Positions 1-64,000 of a stretch of 64,000 nt of DNA are shown one piece after another; position 1 is the stretch's first letter; each line of letters opens with the position of its first letter. The notes beneath the pieces were generated by a model that was given only the letters and a program-made list of their open reading frames with translations, was not told where the DNA came from and made no database searches. Origin of the DNA: Xanthomonas sacchari (GTDB lineage Bacteria; Pseudomonadota; Gammaproteobacteria; Xanthomonadales; Xanthomonadaceae); assembly GCF_040529065.1 (NCBI RefSeq), contig NZ_CP132343.1:1178001-1242000 (forward strand), given 5' to 3'. A program made the translations under genes and the position numbers.

Positions 1-1439
1 GCGACGAATACCCCAACGGTGCGATCAACGCGCTGCGCAACAAGGAATGGTCGCTGCAGTTCGATGCCGAGCGCTACGTCGGCAACGGCGTCCTGGACGC
101 GGTCAAGGTCGGCACCAAGTTCCGCCGCGAGACCTTCGATCGCAACGTCTGGCGTCGCGACTTCCTGTACCTGATCAACTCCGGCGCGGTGTCCGGCTAC
201 GGCATGTTCCCGGAATTGTCGGCGGCCAGTTCCAACGTCAGCAACTTCCTCGACGGCGACCTGGCCTCGCAGAGCGACTGGGTGGCGCCGGACGTGTACG
301 CCTACGCCAGGGCCCTGGCGGCCTCCGGCATTACCGTGCCGGTGCTGTTCGCGCCGCAGGCCAGCTACCACATCCGCAACGACATCTTCTCCGCCTACGC
401 GCTGGCCAAGATCGACACCGACGTCGGCAGCATGCGCCTGCGCGGCAACGTCGGCGTGCGCTACGAGGGCACCAAGCGCACCACCGATACCTACCTGACC
501 ACCGCCTCGCAATACAGCGAGGATGCCAACGAGGTGGTCGGCACCGCGCGCGCCCCGTACGACTACCACAACTGGCTGCCGAGCCTGAACCTGGTGCTGG
601 ACATGCGCGAGGACCTGCTGCTGCGCTTTGCCGCCGGCAAGGTGCTGGTGCGGCCGATCCTGGACAGCAACACCGCCATCGCCACCACCATCTCCTCCGG
701 CAGCAACACCGGCGGCACCACCACCTACGACGTGGCGCTGGGCCAGACCGACCTGAAGGCGCTGACTGCCGACCAGGCCGACCTCAGCCTGGAGTGGTAC
801 TACGGCCAGGGCGGCGGGCTGACCCTGGCCGGCTTCTGGAAGAACGTCAAGAACGGCACCTTCAACAGCATCGTCTGCCCGGCCACGTTCAACGGCACGG
901 CGCTGTCCACCAACGGCGCCGGCGACTGCGTGGACGGCAGCGGCAACATCTACGAGATCACCGCCACCCGCAACGATCCGAGCAAGGTCAAGATCAAGGG
1001 CTACGAACTGGGCTGGACCCAATCCTTCGATGCCTGGCTGCCGATCCAGGGCTTCGGCCTGACCGCCAACTTCACCCGGGTGATCCCGCAGCGCGACACC
1101 GACTTCAAGATCCGCAACCTGTCGGAGAAGACCTGGAACGCCACCGGCTACTGGGAGAACGCGATGTTCTCCGCGCGCCTGTCGCTGAACCATCGCAGCG
1201 AGTACGAGCAGGACAGCAGCGACAGCTTCTTCGCCCGCGAAGGCCACACCATGAAGGCGCGCACCCAGGTCGATGCGGTGCTCGGCTACCAGGCCACCGA
1301 CAAACTCAGCTTCCAGCTCGGCGCGCTCAACCTGACCAACAAGAAGGAAGAGGCGTACAAGGACATCAGCAGCCGCTGGCAGATGACCGGGGTCACCGGC
1401 CGCAGCTTCTACGTGTCGATGCAGTGGGACATCCTGTGA
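1..1439 (+). CDS. TonB-dependent receptor, C-terminal part (5' end outside window)
   Basis: This is the C-terminal beta-barrel part of an outer-membrane TonB-dependent receptor; reading is open from the window edge (first full codon at position 3) to TGA at 1437-1439. It shows the alternating beta-strand and loop pattern of a TBDT barrel, including LRGNVGVRYEGTKR, a 'LPSLNLVLDMREDLLLRFA' type strand pair and LGALNLTNKKEEAY near the end. The terminal residues are QWDIL rather than the usual terminal aromatic. It lies directly upstream of and co-oriented with a GH2 and a GH89 glycosidase and the nag genes, so I infer it imports the glycan on which those enzymes act. The plug domain and TonB box are not visible, so a substrate cannot be assigned from this part. 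Confidence 0.93.
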   Translation, partial: DEYPNGAINALRNKEWSLQFDAERYVGNGVLDAVKVGTKFRRETFDRNVWRRDFLYLINSGAVSGYGMFPELSAASSNVSNFLDGDLASQSDWVAPDVYAYARALAASGITVPVLFAPQASYHIRNDIFSAYALAKIDTDVGSMRLRGNVGVRYEGTKRTTDTYLTTASQYSEDANEVVGTARAPYDYHNWLPSLNLVLDMREDLLLRFAAGKVLVRPILDSNTAIATTISSGSNTGGTTTYDVALGQTDLKALTADQADLSLEWYYGQGGGLTLAGFWKNVKNGTFNSIVCPATFNGTALSTNGAGDCVDGSGNIYEITATRNDPSKVKIKGYELGWTQSFDAWLPIQGFGLTANFTRVIPQRDTDFKIRNLSEKTWNATGYWENAMFSARLSLNHRSEYEQDSSDSFFAREGHTMKARTQVDAVLGYQATDKLSFQLGALNLTNKKEEAYKDISSRWQMTGVTGRSFYVSMQWDIL

Positions 1440-1475
1440 GGGCGGCGCAGGCGCCTGCGGGCTAGCGCGACCCGA

Positions 1476-1498
1476 CCCGGCGCCGCGGTGGCGCCGGG
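1476..1498 (+). other. Intergenic hairpin between TBDT and GH2 gene
   Basis: A perfect 9-bp inverted repeat (CCCGGCGCC, loop GCGGT, GGCGCCGGG) lies 37 bases after the TBDT stop and 26 bases before the GH2 start, preceded by a second palindrome CGCAGGCGCCTGCG at 1446-1459. There is no T-tract, so it is more likely an mRNA-stabilising or attenuating stem than a full terminator. Confidence 0.5.
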
Positions 1499-1523
1499 CG
1501 GTCGATCCGATGAGGACAAGCGC

Positions 1524-4406
1524 ATGCAACGAAGAACCTTCCTGGCCGGCAGCGCCGGCGCCGGCCTGCTGCTGGCGCTGCCGCGCGGGAGCCGGGCCGG
1601 CACGGCAGCGTCTGCCGGGCTCGCAAGCAGTGGCACGGCTGCCGTGGCGGCCGTACCCACGGTGACTCTGGCGGCCGATCCCGGCCTGTTCTGCCTGGAC
1701 GAGGGCTGGCGTTTCCACGAGGGCGACATCCCGTTTCCGCCGATCACCGGGCAGGACGCCAGCTACGACAACGCCAAGGCCGGCAAGGCCTGGGGCGCGG
1801 CCGCCGGCGATTTCGACGACAGCCAGTGGCGGCAACTGCGGCTGCCGCACGATTTCGCCATCGAGCAACCGATCGAGGCCAGCGCCAACGTGGCGCAGGG
1901 CTATCGCCGCCGCGGCATCGCCTGGTACCGGCGCAGCCTGCGGCTGGATGAGGCGCAGCGTGGCAAGGCGCTGGAACTGCGTCTGGACGGCATTGCCAGC
2001 CGCGCCACGGTGTGGGTCAACGGCCTGCTGATGGCGCGCGGCTGGAGCGGCTACGACGGCATCGCGATCGACATCAGCGCGATCGCGCGCTATGGGCAGG
2101 ATCTCAACACCATCGCGGTGCGCGTGGACGCCGAGGCGATGGACGGATGGTGGTACGAAGGCGCCGGGCTCTACCGGCATACCTGGCTGGCCGTACGCGA
2201 TGCGCTGCATATCGTTGGCGACGGCGTGCATGCGGTGCCGCGCGCCGGTGAAGACGATCGCTGGACGCTGCCGGTGACGGTCACCGTCGCCAACGTCGGC
2301 GAACAGGCCGATGCGGCGCTGCTGGAGGCGACGCTGTACGACGCGCAGGGCACGGTGGTGGCGCAGGGCAGTACCGCGCTGCAGGCCGGCGCGCTGGCGC
2401 AGGTGCAGGCCCAGGTCGTGTTGCAGGTACAGCAGCCGCAGCGTTGGGACGTGGCCGCGCCGCATCTGTACCGGCTCGCGGCGGTGCTGCGCAGCGCGGG
2501 CCGCGAGCGCGACCGCCGCGAGTGCGCGATCGGCTTCCGCACGTTGCGCTTCGATGCGCAGCAGGGCTTCTTCCTCAACGAGCGTCCACTCAAGATCAAG
2601 GGCGCCTGCCTGCACCAGGACCATGCCGGGGTCGGCGTGGCGGTGCCGGACAGCCTGCTGGAGTTCCGCATCCGCCGGCTCAAGGCGCTGGGCTGCAACG
2701 CGATCCGCCTGCACCACGCGGTGGCGAGCGAACTGCTCGACGTGTGCGATCGCCTGGGCATGCTGGTGATGGCCGAGAACCGCGTGTTCAATCCGGCGCC
2801 CGACTACGCCGCGCAACTGCGCTGGCTGGTGCGCCGCGACCGCAACCGCGCGTGCGTGTTCCTGTGGTCGGTGTTCAACGAGGAGCCGATGCAGGGCACC
2901 GTCGCCGGCTACGAAATGGTGCGCCGCGCGGTGGCGCTGGTGCGCACGCTCGACGACAGCCGCCCGGTGACCGCGGCGATGAACGACGGCATGCTGACCG
3001 AACGCAACGCGTCCCATGCGGTGGACGTGGTCGGCTTCAACTACCGCCAGTTCAACTACGACCGGGTGCATGCGGCGCTGCCGCGCACGCCGCTGCTGTC
3101 CAGCGAGGACACCAGCGCCTTCCAGACCCGCGGCGCCTGGTTCACCGACATGGACGCGCACGTCATCGCCGAGGACGACTCGATGGCCGCGCCCTGGGGC
3201 AACACCCATCGCGCGTCCTGGAAGCTGATCGACGAGCGGCCCTACCTGGCCGGCGGCTTCGTCTGGACCGGCTTCGACTATCGCGGCGAGCCGACGCCAT
3301 TCGAATGGCCATCGGTGTCCTCGTTCTTCGGCATCATGGACCTGTGCGGCTTCCCCAAGGGCGCCTACTGGCTGCGCCAGGCGCAATGGATCGACGAGGC
3401 GCCGGTGCTGCAGCTGTTGCCGCACTGGAACTGGCCGGGCCGCGAGGGCGCATCGATCAAGGTGATGGCGTTCTGCAACGCGCAGCAGGTGGAACTGTGG
3501 CTCAACGGCCGCTCGCAAGGGCGGCAGGCGGTGGACCGGATCGCGATGAACACCTGGCAGGTCGTGTATGCGCCCGGCGTGCTGGAAGCGGTGGCCTACC
3601 GCGACGGGCGCGAGGTCGCGCGGCAGCGGGTGCAGACGGTCGGCGCGCCGGTCGCGCTGCGGCTGAGCCCGGACCGCACGCGCATGCGCGGCGACGGCCG
3701 CGACGCGCAACCGATCACCCTGGAGGCAGTGGATGCGCAGGGCCGCCATGTGCCGTTCGCCGATGCGCAGATCGCGCTGCAGGTCGAAGGCGGGCGCCTG
3801 CTCGGCGTCGGCAACGGCGACCCGAACCGGCATGCGCCCGACAACGTGCCGCAGGTGCAGCTGTTCAACGGCCTGGCGCAGGCCATCGTCGAGGCCGGCA
3901 GCGATCGCCGCCGGCTACGCATCGTGGCAAGCGCGCCTGGCCTGCGTGCGGCGCAGGCAGATATCACGCTGGACGCGGCGACGCCGCCGCTGTCGTTGCC
4001 GCCGGCCGCCACGGCGATGGTGGTGGGCGGCTGGCGGCGCACCCTGCCGTTCGCCGCGCCGCCGGATCCGGCGCTGCCGCGTGCGGCCAACGACAACAAC
4101 AGTTGGAGTTTCTGCCAACCGGGCAATCTGGAGATGCGCGCCGAGCGCGACGGCTACGTGCTGTACCGGACCGCGTTCACGCCCTGGGCCGGAATCCAGC
4201 AGCGCGGCGGCCGCTTGCGGCTCGGCCGCGCGACCGGCGCGGTGCAGGTGTATCTGGACCGGCAGCGGGTCGCCAGTGTGGCGGCGGGGCAGCCGGTGTC
4301 CCTGCGGCTGTCGCCGGCGTCTGGCGAACGGGTGCTGGCGGTGGTGATGCAGGTGAAGGCCGGAGCGCCATTCGGCTTCGACGATGTCGCGACAGTGGAG
4401 TATTGA
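1524..4406 (+). CDS. Glycoside hydrolase family 2 protein (beta-galactosidase/beta-glucuronidase type), Tat-exported
   Basis: This is a 960-residue GH2 enzyme, expected to cleave a terminal beta-linked sugar in the periplasm. The start at 1524 gives a twin-arginine signal (MQRRTFLAGSAGAG); an upstream in-frame start at 1488 would put 12 extra residues before it. The sugar-binding domain motif (PHDF, WVNG, YEGAGLYRHTWL) and an Ig-like domain lead into a TIM barrel with FLWSVFNEEP (acid/base Glu453) and LLSSEDTS (nucleophile Glu528). A WLNG-containing DUF4982-like region follows (about 640-690), with further beta domains to the C terminus. It is about as long as LacZ-type enzymes. Gene order ties it to the downstream GH89 gene, only 4 bases away. 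The exact sugar (galactose, glucuronate, mannose) cannot be read from the sequence. Confidence 0.9.
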   Translation: MQRRTFLAGSAGAGLLLALPRGSRAGTAASAGLASSGTAAVAAVPTVTLAADPGLFCLDEGWRFHEGDIPFPPITGQDASYDNAKAGKAWGAAAGDFDDSQWRQLRLPHDFAIEQPIEASANVAQGYRRRGIAWYRRSLRLDEAQRGKALELRLDGIASRATVWVNGLLMARGWSGYDGIAIDISAIARYGQDLNTIAVRVDAEAMDGWWYEGAGLYRHTWLAVRDALHIVGDGVHAVPRAGEDDRWTLPVTVTVANVGEQADAALLEATLYDAQGTVVAQGSTALQAGALAQVQAQVVLQVQQPQRWDVAAPHLYRLAAVLRSAGRERDRRECAIGFRTLRFDAQQGFFLNERPLKIKGACLHQDHAGVGVAVPDSLLEFRIRRLKALGCNAIRLHHAVASELLDVCDRLGMLVMAENRVFNPAPDYAAQLRWLVRRDRNRACVFLWSVFNEEPMQGTVAGYEMVRRAVALVRTLDDSRPVTAAMNDGMLTERNASHAVDVVGFNYRQFNYDRVHAALPRTPLLSSEDTSAFQTRGAWFTDMDAHVIAEDDSMAAPWGNTHRASWKLIDERPYLAGGFVWTGFDYRGEPTPFEWPSVSSFFGIMDLCGFPKGAYWLRQAQWIDEAPVLQLLPHWNWPGREGASIKVMAFCNAQQVELWLNGRSQGRQAVDRIAMNTWQVVYAPGVLEAVAYRDGREVARQRVQTVGAPVALRLSPDRTRMRGDGRDAQPITLEAVDAQGRHVPFADAQIALQVEGGRLLGVGNGDPNRHAPDNVPQVQLFNGLAQAIVEAGSDRRRLRIVASAPGLRAAQADITLDAATPPLSLPPAATAMVVGGWRRTLPFAAPPDPALPRAANDNNSWSFCQPGNLEMRAERDGYVLYRTAFTPWAGIQQRGGRLRLGRATGAVQVYLDRQRVASVAAGQPVSLRLSPASGERVLAVVMQVKAGAPFGFDDVATVEY

Positions 4407-4410
4407 GCCA

Positions 4411-6768
4411 ATGAACCATGCTTTCCGCCAGATCTTCCCGCGCGGCCAGGCCGGACTGCGCCGTGTCCGGGCGATATCGCTGCGCGCGCATGCCCTGCTG
4501 GTGCTGCTGGCCTGTGCGCTACTGGCGCCGGGTGCGTCCGCGTCGCCCGCGCAGGACACGCAGGGCGGCACCGCACGCGAGGTGCTGCTGCGCACGCTCG
4601 GCCCGCGCGCCGCCGAGTTGCGCCTGCAACGGCAGCCGCGCGGCGGAGGCAACGACTGGTATCAAATCGCCGCCGAGGCCGGCACGCTGCGCGTGTCCGG
4701 GTCCTCGGAGGTGGCGCTGGCGCATGGCGCGTACAGCTATCTGCAGTCGATCGGTGCGGCGTCGGTGAGCTGGGAGGGCAGCCGCGTGGCGCTGCCGGCG
4801 GCCTACGCGGACGTCCAGGGGCCGCGTGTGGCTACGCCGTTCGCGCACCGCGCCTACCTCAACGTCTGCACCTACGGCTACACCACGCCGTGGTGGGACT
4901 GGCCGCGCTGGGAGCGCGAGATCGACTGGATGGCGCTGCACGGCATCGACATGCCGCTGGCGATGGAAGGCCAGGAGTACGTGTGGCAGGCGCTGTGGCG
5001 TGAGTTCGGCGTCGCCGATGCGGACCTGGCGCAGTACTTCTCCGGCCCGGCGTTCGCGCCATGGCAGCGCATGGGCAACATCGAAGGCTACGACGCGCCG
5101 CTGCCGCAGCAGTGGATCGAGGACAAGCACGCACTGCAGCTGCGCATCCTGCAGCGCATGCGCGCGCTGGGCATGAAACCGGTGCTGCCGGCCTTCGCCG
5201 GCTACGTGCCGAAGGCCTTCGCGCAGGCGCATCCGCAGGCGCGCATCTACCGCATGCGCGCCTGGGAGGGCTTCCACGAGACCTACTGGCTGGATCCGGC
5301 CGATCCGCTGTTCGCGCAGATCGCGCAGCGCTTCATCCAGCTCTACGACCGCACCTATGGCAAGGGCACCTACTACCTGGCCGATGCGTTCAACGAGATG
5401 TTGCCGCCGATCGCCGCCGACGGCAGCGACGCGCGCCTGGCCAGCTACGGCGACAGCACCGCCAACACCGCCAAGACCAAGCCGCCCGAGGTGCCGCCGG
5501 TGCAGCGCGACAAACGCCTGGCCGCGTACGGCCGCGCGCTGTACGCCTCGATCCACCGCGCCAACCCGGATGCGGTGTGGGTGATGCAGGGCTGGCTGTT
5601 CGGTGCCGACCGCCATTTCTGGACGCCGCAGGCGATCGCCGCGTTCCTGCGCGAGGTGCCCAACGACAAGTTGCTGGTGCTGGATATCGGCAACGATCGC
5701 TACCCCGGCACCTGGAAGCTGTCCGACGCGTTCGACGGCAAGCAGTGGATCTACGGCTACGTGCACAACTACGGCGGCAGCAATCCGGTGTACGGCGACC
5801 TGGCGTTCTACCGCGAGGACCTGCGTGCGCTGCTCGCCGACAAGGACAAGCAGCAACTGGTCGGCTTCGGCGCCTTCCCGGAAGGGCTGCACACCACCTC
5901 GGTGGTCTACGAATACATGTACGCATTGGCCTGGGGCGCGCAGCAGCGCCCGTTGCAGGATTGGCTCGACGACTACACCCGCGCCCGCTACGGGCACACC
6001 TCGCCGGCCTTGCGCGCGGCCTGGGACGACCTGCAGGCGTCGGTGCTGTCGACCCGTTACTGGACGCCGCGCTGGTGGCGCAGCCGCGCCGGCGCCTACC
6101 TGTTGTTCAAGCGGCCGACGCTGGACATCGGCGAGTTCGAAGGTGCGCCCGGCGATCCGCCGCGATTGCGCCGCGCGCTGCAGCAACTGCTGGCGCTGGC
6201 GCCGGAGTACGCCGACGCGCCGTTGTACCGCTACGACCTGGTCGATTTCGCCCGCCACTACGCCACCGGCCGCGTGGACGTGCAGTTGCAGCAGGCGGTG
6301 GCCGCCTACCGGCGCGGCGATGTCGCGGCCGGCGACGCGGCGACTGCGCGCGTGCGCGAGGCGGTGACGCAACTCGACAGCCTGGTCGGCGGCCAGCAGG
6401 ACACCCTGTCGAGCTGGCTCGATGCCGCCGCTGGCTATGCGACGACCCCGCAGGACGCGGCCTACTACCGGCGCGACGCCAAGGCGCAGGTCAGCGTGTG
6501 GGGCGGCGAGGGCAATCTGGGCGATTACGCGTCCAAGGCCTGGCAGGGCATGTATGCGGACTATTACCTGCCGCGCTGGACGCTGGCGCTGCAGATGCTG
6601 AGCGAGGCGGCGGTCGCCGGCGGCAGCGTGGACGAGGCGCAACTGCAGCAACGGCTGCGCGCCTGGGAACGGGACTGGGTGGCGCGCGACACCGCCTACG
6701 TGCGGCACGCGCCGGCCGATCCGGTCGCGGCGGTGCGCACGCTGCTGCACCAGGTGGATGCGCCATGA
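4411..6768 (+). CDS. GH89 alpha-N-acetylglucosaminidase (NAGLU family)
   Basis: This 785-residue homologue of human NAGLU removes terminal alpha-linked GlcNAc. A Sec signal peptide runs from residue 1 to about 47 (hydrophobic core ALLVLLACALLAPGASA). The (alpha/beta)8 domain carries signature stretches MALHGIDMPLAMEGQEYVW, TYYLADAFNEMLPP with the predicted acid/base Glu329, and GFGAFPEGLHTTSVVYEYM with conserved Glu491 in the region of the NAGLU nucleophile. The start at 4411 follows the GH2 stop by four bases; an in-frame upstream ATG at 4384 lies inside the GH2 gene. Its stop overlaps the start of nagX (ATGA), so the two proteins are probably made in step. I infer that it acts in the periplasm on oligosaccharides brought in by the TBDT. 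Confidence 0.93.
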   Translation: MNHAFRQIFPRGQAGLRRVRAISLRAHALLVLLACALLAPGASASPAQDTQGGTAREVLLRTLGPRAAELRLQRQPRGGGNDWYQIAAEAGTLRVSGSSEVALAHGAYSYLQSIGAASVSWEGSRVALPAAYADVQGPRVATPFAHRAYLNVCTYGYTTPWWDWPRWEREIDWMALHGIDMPLAMEGQEYVWQALWREFGVADADLAQYFSGPAFAPWQRMGNIEGYDAPLPQQWIEDKHALQLRILQRMRALGMKPVLPAFAGYVPKAFAQAHPQARIYRMRAWEGFHETYWLDPADPLFAQIAQRFIQLYDRTYGKGTYYLADAFNEMLPPIAADGSDARLASYGDSTANTAKTKPPEVPPVQRDKRLAAYGRALYASIHRANPDAVWVMQGWLFGADRHFWTPQAIAAFLREVPNDKLLVLDIGNDRYPGTWKLSDAFDGKQWIYGYVHNYGGSNPVYGDLAFYREDLRALLADKDKQQLVGFGAFPEGLHTTSVVYEYMYALAWGAQQRPLQDWLDDYTRARYGHTSPALRAAWDDLQASVLSTRYWTPRWWRSRAGAYLLFKRPTLDIGEFEGAPGDPPRLRRALQQLLALAPEYADAPLYRYDLVDFARHYATGRVDVQLQQAVAAYRRGDVAAGDAATARVREAVTQLDSLVGGQQDTLSSWLDAAAGYATTPQDAAYYRRDAKAQVSVWGGEGNLGDYASKAWQGMYADYYLPRWTLALQMLSEAAVAGGSVDEAQLQQRLRAWERDWVARDTAYVRHAPADPVAAVRTLLHQVDAP

Positions 6769-7919
6769 GCGCCGCGTCCGTCCGCCTTCCCGCCGCGGCG
6801 CCGCCGCGCGAACGCTTCCTGTCGCTGGACGTGTTCCGCGGCCTGACCATCTTCCTGATGATCCTGGTCAACACGCCGGGTGCCGGCGCCGATGCGTTCG
6901 TGCAACTGCGGCATACGCCGTGGTTCGGCTTCACCGCCGCCGATCTGGTGTTCCCGTCGTTCCTGTTCGCGGTCGGCAACGCGATGAGCTTCGCGCTGGA
7001 CCGCGGCCAGCCGCTCGGCGCGTTCCTGCGTCGGGTCGGCAAGCGCAGCGCGCTGATCTTCCTGCTCGGCTTCCTGATGTACTGGTTCCCGTTTGTGCAC
7101 CAGGGCGCGGACGGCCACTGGAGCCTCACCGCGATCGACCAGACCCGGGTGCCGGGCGTGCTGCAGCGCATCGCGCTGTGCTACGCGCTGGCGGCACTGC
7201 TGTGCCGCTGGCTGTCGCCGCGCGGCCTGCTGGGCATGTGCGTCGCGCTGCTGCTCGGCTACTGGGGCGCGCTGTACCTGTGGGGCCAGCCGGGCGCGGA
7301 GCTGAGCAAGCTCGGCAATGCCGGCACGCGCCTGGACCTGTGGCTGCTGGATCCGGCGCAGCTGTATCGCAAGGACGGCGGGTTCGATCCGGAGGGCCTG
7401 CTCGGCACCTTGCCGGCCACGGTCAACGTCATCGCCGGCTACCTGACCGGCCTGTACGTGCGCCGGGTCGGCAAGCAGGCGCGCACGGTGCGCTGGTTGT
7501 GGCTGGCCGGCGGCGCGCTGGTCCTGCTGGCGCTGGCCTGGCAGCCGTGGTTCCCGCTGGCCAAGAAACTGTGGACCGGCTCGTTCGTGCTGCTGACCGT
7601 GGGCCTGGACCTGTGGCTGCTGGGCGCGCTGCTGTGGGCGATCGAAGTGCGCGGCTGGCAGGCCGGCAGCGGCTTCTTCACCGTGCTCGGGCGCAACCCG
7701 CTGGCGATCTACCTGTTCTCCGAACTGTTCGTGGTCTGCCTGCGGCTGGTCCCGGCCGGTGGCAGCGGCATGGACCTGTACCAGTGGCTGGGCGTGGAGG
7801 TGTTCCAGCGGCTGCTGCCCGGCCCGTGGGGCAGCCTGGCCTGCGCGTTGGCCTATACGTTGCTGTGCTGGCTGGTGGGCTGGTGGATGGATCGCAGGAG
7901 GCTGTACCTGCGGCTGTGA
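6765..7919 (+). CDS. nagX: NagX, HGSNAT-like inner-membrane acetyltransferase
   Basis: This is a 384-residue polytopic membrane protein of the NagX/HGSNAT (DUF5009) family. The N-terminal block SLDVFRGLTIFLMILVN followed by LRHTPWFGFTAADLVFP closely matches, from memory, the human HGSNAT segment around its active-site histidine; the equivalent here is His50. About ten hydrophobic helices follow, for example LIFLLGFLMYWFPF, LLGMCVALLLGYWGALYLW and SFVLLTVGLDLWLLGALLWA. HGSNAT moves an acetyl group from cytosolic acetyl-CoA across the membrane to terminal alpha-glucosamine. Its ATG overlaps the GH89 stop codon, so an acetylation-then-hydrolysis sequence is a reasonable inference. Enzymatic activity of bacterial NagX proteins is less certain than the homology. 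Confidence 0.88.
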   Translation: MSAASVRLPAAAPPRERFLSLDVFRGLTIFLMILVNTPGAGADAFVQLRHTPWFGFTAADLVFPSFLFAVGNAMSFALDRGQPLGAFLRRVGKRSALIFLLGFLMYWFPFVHQGADGHWSLTAIDQTRVPGVLQRIALCYALAALLCRWLSPRGLLGMCVALLLGYWGALYLWGQPGAELSKLGNAGTRLDLWLLDPAQLYRKDGGFDPEGLLGTLPATVNVIAGYLTGLYVRRVGKQARTVRWLWLAGGALVLLALAWQPWFPLAKKLWTGSFVLLTVGLDLWLLGALLWAIEVRGWQAGSGFFTVLGRNPLAIYLFSELFVVCLRLVPAGGSGMDLYQWLGVEVFQRLLPGPWGSLACALAYTLLCWLVGWWMDRRRLYLRL

Positions 7920-7936
7920 CCCGGCGTGCACGGACC

Positions 7937-7989
7937 GCGAATTGGTACTATATTGGACATAACGAATTCATGCGGACTGGAGAGCGCGC
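7937..7989 (+). promoter_or_regulatory. AT-rich promoter/operator candidate upstream of nagQ
   Basis: A short AT-rich island lies in the 71-bp gap between nagX and nagQ. It holds a direct repeat ATTGG at 7941-7945 and 7952-7956, one helical turn apart, and an extended -10-like TGGTACTAT. The site is a plausible binding place for NagQ or NagR. The ribosome binding site for nagQ is GGAGAG at 7979-7984. Confidence 0.4.
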
Positions 7990-7990
7990 C

Positions 7991-8746
7991 ATGACCAAGC
8001 CCAAGCCGCAGGCCGATCCACGCCTGCACGCGCTGGCTGTGGACCCGGACGCGCCGACGCCGCTGTACCTGCAGCTGGCCAGCAAGCTGGTGGAGGCGAT
8101 CAAGGGCGGGCAGTGGAAGCCGGGCGAGGCGCTGCCGGCCGAACGGCAACTGTGCGAATACCTGCAGGTGTCGCGGGTGACCCTGCGCCAGGCCGTGGAT
8201 GCGCTGGTCGAGCAGGGTCTGGTGTCGCGTCGCCAGGGCGCCGGTACCTTCGTCACCTCGCACATCCAGCACCAGCTCAGCGGCCTGGCCAGTTTCAGCG
8301 AAACCCTGCGCATGAAGGGACTGGAGCCGGGCACGCGCTGGCTGGAGCGGCGCACGCGTCCGGCGCACGGCGAGGAGATCCTGCGCCTGGGCCTGTCGCC
8401 GGACACCGTGGTCGCGGCGCTGACCCGCCTGCGCAGCGCCGACGGCCGGGTGATGGCCTACGAGAAGGCGGTGCTGCCGCAGCACGTGGTGCCCGATCCG
8501 CACGCCATCGCCGATTCGCTCTACAGCTACCTGGACGAGCGCGGCACCCCGGTGGTGCGGGCGCTGCAGTACTTCCGCGCGATCAACCTGCCGGCGCGGC
8601 TGGCCGGCCATCTCGGCATGAAGGAAGGCGAGGCGATCCTGCACGTGGTGCGGGTCGGCTACACCCGCGACGGCAGCGCGATCGAACTGACCGACACTTA
8701 TTGCCACAACGACTACTACGACTTCGTCGCCGAACTGCGACGCTGA
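7991..8746 (+). CDS. nagQ: NagQ, GntR-family (UTRA) transcriptional regulator
   Basis: This is a 251-residue GntR/HutC-type regulator. Residues about 15-85 form the winged helix-turn-helix (PLYLQLASKLVEAIKGGQWKP, LPAERQLCEYLQVSRVTLRQA, GAGTFV); the rest is a UTRA effector domain (GLASFSETLRMKGLEPGT, LTRLRSADGRVMAYEKAVL, ELTDTYCHNDYYDFV). Related proteins DasR and YvoA/NagR bind aminosugar phosphates and repress GlcNAc genes. The ATG at 7991 is chosen over the in-frame ATG at 7970 because GGAGAG sits just upstream. It probably controls the surrounding nag genes and their own promoter. Confidence 0.9.
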   Translation: MTKPKPQADPRLHALAVDPDAPTPLYLQLASKLVEAIKGGQWKPGEALPAERQLCEYLQVSRVTLRQAVDALVEQGLVSRRQGAGTFVTSHIQHQLSGLASFSETLRMKGLEPGTRWLERRTRPAHGEEILRLGLSPDTVVAALTRLRSADGRVMAYEKAVLPQHVVPDPHAIADSLYSYLDERGTPVVRALQYFRAINLPARLAGHLGMKEGEAILHVVRVGYTRDGSAIELTDTYCHNDYYDFVAELRR

Positions 8747-8782
8747 TCGCCGATCCCCGCGCCCTCCCGGAGCACGCCGCCC

Positions 8783-10048
8783 ATGACCACCGCACGGCCC
8801 GCCAGTCCCTACGCTTCCATCGCCATCGTCGGCCTGTTGTTCTTCATCATGGGCTTCTTTACCTGGATCAACGGGCCGTTGATCCTGTTCGCCAAGGTCG
8901 CCTTCAATGTCAGCGACACGTTCGCGTTCCTCATCCCGAGCGCGTTCTACATTTCCTACTTCTGCCTGGCATTGCCTTCGTCGTTCATCCTGAAGCTGAC
9001 CGGGATGAAGAAGGGTCTGGCGCTGAGCCTGCTGATCCTGGCGATCGGCGCGGCCATCTTCGGCCAGTTCACCAATGCCCGTTCCTACGTGGGCGCGGTG
9101 AGCGGCATCTTCATCATCGGCGGCGGCCTGGCCCTGCTGCAGACCGCGGTCAATCCGTACATCAGCATCCTCGGGCCGATCGACGGCGCCGCGCGCCGTA
9201 TCGCGCTCATGGGCATCTGCAACAAGGTGGCGGGCGCGCTGGCCACGTATGGACTGGCGAAGGTGGTCCTGCACGGCATGGAGGATTTTTCGACCCAGAT
9301 CGAACAGGTGCTGCCGGCGCAGAAGGAACTGCTGTTGCAGGAGTTCGCCGGCCGCATCCACGGCCCCTACATGGCGATCGCCGGCGTGCTTGCCGTGCTT
9401 TCCGTGGCCATCCTGTTTTCGCCTCTGCCCGAGATCAGCGCCGAGAAGGCCAACGCGTCGGCCGCCGACGAACGCAGCCGCGACAGCATCTTCGCGTTCC
9501 CGCACGTGTGGCTGGGCGCCTTGTGCATCTTCGTGTACGTCGGCGCCGAGGTGATGGCGGGCGATGCGATCGGCATCTACGGCAACAGCCTCGGCCTCTC
9601 GCTCGACTACGCGAAGTATTTCACCATCGGCACCCTGGCCTGCATGCTGGCGGGCTACCTGGTCGGCCTGGTGCTGATTCCGAAGTACATATCGCAGGAG
9701 AAGTACCTGTCCATCTCGGCATGCCTCGGCATCGTCTTTTCGCTGTGCGCGATGTTGACCGGCGGTTATGTCTCGGTGGCGTTCGTGGCGGCGCTCGGAT
9801 TCGCCAACGCCATCATGTGGCCGGCCATCTTCCCGCTGGCCATCAAGGGGCTGGGAAAGTTCACCGAGAAGGGCGCGGCGCTGTTGATCATGGGCATCGT
9901 GGGCGGCGCCGCGGTGCCGCAGCTGTTCGCCCATCTGAAGGAGTCGTTCGATTTCCAGGTGGTCTTCGCCGGCTTGATGATCGCCTGCTACCTGTACATC
10001 TTGTTCTTCGCGCTGCGCGGTCACCGCGTCGGCCAGGGCGCGCGGTGA
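8783..10048 (+). CDS. nagP: NagP, MFS N-acetylglucosamine transporter
   Basis: This is a 421-residue major facilitator of the FucP/NagP sugar:proton symporter family in the inner membrane. About twelve hydrophobic segments are visible, starting IAIVGLLFFIMGFFTWINGP, a signature of NagP proteins, then LPSSFILKLTGMKKGL, GGGLALLQTAVNPYISILGP and FANAIMWPAIFPLAIKGLG. It would bring GlcNAc released in the periplasm into the cytoplasm without phosphorylation, so a separate kinase is needed. The gene is 36 bases after nagQ and 38 before nagR. Confidence 0.93.
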   Translation: MTTARPASPYASIAIVGLLFFIMGFFTWINGPLILFAKVAFNVSDTFAFLIPSAFYISYFCLALPSSFILKLTGMKKGLALSLLILAIGAAIFGQFTNARSYVGAVSGIFIIGGGLALLQTAVNPYISILGPIDGAARRIALMGICNKVAGALATYGLAKVVLHGMEDFSTQIEQVLPAQKELLLQEFAGRIHGPYMAIAGVLAVLSVAILFSPLPEISAEKANASAADERSRDSIFAFPHVWLGALCIFVYVGAEVMAGDAIGIYGNSLGLSLDYAKYFTIGTLACMLAGYLVGLVLIPKYISQEKYLSISACLGIVFSLCAMLTGGYVSVAFVAALGFANAIMWPAIFPLAIKGLGKFTEKGAALLIMGIVGGAAVPQLFAHLKESFDFQVVFAGLMIACYLYILFFALRGHRVGQGAR

Positions 10049-10086
10049 GCTGACGCGCTTTTCTCCAACCCGGCAAACTCATTCCA

Positions 10087-11154
10087 ATGCGCAGACCCAC
10101 CATCAAAGACGTCGCCGAACGGGCGCGGGTGTCGCTGAAGACCGTCTCGCGGGTCATCAACAACGAACCGTCGGTGATGCAGGCCACGCGCTCGCGCGTG
10201 CTGCATGCCATCGCCGAGCTGGACTACGAGCCGGATCCGTCGGCGCGCAACCTGCGCAGCGGCACGCCGTTCGTGATCGGGCTGGTGTACGACAACCCCA
10301 ACCCGTACCACATCATCGGCGTGCAGAACGGCGTGCTCGCCGCCTGCCGCGAGACCGGCTTCGGCCTGCAGATCCATCCCTGCGATTCCACCGCGCCGAT
10401 GCTCGCCGAGGAACTGGCCGAGTGGACCCAGCGCTCGCGCCTGGCCGGGCTGGTGCTGACCGCGCCGATGTCCGAGCGCGCCGACCTGGTCGCGGCGCTG
10501 GCCGCGCGCGGGATCAAGACCGTGCGCATCATCGCCGCCACCGAGGATCCGCAGGACGGCCCCTGCGTCTACGTCGACGATCGCGACGCCGCCTACGAGA
10601 TCACCGAGCACCTGATCCAGCTCGGCCACCAGCGCATCGGCTTCCTGTGGGGCGGCACCTCGCATCGCTCCAGCGGCGAGCGCTACGCCGGCTACGAGGC
10701 GGCGCTGAAGGACTACGGCATCACCCTGGACAAGCATCTGGTGATCCCCGGCGACTACACCTTCGACGATGGCTTCCGCGGCGCGCGGCGCCTGCTGGCG
10801 CTGCGCGAGCCGCCGACTGCGATCTTCGGCTCCAACGACGAGATCGCCGCCGGCGTGCTGGCCGCGGCCAAGTCGGCGGGCATGAACGTGCCCTACGACC
10901 TGTCCATCGCCGGCTTCGAGGACAGCCCGTTCTCGCGCCAGTCGTGGCCGCCGCTGACCACCGCCAAGCAGGCCACCGAAGACATCGCCCGCCACGCCGC
11001 GCGGCTGCTGATCAGCCAGCTGCGCAGCGATGCCTACGAAGACCATCCGGCGCCGGTGCACAACCAGGGCTTCGTGCCGCAACTGGTGGTGCGTGGCTCG
11101 ACCGCGCCCATGCAGCCGCATTCCCGCCGTTCCTCCTCCCCTGACCCCACATGA
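10087..11154 (+). CDS. nagR: NagR, LacI-family transcriptional regulator
   Basis: This is a 355-residue LacI/GalR repressor. The HTH is at residues 3-30 (PTIKDVAERARVSLKTVSRV), with a hinge helix near residues 50-60. A periplasmic-binding-protein-like sugar domain follows (FVIGLVYDNPNPY, DDRDAAYEITEHLIQLGHQRI, IFGSNDEIAAGVL, DLSIAGFEDSPF, ending with the LacI-type PQLVVRGST). Location inside the nag block makes it the likely GlcNAc-responsive repressor of this regulon. Its stop overlaps the nagB-II start (ATGA). No clear Shine-Dalgarno is visible before the ATG, suggesting coupling to nagP translation. Confidence 0.92.
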   Translation: MRRPTIKDVAERARVSLKTVSRVINNEPSVMQATRSRVLHAIAELDYEPDPSARNLRSGTPFVIGLVYDNPNPYHIIGVQNGVLAACRETGFGLQIHPCDSTAPMLAEELAEWTQRSRLAGLVLTAPMSERADLVAALAARGIKTVRIIAATEDPQDGPCVYVDDRDAAYEITEHLIQLGHQRIGFLWGGTSHRSSGERYAGYEAALKDYGITLDKHLVIPGDYTFDDGFRGARRLLALREPPTAIFGSNDEIAAGVLAAAKSAGMNVPYDLSIAGFEDSPFSRQSWPPLTTAKQATEDIARHAARLLISQLRSDAYEDHPAPVHNQGFVPQLVVRGSTAPMQPHSRRSSSPDPT

Positions 11155-12191
11155 CCCTGCCCATGGCGCTGCCCTCCGAAACCGACACCCTGATGTTCCG
11201 CGAAGCCGCGGAAGCCGCCGCGGTCATCGCCGCGCAGTTCGAACGCAACCACGCCACCGTGAGCGCGCTCGCCGCGTCGTTGCGCGCCACGCCGCCGCCG
11301 TTCGTGGTGACCTGCGCGCGCGGCAGTTCCGACCACGCCGCCACCTACGCCAAGTACCTGTTCGAGACCCAGCTCGGCGTGGTCACCGCCTCGGCCTCGC
11401 CGTCGGTGGGGTCGGTGTACGAAGCGCCGCTGCAGTTGCGCGGCGCGCTGTACCTGGTGATCTCGCAGTCGGGCAAGAGCCCGGACCTGCTGCGCAACGC
11501 GCAGGCGGCCAAGGACGCCGGCGCGCGCGTGGTGGCCCTGGTCAACGTCGAGGATTCGCCGCTGGCGCAGCTGGCCGACACGGTGATCCCGCTCGGCGCC
11601 GGCCCGGAGAAGAGCGTGGCCGCGACCAAGAGTTACCTGGCCTCGCTGGCGGCGATCCTGCAGCTCGGTGCGCACTGGAAGAACGACCCGGCGCTGCTGG
11701 GCGCCCTGCAGGAATTGCCGCAGGCGCTGCGTGCGGCCTGGCAGGCCGACTGGCGCTCGCTGACCGACGGCCTGGTCGAGGCGCACAACCTGTTCGTGCT
11801 CGACCGCGGCCTGGGCCTGGCGGCGGCGCAGGAAGCGGCGCTGAAGTTCAAGGAGACCTGCGGCCTGCATGCCGAGGCCTACAGCTCGGCCGAAGTGAAG
11901 CACGGGCCGATGGCCCTGGTCGGCCCGGGCTTCCCGGTGCTGGCGTTCGACCAGCCGGACGAGGCCGGCGAGGGCACCCGGCGCCTGGCCGAGGAATTCC
12001 GCGGCCGCGGCGCACAGGTATGGCTGGCCAGCGCCGGCGGCGACCTGCCGCTGGTCGCCGCGCCGCACCCGGCATGTGCGCCGCTGCTGGCGATCCAGAG
12101 CTTCTACCGTGCGATCAACGCCCTGGCGCTGCGCCGCGGCTACAACCCGGACCTGCCGCCGCATCTGAACAAAGTGACGGAGACCGTCTGA
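11151..12191 (+). CDS. nagB-II: NagB-II, SIS-domain glucosamine-6-phosphate deaminase
   Basis: This is a 346-residue protein with two SIS (sugar isomerase) domains. The N-terminal domain has RGSSDHAATYAKYLFE, ISQSGKSPDLL, and GPEKSVAATKSYLASLAAI; the C-terminal domain has FKETCGLHAEAYSSAEVKHGP. NagB-II converts glucosamine-6-phosphate to fructose-6-phosphate and ammonia in the cytoplasm. It lacks the glutamine-amidotransferase half of GlmS, which rules out a biosynthetic GlmS. It overlaps nagR at the start and nagA at the stop (TGATG), so the three are tightly coupled. An alternative ATG lies four codons downstream. Confidence 0.93.
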   Translation: MTLPMALPSETDTLMFREAAEAAAVIAAQFERNHATVSALAASLRATPPPFVVTCARGSSDHAATYAKYLFETQLGVVTASASPSVGSVYEAPLQLRGALYLVISQSGKSPDLLRNAQAAKDAGARVVALVNVEDSPLAQLADTVIPLGAGPEKSVAATKSYLASLAAILQLGAHWKNDPALLGALQELPQALRAAWQADWRSLTDGLVEAHNLFVLDRGLGLAAAQEAALKFKETCGLHAEAYSSAEVKHGPMALVGPGFPVLAFDQPDEAGEGTRRLAEEFRGRGAQVWLASAGGDLPLVAAPHPACAPLLAIQSFYRAINALALRRGYNPDLPPHLNKVTETV

Positions 12192-13336
12192 TGACCACCG
12201 TGGCGCTGCGCAATGCGCGCGTGCTCGGCGAGGATGGATTCCTCGACGGCGTCAGCGTGCTGCTGGAGGGCGGGCGCATCCTCGCTCTGCTCGACGACGC
12301 CGATCCGCGCGTGGCGGCAGCGCCGGTGCAGCACGACCTGGGCGGCGGCAGCCTGCTGCCGGGCTTCATCGACCTGCAGGTCAACGGCGGCGGCGGGGTG
12401 CTGTTCAACAACCGCACCGACGTCGAGGCGCTGCGCCGCATCGGCCAGGGCCATCGCCGCTACGGCACCACCGGCTACCTGCCGACGCTGATCAGCGACG
12501 ACGTGGAGGTGATGCGCGCGGCGATCGCCGCCACGCGCCAGGCCATCGCCGAAGGCGTGCCGGGCGTGCTCGGCATCCACCTGGAAGGACCCTACCTGGC
12601 GCCGGCGCGCAAGGGCACCCACAACGCCGACAAGTTCCGCGTGCCCGACGCCGACGAACTGGCCATGGTCACCTCGCTGGACAACGGCGTCACCCTGATC
12701 ACCCTGGCACCGGAGCGCGTGCCGGCGGCCAGCATCCGCACCCTGGCCGCGGCCGGTGCGCGCGTGTTCGCCGGCCACACCGCCGCCAGCTACGAAGAGA
12801 CCCGCGCCGGGCTGGACGCCGGCATCTGCGGCTTCACCCATCTGTACAACGCCATGACCCCGTTGCAGGGGCGCGATCCCGGCGTGGTCGGCGCCGCACT
12901 CGAAGACCGCAACGCCTGGTGTGGCGTGATCGTCGACGGCGTGCACGTGCATCCGGCCAGCCTGCGCGTGGCGCTGGCGGCTAAGCCGCGCGGCACCGTG
13001 TTCCTGGTCACCGACGCGATGCCGATGGTCGGCGCCGACAGCCCCGCGTTCGACCTGTACGGCGAAACCATCACCGCCATCGACGGCGTGGTGCGCAATG
13101 CCGCCGGCGCCCTGGCCGGCTCGGCGCTGGACATGGCCAGCGCGGTGCGCAACAGCGTGCAGTGGCTGGACGTGCCGCTGGAAGAGGCCGCGCGCATGGC
13201 CTCGCTGTACCCCGCGCAGTGCGTGGGCCTGGACCACCGCTACGGCCACATCGCACCCGGTTACCAAGCCGACCTGGTGCTGCTGGACGACGCGTTGCAG
13301 GTCCAGCATACCTGGATCGCGGGCGTGATGGAGTAG
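12191..13336 (+). CDS. nagA: NagA, N-acetylglucosamine-6-phosphate deacetylase
   Basis: This is a 381-residue amidohydrolase-superfamily deacetylase that turns GlcNAc-6-phosphate into glucosamine-6-phosphate and acetate. Visible motifs are GFIDLQVNGGGGVLFN, GIHLEGPYLAPARKGTHN (metal Glu), VFAGHTAASYEE (metal His), FTHLYNAMTPLQ (second metal His), VIVDGVHVHP (substrate His) and LVTDAMPMVG (catalytic Asp). Its start ATG overlaps the nagB-II stop. It is the last gene of the block; after it comes a 380-bp gap without a clear T-tract terminator. Confidence 0.95.
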   Translation: MTTVALRNARVLGEDGFLDGVSVLLEGGRILALLDDADPRVAAAPVQHDLGGGSLLPGFIDLQVNGGGGVLFNNRTDVEALRRIGQGHRRYGTTGYLPTLISDDVEVMRAAIAATRQAIAEGVPGVLGIHLEGPYLAPARKGTHNADKFRVPDADELAMVTSLDNGVTLITLAPERVPAASIRTLAAAGARVFAGHTAASYEETRAGLDAGICGFTHLYNAMTPLQGRDPGVVGAALEDRNAWCGVIVDGVHVHPASLRVALAAKPRGTVFLVTDAMPMVGADSPAFDLYGETITAIDGVVRNAAGALAGSALDMASAVRNSVQWLDVPLEEAARMASLYPAQCVGLDHRYGHIAPGYQADLVLLDDALQVQHTWIAGVME

Positions 13337-13715
13337 GCGGCGGTACTGCGCCGCGCTGCGATGGCGGCGACGCGGCGCTTGTGTCGCGTCCCCAAGGGCG
13401 TCCGGCGCGTTCCCGAACACGAGCTGGCCAGCGCCTTGGCCCACCACAGGCGCGATGTCTTCGACGTCTTCGTCGCCGAGGATCGCGGTGCGCACGCACG
13501 TAGAATGCACAGTACGCGGTGAGCCGGTACCTCCATGCGAATCGTTTGAAGGCGTGGTGGCCTGCGCGGGAACGTTGGCAAGGCCGTGGCGAGCCGCGGC
13601 GCCATTCCCGCTGGGCATGCCGTTGAGCAAAAGATGAAAAGTCTTTTGTCTCGCACGCGGTGTTTTCACCCGCATGCATTAGGATCGCGGGCGATCGCCA
13701 CAGGGGGAGATCGTC
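13337..13715. other. Intergenic gap, 379 bp
   Basis: There is no convincing gene here. A 53-codon ORF at 13361-13522 looks weakly protein-like but has no ribosome binding site or recognisable match. The right part becomes relatively AT-rich near 13628-13650, where an inverted repeat lies, and ends with the GGGGGAGA Shine-Dalgarno of the next gene. Confidence 0.5.
13628..13648. promoter_or_regulatory. Inverted repeat CAAAAGA-N7-TCTTTTG upstream of the repeat-protein gene
   Basis: The 7-bp arms are perfect and separated by 7 bases, with a nested AAAAG-T-CTTTT. The site stands out in the GC-rich background and lies 67 bp before the next ATG. It may be an operator or a small stem; no regulator is known for it. 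Confidence 0.35.
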
Positions 13716-15812
13716 ATGCGCATCGTACGGACGGTGCCGCGTTCTTGCGGCAGCGGTGAAGAGTGGTTCGCTGGAATGTCGCGTGTCGTCGTGGCTTGCC
13801 GCATGCAGTGGAGTGGCGGCTCCGATGTGTTGCGCCGAGCCAGCGAGCGGCGGCAGTTGCATACGCGGACACTGCGCAATGTGGGGAGTACCCATGCCGC
13901 GGTGGCCCTGTTGCTGTGGGCGACGGCGTGGCCAATCTGGGCGGCGACGGCACCGGCGGCTTGCCGGCGGCCGGCGGCGCCGGTGGCTTGCGCCGGCCCG
14001 ACCGCGGTCGGGCGCTTCATCGCCCGCAATGCTGGCCCCTGGCAGCCCCATGCGTTCGCCACGCCGCTCGATGTGCCCGCAGGGGAGACCCTGGCCATCG
14101 CGATCTGCGGACAGGCCAACCAGGCGGTGCAGGATGCGCAGTGGCAGGCGCAGCCGTCGTTGCTGCCGACGCTGGTCCACCGCGTCGGCGTGGACGCCAC
14201 GCTGGCGATCCTGGTGCAGGACAGCGCCAACGTGGCGTTGGCCGGCCGGCTGACCCTGGGCGAGGACACGCTCGCCGCCGACGGCAGCTTGCATGCGCCG
14301 GTGGGGCCGGTGCAGGCCGCGCTGATCGGGACACTGGTCGATGGCCCCATCGCGGACGGTGCACGCATCGATCTGCGCCTGCGCGACTCGGCCAACGTCA
14401 GCCTGCAGACCGCGCAGAGCCATCTGCACCTGGGTGGCGGCAGCCTCAGCGAACGGTTGATCGCGCCCCGCGATGCAGCGGTCGCGTCCGCCGACGGCGC
14501 CTGTCTCGAAATCGTGGCGGAGCGCAGCGACCGGGTGCTGGGAGATCGCGGCCTGCTGACGATCGGCGGCGGCCGCTTGCAGGGCACGCTGATCGCGCAT
14601 CCGCTGCGTGGCAGCCGCGTCGTCGTGCAGGCGGACGAGGTGGCCACTGTGGCGGCGGACGAGGTCCGCCTGTTTGCCGGCCAGTTGCTGGATGACGTGG
14701 TGCACGCCGGGCCGTGGTACGGCGGCCAGATCGCGATCGGACTCGCCAACGTGGCCAATGTCGATGCGCGCGCACTGGACATCCAGGATGCGGTGCTGGT
14801 CGACGAACTGGTCGACGCCGGGCACGTGCAGGACGCGGCGATCGACCTGCGCCTGACGGATACCGGCAACGCCAGCATCGAGGGCGCGCTGCGCATCGGC
14901 GATGGCGGGCTGATCGACGAGCCGTTGGACGCTGCCGACCTGCTCGCGTCCGCTGTCGCGGTGACGCTGCTGCGCAGCGGCAATGCGGTCGCTGCCGAAG
15001 CGCGGATCGTGGACGGCGAACTGATCGACGAAGCGATCGATGTAGGGGCGACACAGGATGCGGTATTGGCGGTGCGCTTCGAGGATGCCGGCAACCTGCA
15101 CGCCGTGGCCGCGCGGATCGAGGAGGGCGAGCTGATCGACGAGGCGATCGATGCTGCATCCTTCGATGGTGGCGCGCTGGACGTGGCGTTCGCCGACAGC
15201 GGCAACGTCACCGGCGACGCCCTTGCCATCGTCCATGGCGAACTGATCGACGAGGCGGTCGACCTGCAGGGCCCGCTCGCCCGCGCGCAGTTGCGCCTGG
15301 ACATGGCCGATGCCGGCAACGCCCGGGTCCGGGCGCTGGACATCGTCGAGGGCGAGCTGGTCGATGAACTGCTGGACCTGATCGATGCGCGCGACGCCAG
15401 CGCGGAACTGCGCGTGCGGCGCAGCGGCAATGCGGGGGGCGCGCTATCGGCGTTGGCCCAGCGCGTGTCGATCGTGCAGGGCGAGTTGATGGATGAGGTG
15501 ATCGACGCGGCAGGGACGCTGGACGGATTCGCCGGCGTGGTCGATCTCGGCGATGTCGCCAACGCGCGCGCCGCACGCATCGCGCTGCAGGGCGCGCAAC
15601 TGCTCGACGGCGTGGTGGACACGGCGGAGTTGCGCGTCAGCGAACTCGGCCTGCAACTGACCGATGTGGCCAACGCGCGCTATCGGGACGCCTTGGAGAT
15701 GCAGGACAACAGCACGCTGTTGGGGACGATCGCCGACGTGGACCGCCGCGATGCCGCATCGCAGATCGCCACGGTGGCCGTGGCCAGCGGGGAGGCGATC
15801 CAGGTGCCGTAG
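13716..15812 (+). CDS. Secreted-type repeat protein of unknown function (37-38-residue repeats)
   Basis: I do not recognise this 698-residue protein. The ATG at 13716 follows a strong Shine-Dalgarno (GGGGGAGA), yet the only signal-peptide-like stretch is internal (about 60-80: AAVALLLWATAWPIWAATA), so a downstream non-ATG start such as GTG at residue 56 is possible. After a Cys/Pro/Ala-rich segment (80-130) the protein turns repetitive. From about residue 300 to 665 roughly ten units of 37-38 residues carry a hydrophobic-alternating strand, then D-x-G-N or V-A-N, then A-L-x-I-x-x-GELIDE-x-(I/V)D. It is rich in Asp/Glu, with few Lys and no Cys in the repeats. The alternation suggests a beta-solenoid or amyloid-like cell-surface or extracellular protein. 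It stands alone between the nag block and a GTAG repeat. A shadow of an antisense gene is unlikely because the periodicity is clean only in this frame. Confidence 0.75.
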   Translation: MRIVRTVPRSCGSGEEWFAGMSRVVVACRMQWSGGSDVLRRASERRQLHTRTLRNVGSTHAAVALLLWATAWPIWAATAPAACRRPAAPVACAGPTAVGRFIARNAGPWQPHAFATPLDVPAGETLAIAICGQANQAVQDAQWQAQPSLLPTLVHRVGVDATLAILVQDSANVALAGRLTLGEDTLAADGSLHAPVGPVQAALIGTLVDGPIADGARIDLRLRDSANVSLQTAQSHLHLGGGSLSERLIAPRDAAVASADGACLEIVAERSDRVLGDRGLLTIGGGRLQGTLIAHPLRGSRVVVQADEVATVAADEVRLFAGQLLDDVVHAGPWYGGQIAIGLANVANVDARALDIQDAVLVDELVDAGHVQDAAIDLRLTDTGNASIEGALRIGDGGLIDEPLDAADLLASAVAVTLLRSGNAVAAEARIVDGELIDEAIDVGATQDAVLAVRFEDAGNLHAVAARIEEGELIDEAIDAASFDGGALDVAFADSGNVTGDALAIVHGELIDEAVDLQGPLARAQLRLDMADAGNARVRALDIVEGELVDELLDLIDARDASAELRVRRSGNAGGALSALAQRVSIVQGELMDEVIDAAGTLDGFAGVVDLGDVANARAARIALQGAQLLDGVVDTAELRVSELGLQLTDVANARYRDALEMQDNSTLLGTIADVDRRDAASQIATVAVASGEAIQVP
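14620..15700 (+). repeat. Degenerate 111/114-nt tandem repeats coding GN...GELIDE units
   Basis: Codons for the anchor residue of each unit (Asn, Thr in the first) start at 14646, 14757, 14868, 14982, 15093, 15204, 15318, 15429, 15561 and 15672. The intervals are 111, 111, 114, 111, 111, 114, 111, 132 and 111 nt. More diverged units lie upstream, with anchors near 14229 and 14394. DNA identity between units is modest, so the period is kept at protein level. Confidence 0.85.
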
Positions 15813-15923
15813 CGCGTGCCTGGCGAGCAGCGTGGCGATCACCGCCGCCGCGCCGTTCGTCGAGGTGCGTCGTGACGGATGATGCCTACCCTTGCCACGA
15901 TCAAGCGGGCACGTCATGGCCCC

Positions 15924-15989
15924 GTAGGAGCGGCTTCAGCCGCGACAGACCTTCCCGATCACGCCGGTCGCGGCTGAAGCCGCTCCTAC
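15924..15989. repeat. GTAG-type palindromic repeat (REP-like)
   Basis: Two 23-bp arms (15924-15946 and 15967-15989) are perfect reverse complements, GTAGGAGCGGCTTCAGCCGC... and its complement, around a 20-base loop. A decayed copy (GTCGCGGCTGATTCCC ... ACCGCTCCTAC) lies at about 16055-16097. The element occupies the 315-bp gap between the convergent repeat-protein and cca genes, where no other gene is seen. Confidence 0.9.
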
Positions 15990-16127
15990 ATGTGGGGCCA
16001 TCAACTCGTACTGGATGTTCGCTTCCGTGGCGATGGCCATCCCCCAGAAACCTGTCGCGGCTGATTCCCAAGAAGGAGATAAGAACCGCTCCTACGGCGT
16101 GCCTGAGCAAGCACGGCGTGGCAGCGA

Positions 16128-17372
16128 TCAGGGCGTGTCGGCCTGCAGCTCCCGCCGCGCCGCAGCGATCGCCGCGATCCGCGCCTTGGCCAGTGCCTCG
16201 CCGATCTGCGGGCCGCTCAGGCCCTGCGCGGCCAGGTCGCGCGCGTTCACCGCCAGCGCCGCCGCATGCAGGCGCTGCAGCGCAGGGCCCTGCGGATAAT
16301 CGGCATCCTCGCTGCCGAGGCGGCCGCGCTTGTCGGCCTCGCACACCGTGGCCAGCTGCGCGATGCGTTCGGGCTTGCGGAAGCCGTCGCAGCGTTGCAG
16401 CAGTTCGTGCACGGTGCGGTCGCGCAACTCGGCCAGGCGATGCACGTTCAGATGCTCGCGGCAGGCGATCTCGGCCAGCTGCCGATGCTCCTGCGGCACC
16501 TTGAGGCGTTCGCACAATGCGCGCAGCGGCGCCAGGCCGCGTTGTTCGTGCATCAGGTGGCGCGGCCATTCCTCCGGCGGCGTCAGCGCCTTGCCCAGGT
16601 CGTGGGTCAGCGCGGCGAAGCCGATCAGCGCGTCGCCCGGCGCCAGCCGCGCGGCCATGTCGCTGACCAGCTCCTGGTGGCGCCCGGTGTCGACCTCGGG
16701 GTGGTACTCGGCGCGTTGCGGCACCCCGTACAGCGCATCCAGCTCCGGCAGCACCCAGCGCAGCGCATCGGCCTCGCGCAGCGTGCGCAGGAATGCCGAG
16801 GGCTGCGCCGAGGCCAGGCTGCGCCGCAGTTCCTGCCAGACGCGTTCGGGTACCAGCGTTTCCAGTTCGCCGCCGGCGGCCATCGCCCGCATCAGGTCCA
16901 TGGTCTCGGGCGCGACGACGAATCCCAGGGGCGCCAGCCGCGCCATGAACCGCGCCGCGCGCAGCACCCGCAGCGGATCCTCGGCGAAGGCCGGGCCGAC
17001 ATGGCGCAGCACCCGCTGCTCGAGATCGCGCGCGCCGCCATACGGATCGACCAGACGCCCATCGGCCTCGTCGCGGGCGATGGCGTTGATGGTGAAGTCG
17101 CGCCGCTGCAGATCCTCTTCCAGCGTCACCGACGGATCGGCCTGCACCACGAAGCCGTGGTAACCGCGCCCGGCCTTGCGCTCGGTGCGCGCCAGCGCGT
17201 ATTCCTCGCCATTGCGCGGATGCAGGAACACCGGGAAATCGCGGCCCACCTGCTTGTAGCCCAGCTCCAGCATCTGCTGCGCGCTGGCGCCGACCACCAC
17301 CCAGTCGCGGTCGCCGGGCGGTTGACCGAGCAAGGCGTCGCGCACGGCGCCGCCGACGAGGTAGATGTTCAT
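16128..17372 (-). CDS. cca: Multifunctional CCA tRNA nucleotidyltransferase
   Basis: This is a 414-residue tRNA nucleotidyltransferase that adds or repairs the 3' CCA of tRNAs. The N terminus [16 protein letters not shown] holds the nucleotide-binding GG motif. The catalytic pair is Asp21 and Asp23 (DRDWVVVG); [10 protein letters not shown] and [15 protein letters not shown] are the next class II motifs. A C-terminal HD phosphohydrolase domain is present ([17 protein letters not shown]), which matches the bifunctional gammaproteobacterial type of about 410 residues. The ATG at 17372 is chosen because it starts the conserved [12 protein letters not shown] block. The upstream region is a heptamer repeat array, so its promoter lies within or near that repeat. 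Confidence 0.96.
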
Positions 17373-17380
17373 TGGGGGCT

Positions 17381-17518
17381 GGGAATGGGGAATAGGGAAT
17401 GGGGAATGGTAAAAGCAGATTCCCTTCGCCTGATGTCGCGCTGGCGTGTCGACCCAATGTTCGGCGCGGTTGCGCGCGGTGCGCCGTTGCGATTCCCCAT
17501 TCTCTATTCCCGATTCCC
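17381..17518. repeat. Inverted arrays of a GGGAATG heptamer (MITE-like)
   Basis: Four head-to-tail GGGAATR heptamers (17381-17408) face an imperfect reverse-complement copy (17491-17518) across an 82-base centre. About 25 of 28 positions pair. The right arm runs into the 3' end of the lytic transglycosylase gene and supplies its stop codon. A four-copy array of the same heptamer (as CATTCCC) occurs at 55159-55186. Confidence 0.8.
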
Positions 17519-19471
17519 GGCCGCCGCATCGGCGGCCGTACACACAAACTTCTTCCGCGGCGCGTCCAGCTTGCCGAGCATGCGTTCGGTGACCGGCAGG
17601 GCGTCGCCGTTGAGGCGCCAGTCGTAGATCACGCTGAAGGCCAGGATGCGCGCCACGTACTCGCGGGTTTCCTTGTAGCTGACCGTCTCGATCCAGAAGT
17701 CGGCATCGTGGCCCGGGCGCTGGCTCTGCCAGCGTGCGGCCGGGCCTGGACCGGCGTTGTAGGCGGCGATGGTCAGGTAGGGCAGGCCGTAGGTGTTGAG
17801 CAACTGGCGCAGGTAGGCGGTGCCGATGGCGATGTTGGTGTCCGGGTCGTACAGGCTGGCGGCGCCGCCGTAGCCGGCCAGGCCGAGGCTGCGGGCGACG
17901 CTGGCGCCGGTGGCCGGCACCACCTGCATCAGGCCCATGGCATTGGCCGGGGAGCGCGCGTTGGGGTTGAACACGCTTTCGGCGCGGATCTCGGCGGCGA
18001 CCCAGGCCGGGTCGATCGCATTCTTGCCGGCTTCGCGGCGGATGGTGTCGGCGTGGTGCAGCGGGAAGCGCAGCGTGTACAGGCGCTGTTCCTCCGGGCG
18101 CTTGCCGAGCCCGAACACCGCGCGGTCGAACCAGCCGTTGGCGCTGGCTACTTCCACCGCCAGGCGCCGCTGGGTGTCGTCGAAGCGGCTCAGCGCATCG
18201 TTCCACTCGGCCACCGCCCAGCCGGCGCGGTCGATCTTGAACAGCTCCAGTGCGCGGATCAGTGCCGGATCGCGCGCCACCGCTGCCTGCGCCTGTGCGC
18301 TGTCGTTCGGTTCCCAGGGGCACAGCGCATACGGCTGCTTGAGCCGGTCGGCGGCCAGGAAGCCGTGGAAGGTCGCAGAGCTGGCCGCCGCGCGATACAG
18401 CCGCTGCGCCTCGCCGGCATTGCCGGTCTTCTCCGCCAGCCGCGCCTCGAAGTACTGCCAGCGCGAATCGCTGCGCTGCGCCGGCGGCATCTTGCGGATC
18501 GCCGCCAGTGCCGCCGGCCAGTCGCCGCGCGCCATCGCCTCGCGCGCGCGCCACTCGTGCAGGCGTTCGTCGTAGGCGGACTCGGGCACGGCGTTGAGTC
18601 GGCGCGCCGAATCCGGCCCGTACGAGGCCACCGTCCACAGCGCGATCTGGTACAGCACCGCGCCACGCTGCGCCTCGCTGAACTGCAGTGCCTGGGCGAA
18701 TTGCGGCAGTTGCCGCTCGGCCGCGTCCGGGTCGGTCTTGGCCAGCTTCTGCAGTCCGTCCACGGCCACCTTGCGGCTGCGCTCGGTCTTGGGCCAGTTC
18801 AGCGCACGCGTGTGCACCGCGTCCAGGAACGCCGCGTAGTCGTTGGCCAGGGCCAGGTCGGCCGCGGGCAGGCCGCGTGCGGCGGCGCGCATCACCGCCG
18901 GCTGCTGCGCGTCCGCCGCCGCTTCCACGCGCGCCCAGCGCAGCGCATCGGTCATGCCGCCGCGCGCCTGCAACACCGCGAACACCGGATCGCAGGCGTC
19001 GGGCAGCGACTTGCCGGCGTTGCGCCACAGCGCCTGCGCTTCGTCCGTCCATTGCGCGTCGGCACGGCCGGTGGCCTGGCGCGCATTGAGCTGGGCGCAG
19101 CGCAGGCCGAGGTTCTCGGTGGGTTTCCAGTTCGCCAGCAGCGCCGGCCAGTCCTCGCGCCGCGCCAGCGCCGGCAGCCACAGCGCGCGGAAACTCTCGG
19201 CCACCGGCTGCCCCGCGTAGCGCTTGAGGAAGTCCTGCGCCTGCGCATCGGACACCTTGTCGATGGTGCGGCGCAGGTTGGCGTACTCCAGCCAGCCGTA
19301 CAGCGGATGCTGCTTGAAGGCGGCCGCGCGGACCGGATCGAAGCGGCCCTGTTCGGCATCGTCGATCGCCGAGCGGATCGCCGGGCGTTGCGCATCCAGG
19401 GACTGGGCGAGGGCGGAAACGGGGCCGCACAACGCGGCGGCGAACAGCAGGAGAGACGTGCGCAGGATCAT
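17504..19471 (-). CDS. slt: Soluble lytic murein transglycosylase (Slt70-like, GH23)
   Basis: This 655-residue periplasmic enzyme cleaves peptidoglycan glycan strands to 1,6-anhydro products. It has a signal peptide ([22 protein letters not shown]), then a long alpha-helical superhelix (about 30-470) rich in W/A/L helices as in Slt70. The C-terminal GH23 domain has [16 protein letters not shown] with catalytic Glu498, then [14 protein letters not shown] and [11 protein letters not shown]. The last residues (AAGNRE) are coded by the heptamer repeat, so the true C-terminus may have been shortened or altered by that element. It is co-oriented with cca, 131 bp apart. Confidence 0.95.
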
Positions 19472-20193
19472 GCGCGGGACTATACCGAACGCCGATGAAT
19501 CGCCGTTTCAACGACGGGTGGAGCCGCGGCACGTCGTGTCAGTGCGATGCCCTGTAGCGTTGCAGATCGGTATCGCGCGCCGGCCTGCGTTTTGTGCTCC
19601 GGCACGGCGGGTGAGGTGCGGGTGCAGCTTCGTACGCCTGAAGTCTGCGAGTCGCTTCGCGCCGTACCCTCACCCCAACCCCTCTCCCGGTGGGAGAGGG
19701 GCTTGGCTTTTCCCTTCTCCCATCGGGACCATGGCCCCCTTTTGCGGGGGAAGGTGCCACGCGGGGCGGGATGAGGGTACGGGCGAAGCTTCTGATCGCC
19801 AGATCGCGCGGGCGCTTCGCGCCGTACCCTCACCCCAACCCCTCTCCCGGTGGGAGAGGGGCTTGGCTTTTCCCTTCTCCCATTGGGAGAAGGTGCCCCG
19901 CAGGGGCGGATGAGGGTGCGGGCGAAGCCTCTCATCGCCAGATCGCGCGGGCGCTTCGCGCTCCTTACCCTCACCCCAACCGCTCTCCCGAGGGAGAGGG
20001 GCTTCGGCACCTCACCAGTTGGCTGCGTCTCGCGGCCCTCGTGTCTACCAGATCGACCAGTCGTCGCGATGGCCCGCGCTTTGCCGGCCGGACGCTTGCA
20101 GGCCGTTTACGATTTGTTTACAAAGAATTCCACGCCGTCGCGGTGCAGGGGGTCGCAGCGGCCGACCCACATCCTTTCTGGAGAGAGAGACGG
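19472..20193. repeat. Intergenic region with tandem CTCACCCCAACCCCTCTCCC repeats
   Basis: This 720-bp gap has no gene. It holds two near-complete and one partial copies (about 19649-19790, 19809-19930, 19948-20012) of a roughly 120-160-bp unit. Each begins GCTTCGCGCCGTACCCTCAC, contains the hairpin CTCTCCCGGTGGGAGAG and a second stem around CTTCTCCC, and ends in GATGAGGGTRCGGGCGAAGC. Unit ends are partly inverted (TACCCTCA/TGAGGGTA), as in small non-autonomous elements. The same family recurs at 27297-27507. Confidence 0.85.
20113..20124. promoter_or_regulatory. Palindrome TTTGTTTACAAA upstream of TBDT gene
   Basis: A small perfect palindrome in an AT-rich patch lies about 70 bp before the TBDT start. 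It could be part of a promoter or an operator. The gene's ribosome binding site is GGAGAGAGA at 20180-20188. Confidence 0.3.
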
Positions 20194-23082
20194 ATGAATT
20201 TCCTGCACCGCCATCCTTTGGTCTTCGCGGTATCCCTGGTCCTGCTCGGCGGTGTCCCCGCCATCGCCGGCGCCCAGCAACAGACGCCCCCGGCCGCTCC
20301 CGGCACCGCCACCACGCTCGACAGCGTGCAGGTCACCGGCACCCGCATCCGCCGCGCCGAAGTGGAGGGCCAGGTGCCGGTGCAGACCCTGAGCCGCGCC
20401 GACATCGAACGCACCGGCCTGACCTCCATCGGCGATGTGCTGCAGGAACTCACCGCCTCCGGCTCGGCCTTGAACGCCAAGTTCAATTCCTCCGGCAATT
20501 TCGGCTTCCCCCCGGACGGCAGCGGCGTCGGCGCCGGTTCGGCGCAGGTCGATCTGCGCCATCTCGGCGCCAAGCGCGTGCTGGTGCTGGTCGACGGCAT
20601 GCGCTGGGTCAACGAGTCCTCGGCCTCGGGCGTGGGTGCGGCCACCGACCTCAACACCATTCCGCTGGCCATCGTTGAGCGCGTCGAGGTGCTGGAGGAC
20701 GGCGCGTCCTCGCTGTACGGCTCCGATGCCATCGCCGGTGTGGTCAACATCATCACCCGGCGCAATTTCGAAGGCGGCCAGGTCACCCTGAACTACGGCG
20801 AGTACGACAAGGGCGATGGCGCCAGCAAGGGCGTGGACCTTGCCTGGGGCCACAGCACCGAGCGCACCAGCCTGTTCCTCGGCGCCAGCTACACCAAGCA
20901 GGACCCGATCTACGCGCGCGACCGCGCGCAGTCGCTGTATCCGATTCCCGGCACCGGCCTGACCTTCGGCAGCTCGGCCACGCCGAACGGGCGCTTCATC
21001 TTCGTCGACCCCAATACCGGCGCCGAGCAGAACCTGACGCCCAACAGCGGTGTGGGCACGCCGCGCTACGACGGCACCGGCGGCTGCACCCGCAGCGACG
21101 ATTACCACTGCTTCACCACCGCCGACCGCTACAACTTCGCCGCGTCCAACCTGCTGCTGACGCCGTCCGAGCGCAAGGGCGTGTTCGGCCAGTTCCGCTT
21201 TTTCTTCAACGACGACGTGCAGTGGTACCTGAAGCTGCTCGGCAACCGCCGCGAATCGACCAACCAGGCCGCGCCGGAGCCGATCTTCCTCGGTCCCGAT
21301 GCGGGCACCGGCAATCCGCTGGCCGACAACATCGTCATCTCCGCCGCCAACCCGTACAACCCGTTTGGCTTCGCGCTGGATTCTGGCAGCAACCTGATCA
21401 TGATCGGGCGGCGCCCGGTGGAAGGCGGGCCGCGCGTGTTCGAGCAGCGCGTGGACACCCAGTACGTCGGCACCGGCTTCATCGGCAGCTTCGAGGGCGC
21501 CGACCGCACCTGGTTCTGGGACGTCAACGGCGCCTACAGCAAGAACAAGGCCGAGCAGACCAACTACGGCAGCTACAACATCTACAACATCAACCTGGCG
21601 CTGGGCGATCCGGCGGCGTGCGCGGCGGTGGCCGGCTGCGTGCCGCTGAACATCTTCGGCGGCGCCGGCAGCATCACCCCGGACATGCTGCGCTGGATCC
21701 AGCCGGTGGTGCACGACCGCAGCCAGAACGAGCTGACCCAGTTCACCGCCAACCTCAGCAGCGACCTGTTCCGGCTGCCGGCCGGCGCGGTGTCCTTCGC
21801 CACCGGCGTGGAGTACCGCAAGTACGAGGGCTTCTACCGCCCCGATCCGCTGACCGTGATCGGCCACTACAACGGTGTGCCGTCGCTGCCGACGCAGGGC
21901 AGCTACGACGTCAAGGAGGCCTACCTCGAACTGAGCGTGCCGATCTTCGCCGACTCGCCGCTGGGCGACAAACTGGATCTGAGCCTGGCCGGGCGCTATT
22001 CCGACTACTCCACCTTCGGCGGCAAGTTCACCCCGAAGTACGGCCTGCGCTGGCAGGTGGCGCCGGACTTCGTGCTGCGCGCCAGCTACGCCGAAGGCTT
22101 CCGCGCGCCCAGCATCGGCGAACTGTACGGCTCGGCCGCGCGCGCCGACCTGACCCTGTCCGACCCGTGCTCGATCGGCCTGGGCGGTACCGCGCCGCGC
22201 GGCAGCGCCAGCAACTGCGCCGCGCTCGGCGTGCCGACCGGCTACCAGCAGGCCAACTCGCAGATCTCGGTGACCACCGGCGGCAACCGCGCGCTGGAGC
22301 CGGAGAAGGCGCGCAGCTTCAGCGCCGGCTTCGTGTGGAGTCCCTGGTTCGCCAGCAACGTGCCGTGGTCGGACCGCTTCGACGTGGAGGTGACCTTCTA
22401 CCGCCACGACATCGACGGCGCGATCCAGGCGATCAACGCGCAGACCCAGCTCGACCTGTGCGTGGACACGCTGTCGCCGACCTACTGCGACGGCATCACC
22501 CGCGCCTCCACCGGCGGCATCAACGGCTTCAACAACCGGCTCACCAACCTCGGCTCGATCAAGACCGACGGCTGGGACGTGGACCTGTTCTGGAACTCGC
22601 CGGAGACCGCCGCCGGCCGCTTCAAGATCGGCTGGCAGAACACCTTCGTCACCCGCTACGTCGCCACCGGCGCGGCCGGCCAGGTGCAGCCGCAGCGCCC
22701 GGGCGTGGAAGTGGTGGACAGCTCGATTCCCGAGTGGACCAGCAACCTGAGCCTGGACTGGTCGCGCGGGCGCTGGAACGCGTCGTGGACGCTGCGGCAC
22801 ATCTCCGAGCTGACCGAGCAATGCGGCGACGCGGTCGCGTTCCCGGTGTGCAGCAATCCGGTCGCCGGCACCAACACGCTGGACGCGATCACCTACCACG
22901 ACCTGCAGGTGGGCTACCGCTTCGACTGGCTCAAGGGCCTGACCCTCAGCGGCGGCGTCAACAACGTCTTCGACAAGGATCCGCCGATCTGCCTGTCGTG
23001 CTCGCTCAACGGCTACGACGCCTCCACCTACGGGATTCCCGGTGGGCGTTACCTGTATGTGCGTGCGGATCTGAAGTTCTAG
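20194..23082 (+). CDS. TonB-dependent receptor
   Basis: This is a complete 962-residue outer-membrane TonB-dependent receptor. A signal peptide ([20 protein letters not shown]...AIAGAQ) precedes a likely TonB-box stretch ([13 protein letters not shown]) and a plug domain (about 45-190: [68 protein letters not shown]). The barrel then runs to the canonical C-terminal phenylalanine ([10 protein letters not shown]). Loops carry several Cys pairs. The ATG at 20194 has GGAGAGAGA before it; the reading frame stays open upstream through repeats, which are not coding. No substrate-specific neighbour is present, so the ligand is unknown. Confidence 0.95.
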
Positions 23083-23101
23083 TCGCTGCCTACGCCTGAC
23101 A

Positions 23102-23133
23102 CCCTGCGGGAGCGTGTGTACGCTCCCGCAGGG
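23102..23133 (+). terminator. Hairpin after the TBDT gene
   Basis: A perfect 14-bp stem (CCCTGCGGGAGCGT / ACGCTCCCGCAGGG) with a GTGT loop starts 20 bases after the stop codon. There is no T-tract, so termination may need help, but the stem is strong. Confidence 0.6.
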
Positions 23134-23150
23134 CGTATCGATGCGAGCTG

Positions 23151-23214
23151 CAGGAGCGGCTTCAGCCGCGACGGACGTTCCCGGGAATGCCCCTCGCGGC
23201 TTCAGCCGCGACGA
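23151..23214. repeat. Variant GTAG-family repeat, two direct half units
   Basis: CAGGAGCGGCTTCAGCCGCGACG is followed by a second GCGGCTTCAGCCGCGACG in the same orientation, 39 bp downstream, instead of the inverted arrangement seen elsewhere. It lies in the 160-bp gap between convergent genes. Confidence 0.75.
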
Positions 23215-23242
23215 CGCGCTAATAAGAATCGACCGTGCTGCC

Positions 23243-24010
23243 TCAGCGCAACAAGTGCTGCGGCACGTCGATCTCGGTGGCCACCGCCAGGTGGTCGGAG
23301 AACGCCGCAGGCACCGCACGCTGTTCGTTGCAGCGTAGGCCGTCGCTGACCAGGATGTGGTCGATGGCGCGCTGCGGGCGCCAGCTCGGGAAGGTCGGCA
23401 CCACGCAGCCCGGCGGTTGCAGCCGGGTGCGTTTGTAGAGCAACTGCATTTCCGGGCGGTCGGCGACGCAGTTGAAGTCGCCCATCAGCACCGCGTTGGG
23501 ATGATCGGACAGCAACTCGGCGATGAAGGCCAACTGCGCAGCGCGCGAATTGGCGCCCAGCGACAAGTGCGCCACTGCCACCGCCAGGCCGTCGGCGCCG
23601 TTGCCGAACTTGGCCAGCAGCACGCCGCGCCCGCCGAGCCGGCCGGGCAGGGCGTGGTCCTGCACTTCCACCGGCTCCAGCCGGCTGAGCAGGCCGTTGG
23701 CGCTGGACGCCACGCCGCCCACGCGCCGGTTCGGCTGGTGGCTCCAGTAGTTGAAGCCGGCGCGCTCGGCCAGGTAGTGGGTCTGGTTGGTGAAGCCCGA
23801 GCGCAGGCTGCCGGGGTCCGCCTCCTGCAGGCCGACGATGTCGTGGTCGCTGGCCAGTTGCGCGATCGCGTCCAGGCTGCTGCGCTTGCGCCCGGCCGGC
23901 AGCGCATGCGACCAACTGCGGGTCACGTAGTCGCTGTAACGGCGCGTGCTGGAACCGGCCTGGATGTTGGCGGTCAGCACGCGCAGGGTGCGGGTGGCGG
24001 GAGCGGTCAC
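23243..24010 (-). CDS. Endonuclease/exonuclease/phosphatase family protein
   Basis: This is a 255-residue EEP-superfamily (DNase I-like) hydrolase. Motifs are LRVLTANIQ (Asn), IVGLQEADPGS (metal Glu), VAVAHLSLG (catalytic His region), VLMGDFNCVADRPE (Asp/Asn), AIDHILVSD and FSDHLAVATEI (Asp-His). No signal peptide is seen, so it acts in the cytoplasm. The substrate may be DNA, a phospholipid or a nucleotide; the family does not tell. The start is a GTG at 24010, 25 bp after the upstream dsbA-like gene, so it may be the last gene of that transcript. Confidence 0.88.
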   Translation of the reverse strand: MTAPATRTLRVLTANIQAGSSTRRYSDYVTRSWSHALPAGRKRSSLDAIAQLASDHDIVGLQEADPGSLRSGFTNQTHYLAERAGFNYWSHQPNRRVGGVASSANGLLSRLEPVEVQDHALPGRLGGRGVLLAKFGNGADGLAVAVAHLSLGANSRAAQLAFIAELLSDHPNAVLMGDFNCVADRPEMQLLYKRTRLQPPGCVVPTFPSWRPQRAIDHILVSDGLRCNEQRAVPAAFSDHLAVATEIDVPQHLLR

Positions 24011-24035
24011 GGCGGTGCGGCCCGGGGCGGACGGC

Positions 24036-24884
24036 TTACTTGGCCATCGCCGCGCGCTCGCGCGCGATCAGGTGATCGGCCACGCGCAGCATGTCGTCGT
24101 AGCTCTTGCCCTTGACCAGGTACTTGCCGTTGATGATCAGCGACGGCGTGCCGGTGATGCCGCTGCGGGTGGCGAACTGCTTGGCACGGTTGGTCTTGGT
24201 GGCCACCGCGAAGCTGCCCATGGTGTCGGCGAACTGCTTCGGGTCCACGCCGTACTTGGCGTAGAAGTTGGCGATGTCCTGCACCGAGTCGCGGCCGCGC
24301 TCGCCCTTCAGGGTCTCGTCGACGTGGATGGCCTTGTACAGCGCCTCGTGGGTCTTCTCCTGCACGCCCAGCGCCTCGGCGGCGTAGAACGCGCGGGCGT
24401 AGTCGTCCCAGGTGCCGCCGAACATCGCCGGCACATAGACGAAGCGCACGTCCGACGGCAGGCCGGCCTTCCACGGGCCGATCAGCGGCTGGAAGCGCGC
24501 GCAGGCCGGGCAGACATAGCCGAAGATCTCGGCCACCTCGATCTTGCCGTTGGTCGGCTGGAACGGCTGGCCGCCGGCGATGTCGACGTAGTCGGTGCCG
24601 GCGACCGGCTCCGGACCGTTCGGGGTCTTGGCGGCGACCGGCTTGGCCGCGGCGGCGGTGTCGCCGTCGGTGGCGGCGGGCTGCGCGGCGGCATCGGCGG
24701 TGGTGGCCGCAGGCGCGGCCGGGGTCTCGGCGGGCGCGGCGGCGTCAGTGCCGGCGGCGGGCGCAGCCGGGGCCGCGGCGGTGCCGGAGGCAGGGGCGAC
24801 GGTGTCGGCAGTGCCGTCCTGGGCCTTGCATGCCACCAGGATCGGCAGCAGGGCCATCAGGGTCAGGGCGAAGCGGGTCTTCAT
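24036..24884 (-). CDS. dsbA: DsbA-type thiol:disulfide interchange lipoprotein with Ala/Pro linker
   Basis: This is a 282-residue periplasmic oxidoreductase. The start at 24884 is preferred because GGAG lies 9 bases upstream and it gives a compact lipoprotein signal (MKTRFALTLMALLPILVAC, lipobox LVAC). Residues 20-85 are a low-complexity Ala/Pro/Thr/Asp linker, which would hold the enzyme away from the membrane. The DsbA-like thioredoxin fold follows, with active site Cys125-Pro-Ala-Cys128 (FGYVCPAC), the inserted helical domain, and the cis-Pro loop GITGTPSLIINGKYLVKG. The central dipeptide is PA rather than the common PH, which usually changes redox potential. It is paralogous to the next gene upstream. 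Confidence 0.93.
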   Translation of the reverse strand: MKTRFALTLMALLPILVACKAQDGTADTVAPASGTAAAPAAPAAGTDAAAPAETPAAPAATTADAAAQPAATDGDTAAAAKPVAAKTPNGPEPVAGTDYVDIAGGQPFQPTNGKIEVAEIFGYVCPACARFQPLIGPWKAGLPSDVRFVYVPAMFGGTWDDYARAFYAAEALGVQEKTHEALYKAIHVDETLKGERGRDSVQDIANFYAKYGVDPKQFADTMGSFAVATKTNRAKQFATRSGITGTPSLIINGKYLVKGKSYDDMLRVADHLIARERAAMAK

Positions 24885-24989
24885 CGGCGACATCTCCAGC
24901 AGGATGGGGGAAAAACGCCGGACGCGCCGCAAGCGCGGTCCGGCCACCCCGTCATGATGCCATGGCGCGGATGAAGCGCCGTGCGCCGA

Positions 24990-25631
24990 TTACTTGCCGG
25001 CGCGCTCGCGGGCGATCAGCGCGTCGGCGATACGCAGCATGTCCTCGAAGTTCTTGCCCTTGACCAGGTACTTGCCGTTGACGATCAGTGCCGGGGTGCC
25101 GGCGATGTCGGCGCGCACGGCGAAATCGCGCGCCGCCTTCACCTGCGCGGCGACCTGCGGGCTCTGGTAGGCGGCGATGAAGGCCTGTGGCTTGACTCCG
25201 AAGCCGGCATAGAACGTGGCCAGTTCCTCCGGCGCGACGTTCTGCACCGGCACGCTGCGCTTGTCGTGGATGGCCTCGAACATGGCGCGGTGGCTGCGGC
25301 TCTGCACGCCCAGTTGCTGCGCGGCGTAGAAAGCGCTGGCGAAGCTGTCCCAGTAGCCGCCGAACGCCGCCGGCACCAGGGTCAGGCGCACGTCCTTGGC
25401 CTGCTTGCCGGCCCATTCCTCCAGCAGCGGCTCGAAGTGCGCGCAATGCGGGCAGGTGTAGCCGAACACTTCCACCACCTCGATCTTGCCGGCCAGCGGC
25501 GCGAACGGCTTGGGGTCGGCGATCAGGGTGTAGTCCTCGCCTTCCACCGCGGTGGCGGACTTGGGTTGCGCGCAGGCGCTCAACGGCAGCAGGGCGAGCA
25601 GGCACAACAGCAGGCGGGGCAGATGATTCAT
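24990..25631 (-). CDS. dsbA: DsbA-type thiol:disulfide interchange lipoprotein
   Basis: This is a 213-residue DsbA-like protein. The signal and lipobox are MNHLPRLLLCLLALLPLSAC. The active site is Cys60-Pro-His-Cys63 (FGYTCPHC), the classical DsbA sequence, and the cis-Pro loop is IAGTPALIVNGKYLVKG. It oxidises cysteines of exported proteins. Together with its paralogue 105 bp downstream and cytochrome c4 86 bp upstream it forms a co-oriented group; cytochromes c need controlled periplasmic thiol chemistry, which may explain the association. Confidence 0.94.
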   Translation of the reverse strand: MNHLPRLLLCLLALLPLSACAQPKSATAVEGEDYTLIADPKPFAPLAGKIEVVEVFGYTCPHCAHFEPLLEEWAGKQAKDVRLTLVPAAFGGYWDSFASAFYAAQQLGVQSRSHRAMFEAIHDKRSVPVQNVAPEELATFYAGFGVKPQAFIAAYQSPQVAAQVKAARDFAVRADIAGTPALIVNGKYLVKGKNFEDMLRIADALIARERAGK

Positions 25632-25717
25632 GCGATCTCCAATGGCAAAAAACGAACGCCGGTCGTCGGGACCGGCGCGAAGGGGAAACGGGCCGGCGCC
25701 GCCGCGGCGGCGCGCGG

Positions 25718-26539
25718 TCAGGATTGTTGCGCGGGCGCCGGCTGCTGTGGCGTTGCCGCGGCCGGTGCGGCCTGTGCGGCGGCCGCGTCGTCGGCGCGGT
25801 CGTGCAGGCCCTGCAGGTAGCTGCCCAGCGCCTTGATCTCCTGGTCGGTCAGCGGCTTGGCCACCTGCGCCATGATCTTGAACATCGTCGGATCGCGTTC
25901 CTGGGTGGTGCCGGCCTGGTACTCCTGCAGGCGCCGCGCCACGTAGTCGGCGTGCTGGCCGCCCAGGTGCGGGTAGGCGGGGCCAGGGTTGCCGGCGCCG
26001 GCCGGGCCGTGGCAGGCCATGCACGCGGGGATGCCGCGGGTCGCATCGCCGCCGCGATACAGCTGCTGGCCGACCTCGTAGAACTTCATGCCGGCGTACG
26101 GGCCGTCGGCGATCACCGCGTCGTCGGCGATGCCGGCGCCGGCCTTCTGCGTGGCGAAGTAGGCGCCGATGTCGCGCATGTCCTGCGTGCTCAACGGCTG
26201 CACGAACGGCACCATCGCCGCGACCGCGCCGCTGGTGCGCTCGCCGTGGGCGATCAGTGCCATCTGCCGCGCGCTGTAGCGCTCCATCTGGCCGGCGATG
26301 CGCGGATACATGGCGATGGCGGGATTGCCGTCGGCACCGTGGCAGGCGGCGCAGGCCGCGGCCTTGGCCTGGCCGGCCTTGAGGTCGCCCCAGGCGGCCT
26401 TGCCGACGTCGCTCTCCAGCGGCGTGGTGCGCACCGGGGCGTGGTCTGGAATGGGAACCACCGAGGTCTGCGCGAACGCGACCGCGGCGGCGACGGAAAC
26501 CGCTAGACCGGCAAAGGCAAGAACGCGAGCGTGGCGCAT
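25718..26539 (-). CDS. Dihaem cytochrome c4
   Basis: This is a 273-residue periplasmic or membrane-attached dihaem cytochrome. The signal peptide is at residues 1-23 (LAFAGLAVSVAAAVAFA). Haem-binding CxxCH motifs are C63-A-A-C-H67 and C173-M-A-C-H177, in two similar domains. The axial Met candidates are in AAMVPFVQPLS and DPTMFKIMAQ. The C-terminal 25 residues are Ala/Gln/Pro-rich and probably disordered. Cytochrome c4 passes electrons to terminal oxidases. It is divergent from engB, an arrangement common in gammaproteobacteria. Confidence 0.95.
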   Translation of the reverse strand: MRHARVLAFAGLAVSVAAAVAFAQTSVVPIPDHAPVRTTPLESDVGKAAWGDLKAGQAKAAACAACHGADGNPAIAMYPRIAGQMERYSARQMALIAHGERTSGAVAAMVPFVQPLSTQDMRDIGAYFATQKAGAGIADDAVIADGPYAGMKFYEVGQQLYRGGDATRGIPACMACHGPAGAGNPGPAYPHLGGQHADYVARRLQEYQAGTTQERDPTMFKIMAQVAKPLTDQEIKALGSYLQGLHDRADDAAAAQAAPAAATPQQPAPAQQS

Positions 26540-26668
26540 TGCTGAAGCTCCGTATGACCCGACCCCGCGGCTGCCGGGCCGGCGACCGCACTCGCGCGAT
26601 TATCGGCATGCCGCGGCCCGGCGGTCAACGAAGCCCGCCCGGGGCCGCGGACGTGCGATCCTAGGCGG

Positions 26669-27292
26669 ATGTCGCTGATCCTCGAACGTGCCCAGTACCT
26701 GTTGTCCGCCCACAATGCCCGTCAGTTGCCGGACGACGGCGGCTGGGAGGTGGCCTTCGCCGGCCGCTCCAACGCCGGCAAGTCCAGCGCGCTGAACGCG
26801 CTGACCCGGCAGAACGCCCTGGCCCGCGTGTCCAAGACGCCCGGCCGCACCCAGCAACTGGTGTTCTTCCAGGTCCAGCCCGAGCGCTACCTGGTGGACC
26901 TGCCCGGCTACGGCTACGCCAAGGTGCCGCAGGAACTGCAGGCGCACTGGCAGAAGTTCATCGACACCTATTTCCGCACGCGCGAGGCCCTGCGCGGGCT
27001 GGTGGTGGTGATGGACATTCGCCATCCGCTCAAGGACTACGACCGGCAGATGCTCGGGTATGCGGTGCAGCGCGGCCTGCCGGCGCATGCGTTGCTGACC
27101 AAGGCCGACAAGCTCGGCCGCGGCCAGCAGGCGCAGGTGCTGCAGCAGGTGCGCAAGGAGCTGGCCAGCGCGTTCGGCGACACCGTCAGCGTGCAGGCCT
27201 TCTCCGGCGAGAGCCGCCAGGGCGTGGACGAGTTGCGTGGCATCGTCGGTGGCTGGCTGGGGTTGGAGACGGAGCCGACCGCCGCGGAGTGA
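26669..27292 (+). CDS. engB: EngB/YihA-type ribosome-assembly GTPase
   Basis: This is a 207-residue Era-like GTPase needed for 50S subunit assembly. G1 is GRSNAGKS (residues 32-39), G2 lies in SKTPGRTQQL, G3 is DLPGYGYAKV, G4 is TKADKL and the C-terminal G5 region is FSGESRQG. Length and motif order fit the family. The promoter must lie in the 129 bp shared with the divergent cytochrome c4 gene. Confidence 0.96.
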   Translation: MSLILERAQYLLSAHNARQLPDDGGWEVAFAGRSNAGKSSALNALTRQNALARVSKTPGRTQQLVFFQVQPERYLVDLPGYGYAKVPQELQAHWQKFIDTYFRTREALRGLVVVMDIRHPLKDYDRQMLGYAVQRGLPAHALLTKADKLGRGQQAQVLQQVRKELASAFGDTVSVQAFSGESRQGVDELRGIVGGWLGLETEPTAAE

Positions 27293-27296
27293 GGGT

Positions 27297-27507
27297 GGGG
27301 GCGCTGCCCTTTTCCTTCTCCCCTCGGGAGAAGGTGCCCCGAAGGGGCGGATGAGGGTAAGGGCGCAGCCTCCTGCGCTCAGACTCGCGAGACGCTTCGC
27401 GCCGTACCCTCACCCCAACCCCTCTCCCGGTGGGAGAGGAGCTTGCAGCTTTTCCTTCTCCCCTCGGGAGAAGGTGCCCCGAAGGGGCGGATGAGGGTAC
27501 GGGCTAA
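27297..27507. repeat. Two copies of the CTCACCCC/GATGAGGGTA repeat family
   Basis: The repeats fill the gap between convergent engB and the metallo-hydrolase gene. Each copy contains a double hairpin: CCTTCTCCC-CTC-GGGAGAAGG (27314-27334 in the first) and GCCCC-GAA-GGGGC. These stems may terminate transcription from both sides. The last bases overlap the 3' end of the downstream gene. Confidence 0.85.
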
Positions 27508-28496
27508 GGCGCCGCCGACAACGGCGAAAACTCCGCCGGCACCCAGGCGAACGCCTCGCCCTCGCGGCGCACGTGGCCCAGGCCCGGGAACGGCAGGTGC
27601 GCGCCGGCCACCCACCAGCCGTGGTCCGCGGCCTGCGCCAGCATGCGCTTGCGTGCGGCGATCGCTGCGGCGCGGTCGCTGTCGGCCTCGTACGAGGCCT
27701 GCGGTTGCGCGAACTGCACCGCGTGGTAGTGCACCAGGTCGCCCCACACCAGCAATTGCTGCCCCGCACCACCGTCGAAGCGGTACGACACGTGTCCGGG
27801 CGTGTGCCCGTGGGTGTCCAGCGCCACCGTGCCGCCCGGCAACGCGTCGCCGGGGTGGAAACGGCGCAGCCGCTGCGCCGCCTGGTACGGCGCCACCGCC
27901 GCGCGCGCCAGCGGGAAGGCGAAGCGCAGCATCTGCGGCGCTCCGGCCTCGCTGGCCGGATCCAGCCAGTACGCGGCGTCGGCGGCGCTCAGCCACACCG
28001 TCGCCTTGGGATAGGCCGGCTGGCCCTGCGCATCGAGCAGGCCGCACAGGTGATCGGGATGGGCATGGGTCAGCAGCACGTCGTCGACCTGCTCGGGCGC
28101 ATAGCCGGCCGCGCGCAGGTTGGCCAGCACCTGGCCGAGTCCGGGGCCGAAACAAGTCGCGGTGCCGGTATCGACCAGGGTCAGGTGCGTGCCGTCCTGG
28201 ATCAGGTAGGCGTTGACCGCGGTCTGCAGGCCCTTGTCGTTCTCCGGCACGTAGCGGTGGTCGAGCAGGCGCGCGATCGCCTCTGGCGGGATGTTCGCCA
28301 GTTGCGCGCGCGGCAGCGCCACGGTGCCATCGAACAGGGCGGTGATGCGCAAGCGGCCGACCGCCTGGCGATAGACGCCTGGCACCTGCGCAACGGCGCT
28401 CTCCGGCGCGGCGGCATGGGCGATGGGCGGCAGCGTCAGCGCCGCGCTGGCGGTCAGGGCCAGCGCGCACAGCGCGCGCAACGGGAACACGGACAT
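27504..28496 (-). CDS. Metallo-beta-lactamase-fold hydrolase, exported
   Basis: This is a 330-residue MBL-fold hydrolase with a signal peptide (MSVFPLRALCALALTASAALTLPPIAHAA). The metal motif is LLTHAHPDHLCGLL (HxHxDH). Further metal ligands are VALDTHGHTPGHVSYRF and LLVWGDLVHYHAVQF (Asp). The start at 28496 has AGGA spaced 6 bases upstream, better than the GTG/ATG five codons earlier. This type of periplasmic MBL protein is often called lactonase-like or quorum-quenching-like, but the substrate here is unknown. The stop lies at the border of the repeat cluster. Confidence 0.9.
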   Translation of the reverse strand: MSVFPLRALCALALTASAALTLPPIAHAAAPESAVAQVPGVYRQAVGRLRITALFDGTVALPRAQLANIPPEAIARLLDHRYVPENDKGLQTAVNAYLIQDGTHLTLVDTGTATCFGPGLGQVLANLRAAGYAPEQVDDVLLTHAHPDHLCGLLDAQGQPAYPKATVWLSAADAAYWLDPASEAGAPQMLRFAFPLARAAVAPYQAAQRLRRFHPGDALPGGTVALDTHGHTPGHVSYRFDGGAGQQLLVWGDLVHYHAVQFAQPQASYEADSDRAAAIAARKRMLAQAADHGWWVAGAHLPFPGLGHVRREGEAFAWVPAEFSPLSAAP

Positions 28497-28602
28497 GGGA
28501 TTTCCTGGCAATGCGGCAGGCGCCGCGGTACCGGCATGCTGCGCCGGTCCTGCTGCGCGATTCGCTCATTCCGCTGCGCGCGGCGCTCAACGCCGACGTG
28601 GC

Positions 28603-29433
28603 TCAATTGCCGATGCTGGCCGGATCCAGGCCGTAGCGTTGTTGGAAGCGTTGGCTGAAGCTGCGCACCGAGCGGTAGCCGGCGTGCGCGGCGACCGTCT
28701 TCAGCGGCCAGCGTGTGGTGTACAGCAGCTGCATCGCATGCGCCAGGCGCGCATCGGCGAGCAGCTCGCGCAAGGAGGTGCCTTCGCCGGCCAGGTGCCG
28801 GCGCAGGGTCGCACCGCTCAGTCCCAGGTGGTCTTCGATGTCGCGCGAACGCCAGCCGCGCTGCGGCTGTGCGGCGATCAGCTCGCGCACCTGCGCCGCC
28901 ACGCTTGGCGCCGGCGGCAGCAGCAGGCCGCCGTGGCCTTGCCGGCACAGCGCCACCACCAGGGCCGCCAGCGCCAGCCGCGCCTCGGTATAGCGGCCGT
29001 CCTGCAGCGCCTGCCGCCATTGCAGCAAGGTGCCGCCGAACGTCTCGGCACGCAGGCGCGCCAGTTCCGCGCCGGCGGCGGGCAGCGGCTCGTTCCACAG
29101 CACGCGGGCGGCGCTCAGCGCTTCCTCGCACAGCGGCACCAGCACGCTCAGGTACAGGCCGCTGTGCGGGTCCGGGATGTTGACCACATCGATGCGGCAG
29201 CGCCGCGTCACCAGGAACAGGTCGCCCGGCACGAACTCCAGGGTCTGCGTGGCGGTGTGCACCTGCTTGCGGCCCTGCAGCAGGATCGCCAGTTGCGGCC
29301 GCGGGATCTCCACCGAGCGCGCGCCGTGTTCGCGGCGGGCGCTGATGCAGGCGTAGCCCTCGGCCTGGGTGCAGTCGGCCAGGCTGGAAAGACGCGCCAG
29401 CAGCAGGGCGTCGGGAGAGGTGGTGTCGGCCAT
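28603..29433 (-). CDS. AraC-family transcriptional regulator
   Basis: This is a 276-residue regulator. The N-terminal half is an AraC-type sensing domain (PRPQLAILLQGRKQVHTAT, EFVPGDLFLVTRRCRIDVVN) like that of the AraC_N/CuxR group. The C-terminal half has two HTH motifs (WRSRDIEDHLGLSGATLRRHL and LKTVAAHAGYRSVRSFSQRF). It sits 106 bp upstream of the MBL-fold gene in the same direction, which makes that gene a possible target. Confidence 0.92.
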   Translation of the reverse strand: MADTTSPDALLLARLSSLADCTQAEGYACISARREHGARSVEIPRPQLAILLQGRKQVHTATQTLEFVPGDLFLVTRRCRIDVVNIPDPHSGLYLSVLVPLCEEALSAARVLWNEPLPAAGAELARLRAETFGGTLLQWRQALQDGRYTEARLALAALVVALCRQGHGGLLLPPAPSVAAQVRELIAAQPQRGWRSRDIEDHLGLSGATLRRHLAGEGTSLRELLADARLAHAMQLLYTTRWPLKTVAAHAGYRSVRSFSQRFQQRYGLDPASIGN

Positions 29434-29698
29434 GGCCGTGATGCTAGCGCAGCGCAGCGCGGCGCGCGCTCAGAGCAAAGCGCCAAGCTGCTACGTCGCA
29501 GCGGCCGGGCCACCATGACTGCGCTGGCGCCGGTCCCGCAAACTGCCGGTCTCGGCACGCCACAGGCCGCTTCCCCGCGGGTTGGTCGTCTGCGCCGCTG
29601 ACAGCCGACGCATATCGCCTCAACGTGCATCAGACACGTTCAGCCAGCGGCGATCGCAAGAACCGGAGCGCTCCACACCATGCCGGATGAGACGTCAA

Positions 29699-29836
29699 CG
29701 TGGCTGACAAAACGGCGCCAGCAGTCGCCAGGCGGGCGCGCGCGGCGCACAGCAACTGCGGTGTCCAAGTGGTACATGAGGATTTGAGCGCTGCACGCAC
29801 CGGTCTGGCGACTGCGCAGTCGTTTTGTCAGCCACG
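29699..29836. mobile_element. MITE-like element with 16-bp perfect terminal inverted repeats
   Basis: The ends CGTGGCTGACAAAACG (29699-29714) and CGTTTTGTCAGCCACG (29821-29836) are exact reverse complements 106 bases apart. Inside, an 11-bp block GCAGTCGCCAG near the left end pairs with its complement near the right end, so the inverted similarity extends about 35-50 bp with mismatches. There is no transposase gene and I could not see a clear target duplication. It occupies the otherwise empty 404-bp gap 29434-29837 and its right end abuts the stop of the VOC gene. Confidence 0.6.
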
Positions 29837-29837
29837 C

Positions 29838-30290
29838 TTACCTTGGAGGTTGCATGAGCTCGATGGTGATCCCGTCGGGCCCGCTGACGTAGACAACGAC
29901 GGTTCCCGCGCGTGGCCCTGCCTCGATCGGTCGCGGAGATCCTTTCAAGTGCCATCCCTGCGCCTGGATCCTGGCGACCGCCACGTCGATGTCCGTCACG
30001 GTGACGGCAAGATGGGCTGCGCCGATCGCGCCAGCGCTCGCGGGTGTCTTGCCCAATGTGCGGGCTGTCGAGTATTCCAGCAGTTCGATGGGAAAGCCGG
30101 CAGGCGAGACCACCAGCGCCATGCGGCAACGCGGATCGTCGACCCCCGTCACCTCGCGCAGGAAATCGTCGCCCATTTCGCCTGTGCGGACAAGTTCGAA
30201 GCCCATGGCCTCAGTCCAGAACGCGATCGCCTCATCCAGCGACGAAACGGAAAATCCCATGTGGTCGACGACGAAGGTGCCCGTGTTGAT
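29838..30290 (-). CDS. VOC-family (glyoxalase-like) protein, probable non-AUG start
   Basis: This is a glyoxalase/bleomycin-resistance/dioxygenase-fold protein of about 150 residues with two beta-alpha-beta-beta-beta modules: VVDHMGFSVSSLDEAIAFW, then AAHLAVTVTDIDVAVARIQ and VYVSGPDGITIELMQPP. The first ATG (30260) would delete the conserved strand TFVVDH that carries a metal-binding His. The frame is open up to 30308, without ATG, GTG or TTG upstream of 30260. A strong GGAGGA sits 6 bases before an ATC codon at 30290 and directly against a CTG at 30296. I therefore place the start at 30290 as the best guess. The function within the superfamily is not assignable. Confidence 0.8.
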   Translation of the reverse strand: MNTGTFVVDHMGFSVSSLDEAIAFWTEAMGFELVRTGEMGDDFLREVTGVDDPRCRMALVVSPAGFPIELLEYSTARTLGKTPASAGAIGAAHLAVTVTDIDVAVARIQAQGWHLKGSPRPIEAGPRAGTVVVYVSGPDGITIELMQPPR

Positions 30291-30406
30291 TTTCAGTCCT
30301 CCAGGTCAGGTTCCGTTTTGAACGACGGGCGTGCGGTTGCCCTGCATTTCGGGCAAACGGGTTGTCGGCCATGCCGGTGATGTTACCCAGTACGGTGTGC
30401 GTCCGC

Positions 30407-31102
30407 TCAGACGTGCACGCCGAATACATGGCCGATCGCGCCGCTGGCGAGCATCGCCGCCGCGCCCCAGAACACCACGCGCACAGCGCCGCGCAGGCCC
30501 GAGGCGCCGCCGGCGCGCGCGGCCAGCGCGCCGGTCAGCGACAGGCCGACGAGGGTGGCCGCGCCGGTCACCCACAGTTGCTGGCCGTCCGGTGCCAGCC
30601 AGGCGGCCACGATCGGCAGCGCCGCGCCGCTGCAGAATGCTGCCGCCGATGCCGCGGCCGCCTGCAGCGGGCGCGCGCGCAGGCTTTCGGTGATGCCGAG
30701 TTCGTCGCGCGCGTGCGCGCCCAGCGCATCGTGCGCGGTCAACTGCTCGGCGACCTGGCGGGCGAGGGCGGGATCGAGCCCACGCTGGCGATAGATCGCG
30801 GTCAGTTCCTCCAGTTCGCTCTGCGGATCCTCGTGCAGTTCGCGGCGCTCCAGCGCCAGGTCGGCGCGCTCGGTGTCGGCCTGCGATTGCACCGACACGT
30901 ATTCGCCGGCGGCCATCGACATCGCGCCGGCGACCAGGCCGGCGATGCCGGTGGTCAACACCGTGGCCGACGACGCGCCGCTGCTGGCGACGCCGACCAC
31001 CAGGCCGGCCACGGACAGGATGCCGTCGTTGGCGCCGAGCACGGCCGCGCGCAGCCAGCCGGCGCGGTCGGTGCGATGGCGTTCGGAGTGGGTCGGGCGC
31101 AT
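30407..31102 (-). CDS. VIT1/CCC1-family divalent metal transporter
   Basis: This is a 231-residue inner-membrane protein of the VIT family (iron/manganese transport). Typical stretches are WLRAAVLGANDGILSVAGLV, AGAMSMAAGEYVSVQSQADTE, a cytoplasmic metal-binding helical region rich in Glu (about 80-120: LALERRELHEDPQSELEEL) and three more membrane helices toward the end (VRVVFWGAAAMLASGAIGHVFG). Length and topology fit bacterial VIT proteins. It may lower cytoplasmic iron or manganese. No Fur box was evident upstream. Confidence 0.93.
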   Translation of the reverse strand: MRPTHSERHRTDRAGWLRAAVLGANDGILSVAGLVVGVASSGASSATVLTTGIAGLVAGAMSMAAGEYVSVQSQADTERADLALERRELHEDPQSELEELTAIYRQRGLDPALARQVAEQLTAHDALGAHARDELGITESLRARPLQAAAASAAAFCSGAALPIVAAWLAPDGQQLWVTGAATLVGLSLTGALAARAGGASGLRGAVRVVFWGAAAMLASGAIGHVFGVHV

Positions 31103-31306
31103 GCGTTGCCTGCCGCGGGCGGTGGGAGAGTCCGCAGCCTACCGAAGCCGGCGCCGCGGGCGCTTGCTGCGTCTCACTCTCGACGCGGCGGCGGCGCGGC
31201 CGTGGAATGCTGCAGTGCCGCCGGTAGCGATATGGGCCTCACCCCCGGCAGGCTATAGTGCGGGCCTTGCGATGGCCGGGCCCGGCCCCACATCGCCTCA
31301 CCCGCC

Positions 31307-32686
31307 GTGCGAGTCCTGCCCTTGTCGAGCCCCAGCCACGTTGCCGAGACGCCGATCACCGACCGCGCCGAACTGGTGCAGGTGCTCGCCTCTGGAGAGA
31401 AGCCCGAAGCGCAGTGGCGCATCGGCACCGAGCACGAGAAGTTCGGCTTCCGCCTGGACGACCTGCGGCCGCCGACCTTCGACGGCGAGCGCGGCATCGA
31501 GGCCCTGTTGCTGGGCCTGACCCGCTTCGGCTGGGAGCCGGTGCGCGAAGCCGGGCACACCATCGCCCTGCTGCGCGACGGCGCCTCGGTGACGCTGGAG
31601 CCGGCCGGCCAGTTGGAACTGTCCGGCGCGCCGCTGCCGACCATCCACGACACCTGCGTGGAAGTGGGCAGCCACCTCAACGAGGTCAAGCAGGTCGCCG
31701 ACGAACTGGGTCTGGGCTTCCTCGGCATGGGCTTCCAGCCGAAGTGGCGCCGCGACGAGATGCCGTGGATGCCCAAGGGCCGCTACAAGATCATGCAGGC
31801 GTACATGCCCAAGGTCGGTTCGCTCGGCCTGGACATGATGACCCGCACCTGCACGGTGCAGGTCAACCTGGATTACGCCAGCGAAGCGGACATGATCAAG
31901 AAGTTCCGCGTGTCGCTGGCGCTGCAGCCGATCGCCACCGCGCTGTTCGCCGATTCGCCGTTCGCCGACGGCACGCCCAACGGCTACCTGAGCTACCGCT
32001 CGCACATCTGGACCGATACCGACGCCGACCGCACCGGCATGCTCGATTTCGTGTTCGAGGACGGCTTCGGCTACGAGCGCTACGTGGACTACCTGCTCGA
32101 CGTGCCGATGTACTTCTCCTATCGCGACGGCACCTACGTGGACGCCAGCGGACAGAGCTTCCGCGACTTCCTGCAGGGCAGGCTGCCGGCCTTGCCGGGC
32201 GCGTTGCCGACCCTGCGCGACTGGTCCGACCACATGACCACCGCGTTCCCGGAAGTGCGCCTGAAGAAGTACCTGGAAATGCGCGGCGCCGACGCCGGCC
32301 CGTGGGGCCGGCTGTGCGCGCTGTCGGCGTTCTGGGTCGGCCTGCTGTACGACGATGCCGCACTGGATGCGGCCTGGGACTTGGTCAAGGACTTCACCCT
32401 GGTCGAACGCCACGCGCTGCGCGACGGCGTGCCGAAGCAGGCGCTGAAGCTGCCATTCCGCAATGGCACCGTGCAGGACCTTGCCGCCGAGGCGGTGAAG
32501 ATCGCCCTGGACGGCCTGCGCCGGCGTGCGCGCCTGAACCGCGACGGCCAGGACGAATCGCGCTTCCTCGAGCCGCTGGTGGAAATCCTGCATGCCGGCG
32601 AGACCGCGGCCGAGCGCAAGCTGGCGCTGTACCACGGCGCCTGGCAGGGCGACATCGACCACGTGTTCCGCGAGTTCGCGTACTGA
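31307..32686 (+). CDS. gshA: Glutamate-cysteine ligase, plant-like class
   Basis: This is a 459-residue ligase that makes gamma-glutamylcysteine, the first step of glutathione synthesis, in the cytoplasm. Motifs of the plant-like class are WRIGTEHEKFGF, LEPAGQLELSGAPL, GMGFQPKWRRDEMPWMPKGR, MMTRTCTVQVNLDY and FRDFLQGRLPALPG. The first start is GTG at 31307; a TTG at 31322 giving MSSPSHVAETPI is equally plausible and resembles the N termini I recall for relatives. No strong Shine-Dalgarno marks either. Glutathione produced here is also the cofactor of the formaldehyde pathway at 37-40 kb. Confidence 0.95.
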   Translation: MRVLPLSSPSHVAETPITDRAELVQVLASGEKPEAQWRIGTEHEKFGFRLDDLRPPTFDGERGIEALLLGLTRFGWEPVREAGHTIALLRDGASVTLEPAGQLELSGAPLPTIHDTCVEVGSHLNEVKQVADELGLGFLGMGFQPKWRRDEMPWMPKGRYKIMQAYMPKVGSLGLDMMTRTCTVQVNLDYASEADMIKKFRVSLALQPIATALFADSPFADGTPNGYLSYRSHIWTDTDADRTGMLDFVFEDGFGYERYVDYLLDVPMYFSYRDGTYVDASGQSFRDFLQGRLPALPGALPTLRDWSDHMTTAFPEVRLKKYLEMRGADAGPWGRLCALSAFWVGLLYDDAALDAAWDLVKDFTLVERHALRDGVPKQALKLPFRNGTVQDLAAEAVKIALDGLRRRARLNRDGQDESRFLEPLVEILHAGETAAERKLALYHGAWQGDIDHVFREFAY

Positions 32687-32720
32687 GCGTCGCGCCGCGC
32701 GCCGCTGGGCCAGCACGACG

Positions 32721-33053
32721 ATGACCGCGATCGAGGACATGGCAGGCCTGTTCCAGGACGAGCCGCCCACATGGGGCTGCCGTGGCGATCCGTATCTGTG
32801 GGAGGAGATGGTGTCGACCCTGGCCGGCGTGCCGCTGCCGGCGACGTCCGCGCAGTGCGAGGCGCTGCTCGCCGATACCTTCGCGCGCCTGGTCGGCACG
32901 GCGCTGGACGACGCCTCTGTCGTGTCGGTGTTCGTGCCGCGCCTCAGCCATGGTGGCATGTCCTCCGGCCACGTCAGCCTGGTGTTCTGGCGGAAGACCG
33001 CCCTGCCGCTGTTGCTGGGGCGTCATGCCGCGGCGCTGGCGCAGCGACGTTGA
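32721..33053 (+). CDS. Hypothetical protein, 110 residues
   Basis: I do not recognise this protein. It begins MTAIEDMAGLFQDEPPTWGCRGDPYLWEEM and contains a moderately conserved-looking core (LADTFARLVGTAL, SVFVPRLSHGGMSSGHVSLVFW). There is no signal peptide or membrane helix. It starts 35 bp after gshA in the same direction and may be co-transcribed. The ATG at 32721 is the first after the gshA stop. Codon use resembles its neighbours. Confidence 0.6.
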   Translation: MTAIEDMAGLFQDEPPTWGCRGDPYLWEEMVSTLAGVPLPATSAQCEALLADTFARLVGTALDDASVVSVFVPRLSHGGMSSGHVSLVFWRKTALPLLLGRHAAALAQRR

Positions 33054-33273
33054 GGCGATGCGCGTCGCCGAGGGCGACGCCGCCTGACGGTACCGCTGAG
33101 TGCCGTTTCGCCTGTTGCGGCGTCGTGCCGGCGCGCTGGCTGTACCAGCACGGTGGCCGAGGCATGCGCATGGCGCGACGCGGTTAGAGCGTTCGGCGAT
33201 CGGATGTGGCTGCAGGCGATGGCGCGGGGAGCGGCCAGGCGGCACTATTGTCGACTCGTCTTCAGGGGGACGT

Positions 33274-33855
33274 ATGCATCAGGCACCACCGCGGTCGAAT
33301 TTTGTCACCATCCTGGCCTCGATCTTCATCGCACTCTCCGGTTTCGGCACGGTGATCGGCATCATGCAGGTCTTGGTTGTGTTCGCCATGTTCGATCATG
33401 TGCAGTTCGCCGATGCGGTGCGCCGGCTTCCGCCAGGGATGCCGCCGACGATCGCATTCATTTTTTCGAACTTTCGTTGGTTGTTTCTTGGAACTGCGCT
33501 GTTTTCGGCGTGGACCCTGGCGAGTTCGATCGGGCTTCTGCGGCGGTTGAATTGGGCGCGGTGGTGCTTCATCGCGGCCATGTCGCTGGTGATCGCATGG
33601 AACCTGGGCGGCGCGGTCGTGCAGGTGCAGATGATCGCGTTCATGCAGAAGCAGTTCGCTGTTGCGCAGCTGCAGGGCGCGCCGGACATGCGCCCGATGC
33701 TGTGGGCCATGTCCGCGATTGGTGTGGTCTTCGCGGCGGCCTTCGTCGCCTTGCATGGCTGGATCATCGCGCGCTTGCTGTCGCGATCCGTGACGGCCGA
33801 GTTTCGGCGACCCTCATCGACAGGTGCCGGCAGCCCCATGCCGCCGATCCGTTGA
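33274..33855 (+). CDS. Hypothetical inner-membrane protein, 193 residues
   Basis: This is a membrane protein with four predicted helices: [60 protein letters not shown] and [20 protein letters not shown]. The ATG at 33274 follows AGGGGGA. A Met/Gln-rich loop separates helices 3 and 4. The local sequence is less GC-rich than the surroundings. No family is recognised; it resembles small DUF2569-like or DoxX-like membrane proteins only in layout. Confidence 0.8.
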
Positions 33856-33949
33856 ACGGCATCTTGCGCGTTCCGCGAAGCCCCGTTGCATGTCGAGCTC
33901 CTTCGCATTGCGCACGCTTGGTCGCGTGCGTGCCGGGTCCGCGACCTGC

Positions 33950-34277
33950 ATGAAGGCGGGCAGCGGCGTGGGGCGCCACCGCGGCGGCAGGGCCGGCGTT
34001 CTGAGCGTGTTGCTCGGCTGCATGGCATCCGCGCATGCGACCAGCCAATGCCCGGCTGACGTTGGCCCGAAGGATCCGCTCATCGATCTGCTCGGGTGGG
34101 CCGTGATCGTCACCGGTGTGGTGCTGGGCGCTGGGTTGTGCGTGCACCTAGTACGGCGCGCGCGGCCTGCGCCGCTGGCGACGCGTCGCGGTCATCCTGG
34201 CCGGCGTCGTGGCGATGCTGCTGCTGTGGATCGGCGGCCTGGTCCTGGCGATTGCGTCGTTCTTCCTGCGGTGCTAA
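33950..34277 (+). pseudogene. Small membrane protein gene interrupted by a frameshift
   Basis: The first frame gives a signal-like N terminus and [19 protein letters not shown] plus a membrane helix ([19 protein letters not shown]), up to about 34160. Shifting by one base near 34153-34165 (in CGGCGCGCGCGG) restores a convincing continuation: [36 protein letters not shown] and TAA at 34275-34277. Together they make a two-helix protein of about 108 residues. In the unshifted frame the reading runs on into the YbjQ gene as Arg/Pro-rich nonsense. It may be a real mutation or a sequencing error in a GC run. Confidence 0.55.
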
Positions 34278-34351
34278 CACTGCCGGTTCCGGCGCACGCG
34301 TGCCGGGTCCGCGGTCCGCGGAGCCACGGGCCGGCGCCACAGGGGGCATCC

Positions 34352-34738
34352 ATGACCGATCCGTACAATTCCTCGCCGCCACGCGCGATGGCGGCCTCGC
34401 CGCTCAACGATGCGATGGTGACCACCGCGCTGGAGCTTCCCGGCTACCGCATCGTGCGCAATCTGGGCATCGTGCGCGGTATCACCGTGCGCTCGCGCTC
34501 CATCGTCGGCAACTTCCTGGGCGGGCTGCAGACCATCTTCGGCGGCAATATCACCATCTACACCCAATTGTGCGAGCAGGCGCGCCTGGAAACCTACCGC
34601 GACATGCTGCAGCACGCGCGGCAAATGGGCGGCAATGCCATCGTCGCGGTGCGCTACGATGCCACCGAGCTGATGGCCGGCCTGACCGAGGTGCTGTGCT
34701 ACGGCACCGCCGTGATCGTCGAGCCGAACCCGCACTGA
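34352..34738 (+). CDS. YbjQ/UPF0145-family protein
   Basis: This is a 128-residue protein of the YbjQ (UPF0145, DUF74) family. Typical sequence is [59 protein letters not shown] and [13 protein letters not shown]. The family forms ring-like oligomers and has been loosely linked with metal binding; its function is not established. The ATG at 34352 is inside a longer open frame and is chosen because the family starts here. Confidence 0.9.
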
Positions 34739-34774
34739 GCCGGTCGGCGTGCGGCGGTCCTGCTGCGGGGCGGC

Positions 34775-36283
34775 TCAGCCGCCGACCGCGTGGCAGGGCA
34801 GCCGCACGCTGACCCGCAGGCCGCCCTCGGGGCGGTTGTCCAGGGCGATCTGGCCGCCATGCGCCAGCACGATGCTGTGCGCCACCGACAGGCCCAGGCC
34901 GATGCCGCCGGTATCGCGGTTGCGCGAGTTCTCGCCGCGGAAGAACGGCAGGAACAGCTTTTCGCGCTGCGCCGGATCGATGCCGGGGCCATCGTCGTCG
35001 ATCCACAGCACGCACTCGCCGGCCTCGTGACGCAGTTGCAGGCGTGCGCGCTTGCCGTACTTCAGCGCGTTCTCCACCAGGTTCATCACCATGCGCCGCA
35101 GCGACAGCGGGTCACCGTCGAGGGTGATGGCGTCGCCGAGCAGCAGGACCACGTCGGCGCCGGTGTCGCTGGCGTCGTCGACCACGCTTTCCACCAGCAG
35201 GCGGAAATCCAGCGGCGAGCGCTTGCCGCGGCGGCTGTCGTTGTGGATGAAGTCCAGCGCCGCGGAGATCATCGCCTTCATCTCGTCGATGTCGGCCATG
35301 GTCTTCTCGCGCAGCGGCGGATGCAGGGTCTCCAGGCGGAACGCCAGCCGCGCCAGCGGGGTGCGCAGGTCGTGGGCGATCGCCGCGACCATGTGCGTGC
35401 GCTCGTTGATCAGCCGGTTCAGGCGCGCCTGCATGGCGTTGAACGAATCGGCCGCCTGCACGATCTCGCTGGGACCGCTGCGCCGCAGCGGTTGCGCGTC
35501 GGGGTTGCGGCCGAGCTGATCGGCCGCCTCGGCGAAGCGCCGGATCGGCGCCGACAGCGCCCGCGAGAACCACCAGGCCAGCGGCAGCATCGCCAGCATG
35601 CCGGCCAGGAACAGCATGACCACCTGGGTCTTGAATTCGTTGGAAAACCGCCGCGGCGGCGACATCACGCTGCGCCAGCGCCCGTCGGGCTGGCGCAGTG
35701 CGGCGGTGAAGCCATCCAGCAGCGGCACCGCCGGGGCGAAGCCGCGCTCGCGCCAGCCCGATGCATGCATGGCCCCGCCGAAGGCGCCATCGCGCGGTGG
35801 CTCGCCCGGGCCGGGCGGTGGCTCCATCGGCGGCGGTTCCTGTCCGTGCGGCGGCGGCATCGCCCCGTGCGAGGACGCATCGTCGTCGGCGGCGACGGCG
35901 TGCGGCGGCGGCGGTGGGTGTTCGCCCAGGCGCAGGCGCAGGCGCTCCAGGCGGCCGTCGCTGTTGCGGTAGAAACGCACTTGGTCCGGCGGCACGTCCA
36001 GCCAGTGCGCCATCACCCGTTCGGCATTGCGGTCGCGTACCTGGTCGCGCGCCGGCAGCGGCGCATGCGCGGTGTCCTGCACCTTCAGGGTCTGGGTGCC
36101 GGCCGGCATGCGCGTGCTGAGCAGGGCGATCACCTCCGGCGGATGCACCGGCATCTCGTAGACCGGCGTGCGCAGCACCAGGGCGATGCCGATCAGCTGC
36201 GCGGTGAGCAGCGCCACCACCAGCAGCAGGAAGGCGCGGGCGAAGATCGGCACGCCGCGGCGGGCGCGCGTGGACGCACTCAC
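34775..36283 (-). CDS. Two-component sensor histidine kinase with Pro/His-rich periplasmic loop
   Basis: This is a 502-residue membrane sensor kinase. TM1 (16-38: FARAFLLLVVALLTAQLIGI) and TM2 (221-240: VVMLFLAGMLAMLPLAWWF) flank a periplasmic domain of about 180 residues. Residues 121-174 of it are strikingly rich in Pro, His and Met (EHPPPPPHAV, HGAMPPPHGQEPPPMEPPP). HAMP follows (RALSAPIRRFAEAADQL), then the H-box AIAHDLRTPLARL with His304, the N-box NLVENALKYGKRA, and G-boxes DDDGPGI and GGIGLGLSVAHS. The GTG start at 36283 overlaps the stop of the response regulator gene (GTGA). The signal sensed is unknown. Confidence 0.93.
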   Translation of the reverse strand: MSASTRARRGVPIFARAFLLLVVALLTAQLIGIALVLRTPVYEMPVHPPEVIALLSTRMPAGTQTLKVQDTAHAPLPARDQVRDRNAERVMAHWLDVPPDQVRFYRNSDGRLERLRLRLGEHPPPPPHAVAADDDASSHGAMPPPHGQEPPPMEPPPGPGEPPRDGAFGGAMHASGWRERGFAPAVPLLDGFTAALRQPDGRWRSVMSPPRRFSNEFKTQVVMLFLAGMLAMLPLAWWFSRALSAPIRRFAEAADQLGRNPDAQPLRRSGPSEIVQAADSFNAMQARLNRLINERTHMVAAIAHDLRTPLARLAFRLETLHPPLREKTMADIDEMKAMISAALDFIHNDSRRGKRSPLDFRLLVESVVDDASDTGADVVLLLGDAITLDGDPLSLRRMVMNLVENALKYGKRARLQLRHEAGECVLWIDDDGPGIDPAQREKLFLPFFRGENSRNRDTGGIGLGLSVAHSIVLAHGGQIALDNRPEGGLRVSVRLPCHAVGG

Positions 36284-36990
36284 AGGCGGGCGACGCTCGG
36301 CAGCAGCATGTAGCCCTCGTTGCGCACGGTGCGGATCAGTTCGGTCTGCACGCGCTCGTTGATCTTGCGGCGCAGGCGGCTGATCTGGCTGTCGATGGCG
36401 CGGTCGTAGACCTCGGTGTCGCGGCCGCGCGCGTAGTCGAGCAACTGGTCGCGGCTGAGCACGCGCTGCGGGTGCTCGACGAAGGTGCGCAGCAGCGCGA
36501 ACTCGCCGTCGGAGAGGTTGATGAAGATGCCGGTGGGATCGCGCAGGTCGCGGCGGATCACGTCCAGCCGCCAGCCGGCGAACTCGTAGACGTTGCCGCG
36601 CGCTTCCGGCGGCAGCGTCGTGGCCTGGCTGCGCCGCAGCAGGGCGCGCACCCGCGCCAGCAGCTCGCGCGGATTGCATGGCTTGGCCAGGTAGTCGTCG
36701 GCGCCGACCTCCAGGCCGATGATGCGGTCGGTGTCGCTGCCCAGCGCGCTGAGCATGATCACCGCCGGTGCGCCGCGCTCGCTGGCGAGCTGGCGGGCGG
36801 CGCTGAGGCCATCCTCGCCGGGCATCATCACGTCCAGGATCACCAGGTCCGGCTGGCGCTCGGCCATCCGCAGGCGCATGTCCGCCACGGTCTCGGCGGT
36901 GTCCACCTGGTAGCCGTGGTCGCTCAGGAACTCGCTGATGAGTCGGCGCAGATCCGGATCGTCGTCGACGACCAGAATGAAGGATTTCAT
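36280..36990 (-). CDS. OmpR/PhoB-family response regulator
   Basis: This is a 236-residue response regulator. The receiver domain begins MKSFILVVDDDPDLRRLI with acidic pocket Asp9-Asp11, phosphoacceptor Asp53 (LVILDVMMPGEDG), then MLSALGSD (Ser) and KPCNPRELLARV (Lys). The winged-helix output domain has FINLSDGEFALLRTFVEHP and YDRAIDSQISRLRRKIN, ending in IRTVRNEGYMLLP. It overlaps the kinase gene by four bases. The pair faces away from frmR across a 314-bp gap that holds promoters for both sides. Confidence 0.95.
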   Translation of the reverse strand: MKSFILVVDDDPDLRRLISEFLSDHGYQVDTAETVADMRLRMAERQPDLVILDVMMPGEDGLSAARQLASERGAPAVIMLSALGSDTDRIIGLEVGADDYLAKPCNPRELLARVRALLRRSQATTLPPEARGNVYEFAGWRLDVIRRDLRDPTGIFINLSDGEFALLRTFVEHPQRVLSRDQLLDYARGRDTEVYDRAIDSQISRLRRKINERVQTELIRTVRNEGYMLLPSVARL

Positions 36991-37267
36991 GTCCACGATC
37001 TTGAAGGGCCGCCACACGGGAGTCGCCCAGTCTAGACGTGGCCGCGGCTGCCTGGAACTGGGGGCGCCCAGGGACGAGGCCACCGCACCCGGGGCCCGCG
37101 CCTGAACGCATGGCCATCATAGGCAGCGCCGGCAGCGGGATCATGGCCGTCGCGTGTCCTGTGCCGACACGCGTTGCCATGCGTCGGCACCTGCGTTGGC
37201 GGGGCGTCTGTCACAGGCTGGGCCGGGGTTGCGGCGTACGCGGCCGTTTTCTTTTGCCGGCGGCCGG

Positions 37268-37286
37268 CATACTATCCCCCAGTATA
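37268..37286. promoter_or_regulatory. FrmR/RcnR-type operator upstream of frmR
   Basis: The sequence CATACTATCCCCCAGTATA fits the TACT-N2-CCCCC-AGTA arrangement (TACT-GGGGG-NN-AGTA on the other strand) known for RcnR/FrmR-group CsoR-family repressors. It ends 18 bases before the frmR ATG, where bound repressor would block transcription or polymerase entry. AT-rich flanks (ACTAT, AGTATAGT) could form the -10 region. Confidence 0.75.
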
Positions 37287-37304
37287 GTTCTTGGGCCTCG
37301 CCGC

Positions 37305-38730
<1,426 letters not shown>

Positions 38731-38800
38731 CCGCAGGTCAGTCCGGCGCGCGGCCGTTTCCGCGCATTGCAGCGACGCAACGAACCCGGGAGGGGGCAAG

Positions 38801-39373
38801 ATGAGTACTGTGACGATTCATCCGTCGGTGGATGCCGGCGTGCGTGCCGGCGCGGAGCATTTCCAGGGCGGTACCCTGGAATGCCACTGCGCCAGCGACA
38901 AGGTGGTGGTGGAAGTGGGGGCGCAGACCGCGCACAACCATGCGTGCGGCTGTACCAAGTGCTGGAAGCCGAAGGGCGCGACCTTCTCGGTGGTGGCGGT
39001 GGTGGCGCGCGACAAGGTCAAGGTGACCGCGCACGAGGAGAAGCTCAAGGTGGTGGACGAGAGCGCGACCATCCGCCGTCATGCCTGCACCGGCTGCGGC
39101 GTGCACATGTACGGCCGCATCGAGAACACCGAGCATCCCTTCTACGGCCTGGATTTCGTGCACACGGAACTGTCGCCGCAGCAGGGCTGGTCGGCGCCAG
39201 GCTTCGCCGCGTTCGTGTCCTCGATCATCGAGAGCGGCACGCGCCCGGAGGCGATGGACGGGATACGCAATCGCCTGCGCGAACTGAAGCTGGAGCCGTA
39301 CGACTGCCTGTCGCCGCCGCTGATGGACGCGATCTCCACCCACGTGGCGCGCAAGAACGGCGTGCTGCACTGA
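38801..39373 (+). CDS. gfa: S-(hydroxymethyl)glutathione synthase (Gfa)
   Basis: This is a 190-residue zinc protein of the GFA family, proposed to speed the joining of formaldehyde and glutathione. The Cys motifs are LECHC (first zinc pair), [13 protein letters not shown] (CxxC) and [12 protein letters not shown] (second site). The length is the usual 190. It sits between the dehydrogenase (70 bp upstream) and the S-formylglutathione hydrolase, completing the glutathione-dependent route. A GGGAGGGGGC Shine-Dalgarno precedes the ATG. Confidence 0.95.
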
Positions 39374-39464
39374 AGTCCGCTGCCGCGCGCGTCGCCGGTC
39401 GACGCGTCGCGGCATCTCCGCCTGCGGCCGCGCGCGGTCGCAGGCCCTCTTCCCGGAACTGCCC

Positions 39465-40295
39465 ATGGAACGCATCGAACACCACGCCTGCTGCGGCGGC
39501 TGGCAGGACGTCTATCGCCACGATTCGGCCGTGCTCGGCTGCAGCATGCAGGTCGCCGTGTACCTGCCGCCGCAGGCCGAGCACAGCAAGCTGCCGGTGC
39601 TGTACTGGCTCAGCGGCCTCACCTGCACCGAGCAGAACTTCATCACCAAGGCCGGCGCGCAGCGCTATGCGGCCGAGCACGGCGTGATCCTGGTCGCGCC
39701 CGACACCAGCCCGCGCGGCGAGAACGTCGCCGATGCCGAGGGCTACGACCTGGGCAAGGGCGCCGGCTTCTACGTCAACGCCACCCAGGCGCCGTGGGCC
39801 GCGCACTACCGCATGTACGACTACGTGGTGCAGGAACTGCCGGCGCTGATCGAGGCGCAGTTCCCGCACAACGGCCGCCGCGCCATCAGCGGGCATTCGA
39901 TGGGCGGCCACGGCGCCCTGGTGATCGCGCTGAAGAATCCCGGCCGCTACCGCAGCGTGTCGGCGTTCTCGCCGATCGTGGCGCCCACGCAGGTGCCGTG
40001 GGGCGAGAAGGCCTTCACCGCCTACCTGGGCGAGGACCGCGCGCATTGGCAGGCATATGACGCCAGCGTGCTGATCGGCAGCGCCAGCGAGCGCCTGCCG
40101 CTGCTGGTCGACCAGGGCGGCGGCGACGAGTTCCTCGACAAGCAGTTGCGCCCGCAGCTGCTGCAGGCCGCCGCCGACGCCGCCGGCTATCCGCTGACCC
40201 TGCGCGTGCAGCCCGGCTACGACCACAGCTACTACTTCATCGGCAGCTTCATCGGCGAGCACATCGCCTTCCACGCGCGCGCCCTGCAGGACTGA
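39465..40295 (+). CDS. fghA: S-formylglutathione hydrolase
   Basis: This is a 276-residue alpha/beta-hydrolase (esterase D family) that splits S-formylglutathione into formate and glutathione. The nucleophile Ser145 lies in [12 protein letters not shown]; the acid is Asp221 or Asp225 (QGGGDEFLD) and the base His254 (GYDHSYYFI). Family motifs [14 protein letters not shown] and APDTSPRG are present. It ends the frm operon. The next 330 bp contain no clear gene. Confidence 0.97.
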
Positions 40296-40627
40296 GCGCG
40301 GTTTGCCGGCGGCCGCGTGCGACGCAGGCCGCCGGGCAGGGCACCGCGGCCTTGGCGGCGGTGCCGGTGCACCCGTGCCCTCCTGGCTGACGTCGCTGCC
40401 GTGCGGTGGCGGGCGGCTGGAAGCGAGCGGCGCAGATGTGGGCTCGCCGGCCTGCACATGACAGCGCCGTGACCATCACGTCGGCGGTGTGGCCGGTCTC
40501 GTAAACAAACGTGGGGGCGGCGGCAGCCAGCGTGCGGTTGTGCGACCGCGTTCGCGCCTGCTGAGACGGGCGCTGGCTAGATTCCGCAGTGTTCGCCATC
40601 CCCACGTCACTGGATCGGAGCCGCGCC
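40296..40627. other. Intergenic gap, 332 bp, nothing recognised
   Basis: This is GC-rich sequence after the frm operon with no ORF of convincing composition, no T-tract terminator and no repeat family seen elsewhere in the window. It ends with the putative ribosome binding site of a very small ORF. Confidence 0.5.
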
Positions 40628-40756
40628 ATGTCCTGCCGTCGCACCTTGCTGCTCCCCTGGCAGCGCTGGCGCAGCCCGCTCAGCGCGATGGCGATGCTGG
40701 CCTGCACCGTGTTCGGTGCCTGCGTGGCGTTGGCGATCGGCGCGGCCACGCGCTAG
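40628..40756 (+). CDS. Possible 42-residue single-helix membrane protein
   Basis: A short ORF reads MSCRRTLLLPWQRWRSPLSA then a 20-residue hydrophobic helix (AMLACTVFGACVALAIGAAT) and ends with Arg. A GGAG lies 8 bases before the ATG. The basic N terminus and single helix are what a small inner-membrane protein would have. I do not recognise it, and coding status is uncertain because of its length. Confidence 0.4.
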   Translation: MSCRRTLLLPWQRWRSPLSAMAMLACTVFGACVALAIGAATR

Positions 40757-40982
40757 CGCAGCCAGTCCCGGCCGCCGGCGATCGCATCGACGCCGTTGCG
40801 CGGGACGCGCTGACGCGGTCGCGCCGTACTGCAGCGGCATCGCCTGGATCGGCAAGCGCTCGCCTGCAATCCGCTGCATCGCCCCGCGGTGCCGGTAGGA
40901 CAGCATGGTGCGATGGACTGTCAGGCAAACGCTGGCAGTACGGTTTCGCATCGGGGCAGCGGCATGGCGCCGGGCGTCGCGT

Positions 40983-42395
40983 TCAGCGCGGCAGCCGCGC
41001 CGCCAGCGTGCCCAGCCGCCGCATGGCGTGTTCCAGGGTCTCGCTCCACGGCTGGCCGCAGCTCAGCCGCAGGTGGTCGGTGTAGTCGCCGCGGCTGGAG
41101 AACAGATGCCCGGGCGAGGTGCCGATGCCGGCGGCGAGGGCGGCCTCGAACAAGGCCTGGCCGCTGCCGCCGTCGGCCAGTTGCAGCCACAGCGACAGGC
41201 CGCCGGCCGGGTCGCCGATGCGGGTGCCGGCCGGCCAGTGCCGCAGCACCGCTTCGCGCAGGCGCTGGCCGTTGTCGGCCAGGGTGCGGCGCAGCTTGCG
41301 CAGGTGGCGTTCCAGGTCGTGCCGCTGCAGGTAGTCGGCCAGGGCCAGTTGCGGCAAGCTGGCGCCGCCGATGGTGGAGAAGTACTTGGCGCGCACCAGC
41401 GCGTCGGTCCAGGCGCCACCGAGCAGCCAGCCCACGCGCAGGCCGGGCGCCAGCACCTTGGAGAAGGCGCCACAGGTGATCACGTTGCCGTGGGTGTCGA
41501 AATGGCGCAGCGGCCGCGGACGCTGCCCCGACCAATCGAGCTCGCCGTAGATGTCGTCCTCGATCACCACCGTGCCGTGGCGCGCGCAACTGTCCAGCAG
41601 GGCGCGTTTGGCGGCATCGGGGGTGAGACTGCCGAGCGGATTATTGAAGTTCGGCACCAGCACCGCGGCGCGCGCCGGCGTGCGCTGCAGCAGCGCATCC
41701 AGACGCGCGGCGTCGATGCCCTGGCCCGGGCGGTTCGGGACTTCCAGCACCTTCAGGCGCAGCGCCGCCACCGCCTGCAGGATGCCGTGGTAGGTCGGGG
41801 TCTCGACCAGCACCACGTCGCCCGGCGCGGTGAGGGTGCGCAGGGCCAGGCTGATCGCTTCCATCGCGCCGGCGGTCACCACCACCTCGTCGGCAGCGAC
41901 GGCGGTGGCGCAATGCGCGTAGCGCTGCGCGATCTGCCGGCGCAGCGCGGCATGGCCCTGCGGCGGCGCGTAGTCGAGCGCGGCGCTGCGCTGGCGGCGC
42001 AGCTGCCGCGCCAGTGCGCTGGCCAGGGGCGCGCCGGGCAGCAGCGCCGCCGCCGGTGTGGCGGTGTGCAGCGGCACCAGGTCCGAACGCGCGAGCATGT
42101 CCAGCACGCCCTGCAGCGCCGGATTGGCGACCGCGCCCGGCGCGCGCCGCCGGGTAGCGGCGCCTGCGCCGGCCGGTTGCGGCGTGACCGCGGCGCGCAC
42201 GAAGTAGCCCGAGCGCGGGCGTGCCTGCACCCGGCCTTCGCGTTCCAACTGCAGACAGGCCTGCACCGCGGTGGCGGCGCTGATGCCGTGGCCGGCGGCC
42301 AGTTGCCGGATCGACGGCAGGCGCTCGCCGGCACGCAGCGTGCCCTGCGCGATCTGTTCGCGCAGCTGGCTGGCGAGGGCTTCGTACAGGCGCAT
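40983..42395 (-). CDS. MocR-type (GntR-aminotransferase) transcriptional regulator
   Basis: This 470-residue chimera joins an N-terminal GntR winged helix (1-70: LYEALASQLREQIAQGTL, LPSIRQLAAGHGISAATAVQA) through a linker to a fold type I aminotransferase domain. PLP-binding residues include VVVTAGAMEAISLALR, NFNNPLG, VIEDDIYGEL and Lys313 in CGAFSKVLAPGLRVGW. MocR proteins use PLP or amino-compound aldimines as effectors and commonly control divergent genes. Here the divergent neighbours are PhzF and an EamA exporter, 106 bp away. Confidence 0.94.
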   Translation of the reverse strand: MRLYEALASQLREQIAQGTLRAGERLPSIRQLAAGHGISAATAVQACLQLEREGRVQARPRSGYFVRAAVTPQPAGAGAATRRRAPGAVANPALQGVLDMLARSDLVPLHTATPAAALLPGAPLASALARQLRRQRSAALDYAPPQGHAALRRQIAQRYAHCATAVAADEVVVTAGAMEAISLALRTLTAPGDVVLVETPTYHGILQAVAALRLKVLEVPNRPGQGIDAARLDALLQRTPARAAVLVPNFNNPLGSLTPDAAKRALLDSCARHGTVVIEDDIYGELDWSGQRPRPLRHFDTHGNVITCGAFSKVLAPGLRVGWLLGGAWTDALVRAKYFSTIGGASLPQLALADYLQRHDLERHLRKLRRTLADNGQRLREAVLRHWPAGTRIGDPAGGLSLWLQLADGGSGQALFEAALAAGIGTSPGHLFSSRGDYTDHLRLSCGQPWSETLEHAMRRLGTLAARLPR

Positions 42396-42410
42396 GCGGC
42401 GGCCTCATCT

Positions 42411-42434
42411 GTATCGGTCGATTTGCAGCGTATC
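42411..42434. promoter_or_regulatory. Direct repeats GTATC, candidate MocR operator
   Basis: GTATC at 42411-42415 and again at 42430-42434 lie on the same strand, 19 bp apart, in the 106-bp divergent promoter between the MocR gene and PhzF. MocR regulators such as GabR and PdxR bind direct repeats, so this is a reasonable candidate. Confidence 0.4.
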
Positions 42435-42501
42435 TGACTCTGTGCTGGTCGCCCACCCCGGCGCACACTGGCCGCGTCCTTCCCCATTCCCGAGGCCGCG
42501 C

Positions 42502-43293
42502 GTGCAACTGCCGCTGTTCATCGTCGATGCCTTCACCACGGTGCGGTTCCGCGGCAACCCGGCCGCGGTGGTGCCGCTGCAGGCGTGGTTGCCGGACGCG
42601 CTGATGCAGGCCATTGCCAGCGAGAACAATCTGTCGGAGACCGCGTTCTTCGTGCGCGAGGCCGACGGCGCGTTCGCGATCCGTTGGTTCTCGCCGCTGC
42701 GCGAAGTGGGGTTCTGCGGCCATGCCACCCTGGCCAGCGCGTTTGTCGTGGCCACCCAAGGTCTGGCATCGCTGCCGTTGCGGTTCCGCGCCGCGGCGGT
42801 CGGCGAACTGGCGGTGGACCGCGAGGCCGACGGGCGCTTCGTCCTGCGCTTTCCGAACCAGGCGCCGACCGCGCTGGCGACGGTGCCGCAGGCGCTCGCG
42901 CAGGCGTTGTCGATCGCGCCGCAGGCGGCGTACCGCAACGACCAGGCCTACATCGCCGTGTACGCGGACGAAGCCCAGGTGCGCGCGGTGGTGCCGGACC
43001 TGGCGCGGATGCTGGCGCTGGCGCCGCGCGATGTCGCGGTCACTGCGCCCGGGCGCGAACACGATTTCGTCTCGCGCTATTTCTGGCCGGCCAACGGCGG
43101 TGCCGAGGATCCGGTGACCGGCTCGATCCACGCCGCGCTGGCGCCGCTGTGGGCGCAGCGCCTGGGCAAGCGCGACCTGCGTGCGTGGCAGGCCTCGGCG
43201 CGCGGCGGCGAACTGGACTGCCGGGTGCTGCCGGACCACGTGCAGGTGCGCGGCGCGGCGGTGCAGTACCTGCACGGGAGCATCGCGCTATGA
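42502..43293 (+). CDS. PhzF-family isomerase/epimerase
   Basis: This is a 263-residue PhzF-fold protein. FIVDAFTTVRFRGNPAAVV opens the first half; Glu46 in SENNLSETAFFV is the position of the catalytic acid/base of PhzF. CGHATLASAFVV and GAEDPVTGSIHAALAPLW are the two phosphate/carboxylate-binding-like motifs. The start is a GTG at 42502, where the family's N terminus begins; the open frame upstream belongs to the antisense side of the MocR gene. Its stop overlaps the EamA start (ATGA). There is no phenazine cluster, so the substrate is not known. Confidence 0.92.
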   Translation: MQLPLFIVDAFTTVRFRGNPAAVVPLQAWLPDALMQAIASENNLSETAFFVREADGAFAIRWFSPLREVGFCGHATLASAFVVATQGLASLPLRFRAAAVGELAVDREADGRFVLRFPNQAPTALATVPQALAQALSIAPQAAYRNDQAYIAVYADEAQVRAVVPDLARMLALAPRDVAVTAPGREHDFVSRYFWPANGGAEDPVTGSIHAALAPLWAQRLGKRDLRAWQASARGGELDCRVLPDHVQVRGAAVQYLHGSIAL

Positions 43294-44201
43294 GCGCGGC
43301 CGTCGCGACATCCGCGGGCGCGTCCCGGCGGGCACTGTGGCAGTTGCTGCTGGCCGAGGTGCTGATCGGCTCGGTCGGCGTGTTCGTGCACGAGAGCGGC
43401 CAGGATCCGGTGACCGCGGTGTTCTACCGCTGCCTGTTCGGCGCGCTGTTCCTGACCGTGTGCGGCCTGCTCGGCGGGCAGTTGCGCGGCCTGTGGCGCG
43501 AGCGCGCGCTGCTGCGCGACGCGGCGCTCAGCGGCGTGTTGCTGGTGCTCAACTGGGTGGCGCTGTTCGCCGGCATGGCGCGCTCGTCGATCGGCGTGGC
43601 GACCATGGTCTACCACGTGTTCCCGTTCGTCATGCTGATCCTGGCAGCGGTGCTGCAGGGCGAGCGCAGCCGCCGTGCCGACCTGGGTTGGACGCTGCTG
43701 GCCTTCGTCGGCGTGGCCTGTTCGGCCGATCCGCTGCGGCTGTGGTCCAGCGCCGACCGCGGCTACCTGGGCGGGATCGCGTTGACGCTGCTGGGTGCGC
43801 TGCTGTGTGGCGCCTCGTTGCTGATGTCTCGGCGGATCAGCCGCGAGCGGCCGCTGGCGGTGGTGACGGTGCAGTGCTGGGTCGGGGCGGCGATGCTGGC
43901 CGGCTTCTCCAGCAGCGCCGCGCTGCATCCCGGCCGCCACTGGTTCTGGCTGGTCGGCCTGGGGGTGATCCACAGCGGCGTGGTGTACGTGCTGTTCTAC
44001 AGCGCCTACCGGCACCTGCACGTGGCGGCGATCGCGGTGGTGGCCTTCGTCTACCCGCTGGTGACGCTGCTGCTGGACTACCTGCTGTACGGCCACCGGC
44101 TGGTGCCGGTGCAGTGGCTGGGCCTGGGGCTGATCGTGCTGGGCACGCTGGCGGTCAATCTGCGCTGGTCCTGGCCGCGCCGGGCGTTGGCCGCGTCGTA
44201 G
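43290..44201 (+). CDS. EamA/DMT-superfamily transporter
   Basis: This is a 303-residue inner-membrane protein with ten predicted helices in two EamA repeats. The first begins ALWQLLLAEVLIGSVGVFVH and has SGVLLVLNWVALFAGMARSS; the second includes YLGGIALTLLGALLCGASLL and VVAFVYPLVTLLLDYLLYG near the end. DMT proteins export amino acids or small metabolites. Translational coupling with PhzF suggests it exports that enzyme's product or substrate, under MocR control; this is inference. Confidence 0.92.
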   Translation: MSAAVATSAGASRRALWQLLLAEVLIGSVGVFVHESGQDPVTAVFYRCLFGALFLTVCGLLGGQLRGLWRERALLRDAALSGVLLVLNWVALFAGMARSSIGVATMVYHVFPFVMLILAAVLQGERSRRADLGWTLLAFVGVACSADPLRLWSSADRGYLGGIALTLLGALLCGASLLMSRRISRERPLAVVTVQCWVGAAMLAGFSSSAALHPGRHWFWLVGLGVIHSGVVYVLFYSAYRHLHVAAIAVVAFVYPLVTLLLDYLLYGHRLVPVQWLGLGLIVLGTLAVNLRWSWPRRALAAS

Positions 44202-44261
44202 TGCGACGCGGCTCCGCGTGAGTGCGTCGGCCACCGCAGTGCGGTGGCCTGGGCGCGCGTT

Positions 44262-44600
44262 TCAGCGCACGTCGCGCAGCTCCCAGCCGCTGCCGGCCAG
44301 CAGGCGCAGGCGCTGCTTGAGGATGTCACCGGGGATGCTGGTGGTGGCGGACAGGTCGACGCGCAGATCGTCCTGGCGGCCGGTCACCCGCGCTGCCGGA
44401 TCGGTCACGCCCAGCGCCGGATCGACCTCGTCCGGCTCCGGCTGCAGCGCGCGCCAGCGCTCGAACCAGGCCGGGTCGCTCAGCGCGGTCTGCAGTTGTT
44501 CGGCGAAGGCGTCGGCGCCGTGCGCGGTGAAGCTCAGCGACGGCTGGCTGCCGCGGGCACGGGCGGGATCGGGCAGGCTGATCGAGTAGGTCACGGCCAT
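44262..44600 (-). CDS. Hypothetical protein, 112 residues
   Basis: I do not recognise it. It begins MAVTYSISLPDPARARGSQPS, has a central stretch DAFAEQLQTALSDPAWFERW and ends RLRLLAGSGWELRDVR. There is no signal peptide or membrane segment, so it is probably cytoplasmic. The start at 44600 is preferred over 44606 because AAGAG lies 6-7 bases upstream of it. Downstream of it (on this strand) lies the end of the convergent EamA gene. Confidence 0.75.
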   Translation of the reverse strand: MAVTYSISLPDPARARGSQPSLSFTAHGADAFAEQLQTALSDPAWFERWRALQPEPDEVDPALGVTDPAARVTGRQDDLRVDLSATTSIPGDILKQRLRLLAGSGWELRDVR

Positions 44601-44682
44601 GGGCATCTCTTGTGGGCAGTACGAAGCGGCGGAGCCTAGCAGAGCCGGCGCCGCGCCGCCGTCGACGCGGCCCGCGGACGGA

Positions 44683-45624
44683 TCAGCCGAAGCGCAACGC
44701 CTCGCCGGCGAAGCCCAGCACCAGCGCGCCCTTGCCGACATTGACCATGCCGGTCAGGCTCATCACGCTTTCCTGCAGCTCTACGCCGTGGCCGTCGCAG
44801 GCCTGGCGCAGCGCCGCGTAGCCGGGCAGGGCGCGCAGTTCCGCCAGCTCGCCGCCGTAGCTCAGGCACAGCGTGGGCGTCATCAGCCCGGCAGCCACGC
44901 GCTTGGCGGCCAGGCCGAACAGGGTCTGCACGGCGTGGTCGAAGCCCTTGAGCTTGGCCACCGGCGCGGTCTCGCCGCGGTGGCAGTGCAGCACCGGCTT
45001 GATGTCCAGGGCCGAGCCGAGCGCGGCGCTGAGCAGGCCGACGCTGCGGTCACCCTTGCTGCGCGCGCGGCTGCGCAGGTAGTACAGGTCGCGCGCGATC
45101 ATGTAGCCATGGGTGTGCTCGGCCAGCGTCTCCAGCCGCTCGCGGATGGCCTGCACGCCGGCGCCGTCGGCGCGCAAGCGCACCGCCTCGACGGCGACCA
45201 CCGCCTGCGCGGCGAACAGGTTCTGGGTGTCGATCACCCGCAGCGCGAACGGCGAGGCGTGACCGGCGGCCTGGCGGATCGGCTTGTAGTCGCTGAGGAT
45301 GGCGAAGCCGGCCTGCTGCGCGTGGTCGTGGATCGGGCTGCGGGTCTTGGCGATGGTCAGGCAGAACACGTGGTCGTAGTCGATGACCAGCCTGCCCAGG
45401 AACAGCTCGCGGATCTGCGCCACGCTGTACGGCACGGTCTCGGCCTCGGCGCCGTGCGCGCTGACCTGCGCGTGCAGGAATTCCAGGGTCGCCGCTTCGT
45501 CGCGCTGATCGGCCAGCACGGTGCCGCCGAGGCGCACGCTGATCGGCAGGACCACCAGGTCGTGTTGCGCGATGTAGTCCTGCGGCAGATCGCAGGCGGA
45601 ATCTACGACGATGCCGATACGCAT
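44683..45624 (-). CDS. DegV-family fatty-acid-binding protein
   Basis: This is a 313-residue DegV-fold protein. MRIGIVVDSACDLPQDYIAQH is the usual N terminus; VVLPISVRLGGTVLAD, YDHVFCLTIAKTRSPIHDHA (with the conserved Thr/Ser that contacts the fatty acid head group) and KPVLHCHRGETAPV are family landmarks. DegV/FakB proteins hold a fatty acid for phosphorylation by FakA in Firmicutes; whether a FakA partner exists in this organism cannot be seen here. The neighbouring isomerase gene begins 47 bp upstream in the same direction. Confidence 0.92.
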   Translation of the reverse strand: MRIGIVVDSACDLPQDYIAQHDLVVLPISVRLGGTVLADQRDEAATLEFLHAQVSAHGAEAETVPYSVAQIRELFLGRLVIDYDHVFCLTIAKTRSPIHDHAQQAGFAILSDYKPIRQAAGHASPFALRVIDTQNLFAAQAVVAVEAVRLRADGAGVQAIRERLETLAEHTHGYMIARDLYYLRSRARSKGDRSVGLLSAALGSALDIKPVLHCHRGETAPVAKLKGFDHAVQTLFGLAAKRVAAGLMTPTLCLSYGGELAELRALPGYAALRQACDGHGVELQESVMSLTGMVNVGKGALVLGFAGEALRFG

Positions 45625-45671
45625 CCGCTGAAGCTCCAGTACGGGGAAATGGCGATGCACATGGCGGCCGC

Positions 45672-46301
45672 TCAGGCGCCCCGCTGCACGGCGGCCGGCA
45701 GCGTCGCCAGGCGTGCCATCTCGCCGCGCTGCAGCAGTTGCGGATCGGCCAGCACCGCCCGCATCAGCGGGTGCGCGTCGTTGCCCCACAGCAGGGTGTC
45801 GTCGATCTGCAGGGTCGGCACGCCGAACACGCCGGCCGCCAGCGCCTGCTCGGTGTTGGCGCGCAGCTGCGCCTTGACCTGCGCATCGGCGGTGGCCGCA
45901 GCCACGTCGGCGATGCCCAGTGCCTGGCCGAGCGGCGCCAGCGCCGCGGCGTCGTCGCCGGCGTGGCCGTCGCGCCACAGCCAGTCGAAGATCGCGTCGA
46001 TGGCCTGCGGCGTGGTGCCGGCGGCGACGCACAGGCGCAGCGCGGTCAGCGGGTTGAACGGGTGCGCCGGCGGGAAACGCAGCGGCACGCCCTGCTGCTG
46101 CGCCTGCCACTGCACGAAGCGGTAGGTGAACTCGCGCTTGTGCGGCACCTCGGCCGGCCCGCGTGCCTGCAACTGCGCCAGCACCGCGCCGAACACGATC
46201 GGCACCGGCTGGATCCGGTCGAACTCCGGAAGCGTTTTCACCTGCTGCCAGTGCAGATAGGAAAACGGCGAGATGAAATCGAAGTACCAGCGCAATGTCA
46301 T
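45672..46301 (-). CDS. 2-hydroxychromene-2-carboxylate isomerase family protein (DsbA-like kappa GST fold)
   Basis: This is a 209-residue protein with the DsbA-like/kappa GST fold. MTLRWYFDFISPFSYLHWQQV has the serine-containing SPFSY motif in place of CxxC, typical of 2-hydroxychromene-2-carboxylate isomerases that use glutathione. AGVFGVPTLQIDDTLLWGND is the cis-Pro and C-terminal motif. The ATG at 46301 has GGAG 8 bases upstream. The natural substrate is unknown outside naphthalene degraders. Confidence 0.92.
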   Translation of the reverse strand: MTLRWYFDFISPFSYLHWQQVKTLPEFDRIQPVPIVFGAVLAQLQARGPAEVPHKREFTYRFVQWQAQQQGVPLRFPPAHPFNPLTALRLCVAAGTTPQAIDAIFDWLWRDGHAGDDAAALAPLGQALGIADVAAATADAQVKAQLRANTEQALAAGVFGVPTLQIDDTLLWGNDAHPLMRAVLADPQLLQRGEMARLATLPAAVQRGA

Positions 46302-46439
46302 CGTGCTTCTCCGCAATGACCCATCAGCTTATCGCGGCGCTGCGCGCGCGGCGACCTGCCAGCGCATGCTGCAGTGCGGGACGTCGGTGCCGCCTGGTGC
46401 GGGTGCGGACAGCACGGCGTAGACGATGCATTGGCGAAA

Positions 46440-46457
46440 ATCTCGCCGGCGCGAGAT
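46440..46457. promoter_or_regulatory. Palindrome ATCTCGC-CGGC-GCGAGAT upstream of GH12 gene
   Basis: Perfect 7-bp arms lie in the 315-bp divergent gap between the isomerase and GH12 genes, 159 bp before the GH12 start. A dimeric repressor could bind it. The rest of the gap shows no gene. Confidence 0.35.
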
Positions 46458-46616
46458 ACCTGTGAAGCGGCCCACGCCCGCGGCCTGGATCGCGGTAGCG
46501 CTATTGCGTTGGCGCATGGCGCGCGCGGGTCTTGTCATAGCTCGCGGCGCGCGCGCCTTGCTAGCGTCCGCCGCGGCAGCAGTGTCGCTGCCCCTGCACG
46601 CCCAGGAGAGACCGCC

Positions 46617-47450
46617 ATGCACGCTTCCGCTCCCGTTTCCGCTGCCGCTTCGCCGCGCCTGCCCGCCACCGTCGTCGGGCCGCGGCGCGGCCGGACGCGC
46701 GTCCTGCGCGCGCTGTTCGCCGCCGCCCTGTTCGCCGTCGCGCCGCTGGCGCTGGCCGGTCCCTACCAGGTGTACGGCAACCAGTACGCGTGGGTGAACA
46801 ACTTCAACGATCCCAACAACGTCATCCAGGGTACGTTCCACAGCGGCAGCACGCCGAGCATGACCGTGACCTTCAATTTCCCCAACGCCAGCCTGTACGG
46901 CTATCCGGCGATCCTGCGCGGCTCGCACTACGGCTTCAATCCCACCGCCGACCGCACCTTCCCGCGGCAGGTCTCGGCGCTGCGTTCGTTGCCGGCGACC
47001 TTCGCGTACTCGTCCGGCGGCAGCAACCTGGCCGGCGACTTCGCCTACGACCTGTTCTTCCGCTGGGACAGCACGGTGTCCTCCAGCGCGATTCCGCAGG
47101 CCGAGGTGATGATCTGGGGCGGCCACAACTCGTATCCGATCGGCACCCTCACTGCCAGCAACGTCATCAGCGCCGGCGGCTACACCTTCGATCTGTGGGA
47201 AGGCATGAACAGCGCCGCCGGCTACTACGTCTACACCTTCATTCCGCACAACACCGCGGGCCAGCCGACCCTGCCGAGCAACGGCAATCTCAACATCGAC
47301 ATCAAGCCGTTCCTGACCTGGCTGCATACGCACCGCGCGCAGGACGGACGCTTCAGCAACGCGATGTACCTGCACGTGGTCGAGGCCGGTTTCGAGGTGG
47401 TGCGCGGCAACGGCTGGGCCTGGATCCAGGCCAATATCGGCGCCAACTGA
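46617..47450 (+). CDS. GH12 endoglucanase/xyloglucanase, secreted
   Basis: This is a 277-residue secreted GH12 enzyme. A long signal region (1-48) ends VAPLALA-GP. The jelly-roll domain shows YGYPAILRGSHYGF, FAYDLFFRWDS, nucleophile Glu163 in AEVMIWGGH, YVYTFIPHN, and acid/base Glu260 in VVEAGFEVVRGNG. GH12 enzymes hydrolyse beta-1,4-glucans such as cellulose or xyloglucan, which fits a plant-associated bacterium. AGGAGAG precedes the ATG at 46617; the frame is open further upstream but the signal peptide starts here. Confidence 0.9.
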   Translation: MHASAPVSAAASPRLPATVVGPRRGRTRVLRALFAAALFAVAPLALAGPYQVYGNQYAWVNNFNDPNNVIQGTFHSGSTPSMTVTFNFPNASLYGYPAILRGSHYGFNPTADRTFPRQVSALRSLPATFAYSSGGSNLAGDFAYDLFFRWDSTVSSSAIPQAEVMIWGGHNSYPIGTLTASNVISAGGYTFDLWEGMNSAAGYYVYTFIPHNTAGQPTLPSNGNLNIDIKPFLTWLHTHRAQDGRFSNAMYLHVVEAGFEVVRGNGWAWIQANIGAN

Positions 47451-47590
47451 CGGCGCCGCACGGGCGCCGCCGTTCCTGCCTGGCTCGGCGCGGCGGCGCC
47501 TTGCACAGCGCCGCGTTGTGCGTTGCGTGGCGTCGCCACCGGCGGGACGGCATCGTCCGTGCGATGCCGCCCCGGCGTGCTCGACGCGGT

Positions 47591-48876
47591 TTAGTGCATG
47601 TACGCCTTCGGCAGCGCGCCGCTCTGCTGCATGTAGCGGTCGCGCAGCTCGGTCTGCCGCGAGCGCATCGGGATGGCGCGGCCACCCAGCCAGACCTGCT
47701 CGGCGTAATGCGCCACGTCCAGCGGGTCGCCTTCCCACAGCACCAGGTCGGCGAGCTTGCCCGGGGCGATGCTGCCCAGGCGATCGCCCACGCCGAAGGC
47801 CTCGGCCGGGACCCGGGTCAGGCCGGCCAGGGCGGCGTCCCACGGCAACCCGTGCGCGACCGCGTTGCCGGCCAGTTGCCGCTGCTTGCGCGCGTTGTGC
47901 GCGCCGTCGCCGCCCTGGGTGAAGCTCACCGCCACGCCGGCGGCGTTGAGGCGTGCGGCGTTCTCCAGGGTGGCGCCGATCTGGTCGAAGCTGGCCGGCA
48001 GGTCGTCCAGCGCGTTGACGAACACCGGCACCTGCGCCTTCGCCAGTTCCGGCGCCAGCTTCCAGCCCTCGTCGCCGCCGGCGATGGCGATGCGCACCTT
48101 CTCGCGCTGTGCCCAACGCAGCAGCTGGCGGATGTCGGCCGCGCGGTTCACCGTCACCACGATGCGGCCCTGGCCGGCGAGGTAGCGCACCAGCACCGCG
48201 CGTCCGGCCGGGGTCAGCAGCGCGTGCGGCGAGTCGGCGGGCATGCGCCCGCGCGCTTCGGCGACCAGTTGGTCGAGCAGCATCCACTGCGCCGCGCGCG
48301 ACTTGCCGCTCAGTTCCAGCGCATCGCTGCCCAGGTGCAGGTACAGCGCGCGCGGGCCGATCGGGTCGGCGCCGCCGTCCAGGCGCATCACCGCGCCCTG
48401 GCCGGCGACGAAGGCGCCGCCGGTGTTGGCGCCGAGCGCGGTGAAGCCGATGCCTTCCACGCGTGCGACCGGGATCAGCACCGATTCGGGGTTGTAGGCC
48501 AGGGTGACGTCGAACTCCGGACGCATCGGCTGGTCGTGCGGCAGGGTCAGCGTGCTGTCGACGGTGGAGGCCTCGCCGGAGACCTCCTCGATGCCGATCT
48601 CGGTGATGCCGCCGAACAGCGCCGGGGTCAGCGGCCGGCCCTTGGCCTCGACCACGGCGACGCCGGCCGGCGCGCTCAGGCCGGGGCCGACCGCGCGGAT
48701 CACGCCGCCCTGGACCAGTACGTCGGCATTGGCGAGGGTGCCGCGGGCGCCGGCGGTGTGCACGGTGGCGCCGCGGATCAGCACGTCCTGGGCGAACCCG
48801 GGCGCGCTGCCCAGCAGCAGGCAGGCGGCCAGCGCCAGGCGCTGCGCCAGGCGAGGGGACGAGAGTCGGGCGCGGC

Positions 48877-48880
<4 letters not shown>
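47591..48880 (-). CDS. Amidohydrolase-like protein lacking the HxH metal motif
   Basis: This is a 429-residue exported protein (signal LALAACLLLGSAPGFA) with the composite-domain start of amidohydrolases (VLIRGATVHTAGARGTLANADVLVQ, GVIRAVG) and their C-terminal block (VGDRLGSIAPGKLADLVLWEGDPLD). The usual TPGxIDxHxH, which supplies two metal ligands, is replaced by LTPALFGGITEIG. Later His and Asp are also atypical. It may be a non-catalytic partner of the upstream paralogue, whose stop overlaps its start (ATGA). Confidence 0.88.
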
Positions 48881-50277
<1,397 letters not shown>

Positions 50278-50441
50278 CGGATTTTCCCCGGAAGATGGAC
50301 GCGGCCCTTGCGGCCGTGCCCGCACGCTAGCCCGAGCCGGCGCGCTTGCCAAGTGCGGGTGCGGCATCGGCGCGCCCGGCTGCACCGGATCGCGACGCCG
50401 AACCTGCTATCCAGGGCCGATTCCCGCCCATGGAAACTGCG

Positions 50442-50987
50442 ATGACCGACACCCCCGCGCGCACCGTCGTGGACTTCTGGCGCAGCGCCGGCCGCGAACG
50501 CTGGTTCGCCGCCAACGACTCCTTCGACGCCAATGTCCGCCAGCACCTGCTGGAGGCGCACCATGCCGCCGCGCGTGGCGAACGCGTCGACTGGCTGGCC
50601 GACGCCGAGGGTGCGCTGGCGCTGCTGCTGTTGCTCGACCAGGTGCCGCGCAACGTGTTCCGCGGCAGCGCACACGCCTTCGCCACCGACGGCCTGGCCT
50701 GCCGCTACGCCGACCAGGCGCTGGCGGCCGGCTTCGACCAGCAGGCCGATGCGGAACTGCGGATGTTCTTCTACCTGCCCTACACGCATGCCGAGGACGC
50801 GGCGCGGCAGCGCCAGGCGGTGGAGCTGTTCAGCGCGCTCGGCGACGCGGAGTCGCTGCAGTGGGCGGTGGTGCACGAGGACGTGATCCAGCGCTTCGGC
50901 CGCTTCCCGCAACGCAATGCGGCGCTGGGGCGCACGACCACGGCGGAGGAGCAGGCGTTTCTGGATGCGGGTGGGTTCGCTGGGTGA
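50442..50987 (+). CDS. DUF924-family protein
   Basis: This is a 181-residue cytoplasmic protein of the DUF924 family (TPR-like helices). Landmarks are VVDFWRSAGRERWFAANDSFD, ALALLLLLDQVPRNVFRGSAHAF, FFYLPYTHAEDAARQ and the C-terminal FGRFPQRNAALGR. The biochemical role of this family is not established. Two ATGs are possible (50430 and 50442); the second has GGAA six bases before it. It is divergent from the amidohydrolase pair. Confidence 0.88.
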   Translation: MTDTPARTVVDFWRSAGRERWFAANDSFDANVRQHLLEAHHAAARGERVDWLADAEGALALLLLLDQVPRNVFRGSAHAFATDGLACRYADQALAAGFDQQADAELRMFFYLPYTHAEDAARQRQAVELFSALGDAESLQWAVVHEDVIQRFGRFPQRNAALGRTTTAEEQAFLDAGGFAG

Positions 50988-51051
50988 GGGAGTGGGGGCT
51001 GCGCGATCATGGCGTCATGCCAGCGACGCCGCTGGCGCATCGGATGTCACT

Positions 51052-51359
51052 GCAGTCGGGACTGAAGTCCCTCCCACAGCGAGCCACCAGGCAGTTGGCG
51101 CGGCCGCCAGCAACTCGCACCGGCGACACGGAGTGCGCTTCTTGTGGGAGCGGCTTCAGCCGCGACGAGCGAAACCATCGGACGCATTCGACTTCATCGC
51201 AGTCGGGACTGAAGTCCCTCCCACAAGGATTGCCGGACTTCGGTGCTGCCGTCAGCAGGTGCGCAAGACGCCAAGCGGTGGTGTGCCCAGGGTAGGAGCG
51301 GCTTCAGCCGCGACCGGGCGTTCCCGGTAAGGCCCGGTCGCGGCTGAAGCCGCTCCTAC
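51052..51359. repeat. Cluster of GTAG-type and related repeats
   Basis: The 487-bp gap 50988-51474 has no gene. It holds two direct copies of GCAGTCGGGACTGAAGTCCC(TCCCACA) at 51052-51078 and 51199-51225, a single TGTGGGAGCGGCTTCAGCCGC half unit at 51145-51167, and a full inverted GTAG element at 51292-51359. The GTCGGGACTGAAGTCCC version is a sequence variant of the same stem design. Confidence 0.88.
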
Positions 51360-51404
51360 GCGGTTGCGCGTTTGCGCGTTTTGGCAATCACAGCGCGCGG
51401 ATAC

Positions 51405-51434
51405 AAAAAAAGGGCGATCGTTCGATCGCCCTTT
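51405..51434 (-). terminator. Rho-independent terminator of the glutaredoxin fusion gene
   Basis: On the minus strand the stem AAAGGGCGATCG / CGATCGCCCTTT with a two-base AA loop is followed by a run of T's, 41 bases after the stop codon. It is the clearest intrinsic terminator of the window. Confidence 0.92.
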
Positions 51435-51474
51435 CGGCGCGTCCGCACTGGACGCAAACAACAAGGTGCGTAAC

Positions 51475-52401
51475 TCAGTACTTTGGCACGCTGCCGTCGA
51501 CCTGGTCGGTCCAGGCGTCGATGCCGCCGACGACGTTGTGCACGTTGCTGAAGCCCAGCGAACGGAAGTGCTCGGCGGCCTGCGCGCTGCGGCCGCCGCG
51601 GTGGCACAGGAAGGCCAGGGCGGTGTCCTTGGGCAGCGCTTCCAGTTGCGAGCGCTGCTCGCCGTCGAGGGTGCGGAACGGCACGTTGACCGCCGCCACC
51701 GCGCGCTCTTCCGGCGGGCGCACGTCCACCAGGAGCAGGCTGCCGGCGCGCACCTGGTCGTCGGCGTCGCGCGGGCTGAGGTCCTGCACCGGCTTGGGCG
51801 CATTGGGATTGTCGATCGCCAGGCCGCGGCCGCGGATGTCGTCCACCCAGTCGATGGTGATGCCGTCGGCGCGGCGCGCGCTGCCCAGGTCGAACTGCAC
51901 GCGCAGGCCGTTGGATTCGGCGGTGATCGCGTTGGGATCGGTCGGCGCCAGCTGGAAGTTCGGCTGGAACTGCGCGTCGATCGCCAGCGCCAGGCTCGCG
52001 CCCGGGGCATCGGCCAGCGCGCCGCGCAGCATCTCGGCGGCGGCATCGGTGATGGTGATCGACGGCGGGGTGCGGTCCGGCGCGGCCACGCCGAGCAGTT
52101 CGCTCAGCTCGCCGCTGCCGGCCATCTGCAGGATGATGTCGCTGCCGCCGATCAGTTCGCCGTCCACGTACAGCTGCGGGATGGTCGGCCAGTCGCCGTA
52201 GACCTTGATGCCCTCGCGGATGTCCTGGTCGGCCAGCACGTTGACGTGGGCGAAGTCGACGCCGAGCTCGTTCAGCGCGCCCACCGCCTTGGCGGAGAAC
52301 CCGCACTGCGGCATGCCCGGCTGGCCTTTCATGAACAGCACGATGCGGTTGGAGCTGAGCAGCGTTTCGATACGGGAGCGCAGGGCGGGGTCGAGGGACA
52401 T
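51475..52401 (-). CDS. Monothiol glutaredoxin - A-type-like - rhodanese fusion
   Basis: This is a 308-residue three-domain protein. Residues 1-105 are a Grx4/GrxD-type monothiol glutaredoxin (FMKGQPGMPQCGFSAKAV, Cys33; later WPTIPQLYVDGELIGGSDI). Residues 112-200 resemble an IscA/ErpA (HesB) A-type carrier fold (SITITDAAAEMLRGAL ... DWVDDIRGRGLAIDNPNAP) but contain no cysteine. Residues 205-308 are a rhodanese domain (LLLVDVRPPEERA, catalytic Cys266 in FLCHRGGRSAQAAEHF). The layout points to iron-sulfur cluster or sulfur handling in the cytoplasm. A strong terminator follows it. Confidence 0.94.
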   Translation of the reverse strand: MSLDPALRSRIETLLSSNRIVLFMKGQPGMPQCGFSAKAVGALNELGVDFAHVNVLADQDIREGIKVYGDWPTIPQLYVDGELIGGSDIILQMAGSGELSELLGVAAPDRTPPSITITDAAAEMLRGALADAPGASLALAIDAQFQPNFQLAPTDPNAITAESNGLRVQFDLGSARRADGITIDWVDDIRGRGLAIDNPNAPKPVQDLSPRDADDQVRAGSLLLVDVRPPEERAVAAVNVPFRTLDGEQRSQLEALPKDTALAFLCHRGGRSAQAAEHFRSLGFSNVHNVVGGIDAWTDQVDGSVPKY

Positions 52402-52458
52402 GGCAGCAGTCGTCGCAGAGTCGGACCGGTCATTCTACGCCGCATGGCATCATGGGGC

Positions 52459-53235
52459 ATGACAGTTCCGGAAACGCTGCATCGCATCCCGCGCCACCCG
52501 TACCGCTGGCTGCCCTGGGCGCTGGCCTCGCAGGCGCTGGTGGCGGCGTTGTGGTGGATGTACGGCTGGCAGGTCGGCCTGCCGGCGCTGCTGCTGTCGC
52601 ACGCGGCGCTGGTGCTGCCGGTGTTCCTGCCGCGGGCGCGGCTGTATGCGCCGGTGCTGGACCGCCTGCCCGGCGATACGCCGCGGGTGTGGCTGACCAT
52701 CGACGACGGCCCCTCCGACGACACCACGGCGATCCTGGACCTGCTCGACCACCACCAGGCCAAGGCCACCTTCTTCCTGGTCGGCGCCCGCGCCGCCGCG
52801 CGCCCGCAACTGGTGCGCGAGATCCTGCGCCGCGGCCACGGCATCGGCAACCACAGCCAGCATCACCCGCAGGCGTGGTTCTGGGCGCTGGGACCGCGGC
52901 GCATGGCGCAGGAAATCGGCCAGGCGCAGCAGACCCTGGCCGCGATCGCCGGCACTGCGCCGCGCTGGTACCGCTCGGTGGTGGGCATGACCAACCCTTT
53001 CGTCGCCGCACCGTTGCGCCGGCATCGCCTGACCCGGGTGGCGTGGAGCGCGCGCGGCTTCGATGGCGTGCGCTGCGACCCCGCCATCACCGTTGCGCGC
53101 ATCGCCCGCGATCTGCGCCCCGGCGCCATCGTGCTCCTGCACGAGGGCGCGGCGCACGGGCACAACCCTGCGATCGTGGAGGGGGTGTTGCAGGCGTTGC
53201 AGGCACGTGGGCTGCAGGCGGTGCTGCCGGATTGA
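52459..53235 (+). CDS. Polysaccharide deacetylase family protein (NodB-like), membrane-anchored
   Basis: This is a 258-residue protein with two N-terminal helices (ALASQALVAALWWMYGW, LPALLLSHAALVLPVFL) and a NodB deacetylase domain. Metal and catalytic residues are VWLTIDDGPSDDTT (Asp-Asp) and GNHSQHHP (HxxxH); the later motifs are RWYRSVVGMTN and GAIVLLHEGAAH. It would remove acetyl groups from an envelope polysaccharide. The start at 52459 is tentative; an ATG five codons upstream is in frame. It is divergent from the glutaredoxin fusion gene. Confidence 0.9.
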   Translation: MTVPETLHRIPRHPYRWLPWALASQALVAALWWMYGWQVGLPALLLSHAALVLPVFLPRARLYAPVLDRLPGDTPRVWLTIDDGPSDDTTAILDLLDHHQAKATFFLVGARAAARPQLVREILRRGHGIGNHSQHHPQAWFWALGPRRMAQEIGQAQQTLAAIAGTAPRWYRSVVGMTNPFVAAPLRRHRLTRVAWSARGFDGVRCDPAITVARIARDLRPGAIVLLHEGAAHGHNPAIVEGVLQALQARGLQAVLPD

Positions 53236-53314
53236 CTCGGAGGTGCGTCGTCGTGTCGCGGCAGTGCGATGCGCGCGGCACGCCGGGTGCCGATCGGTTC
53301 GCTCGGCGCCTGAA

Positions 53315-53653
53315 TCAGCCCGGCCGCGTCATGCCGTAGGCCATCAGCGCCGCCATCGCGCCGAGGGTGAGCAGGGCGCACGACAGGCCGAGGATGCCGT
53401 ACTGCTTGCTGCGGCCAGGCTGCAGGCAGTTGCCGACGCCCAGCGCGATGGCGCAGACCTGCGCGATGGCGGTGAACAGTGCCAGCAGGCCGAGCAGCAG
53501 CGACATCGGCGCGTGCGGGCCAGCGGCGAATGTCGGGATCACGAAGAAGGTGCTGAGCACCAGCGCCGCGAGCAGCACCAACGCGCTGAGCAGGCTGGTC
53601 GCCAGGGACGCGATGCCCAGGCCGGAGCGTGGCCGTGGCGCGGGTGCGGTCAT
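53315..53653 (-). CDS. Hypothetical membrane protein, 112 residues
   Basis: This is a small protein with three hydrophobic helices: GIASLATSLLSALVLLAALV, LLLGLLALFTAIAQVCAIAL and GILGLSCALLTLGAMAALMA. The pattern of Gly/Ala/Leu-rich helices with a conserved-looking GLGIASL start resembles DUF4190-like proteins, but I cannot assign it. It is convergent with the deacetylase gene. Confidence 0.75.
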   Translation of the reverse strand: MTAPAPRPRSGLGIASLATSLLSALVLLAALVLSTFFVIPTFAAGPHAPMSLLLGLLALFTAIAQVCAIALGVGNCLQPGRSKQYGILGLSCALLTLGAMAALMAYGMTRPG

Positions 53654-53723
53654 GCGCGGCCAACCGGGTGTGGGTCGGCGCAGCCGGCGCGGCCGCTGGG
53701 TAAGCGGCCTTCCTGCACCCGCT

Positions 53724-54422
53724 TCAACGCGGCTCCGCCACGATCAGCCAGTTGTTGAACGGCGTGTTGCCGTACAGCGGCGCGAAGCTGGCGCGCAGGC
53801 CGGCGGCGTCGAGTTGGGCCTGCAGGCTGTCGCGGGTGGGGTAGGCCTTGGGCAGCTCCTGCATCCAGCCGGCCAGGTGCGCCAGCACGTCGGTGATGCG
53901 GCTGGTGCGCCCGCGGCCGCTGGCATCGCCCAGGCCGCTGCGGATCACCAGCTTGGCGCCCGGTGTGAGCATGCGCGCCACGCTGCGGATCAGGTTGGAC
54001 TGCATGTCGCGGTCCAGGTACTGCAGCACGTCCAGGATCGCGACGCTGCCGTGGTGCTCGGGCCAGGACTGGCCCAGGTCGACCACCGCGAAATGCGTGT
54101 CCTGCAGCGCGTTGCGCGCGGCGATAGCGCCGGCGCGGCGGATCTTGGCCGCGTCGATGTCCACGCCGTGGTAGCGCTGGCGCTGGCCGTCGGCACGCAG
54201 CGCGTGCGCGAGCAGGCCCAGCCCGCAGCCCAGGTCCAGCACCGGCGCATCGGTGCCGCGCAGCGCGGCGAGCACGCCGGGATACAGCGGGTCGGTGCGC
54301 AGCTTGGTGCGCGTGTAGTAGTAGTCGTAGCGATTGCCCAGCGGGTGCGTGGGCAGGAAGGCGCGGGCGATGGCCAGGGCCTGCGGGCGGGTCATGGGCT
54401 GGGTGGTGCTGGCGTCGCGCAA
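53724..54422 (-). CDS. Class I SAM-dependent methyltransferase
   Basis: This is a 232-residue methyltransferase. Motif I is VLDLGCGLGLLAHAL, motif II YHGVDIDAAKI, and post-motifs GSVAILDVLQYLDRDMQSNL and LTPGAKLVIRSGL follow; the C terminus is FNNWLIVAEPR. The start is TTG at 54422 because AAGGA lies 6 bases upstream; the ATG at 54395 has no ribosome binding site. The substrate is unknown. The SGNH hydrolase gene lies 30 bp upstream in the same direction and is probably co-transcribed. Confidence 0.9.
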   Translation of the reverse strand: MRDASTTQPMTRPQALAIARAFLPTHPLGNRYDYYYTRTKLRTDPLYPGVLAALRGTDAPVLDLGCGLGLLAHALRADGQRQRYHGVDIDAAKIRRAGAIAARNALQDTHFAVVDLGQSWPEHHGSVAILDVLQYLDRDMQSNLIRSVARMLTPGAKLVIRSGLGDASGRGRTSRITDVLAHLAGWMQELPKAYPTRDSLQAQLDAAGLRASFAPLYGNTPFNNWLIVAEPR

Positions 54423-54452
54423 TGTCGGTCCTTGGCAGCGGGCGTACGCCAG

Positions 54453-55094
54453 CTAGGCTAACGCATCGCGTGCCGCCGGCAACAGCGTTGCGGTCCAGCG
54501 CGCGTACATCGCCGCCGACGGATGCAGCCCGTCGGCGGCCAGCATCGCCGCGTCGCCGCCGCCGTCGCGGCTGCAGGCGGTGATGTCGACGAAGCGCACC
54601 GCGCGCGCGGCGCAGCAGGCCTGCGCGGCGGCGTTGAAGGCGTCGATCTGCGCGGCGATGTGCGCCGGATCGTGTGCGGGCGGCTGCGCGAAGGCGGTCA
54701 CGCCCCAGTCCGGGATCGACACCGCCAGCACCCGCTGCGGCCGCGCGTCGGCGAAACCGATCGCACGCTGCAGCAGCGCGTCGAACTGCGCGCGGTAGTC
54801 GTCGAGCGGATAGCCGCGGTACTGGTTGTTGACGCCGATCAGCAGCGTCACCACGTCGAACGGTCCCTGCGGCGTGGCCGCGTCGATGCCGGCATCCAGT
54901 TCGTCGGTGGTCCAGCCGGTGGTGGCGACGATCTGCGGATCGGCCAGGGCGATGCCGTCGCGGCGCAGCGCCGCCGCCAGCTGCATCGGCCAGCGTCCGT
55001 CGGCGTCAACGCCTTCGCCGATCGTGTAGGAATCGCCCAGCGCTAGGTAACGCAGCGGTGTGTGCTCGGGCGTGGCGAAACTGCCTTTGCTCAT
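54453..55094 (-). CDS. SGNH/GDSL hydrolase
   Basis: This is a 213-residue esterase-like SGNH hydrolase. Block I is YLALGDSYTIGEG with nucleophile Ser22, block II has the oxyanion Gly, block III is LLIGVNNQYRGY with the oxyanion Asn, and block V is LAADGLHPSAAMY with Asp/His. No signal peptide is seen. Likely substrates are acyl or acetyl esters. It precedes the methyltransferase gene. Confidence 0.92.
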   Translation of the reverse strand: MSKGSFATPEHTPLRYLALGDSYTIGEGVDADGRWPMQLAAALRRDGIALADPQIVATTGWTTDELDAGIDAATPQGPFDVVTLLIGVNNQYRGYPLDDYRAQFDALLQRAIGFADARPQRVLAVSIPDWGVTAFAQPPAHDPAHIAAQIDAFNAAAQACCAARAVRFVDITACSRDGGGDAAMLAADGLHPSAAMYARWTATLLPAARDALA

Positions 55095-55158
55095 CTATGC
55101 GGAACCGGCAGCTGCCAGATCACCGGGATACGCGATCCAGCAACGGCGCACGCTTTGC

Positions 55159-55186
55159 CATTCCCCATTCCCCATTCCCCATTCCC
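55159..55186. repeat. Four tandem CATTCCC heptamers
   Basis: Four perfect head-to-tail copies of a 7-bp unit lie in the 95-bp gap between the SGNH gene and the aminotransferase gene. The same unit forms the inverted arrays at 17381-17518. Here only one arm is present, and it ends a few bases before the aminotransferase stop. Confidence 0.85.
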
Positions 55187-55189
55187 CAC

Positions 55190-56467
55190 TCACCGCCCCA
55201 CAGCCGCCCGCGGCTTCATCGGCACCACCTTGGTGGCGTCCTCGGCGCGGCGCGCCAGCACGCGGTCGATGCGCGCGAACACCTCGCGCATCGTCGCCGC
55301 CTCCGGCAGCAGGGTGACGCGGAAATGGTGCCGGTAGGGCACGTTGAAGCTGGAGCCGGGCACCACCAGCACGCCTTCCTGCTCCATCAGTTCCAGGGCG
55401 AAAGCGTGATCGTCGAAGCCGCGCGCGGCGGCGCCGACCACGGCCGGGAACGCGTACAGCGCGCCGGCCGGCTGCACCAGCGACAGGTGCTCGCTGGCCG
55501 CGCAGGCTTCGATCACCGCGCGGCGGGTCTCGTACAGGCGGCCGCCGGGGGCGCACAGCGGCGAGATCGTGTCCGGACCGTTGACCGCGGCATCGATGGC
55601 GAACTGGCCGGGCACGTTGGCGCACAGGCGCAACGCGCCCAGCAGGTCCATGGCGTTGCGGAAATCGCCGACGCGCTCGCTATCGCCGGACAGCAGCGCC
55701 CAGCCCACGCGCCAGCCGCAGGCGCGGTGCACCTTGCTCAGGCCGCCGAAGCTGATGCACGGATGCGCGCCGGCCAGCGGCGCCACCGACACGAACTCCG
55801 CGGCGTCGTACAGCACCTGGTCGTAGATCTCGTCGACCATCAGCAGCAGGTTGTGCTTGACCGCGATGGCGACGATCTTCTCCAGCAGCGCGCGCGAGTA
55901 GCTGGCGCCACTGGGGTTGTTCGGGTTGATCAGCACGATGGCGCGGGTGCGCGAGGACACCAGCGTCTCGATCTCCACCGGGTCGGGCTGGAAGCCGTTC
56001 TCCGGCGCGCAGCGGTAGTACACCGGGCGGCCGTCGTTGAGGATGGTGGCGGCCGACCACAGCGGGTAGTCGGGTGAGGGCACCAGCACTTCGTCGCCGG
56101 GGTTGAGCAGCGCGCGCAGCGACAGGTCGATCAACTCGCTGACGCCGTTGCCGACGAAGATGCGGTCCGGGTGCGCGTCCGGATGCTGGCGCCGGGCGTA
56201 GGCCGCGGCGATCGCCTCGCGTGCCTCCGGCAGGCCCTGCTGGTGGGTGTAGGGATCGGTGCGGCCCATGTCGTCGGCGATCGCGCGCTGCAGGTGCTCG
56301 GGCGCACGGAAGCCGAACGCCCCGGGATTGCCGATGTTGAGCTTGATCAGCTTGCGCCCCTGGGCCTCCAGCTCGCGGGCTCGCCGTGCCAGTTCGCCGC
56401 GGATCTCGTAGCGGACTTCGGACAGGCGTTCGCGGATCGCGAGCGGCTTGATCGGCAGGGTGGGCAT
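55190..56467 (-). CDS. alaA: Pyridoxal-phosphate aminotransferase, AlaA/YfbQ-like
   Basis: This is a 425-residue fold type I aminotransferase close to E. coli AlaA (glutamate-pyruvate aminotransferase). Landmarks are IKLNIGNPGAFGFRAPEHL, DPYTHQQGLPEAREAIA, FVGNGVSELIDLSLRALLNP, PSPDYPLWSAA, INPNNPSGA, and Lys245 in FGGLSKVHRACGWRVGW. The start at 56467 gives MPTLPIKPLAIRERLSEVRYE, as in relatives. The C-terminal 20 residues after RIDRVLARRAED look like a non-conserved tail. Confidence 0.92.
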   Translation of the reverse strand: MPTLPIKPLAIRERLSEVRYEIRGELARRARELEAQGRKLIKLNIGNPGAFGFRAPEHLQRAIADDMGRTDPYTHQQGLPEAREAIAAAYARRQHPDAHPDRIFVGNGVSELIDLSLRALLNPGDEVLVPSPDYPLWSAATILNDGRPVYYRCAPENGFQPDPVEIETLVSSRTRAIVLINPNNPSGASYSRALLEKIVAIAVKHNLLLMVDEIYDQVLYDAAEFVSVAPLAGAHPCISFGGLSKVHRACGWRVGWALLSGDSERVGDFRNAMDLLGALRLCANVPGQFAIDAAVNGPDTISPLCAPGGRLYETRRAVIEACAASEHLSLVQPAGALYAFPAVVGAAARGFDDHAFALELMEQEGVLVVPGSSFNVPYRHHFRVTLLPEAATMREVFARIDRVLARRAEDATKVVPMKPRAAVGR

Positions 56468-56682
56468 CGCATTGGCCGGTGGGGCGTGGGACCTGCATGG
56501 TAGCGGAAATGTGACACCGCGGCGGGGCGGGGGCTGCGTGGTGGCGGGCCGTCTACGGCTGCCGGCCTCCGCGCTCGGCGCTGCGATGGGCGAGGCGGCG
56601 GCGCCAGGCATGCCCGCGCCCGTCGCCCCCGCGGCCGGACTGCGCTCACCTCCGGGCCCGGCACACCCTCTAGAATCCGCGC

Positions 56683-57795
56683 ATGACCTCCTCCCCGATC
56701 GACTTCGACGCGTTGCGCCCCATCGGCTGGCCCTGGCCCGGAATGCCCGAGGAGCCGGCCTGGCGCGCGCTGTTCGAGGCGCATCCGCAGGCGCGGCCGG
56801 CGCGGGTGGTGGAGCAGCACCGCACCGGCTACGTGGTCGCCGACGCGGTGGATACCGGGTTCAAGGTCGAATCGCTGCCGGACTGGCAGCGGCCGCGCTT
56901 TCCCAGCCATGAGCGCGCCGCGGTCGGCGATTGGGTATTGCTGGAGGACACGCGCATCGTCGCGCTGCTGCCGCGGCGCACCGCGATCAAGCGCGGCGCC
57001 GCCGGCGAGCACTACCACCAGCAGGTGATCGCGGCCAACATCGACACGGTGTTCATCGTCTGCGGCCTGGATGCGGACTTCAACCCGCGGCGGATCGAGC
57101 GCTATCTGCTGCTGGTGGGCGGCGGCGGTGCGGCGCCGGTGGTGGTGCTGACCAAGGCCGACCTCACCGAGTACGCCGACGACGCACTGGCGGTGCTGGA
57201 GGAACTGGCGGCGCAGTCGATCCCGCTGTTGACCGTCAATGCGCGCGAGGCCGACAGCGTCGCCGCGCTGCGGCCGTGGCTGGGGCCGGGGCAGACCGCG
57301 GTGCTGGTCGGCTCCTCCGGCGCCGGCAAGTCCACCCTCACCAACACCTTGCTCGGCGTGCAGAAGATGCGCACCGCAGCGGTACGCGCCACCGACTCGC
57401 GCGGCCGCCACACCACCACCCATCGCGCGTTGCTGCCGCTGCCGTCCGGCGCCTGCCTGATCGACACCCCGGGCATGCGCGAACTCAAGCCCACCGGCGA
57501 GGAAGACCTGGCCGAGGGCGCCTTCGCCGACATCGAGGCGCTGGCGGCGCAGTGCCGCTTCAACGATTGCGCGCACCTGGCCGAGCCGGGCTGCGCGGTG
57601 CAGGCGGCGATCGAGCGTGGCGAGATCGATGCCGCGCGCCTGGCCAACTACCTGAAGCTGCGCGACGAAGTGGCCGGCGCCGCCGGCAAGCTGGCGCAGC
57701 GCCAGGCACAGAACGCGGCCGCCGGCCGCAGCGGCAAGCCCGGCGGCGGAAAGCCGGGCGGCAAGCGCCCGCCGCCGCGCACCCTGCGCCGCTGA
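56683..57795 (+). CDS. rsgA: RsgA, small ribosomal subunit biogenesis GTPase
   Basis: This is a 370-residue circularly permuted GTPase that checks late 30S assembly. The N-terminal OB fold (about 40-105: GYVVADAVDTGFKVE, AAVGDWVLLE) precedes G4 (LTKADL), then G1 (GSSGAGKSTLTN), G2 region (DSRGRHTTTHR) and G3 (DTPGMREL). The zinc finger is CRFNDCAHLAEPGC. The C terminus is a basic Gly/Lys/Pro-rich tail that may contact rRNA. The next gene begins 8 bases after the stop. Confidence 0.96.
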   Translation: MTSSPIDFDALRPIGWPWPGMPEEPAWRALFEAHPQARPARVVEQHRTGYVVADAVDTGFKVESLPDWQRPRFPSHERAAVGDWVLLEDTRIVALLPRRTAIKRGAAGEHYHQQVIAANIDTVFIVCGLDADFNPRRIERYLLLVGGGGAAPVVVLTKADLTEYADDALAVLEELAAQSIPLLTVNAREADSVAALRPWLGPGQTAVLVGSSGAGKSTLTNTLLGVQKMRTAAVRATDSRGRHTTTHRALLPLPSGACLIDTPGMRELKPTGEEDLAEGAFADIEALAAQCRFNDCAHLAEPGCAVQAAIERGEIDAARLANYLKLRDEVAGAAGKLAQRQAQNAAAGRSGKPGGGKPGGKRPPPRTLRR

Positions 57796-57803
57796 CGCTG
57801 GCC

Positions 57804-59048
57804 GTGGCCAAGCGCGCGCTGCCGGCCGATATCCGCCACCACGCCGCGCTCGACGCGCGGCTGGTCAAGGCAGTGCGCGGCATCCGCCTGCTGGCCCTGG
57901 CCAGCTGGCCGGTGGCGCTGCAGGCGCCGTTCCTGGAGAGCGTGGCGCGCGGGCAGCCGCAACTGCCGCAGGTGGACTACCCCAGGCTGGATTTCGCCGA
58001 CACCCGCCGCGAGCTGGCGGCGATCGCCGAGGCCGCCGATCCGACGCATCCGCTCGGCGCCTACCTGCAGGCGTCGGTGCACAGCTGGGATCTGGCCGCC
58101 GCCCTGCTGGAAGCGCTCGGCACGCCGGCGGTGGGCACGTACTCGGCGCAGTTGTTCGGCGTGCCGGACGACCCGATGCCCGGCCACGGTCCCACCACCC
58201 GCGAGGCCGCCGGCCATTTCATCCGCATCGCCCAGGAACTGGACCGCGAGTTGTTCTCGGCCGAGGAACAGGTACCGGTGTCGGCCACCGCGTTGCGCCT
58301 GCTGCTGCAGCGCGACCTGGACGAGTTCTTCGGCACGCGGGTGATCACGGTGGAACTGGATCCGGACCTGCTGGCCAAGGCCGCCGCCGGTGCGCAGCGC
58401 ATCCGCCTGCGCTCCGGCGCGCACTTCAGCGACTACGACCGCGCGCAACTGTTCCACCACGAGGCGCTGGTGCATTCGCTGACCGCGCTCAACGGCCGGC
58501 AACAGGCGCAGCTGCCGAGCCTGGCGCTGTCCTCGCCGCGCACCACCGCCACCCAGGAAGGCCTGGCGACCTTCGCCGAGCAGATCACCGGCAGCATCGA
58601 CATCGAGCGGATGAAGCGGATCAGCCTGCGCATCGAGGCGATCGCGCTGGCCCGCGACGGCGCCGACTTCATCGAAGTGTTCCGCTACTTCGATGCGGCC
58701 GGGCAATCGCCGGCGGAAAGCTTTTCCTCGGCGCAGCGCGTGTTCCGCGGCGTGCCGACCACCGGCGGCGCCGCCTTCACCAAGGACACCGTGTACCTGC
58801 GCGGGCTGGTGTCGGTGCACACCTTCTTCCGCCAGGCGCTGCAGCGCGACCGGCTGCCGCTGTGTCGCTGGCTGTTCGCCGGCAAGATGGCGCTGGAGGA
58901 CGTGGCCGCGTTCGCGCCGCTGTTCGAGTCCGACGTTCTGGCGCCGCCGCGCTGGTTGCCGACCTGGGTGGCGCGCGCCAGCGGCCTGGCCGGGATGCTG
59001 GCGTTCTCGCTGTTCGCCAACCGGATTCGCATGGATCAGGTGGACTGA
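57804..59048 (+). CDS. DUF1704 (QEGLA-motif) protein, putative zinc metallopeptidase
   Basis: This is a 414-residue protein of the DUF1704 family, annotated in bacteria as flavohemoglobin expression-modulating QEGLA protein. It has an H-E-x-x-x-H motif (His219, Glu220, His224 in FHHEALVHSL) and the QEGLA box (TQEGLATFAE, Glu252), which in the related eukaryotic tyrosine carboxypeptidase MATCAP form the zinc site. No signal peptide is seen. The start is GTG at 57804, eight bases after the rsgA stop. A hydrophobic C-terminal stretch (ASGLAGMLAFSLFANRI) might bind a membrane. The bacterial substrate is unknown. Confidence 0.9.
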   Translation: MAKRALPADIRHHAALDARLVKAVRGIRLLALASWPVALQAPFLESVARGQPQLPQVDYPRLDFADTRRELAAIAEAADPTHPLGAYLQASVHSWDLAAALLEALGTPAVGTYSAQLFGVPDDPMPGHGPTTREAAGHFIRIAQELDRELFSAEEQVPVSATALRLLLQRDLDEFFGTRVITVELDPDLLAKAAAGAQRIRLRSGAHFSDYDRAQLFHHEALVHSLTALNGRQQAQLPSLALSSPRTTATQEGLATFAEQITGSIDIERMKRISLRIEAIALARDGADFIEVFRYFDAAGQSPAESFSSAQRVFRGVPTTGGAAFTKDTVYLRGLVSVHTFFRQALQRDRLPLCRWLFAGKMALEDVAAFAPLFESDVLAPPRWLPTWVARASGLAGMLAFSLFANRIRMDQVD

Positions 59049-59148
59049 ACGGCGCCACCTCGCGCTCACCCGCCGCGAATGTGCGGCTGCCGATACTGCG
59101 GCGCCCGGCCTGCCCCGCATGGCCGCTTCCCCTCACGAGGAGACCCGC

Positions 59149-59832
59149 ATGAAGATCCTGATGGTGCTGACGTCGCACGACCGTCTCGGCGACACCGGCC
59201 ACAAGACCGGCTTCTGGCTGGAAGAGTTCGCCGCACCGTACTACACGTTCAAGGACGCCGGCGCCGAACTGACCCTTGCTTCGCCAAAGGGCGGGCAACC
59301 GCCGCTGGACCCGAAGAGCGATGCGCCGGACGCGCAGACCGAAGCCACCCGGCGCTTCAAGGACGACCCGGCGGCGCAGCAGCAACTGGCGAGCACGCAG
59401 ACCTTGGCGTCGGTGCGCGTGGACGACTACGACGCGCTGTTCTACCCGGGCGGGCACGGCCCGCTGTGGGATCTGGCCGAAGACCGCGACTCCATCGCGC
59501 TGATCGAAGCGTTCGCGCGCGCCGGCAAGCCGATCGGCTTCGTCTGCCATGCGCCGGGCGTGCTGCGCCGGGTGACCGCGGCCGATGGCGCGCCGCTGGT
59601 GAAGGGCCGCCGCGTCACCGGTTTCACCAACGGCGAAGAGGCCGCGGTGGGCCTGACCGACGTGGTGCCGTTCCTGGTCGAGGACGAACTGCAGCGCCTG
59701 GGCGGCCAGTACAGCAAGGTTGCTGATTGGGGCGTGCACGTGGTCGAGGACGGCCGTTTGGTCACCGGGCAGAACCCGGCTTCGTCCGAGGCGGCGGCCG
59801 AGGCGTTGTTGGGGTTGCTGCGCGGGAAGTGA
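59149..59832 (+). CDS. DJ-1/PfpI-family protein (type 1 glutamine amidotransferase-like)
   Basis: This is a 227-residue protein of the HchA-like branch of the DJ-1/PfpI superfamily. Nucleophile Cys133 lies in GFVCHAPGVLR; Glu26 in GFWLEEFAAPY is the usual partner. ALFYPGGHGPLWDLAED is the family signature and GQNPASSEAAAEALL the C-terminal one. Members act as glyoxalase III or chaperone-like proteins. AGGAGA precedes the ATG. It is 100 bp downstream of the DUF1704 gene. Confidence 0.93.
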   Translation: MKILMVLTSHDRLGDTGHKTGFWLEEFAAPYYTFKDAGAELTLASPKGGQPPLDPKSDAPDAQTEATRRFKDDPAAQQQLASTQTLASVRVDDYDALFYPGGHGPLWDLAEDRDSIALIEAFARAGKPIGFVCHAPGVLRRVTAADGAPLVKGRRVTGFTNGEEAAVGLTDVVPFLVEDELQRLGGQYSKVADWGVHVVEDGRLVTGQNPASSEAAAEALLGLLRGK

Positions 59833-59968
59833 GCGCTTACTGGTAGCGATGATGGCAAGGCGACTTGCAATTTTCGGTATGCGAGGTGCTTTGGTTTGCG
59901 CTGGGTGATGACGTAGCGGTTGAAGCGCAACCTTGTGCCACTTTTGTAGCCTCCGCCGTTTGTCCTCT

Positions 59969-60103
59969 GTAGGAGCGGCTTCAGCCGCGACGGGCGTTCC
60001 CACTGATGCCGGTCGCGGCTGAAGCCGCTCCTACAAGGCCTAGATGTGCCGCTGCGGGCCAGCCAGGGTGTGCGCCTGTGGGAGGGACTTCAGTCCCGAC
60101 TGC
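59969..60103. repeat. GTAG-type palindrome plus a GGGACTTCAGTCCC variant
   Basis: A full inverted GTAG element (59969-60034) is followed by TGTGGGAGGGACTTCAGTCC(CGACTGC) at 60077-60103. They fill the 332-bp gap 59833-60164 between convergent genes, in which no ORF is convincing. Confidence 0.88.
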
Positions 60104-60128
60104 ACGCACCCGCAAGCGCAGATGCAAC

Positions 60129-60154
60129 GCAGCGGCGCTGATCGGCGCCGCTGC
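60129..60154 (-). terminator. Hairpin after suxB
   Basis: A 10-bp perfect stem (GCAGCGGCGC / GCGCCGCTGC) with a 6-base loop lies 10 bases beyond the suxB stop. A-rich sequence precedes it on the minus strand and TTGTTTTC follows on the plus strand, so it may work from either side. Confidence 0.6.
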
Positions 60155-60164
60155 TGTTTTCGGC

Positions 60165-62084
60165 TCAGTTGCGCCGCCACCAGCGCAGGCCGTATGCAGG
60201 CAGGATGCCATCCCAGTGCACCAGCGTTGCCGGATCGTTGCCGCCATCGGCGATGGCGTGCCAGTCGCCTGCTCCAAGCGCATCGGCGACCTCCACCGCA
60301 ACCGGCTCCGCACTGAAGTTGTACACCGCCACGAACGCCTCGCCGCGCGCCAGCCCGAGCAGGGCGGGATTGCCCAGTGGCACCGCGCGCAGTGGCTGGT
60401 CGGCGGCCAGTGCCGCGGTGTCGATACGCGCGGCGATCAACCCGCGCAGACGGGTGTAGACCTGGCCGGGCAGGCTGTCGGTGTCGTGGCGTTGCGCCGC
60501 GCGTGCCCAGTCCATGACCGGGCGGTGCAGCCAACGGCCTTCGTGCTGGCGTAGCGGGTCGTGGCGATAGTCCTCGTCGTTGCCCAGCGCCAGTTCGTCG
60601 CCCATGTACAGCAGCGGGATGCCCGGCATCGCCAGCGCCACCGCGTACAGCAGCAGCAGGCGGCGCACGCCCAGTTCCAGCGCGTCGCTGTCGCTGGCGG
60701 CCAGCGCCGCGGCGATGCCAACCAGCGCCGCGCTCATGCCGTTGCTGCCGTGCACGCCATCGCCACTGCTCTGGAAGGCCTCGCCACGCGCGTAGCTGTC
60801 CGCGGTGCGGCCGGCGTAGAACTGGGCGATGCGCGCCAGTGCGAACGGCGCGACGCCATCGCCACCGGCGGCTTCGCGCTGAAGCACGTTCCAGCCGATG
60901 TCGTCGTGGCAGCGCACGTAGCTGAGCCAGCCGCAGGCCGGCGGCAGCGCCGGCGTGTGCGCGATCGCGGCCTGCACGATGTCGCCACGCTGTTCGGCCA
61001 GCGCCACCCAGCCGGCCGCCATCAGCGTGCTGTGGTAGGCCAGATGGCATTCGTGGCCGCGCGCGGCGCCTTCGCCGAAATACGGCGGCAACTGCGCCAT
61101 CGGCACGATCGCTTCGGCCTTCAGCAGCACCGCCGGCGCCAGGATGTCGGTGAGTGCGCGCAGCGCCTGCAGGATCGTGTGCGCCTCCGGCTGGTTCATG
61201 CAGTCGGTGCCCGGGCGCTTCCACAGGTAGGCGGTGGAATCCAGGCGAAACACCTCCACGCCCAGGTTGGCCAGATGCAGCAGCGCCAGCGCCATTTCGC
61301 CGAACACTGCCGGGTTGCTCCAGTCCAGGTCCCATTGATAGGGATAGAACGTGGTCCACAGCCAGGCATCGGCCTCGTCCACCCAGGTGAAGTTGCCTGG
61401 CGCGGTGTGCGGGAACACCTGGCCCAGCGTGCGCTCGTAGGCGTCCGGCGCGCTGCGGTCGGAGAAGTGGTGGTAGTAATCCAGATGCCGCTCATCGCCG
61501 CGCTTGGCCGCCAGCGCCCACGGGTGATCGTCGGCGGTGTGGTTGAGCACGAAGTCGGCGCACAGGCTGATGCAGGCCGCGCGCAGACGTGCGGTCAGTG
61601 CCGCCAGGTCGGCGGTGTCGCCGAGCCGCGGCTCGACCTGGCCGTAATCGCTCACCGCGAAGCCGCCATCGTTGTCGCCGGCGCGGGCGCGCAGGAACGG
61701 CAGCAGGTGCAGGTAGCGCACGCCCAGTTCCTGCAGGTAGGGCACGCGTTCGCCGACGCCATGCAAGGTGCCGGCGAAGCGGTCGACATAGGCGCTATAG
61801 CCGAGCATCGCCGGGGTGGCGAACCAGTCGGGCGCGCGCTCGGCATCGAGCTGGCGCAGCGCCGGCGGCCGCGCATTGGCGGTGGCCGCCAGTTGCGTCA
61901 GCCACTGCGGCAACCATTGCGCGAACGCCGGATGCGCGCCGTACAGCGCATGCAATGGGGCGAGCAGGCGTTCGCCGTGGCGCTGCAGGCGTGGCAGCAC
62001 TGCGTCGGCGGCGTCCGGATGCAGATGCGCCTGCCACAGGGTGTGGGCGAGCGCGGACAGTGCGGAAGGAGCGGGTGCGGTCAT
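60165..62084 (-). CDS. suxB: Amylosucrase / sucrose hydrolase (GH13_4), SuxB
   Basis: This 639-residue GH13 enzyme acts on sucrose, either polymerising its glucose or hydrolysing it. The N-terminal helical domain (1-90) is typical of amylosucrases. Catalytic residues are nucleophile Asp282 (VEVFRLDSTAYLWKRPGTD), acid/base Glu324 (LLKAEAIVPM) and Asp394 (VRCHDDIGW), near the positions 286, 328 and 393 of the Neisseria enzyme. YSAYVDRFAGTLHG, ADFVLNHTADDHPW and GIPLLYMGDELALGND are further family blocks. No signal peptide is seen. It lies 47 bp downstream of the TBDT gene suxA, the arrangement known from the X. campestris sux locus. Which activity predominates cannot be read from sequence. Confidence 0.94.
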   Translation of the reverse strand: MTAPAPSALSALAHTLWQAHLHPDAADAVLPRLQRHGERLLAPLHALYGAHPAFAQWLPQWLTQLAATANARPPALRQLDAERAPDWFATPAMLGYSAYVDRFAGTLHGVGERVPYLQELGVRYLHLLPFLRARAGDNDGGFAVSDYGQVEPRLGDTADLAALTARLRAACISLCADFVLNHTADDHPWALAAKRGDERHLDYYHHFSDRSAPDAYERTLGQVFPHTAPGNFTWVDEADAWLWTTFYPYQWDLDWSNPAVFGEMALALLHLANLGVEVFRLDSTAYLWKRPGTDCMNQPEAHTILQALRALTDILAPAVLLKAEAIVPMAQLPPYFGEGAARGHECHLAYHSTLMAAGWVALAEQRGDIVQAAIAHTPALPPACGWLSYVRCHDDIGWNVLQREAAGGDGVAPFALARIAQFYAGRTADSYARGEAFQSSGDGVHGSNGMSAALVGIAAALAASDSDALELGVRRLLLLYAVALAMPGIPLLYMGDELALGNDEDYRHDPLRQHEGRWLHRPVMDWARAAQRHDTDSLPGQVYTRLRGLIAARIDTAALAADQPLRAVPLGNPALLGLARGEAFVAVYNFSAEPVAVEVADALGAGDWHAIADGGNDPATLVHWDGILPAYGLRWWRRN

Positions 62085-62131
62085 GGGGGGCTTGGCCGCG
62101 CCCCGGGCGGGGCGCGGATGTGCGGTCCTCG

Positions 62132-64000
62132 TCAGAAGTCGTAGCGTAGGCTGATGCTGGAAGTGCGGCCCGGGATCGAGCGCGCACGGATCACGCCGGA
62201 AGCCGCGTCGGCGATCGACGCTTCCTCCGCTTCGGTCAGGCCGAAGGTGTTGAACAGGTTGTTGACGTTGAGCGAGACGGTCAGCGCATCGGTGATGCGG
62301 TAATCGCCGAACAGGTTGACCTGGGTGTAGCCGGGCATCTTCAGCTGGTTGCTGTCCTGGGTGTAGGCCGAGCTGGTGCCGATCGCATTGACCCCGACCT
62401 GGTAGCGCTCGCCGCGGTAGCTCGGCGTCAACTGCCAGACGAAGCGCGCCTGCCGACGCGGGGTGTTGCCGGCGTTGGCCGGGGTGATCTGGTCCTTGTC
62501 GATGGTGGCGTCGGTCCAGGTCAGGCCGCCGTTGAGGCTGAAGCCGCCAGTGCGGTAAGCGGCTTCGAGTTCCAGGCCGTGCGCCTTGTAGGTGCGGTCG
62601 AAGAAGCGCTGGGTGGTGGCTTCGTAGTTCTGCTCCTGGGTGCGCGCGGCGAAGGCGGTGGCAAACAGGCTCAGCCCGCCGCTGCGCCACTTCAGGCCGC
62701 CTTCGAGCTGCTTGACGAAGTTCACCGCCTCGTTGGAGGACACCGAGCCGTCGTCGCGGACCACGCCGAACAGCAGGCGGTCGGCATTGGCGCGCGCGCC
62801 GCGGCTGTAGCGCGCGAACGCGGCCAGGTCGTCGTTGAGCATATAATTGCCGCCGAACGAATACGACAGGTAGTTCCAGTCGTAGCGCACCGGCTTTGGG
62901 TTGGCGTAGTCGATGGTCGCTACGCTTTGCTCCGGCGCCTCGATCACGCCGTCGCCGTTCACGTCGACATTGCTGGCCAGTACGCCGCCGACGGTGTTGC
63001 CGCGCGCGCGGCCCATGTCGTAGCGCAGGCTGCCGTCCACGCTCAACGGACCCTGGTCCCAGCTCAGCGCCAGGTACGGCGCGTTGATGTCGTAGCGCAC
63101 GTCGTAGTGGCGGGTGTTGTCCAGCCCCCAGTACGGCACGCCGTAGGCGTACAGGCCGTCCTGCGAGCGCAGGCTGCCGTCGGCGGCGACCACGTCCAGC
63201 AGCCGCGCACGGTGCCCCAGCGACTGCACGTAGGAGTTCCAGGTCCAGTCCACGTCGATGGTCTGCCGCGAGGTGTACCAGCCGGCCTTGAGGTTGAGAT
63301 TGCCGCCGTCGCCGCTGCCGAAGTCGCGCGCCAGGCTGAAGTCGTTGACCGCGTTGCCCAGGCCGTTGAGGTGCACGTTGAACAGATGCGTGCGCAGCGC
63401 CAGCCCGGTGTAGGCCTGGCCGGCGTTCGGGCCGTCGACGTAGCGCAGGCTGGCACCGGCGCCGCCGATGCTCGCCGCCAGCGCGCCGGCATCGGCGACC
63501 TGCGCGGGGAACGGCGAAACGAAGCGGCCGGAGGTGTCGGCGATGCGGAACTTGTCGGTCAGGGTCCAGCCACCGCCGATGTCGAACTGCGCCTCGGCGC
63601 CGAACGCGCGCGACAGCGGATGCATGCCGTCGCTCAGTTCCACCCGCGACGGCTTGTTGCCGCCATCGAGGGTGGCGCTGCTGCGGAAGTACGGGCTGTA
63701 CAGCGTGTCGGTGCCGGGATCGAAACCGTCGATGCTGCCGAAGTGCGGCGACCCGTCGCTGCCGCTGACCCGCGTGGGCACCGGCAGGTAGCCGGCGGCG
63801 CGGTCGTTGAGGTACTTGGCGTAGACGCGCACGTAGCCGTTGTCGAACAGCCGGGTCAGGTTGGCCTTGAGCTGGCCGCCCTTGTCGGTGGTGTAGCCGG
63901 CGTCGCGTACACCGTCGCCGCGCCGGTAGAAACCGCCGACGTTGAACTGCCAGTGCTCGGCGAACGGTGCGCCGTAGTCGAAGTCCAGGCGGGTGTTGTC
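62132..64000 (-). CDS. suxA: TonB-dependent receptor SuxA, C-terminal part (5' end outside window)
   Basis: These are the last 622 residues of a TBDT; the frame is open to the window edge, beginning DNTRLDFDYGAPFAEHWQFN. Barrel strands and loops are typical (GGFYRRGDGVRDAGYTT, RVYAKYLNDRAAGYLPVP, TPSYRGERYQVGVNAIGT, DALTVSLNVNNLFNTFGL) and the C terminus is the canonical ISLRYDF. Its position just upstream of suxB in the same direction identifies it, by comparison with X. campestris suxA, as the outer-membrane sucrose receptor. The plug and TonB box are not visible. Confidence 0.92.
   Translation of the reverse strand, partial: DNTRLDFDYGAPFAEHWQFNVGGFYRRGDGVRDAGYTTDKGGQLKANLTRLFDNGYVRVYAKYLNDRAAGYLPVPTRVSGSDGSPHFGSIDGFDPGTDTLYSPYFRSSATLDGGNKPSRVELSDGMHPLSRAFGAEAQFDIGGGWTLTDKFRIADTSGRFVSPFPAQVADAGALAASIGGAGASLRYVDGPNAGQAYTGLALRTHLFNVHLNGLGNAVNDFSLARDFGSGDGGNLNLKAGWYTSRQTIDVDWTWNSYVQSLGHRARLLDVVAADGSLRSQDGLYAYGVPYWGLDNTRHYDVRYDINAPYLALSWDQGPLSVDGSLRYDMGRARGNTVGGVLASNVDVNGDGVIEAPEQSVATIDYANPKPVRYDWNYLSYSFGGNYMLNDDLAAFARYSRGARANADRLLFGVVRDDGSVSSNEAVNFVKQLEGGLKWRSGGLSLFATAFAARTQEQNYEATTQRFFDRTYKAHGLELEAAYRTGGFSLNGGLTWTDATIDKDQITPANAGNTPRRQARFVWQLTPSYRGERYQVGVNAIGTSSAYTQDSNQLKMPGYTQVNLFGDYRITDALTVSLNVNNLFNTFGLTEAEEASIADAASGVIRARSIPGRTSSISLRYDF

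Follow-up and report, generated by a model that had tools for sequence, protein, structure and literature searches.

In the human lysosome, heparan sulfate degradation passes through HGSNAT (EC 2.3.1.78) and then NAGLU (EC 3.2.1.50). Bacterial members of the NAGLU family, GH89, include Bt3590 of B. thetaiotaomicron and CpGH89 of C. perfringens (PMC8225759, PMC3313936), and the characterised GH89 enzymes are reported to liberate GlcNAc (PMC8225759). HGSNAT-like proteins are represented in Shewanella and other bacteria by NagX, a predicted transmembrane glucosamine N-acetyltransferase of GlcNAc catabolic operons (PMC9007349, NF046061), for which transacetylation of free glucosamine has already been proposed (PMC9007349). 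According to this source, NagX matters in five bacteria for growth on glucosamine but not for growth on GlcNAc, except possibly on GlcNAc in C. crescentus (Price 2022, PMC9007349); a role is reported for NagA in four of the five, and in four for NagP or some other transporter of sugars (PMC9007349). For C. crescentus itself, NagX is described as required for free glucosamine (Price 2022, PMC9007349). NagF, encoded in nagPIBAF of Stenotrophomonas maltophilia, has been published as a GlcNAc permease (PMC13055268). Our literature search, whose coverage possibly excludes subscription papers, returned no published pairing of GH89 with an HGSNAT-like gene.

Here we describe such a pair in Xanthomonas sacchari, within a stretch of 64,000 nucleotides referred to as "the window," and compare it with related loci. 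The pairing is conserved, recurrent and specific to GH89, and this conclusion is supported by the counts given below.

Gene Organization of the Locus

The pair stands among genes for a TonB-dependent receptor, a GH2 protein and putative amino-sugar catabolism functions (Table 1). The GH2 stop codon is followed after 4 bases by the GH89 start, and the sharing of ATGA by the GH89 stop and the nagX start, as originally predicted, holds in window coordinates. GH89 and NagX each occur once in the whole genome (one contig, 4.96 Mb).

Table 1. Features of the GH89-nagX locus, in window coordinates.
Feature	Position	Strand	Remarks
C-terminal part of TonB-dependent receptor	1..1439	+	853 aa whole, begins 5' of the window
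GH2 protein, beta-galactosidase type	1488..4406	+	start codon 1488 or 1662 (uncertain)
GH89 alpha-N-acetylglucosaminidase (NAGLU homologue)	4411..6768	+	785 aa
nagX, putative HGSNAT-like transmembrane N-acetyltransferase	6765..7919	+	384 aa
ATGA overlap of GH89 stop and nagX start	6765..6768	+	nagX ATG 6765-6767, GH89 TGA 6766-6768; candidate translational coupling
GntR/UTRA regulator	7991..8746	+	
NagP-like MFS sugar transporter	8783..10048	+	score under NagP equivalog cut-off
LacI-family regulator	10087..11154	+	
NagB-II-like glucosamine-6-phosphate deaminase (SIS domains)	11151..12191	+	367 bits against equivalog cut-off of 430
Gene with TIGR00221 match	12191..13336	+	above cut-off

The GH89 and NagX Proteins

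Both products are homologues of the human enzymes of the same two consecutive steps and have the same folds, in agreement with the original prediction. All three NAGLU Pfam domains (N-terminal, TIM-barrel and C-terminal) are matched by GH89 over their cut-offs (423, 184 and 52 bits), and comparison with the PDB retrieves human NAGLU (4xwh, E 1.3e-116). Glu329 and Glu491, which do not vary among the 11 GH89 proteins aligned, correspond to E316 and E446, reported as the catalytic glutamates of human NAGLU (PMC13207710); family and catalytic glutamates are also common to Bt3590 and CpGH89 (PMC8225759, PMC3313936). The N-terminus of GH89 contains, judged by eye from the sequence, a hydrophobic segment resembling an export signal. 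We also considered the CpGH89 Trp685 loop, linked to galactose recognition, as a divider of NagX-linked from unlinked GH89. It is missing from NAGLU and Bt3590, as well as from the GH89 of the window and from the other aligned GH89 proteins of Proteobacteria that are linked to NagX. An insert with a Trp does occur in the GH89 of a proteobacterial genome without NagX (G358), yet also in several NagX-linked GH89 of Bacteroidota, so the loop cannot discriminate and was dropped.

NagX matches the Pfam family HGSNAT_cat (PF07786; 35.3 bits, cut-off 22), and in the PDB comparison it recovers the fold of human HGSNAT (8vkj, E 2.2e-23). The block LRHTPWFGFTAADLVFP aligns with FKHASWNGLTVADLVFP of the human protein, which places His50 at human His297, the active-site histidine, where it had been predicted to lie. 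Furthermore, H50, D60, N36, R128 and E210 align with human H297, D307, N286, R372 and E499, and thus the catalytic His-Asp dyad, the oxyanion Asn and the Arg and Glu that bind GlcN are all conserved; Arg25, Asn36, His50, Asp60, Arg94, Arg128 and Glu210 are invariant in 30 aligned NagX proteins. The residues checked are equally invariant in NagX proteins unlinked to GH89, and therefore do not imply alpha-glycosides as substrates. The luminal domain and the first helix that human HGSNAT possesses have no counterpart in bacterial NagX, and the structural alignment begins at about human residue 265. With 147 bits against a cut-off of 480 for the NagX_SO_3504 equivalog (NF046061), the protein of the window is homologous to Shewanella NagX but is not called as its equivalog, and unlike the Shewanella NagX it belongs to a GH89-linked clade. 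Unlike in humans, the two bacterial genes are adjacent and overlapping.

Pairing of GH89 and NagX Across Genomes

Adjacency in related genomes, on which the original prediction had been staked beforehand, is conserved: in 149 genomes of the host's family, 10 of the 11 GH89 genes have the GH89 domain within 1.5 kb of NagX. For GH20 the same distance is found for 1 of 87 genes in the NagX-bearing genomes of the family (short split GH20 fragments and weak partial NagX matches were left out), so that the association with GH89 exceeds chance. A wider set of 80 loci was taken as the top-ranking ones among 565 confirmed stretches and thus favours close relatives. Locus counts are not independent, since one genome or more is represented twice (L078 and L097). 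The ATG-over-TGA overlap is present in 43 of the 81 adjacent pairs examined; in 13 of the 81 the distance from the GH89 stop to the nearest NagX start exceeds 30 bases, which makes coupling common and not universal. The gene order is reversed in six pairs, and six of 72 proteobacterial loci have GH89 and NagX on opposite strands, separated by a LacI gene. In Alphaproteobacteria, many pairs lack any nag gene within 10 kb. This, together with the near absence of GH20 beside NagX, led us to reject shared membership of a nag operon as the whole explanation of the pairing.

The NagX tree (built by a quick tree search from 147 of 152 deduplicated sequences, those with at least 325 residues, and showing long branches) places most proteobacterial pairs in a single clade, of which 70 of 71 rows are GH89-linked. 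GH89 has further partners from separate NagX lineages in Alteromonadaceae/Rheinheimera, at three places in Bacteroidota and in G521. At 14 of 21 GH89 loci of Bacteroidota, a tblastn search using proteobacterial references detected no NagX in the surrounding 10 kb or so; such a search may miss remote NagX (a DUF5009 relative in L236 appeared as a short match only). Likewise, none of seven Flavobacteriaceae loci had NagX within 10 kb of GH89. That Flavobacterium GH89 goes without a NagX partner was nonetheless rejected, since in all five genomes examined of these seven, NagX sits at a distance of 21-28 kb on the strand of GH89; one of the five (G576) is also a negative row of the 21-locus survey. 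The presence of the same two genes together in so many bacteria suggests that they probably work as a pair.

Possible Roles of the Pair

In the reading that we favour, and for which we see the chances as evenly balanced, GH89 and NagX would together process alpha-linked amino-sugar ends in two steps, as a bacterial counterpart to HGSNAT and NAGLU in the lysosome. The TonB-dependent receptor would admit oligosaccharides to the periplasm, NagX would acetylate glycosidic GlcN before cleavage, and GH89 would then take off the alpha-GlcNAc; NagP would import GlcNAc, to be catabolised after phosphorylation by NagA and NagB-II. The enzyme activities, the topology and the acetylation of glycosidic GlcN ahead of cleavage are all proposed here.

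A substantial minority of the probability goes to the reverse order, or to simple salvage: amino sugars would be set free, by GH89 or by other enzymes, and NagX would N-acetylate only free periplasmic glucosamine for the GlcNAc transporter, the pair being co-regulated for one glycan with both GlcN and GlcNAc. The growth data from five bacteria cited above fit this proposal, and NagX without GH89 is common and often inside nag clusters; 50 genomes of the host's family carry NagX (35-43% identical) without GH89, and GH20 is present in all 62 NagX-bearing genomes of the family. The sole NagX of Caulobacter vibrioides DSM 9893 is the GH89-linked one; if this gene is the NagX described for C. crescentus, as we infer, a GH89-linked NagX serves free GlcN. 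On the other hand, GlcNAc as liberated by characterised GH89 enzymes needs no acetylation (PMC8225759), and salvage alone leaves unexplained why NagX adjoins GH89 and hardly ever GH20 (the exceptions immediately beside NagX being G114 and G521), why pairs recur across different lineages of NagX and in more than one gene order, and why the pairing persists where nag genes are not nearby.

In an improbable alternative, NagX would be a permease of the inner membrane, with GlcNAc or a related amino sugar as its substrate, and would import the GH89 product; NagF of S. maltophilia and MurT of Tannerella forsythia are reported to be such permeases. Deletion of nagF is reported to hamper growth on GlcNAc, more strongly with nagP deleted (PMC13055268), and NagF seems to be NagX-type by gene order: NagP, LacI, NagB and NagA are followed by a NagX-type gene, as in a locus ordered like nagPIBAF (L094), which has no GH89. 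It is very improbable that the pairing is an inherited accident, a single receptor-GH89-nagX cassette spread by descent and transfer with no functional coupling: the one clade behind most proteobacterial pairs makes many counts non-independent and would fit, but the separate NagX lineages, the six reversed pairs and a genome of the same genus (G085), where a NagX inside the linked clade (68% identical) stays with the nag operon while GH89 is absent, argue against it.

Possible Substrates

Plant GIPC head groups, described in both GlcN and GlcNAc forms (PMC8099651), had been put forward as a plausible substrate. Indirect support comes from relatives, whose GH89-NagX clusters also contain GH115 genes of a clade resembling BtGH115A, along with genes for myo-inositol oxygenase and for phosphatases; none comes from the genome of the window, which has no GH115. 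GH115 was found in 19 of 77 proteobacterial GH89 loci (stretches of roughly 20 kb each) and myo-inositol oxygenase in 7 of 36 Bacteroidota stretches; by tblastn, the latter was not found in the window or 38 kb upstream. BtGH115A (PDB 5by3), a GH115 reported inactive on xylan, is the closest solved structure for two GH89-linked GH115 proteins, from Caulobacter and Sphingomonas (four proteins were compared, two per class; the GH115 tree comprised 20 of 46 strong matches), and the arabinogalactan activity reported for this clade has been questioned (PMC9063842). Since the 27 NagX control loci are mostly from Gammaproteobacteria, the within-genome GH115 test is the better control. Pfam matches of 76 proteins from the window, the upstream stretch and related loci (one out of frame) included no heparin lyases or sulfatases, and a literature search on GIPC and GH115 jointly gave nothing beyond xylan work.

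The substrate is the least certain part of our proposal, the relatives pointing to inositol-phosphate glycans, of which the head groups of plant GIPCs are an example. A rather unlikely extension of it would make GH89-NagX the core of a bacterial route, widespread and not described before, that breaks down inositol-phosphate glycans (head groups of plant GIPCs and perhaps glycans of the GPI type): GH92, GH2 or GH97 would trim outer sugars, NagX would acetylate alpha-GlcN for removal by GH89, a dedicated GH115 of the BtGH115A type would remove alpha-1,2-glucuronate, and phosphatases and myo-inositol oxygenase would finish the inositol, the HGSNAT-NAGLU logic having arisen several times in bacteria.

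Biological Significance

If NagX acetylates glycosidic alpha-GlcN ahead of GH89, the unusual lysosomal device of building up glycan ends to break them down would be a general bacterial catabolic strategy, and bacteria would offer small proteins of a single chain as models of the enzyme whose deficiency underlies Sanfilippo syndrome C. The association with the GH115 clade and myo-inositol oxygenase provides, besides, a concrete candidate for a pathway by which the head groups of plant sphingolipids, which are abundant, could be used.

The GH89-nagX Gene Pair in X. sacchari

The genome carries a single GH89 gene and a single nagX gene. As originally predicted, their ends overlap in a shared ATGA, and both genes lie where they had been placed. 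They belong to a block of genes all read in one direction, which encodes a TonB-dependent receptor, GH2, GH89, NagX, GntR, a NagP-like MFS transporter, LacI, a NagB-II-like protein and NagA. At seven Sphingomonas loci, NagX and GH115 have beside them a GH2 52–54% identical to that of the window; in another surveyed genome, G092, the GH2 gene was recovered as three tblastn pieces in differing frames, reflecting a frameshifted gene or assembly errors. Further along the window, an open reading frame of at most 698 codons encodes diverged repeats around "GELIDEAID...DSGN", for which a Pfam comparison matched no family.

Coordinates of the features discussed (L, surveyed loci)
Feature	Location	Strand	Remarks
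GH89	window, 4411–6768	+	three NAGLU domains (Pfam); human NAGLU match, E 1.3e-116
nagX	window, 6765–7919	+	HGSNAT_cat (Pfam); human HGSNAT match, E 2.2e-23
ATGA overlap, GH89 end/nagX start	window, 6765–6768	+	
Repeat protein	window, 13716–15812	+	gene caller prefers start 14073
GH2 pieces, G092	L080, 5496–8344		
Confluentibacter flavum nagX	L251, 16268–17398		
Isomerase/PIG-L fusion	L300, 10889–12868	-	
myo-Inositol oxygenase	L299, 7974–8843	-	Pfam
myo-Inositol oxygenase	L230, L231, L232, L301, L304, L306		tblastn

Distribution of the Pair

Among 149 Xanthomonadaceae genomes, GH89 was found in 11 and NagX in 62. NagX is 67–100% identical to the window protein in all 11 GH89 genomes and 35–43% identical in the other 51, except G085 (68%). 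The two genes are adjacent in 10 of the 11; in the eleventh (G030) the pair is split by contig ends, one contig carrying the GH89 tail followed by NagX. Six of 398 genomes sampled across the phylum contain GH89, with NagX adjacent in four and about 4.5 kb away in one; in the sixth (G358) NagX is absent from the genome. In a scan of named genomes (the best 80 GH89 loci of 565 confirmed stretches, with 10 kb on each side or less at contig ends), NagX shares the locus in 72 of 73 proteobacterial cases, the sole exception (L103) being a stretch that stops inside GH89 and resembles the G030 contig. Lack of conserved adjacency in related genomes would have counted against the original prediction; these counts do not refute it. 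The 72 loci include Xanthomonas, Stenotrophomonas, Caulobacter, Asticcacaulis, Phenylobacterium, Sphingomonas, Novosphingobium, Niveispirillum, Azospirillum, Rheinheimera, Alteromonas, Aestuariibacter and Paraglaciecola; the matches are spaced by less than 300 bases in 65 and by 0.9–4.4 kb in the remaining seven, six of which have the genes oppositely oriented and separated by a LacI gene. At the 81 junctions read between adjacent pairs, ATG overlaps TGA in 43, a different overlap is possible in 8, and a gap exceeds 30 bases in 13.

In Bacteroidota, GH89 occurs in 18 of 247 genomes (23 genes, 21 loci). NagX adjoins it at six loci (L230–L233, L239, L240), and a DUF5009-family relative lies 1.5 kb away at a seventh (L236); at the other 14, tblastn with proteobacterial references, which remote NagX may escape, found none within about 10 kb. 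The seven Flavobacteriaceae loci likewise lack NagX within 10 kb, giving a first impression of a partnerless GH89, which was abandoned when all five genomes looked at, of the seven, proved to have a distant NagX on the same strand: 21–28 kb away in four Flavobacterium genomes, with GH92, GH28 and GH2 between or beside, and about 25 kb away in Confluentibacter. The C. flavum NagX is 53% identical to that of the window, far closer than Flavobacterium NagX, which suggests horizontal transfer. Next to GH89 in one Flavobacterium, a glucosamine-6-phosphate isomerase-like domain is fused to a PIG-L (GlcNAc-PI de-N-acetylase) domain.

Specificity and Recurrence

Adjacency was counted as genes within 1.5 kb of NagX in NagX-bearing genomes, comparing GH89 with GH20: 10 of 11 versus 1 of 87 genes in the family, and 4 of 5 versus 1 of 45 in the phylum, the two GH20 cases being in G114 and G521. 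As GH20 is present in all 62 family NagX genomes (28 of the 87 genes within 12 kb of NagX) yet rarely adjacent, NagX goes with GlcNAc catabolism generally and is the direct neighbor almost solely of GH89.

In the 147-protein NagX tree, linkage to GH89 takes 7 changes, and well-supported branches force at least 5 of them (shuffled mean, 44.9). Linked proteins occupy one large clade of Alpha- and Gammaproteobacteria, another of Alteromonadaceae and Rheinheimera, three places in Bacteroidota, and G521. That the pairing recurs with distinct NagX lineages, and in either gene order, speaks for a functional link. Some genomes with a linked NagX also carry extra unlinked copies, two in six alteromonad-type genomes and between three and six in the searched genomes of Asticcacaulis. 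G085, from the window's genus, has nagX beside the nag operon (L086) without GH89; its NagX falls inside the GH89-linked clade, suggesting that GH89 was lost; nagX thus has a use by itself.

Substrate Clues from Relatives

GH115, an alpha-glucuronidase family, is present on 19 of 77 proteobacterial GH89 loci versus 0 of 27 NagX loci without GH89 (controls mostly Gammaproteobacteria), and in 30 of 35 GH89-bearing proteobacterial genomes. Its 46 strong matches form two equal classes by Pfam score, separated at 100/100 in a tree of 20 of them. In the lower-scoring class, 16 of 23 genes lie within 30 kb of a GH89-linked NagX (11 within 12 kb, 7 within 5 kb), versus 0 of 23 in the higher-scoring class of the same genomes. 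For two proteins compared from each class, the nearest structure is BtGH115A (5by3) in the linked class, and 4zmh, then the GH115 alpha-glucuronidase 4c90, in the other. BtGH115A was reported as active on arabinogalactan and inactive on xylan, the former claim being disputed because arabinogalactan GlcA is beta-linked (PMC9063842). The non-xylan-like clade accompanies GH89-NagX mostly in Alphaproteobacteria (L279–L292, L111, L123, L128).

In Caulobacter-type loci (4 of 77), a histidine phosphatase separates NagX from GH115, and Bacteroidota loci contain GH92, GH97, GH28 and metallophosphoesterases. myo-Inositol oxygenase, called by Pfam for one protein and by tblastn for the others, occurs in 7 of 36 Bacteroidota stretches (L230–L232 and four Flavobacterium genomes), which hints at degradation of a glycan containing inositol. 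Plant GIPC head groups, found in GlcN and GlcNAc forms (PMC8099651; see also PMC11496612), would need the enzyme set seen in these loci for their breakdown. GPI-type or fungal inositol glycans bearing alpha-GlcN would fit in part as alternatives to plant GIPCs. The window GH2 is of the beta-galactosidase type. Since GH115 is absent from the window's genome and tblastn found no myo-inositol oxygenase across the window and the 38 kb upstream, a GIPC substrate in X. sacchari is a hypothesis transferred from relatives; the GIPC route is the boldest of the possible readings.

Order of Steps and Mechanism

From mutant fitness in five bacteria, NagX was proposed to be a transmembrane transacetylase converting periplasmic glucosamine to GlcNAc, and its conserved histidine was already pointed out (Price et al., 2022, PMC9007349). 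A 2026 report describes Stenotrophomonas maltophilia nagF as a GlcNAc permease (PMC13055268); by gene order (cf. L094) nagF looks like a NagX-type gene, in which case the published interpretations disagree. In Caulobacter vibrioides DSM 9893 the single NagX is GH89-linked, and C. crescentus NagX has a free-glucosamine phenotype (Price et al., 2022, PMC9007349); assuming that these are the same gene, NagX probably accepts free glucosamine as well. The originally proposed order, acetylation before cleavage, fits human biology and also the fact that characterized GH89 enzymes release GlcNAc (PMC8225759). The GH89-NagX pairing is real, widespread and specific, and a lysosome-like HGSNAT-NAGLU mechanism, its best explanation, has a roughly balanced chance of being correct.
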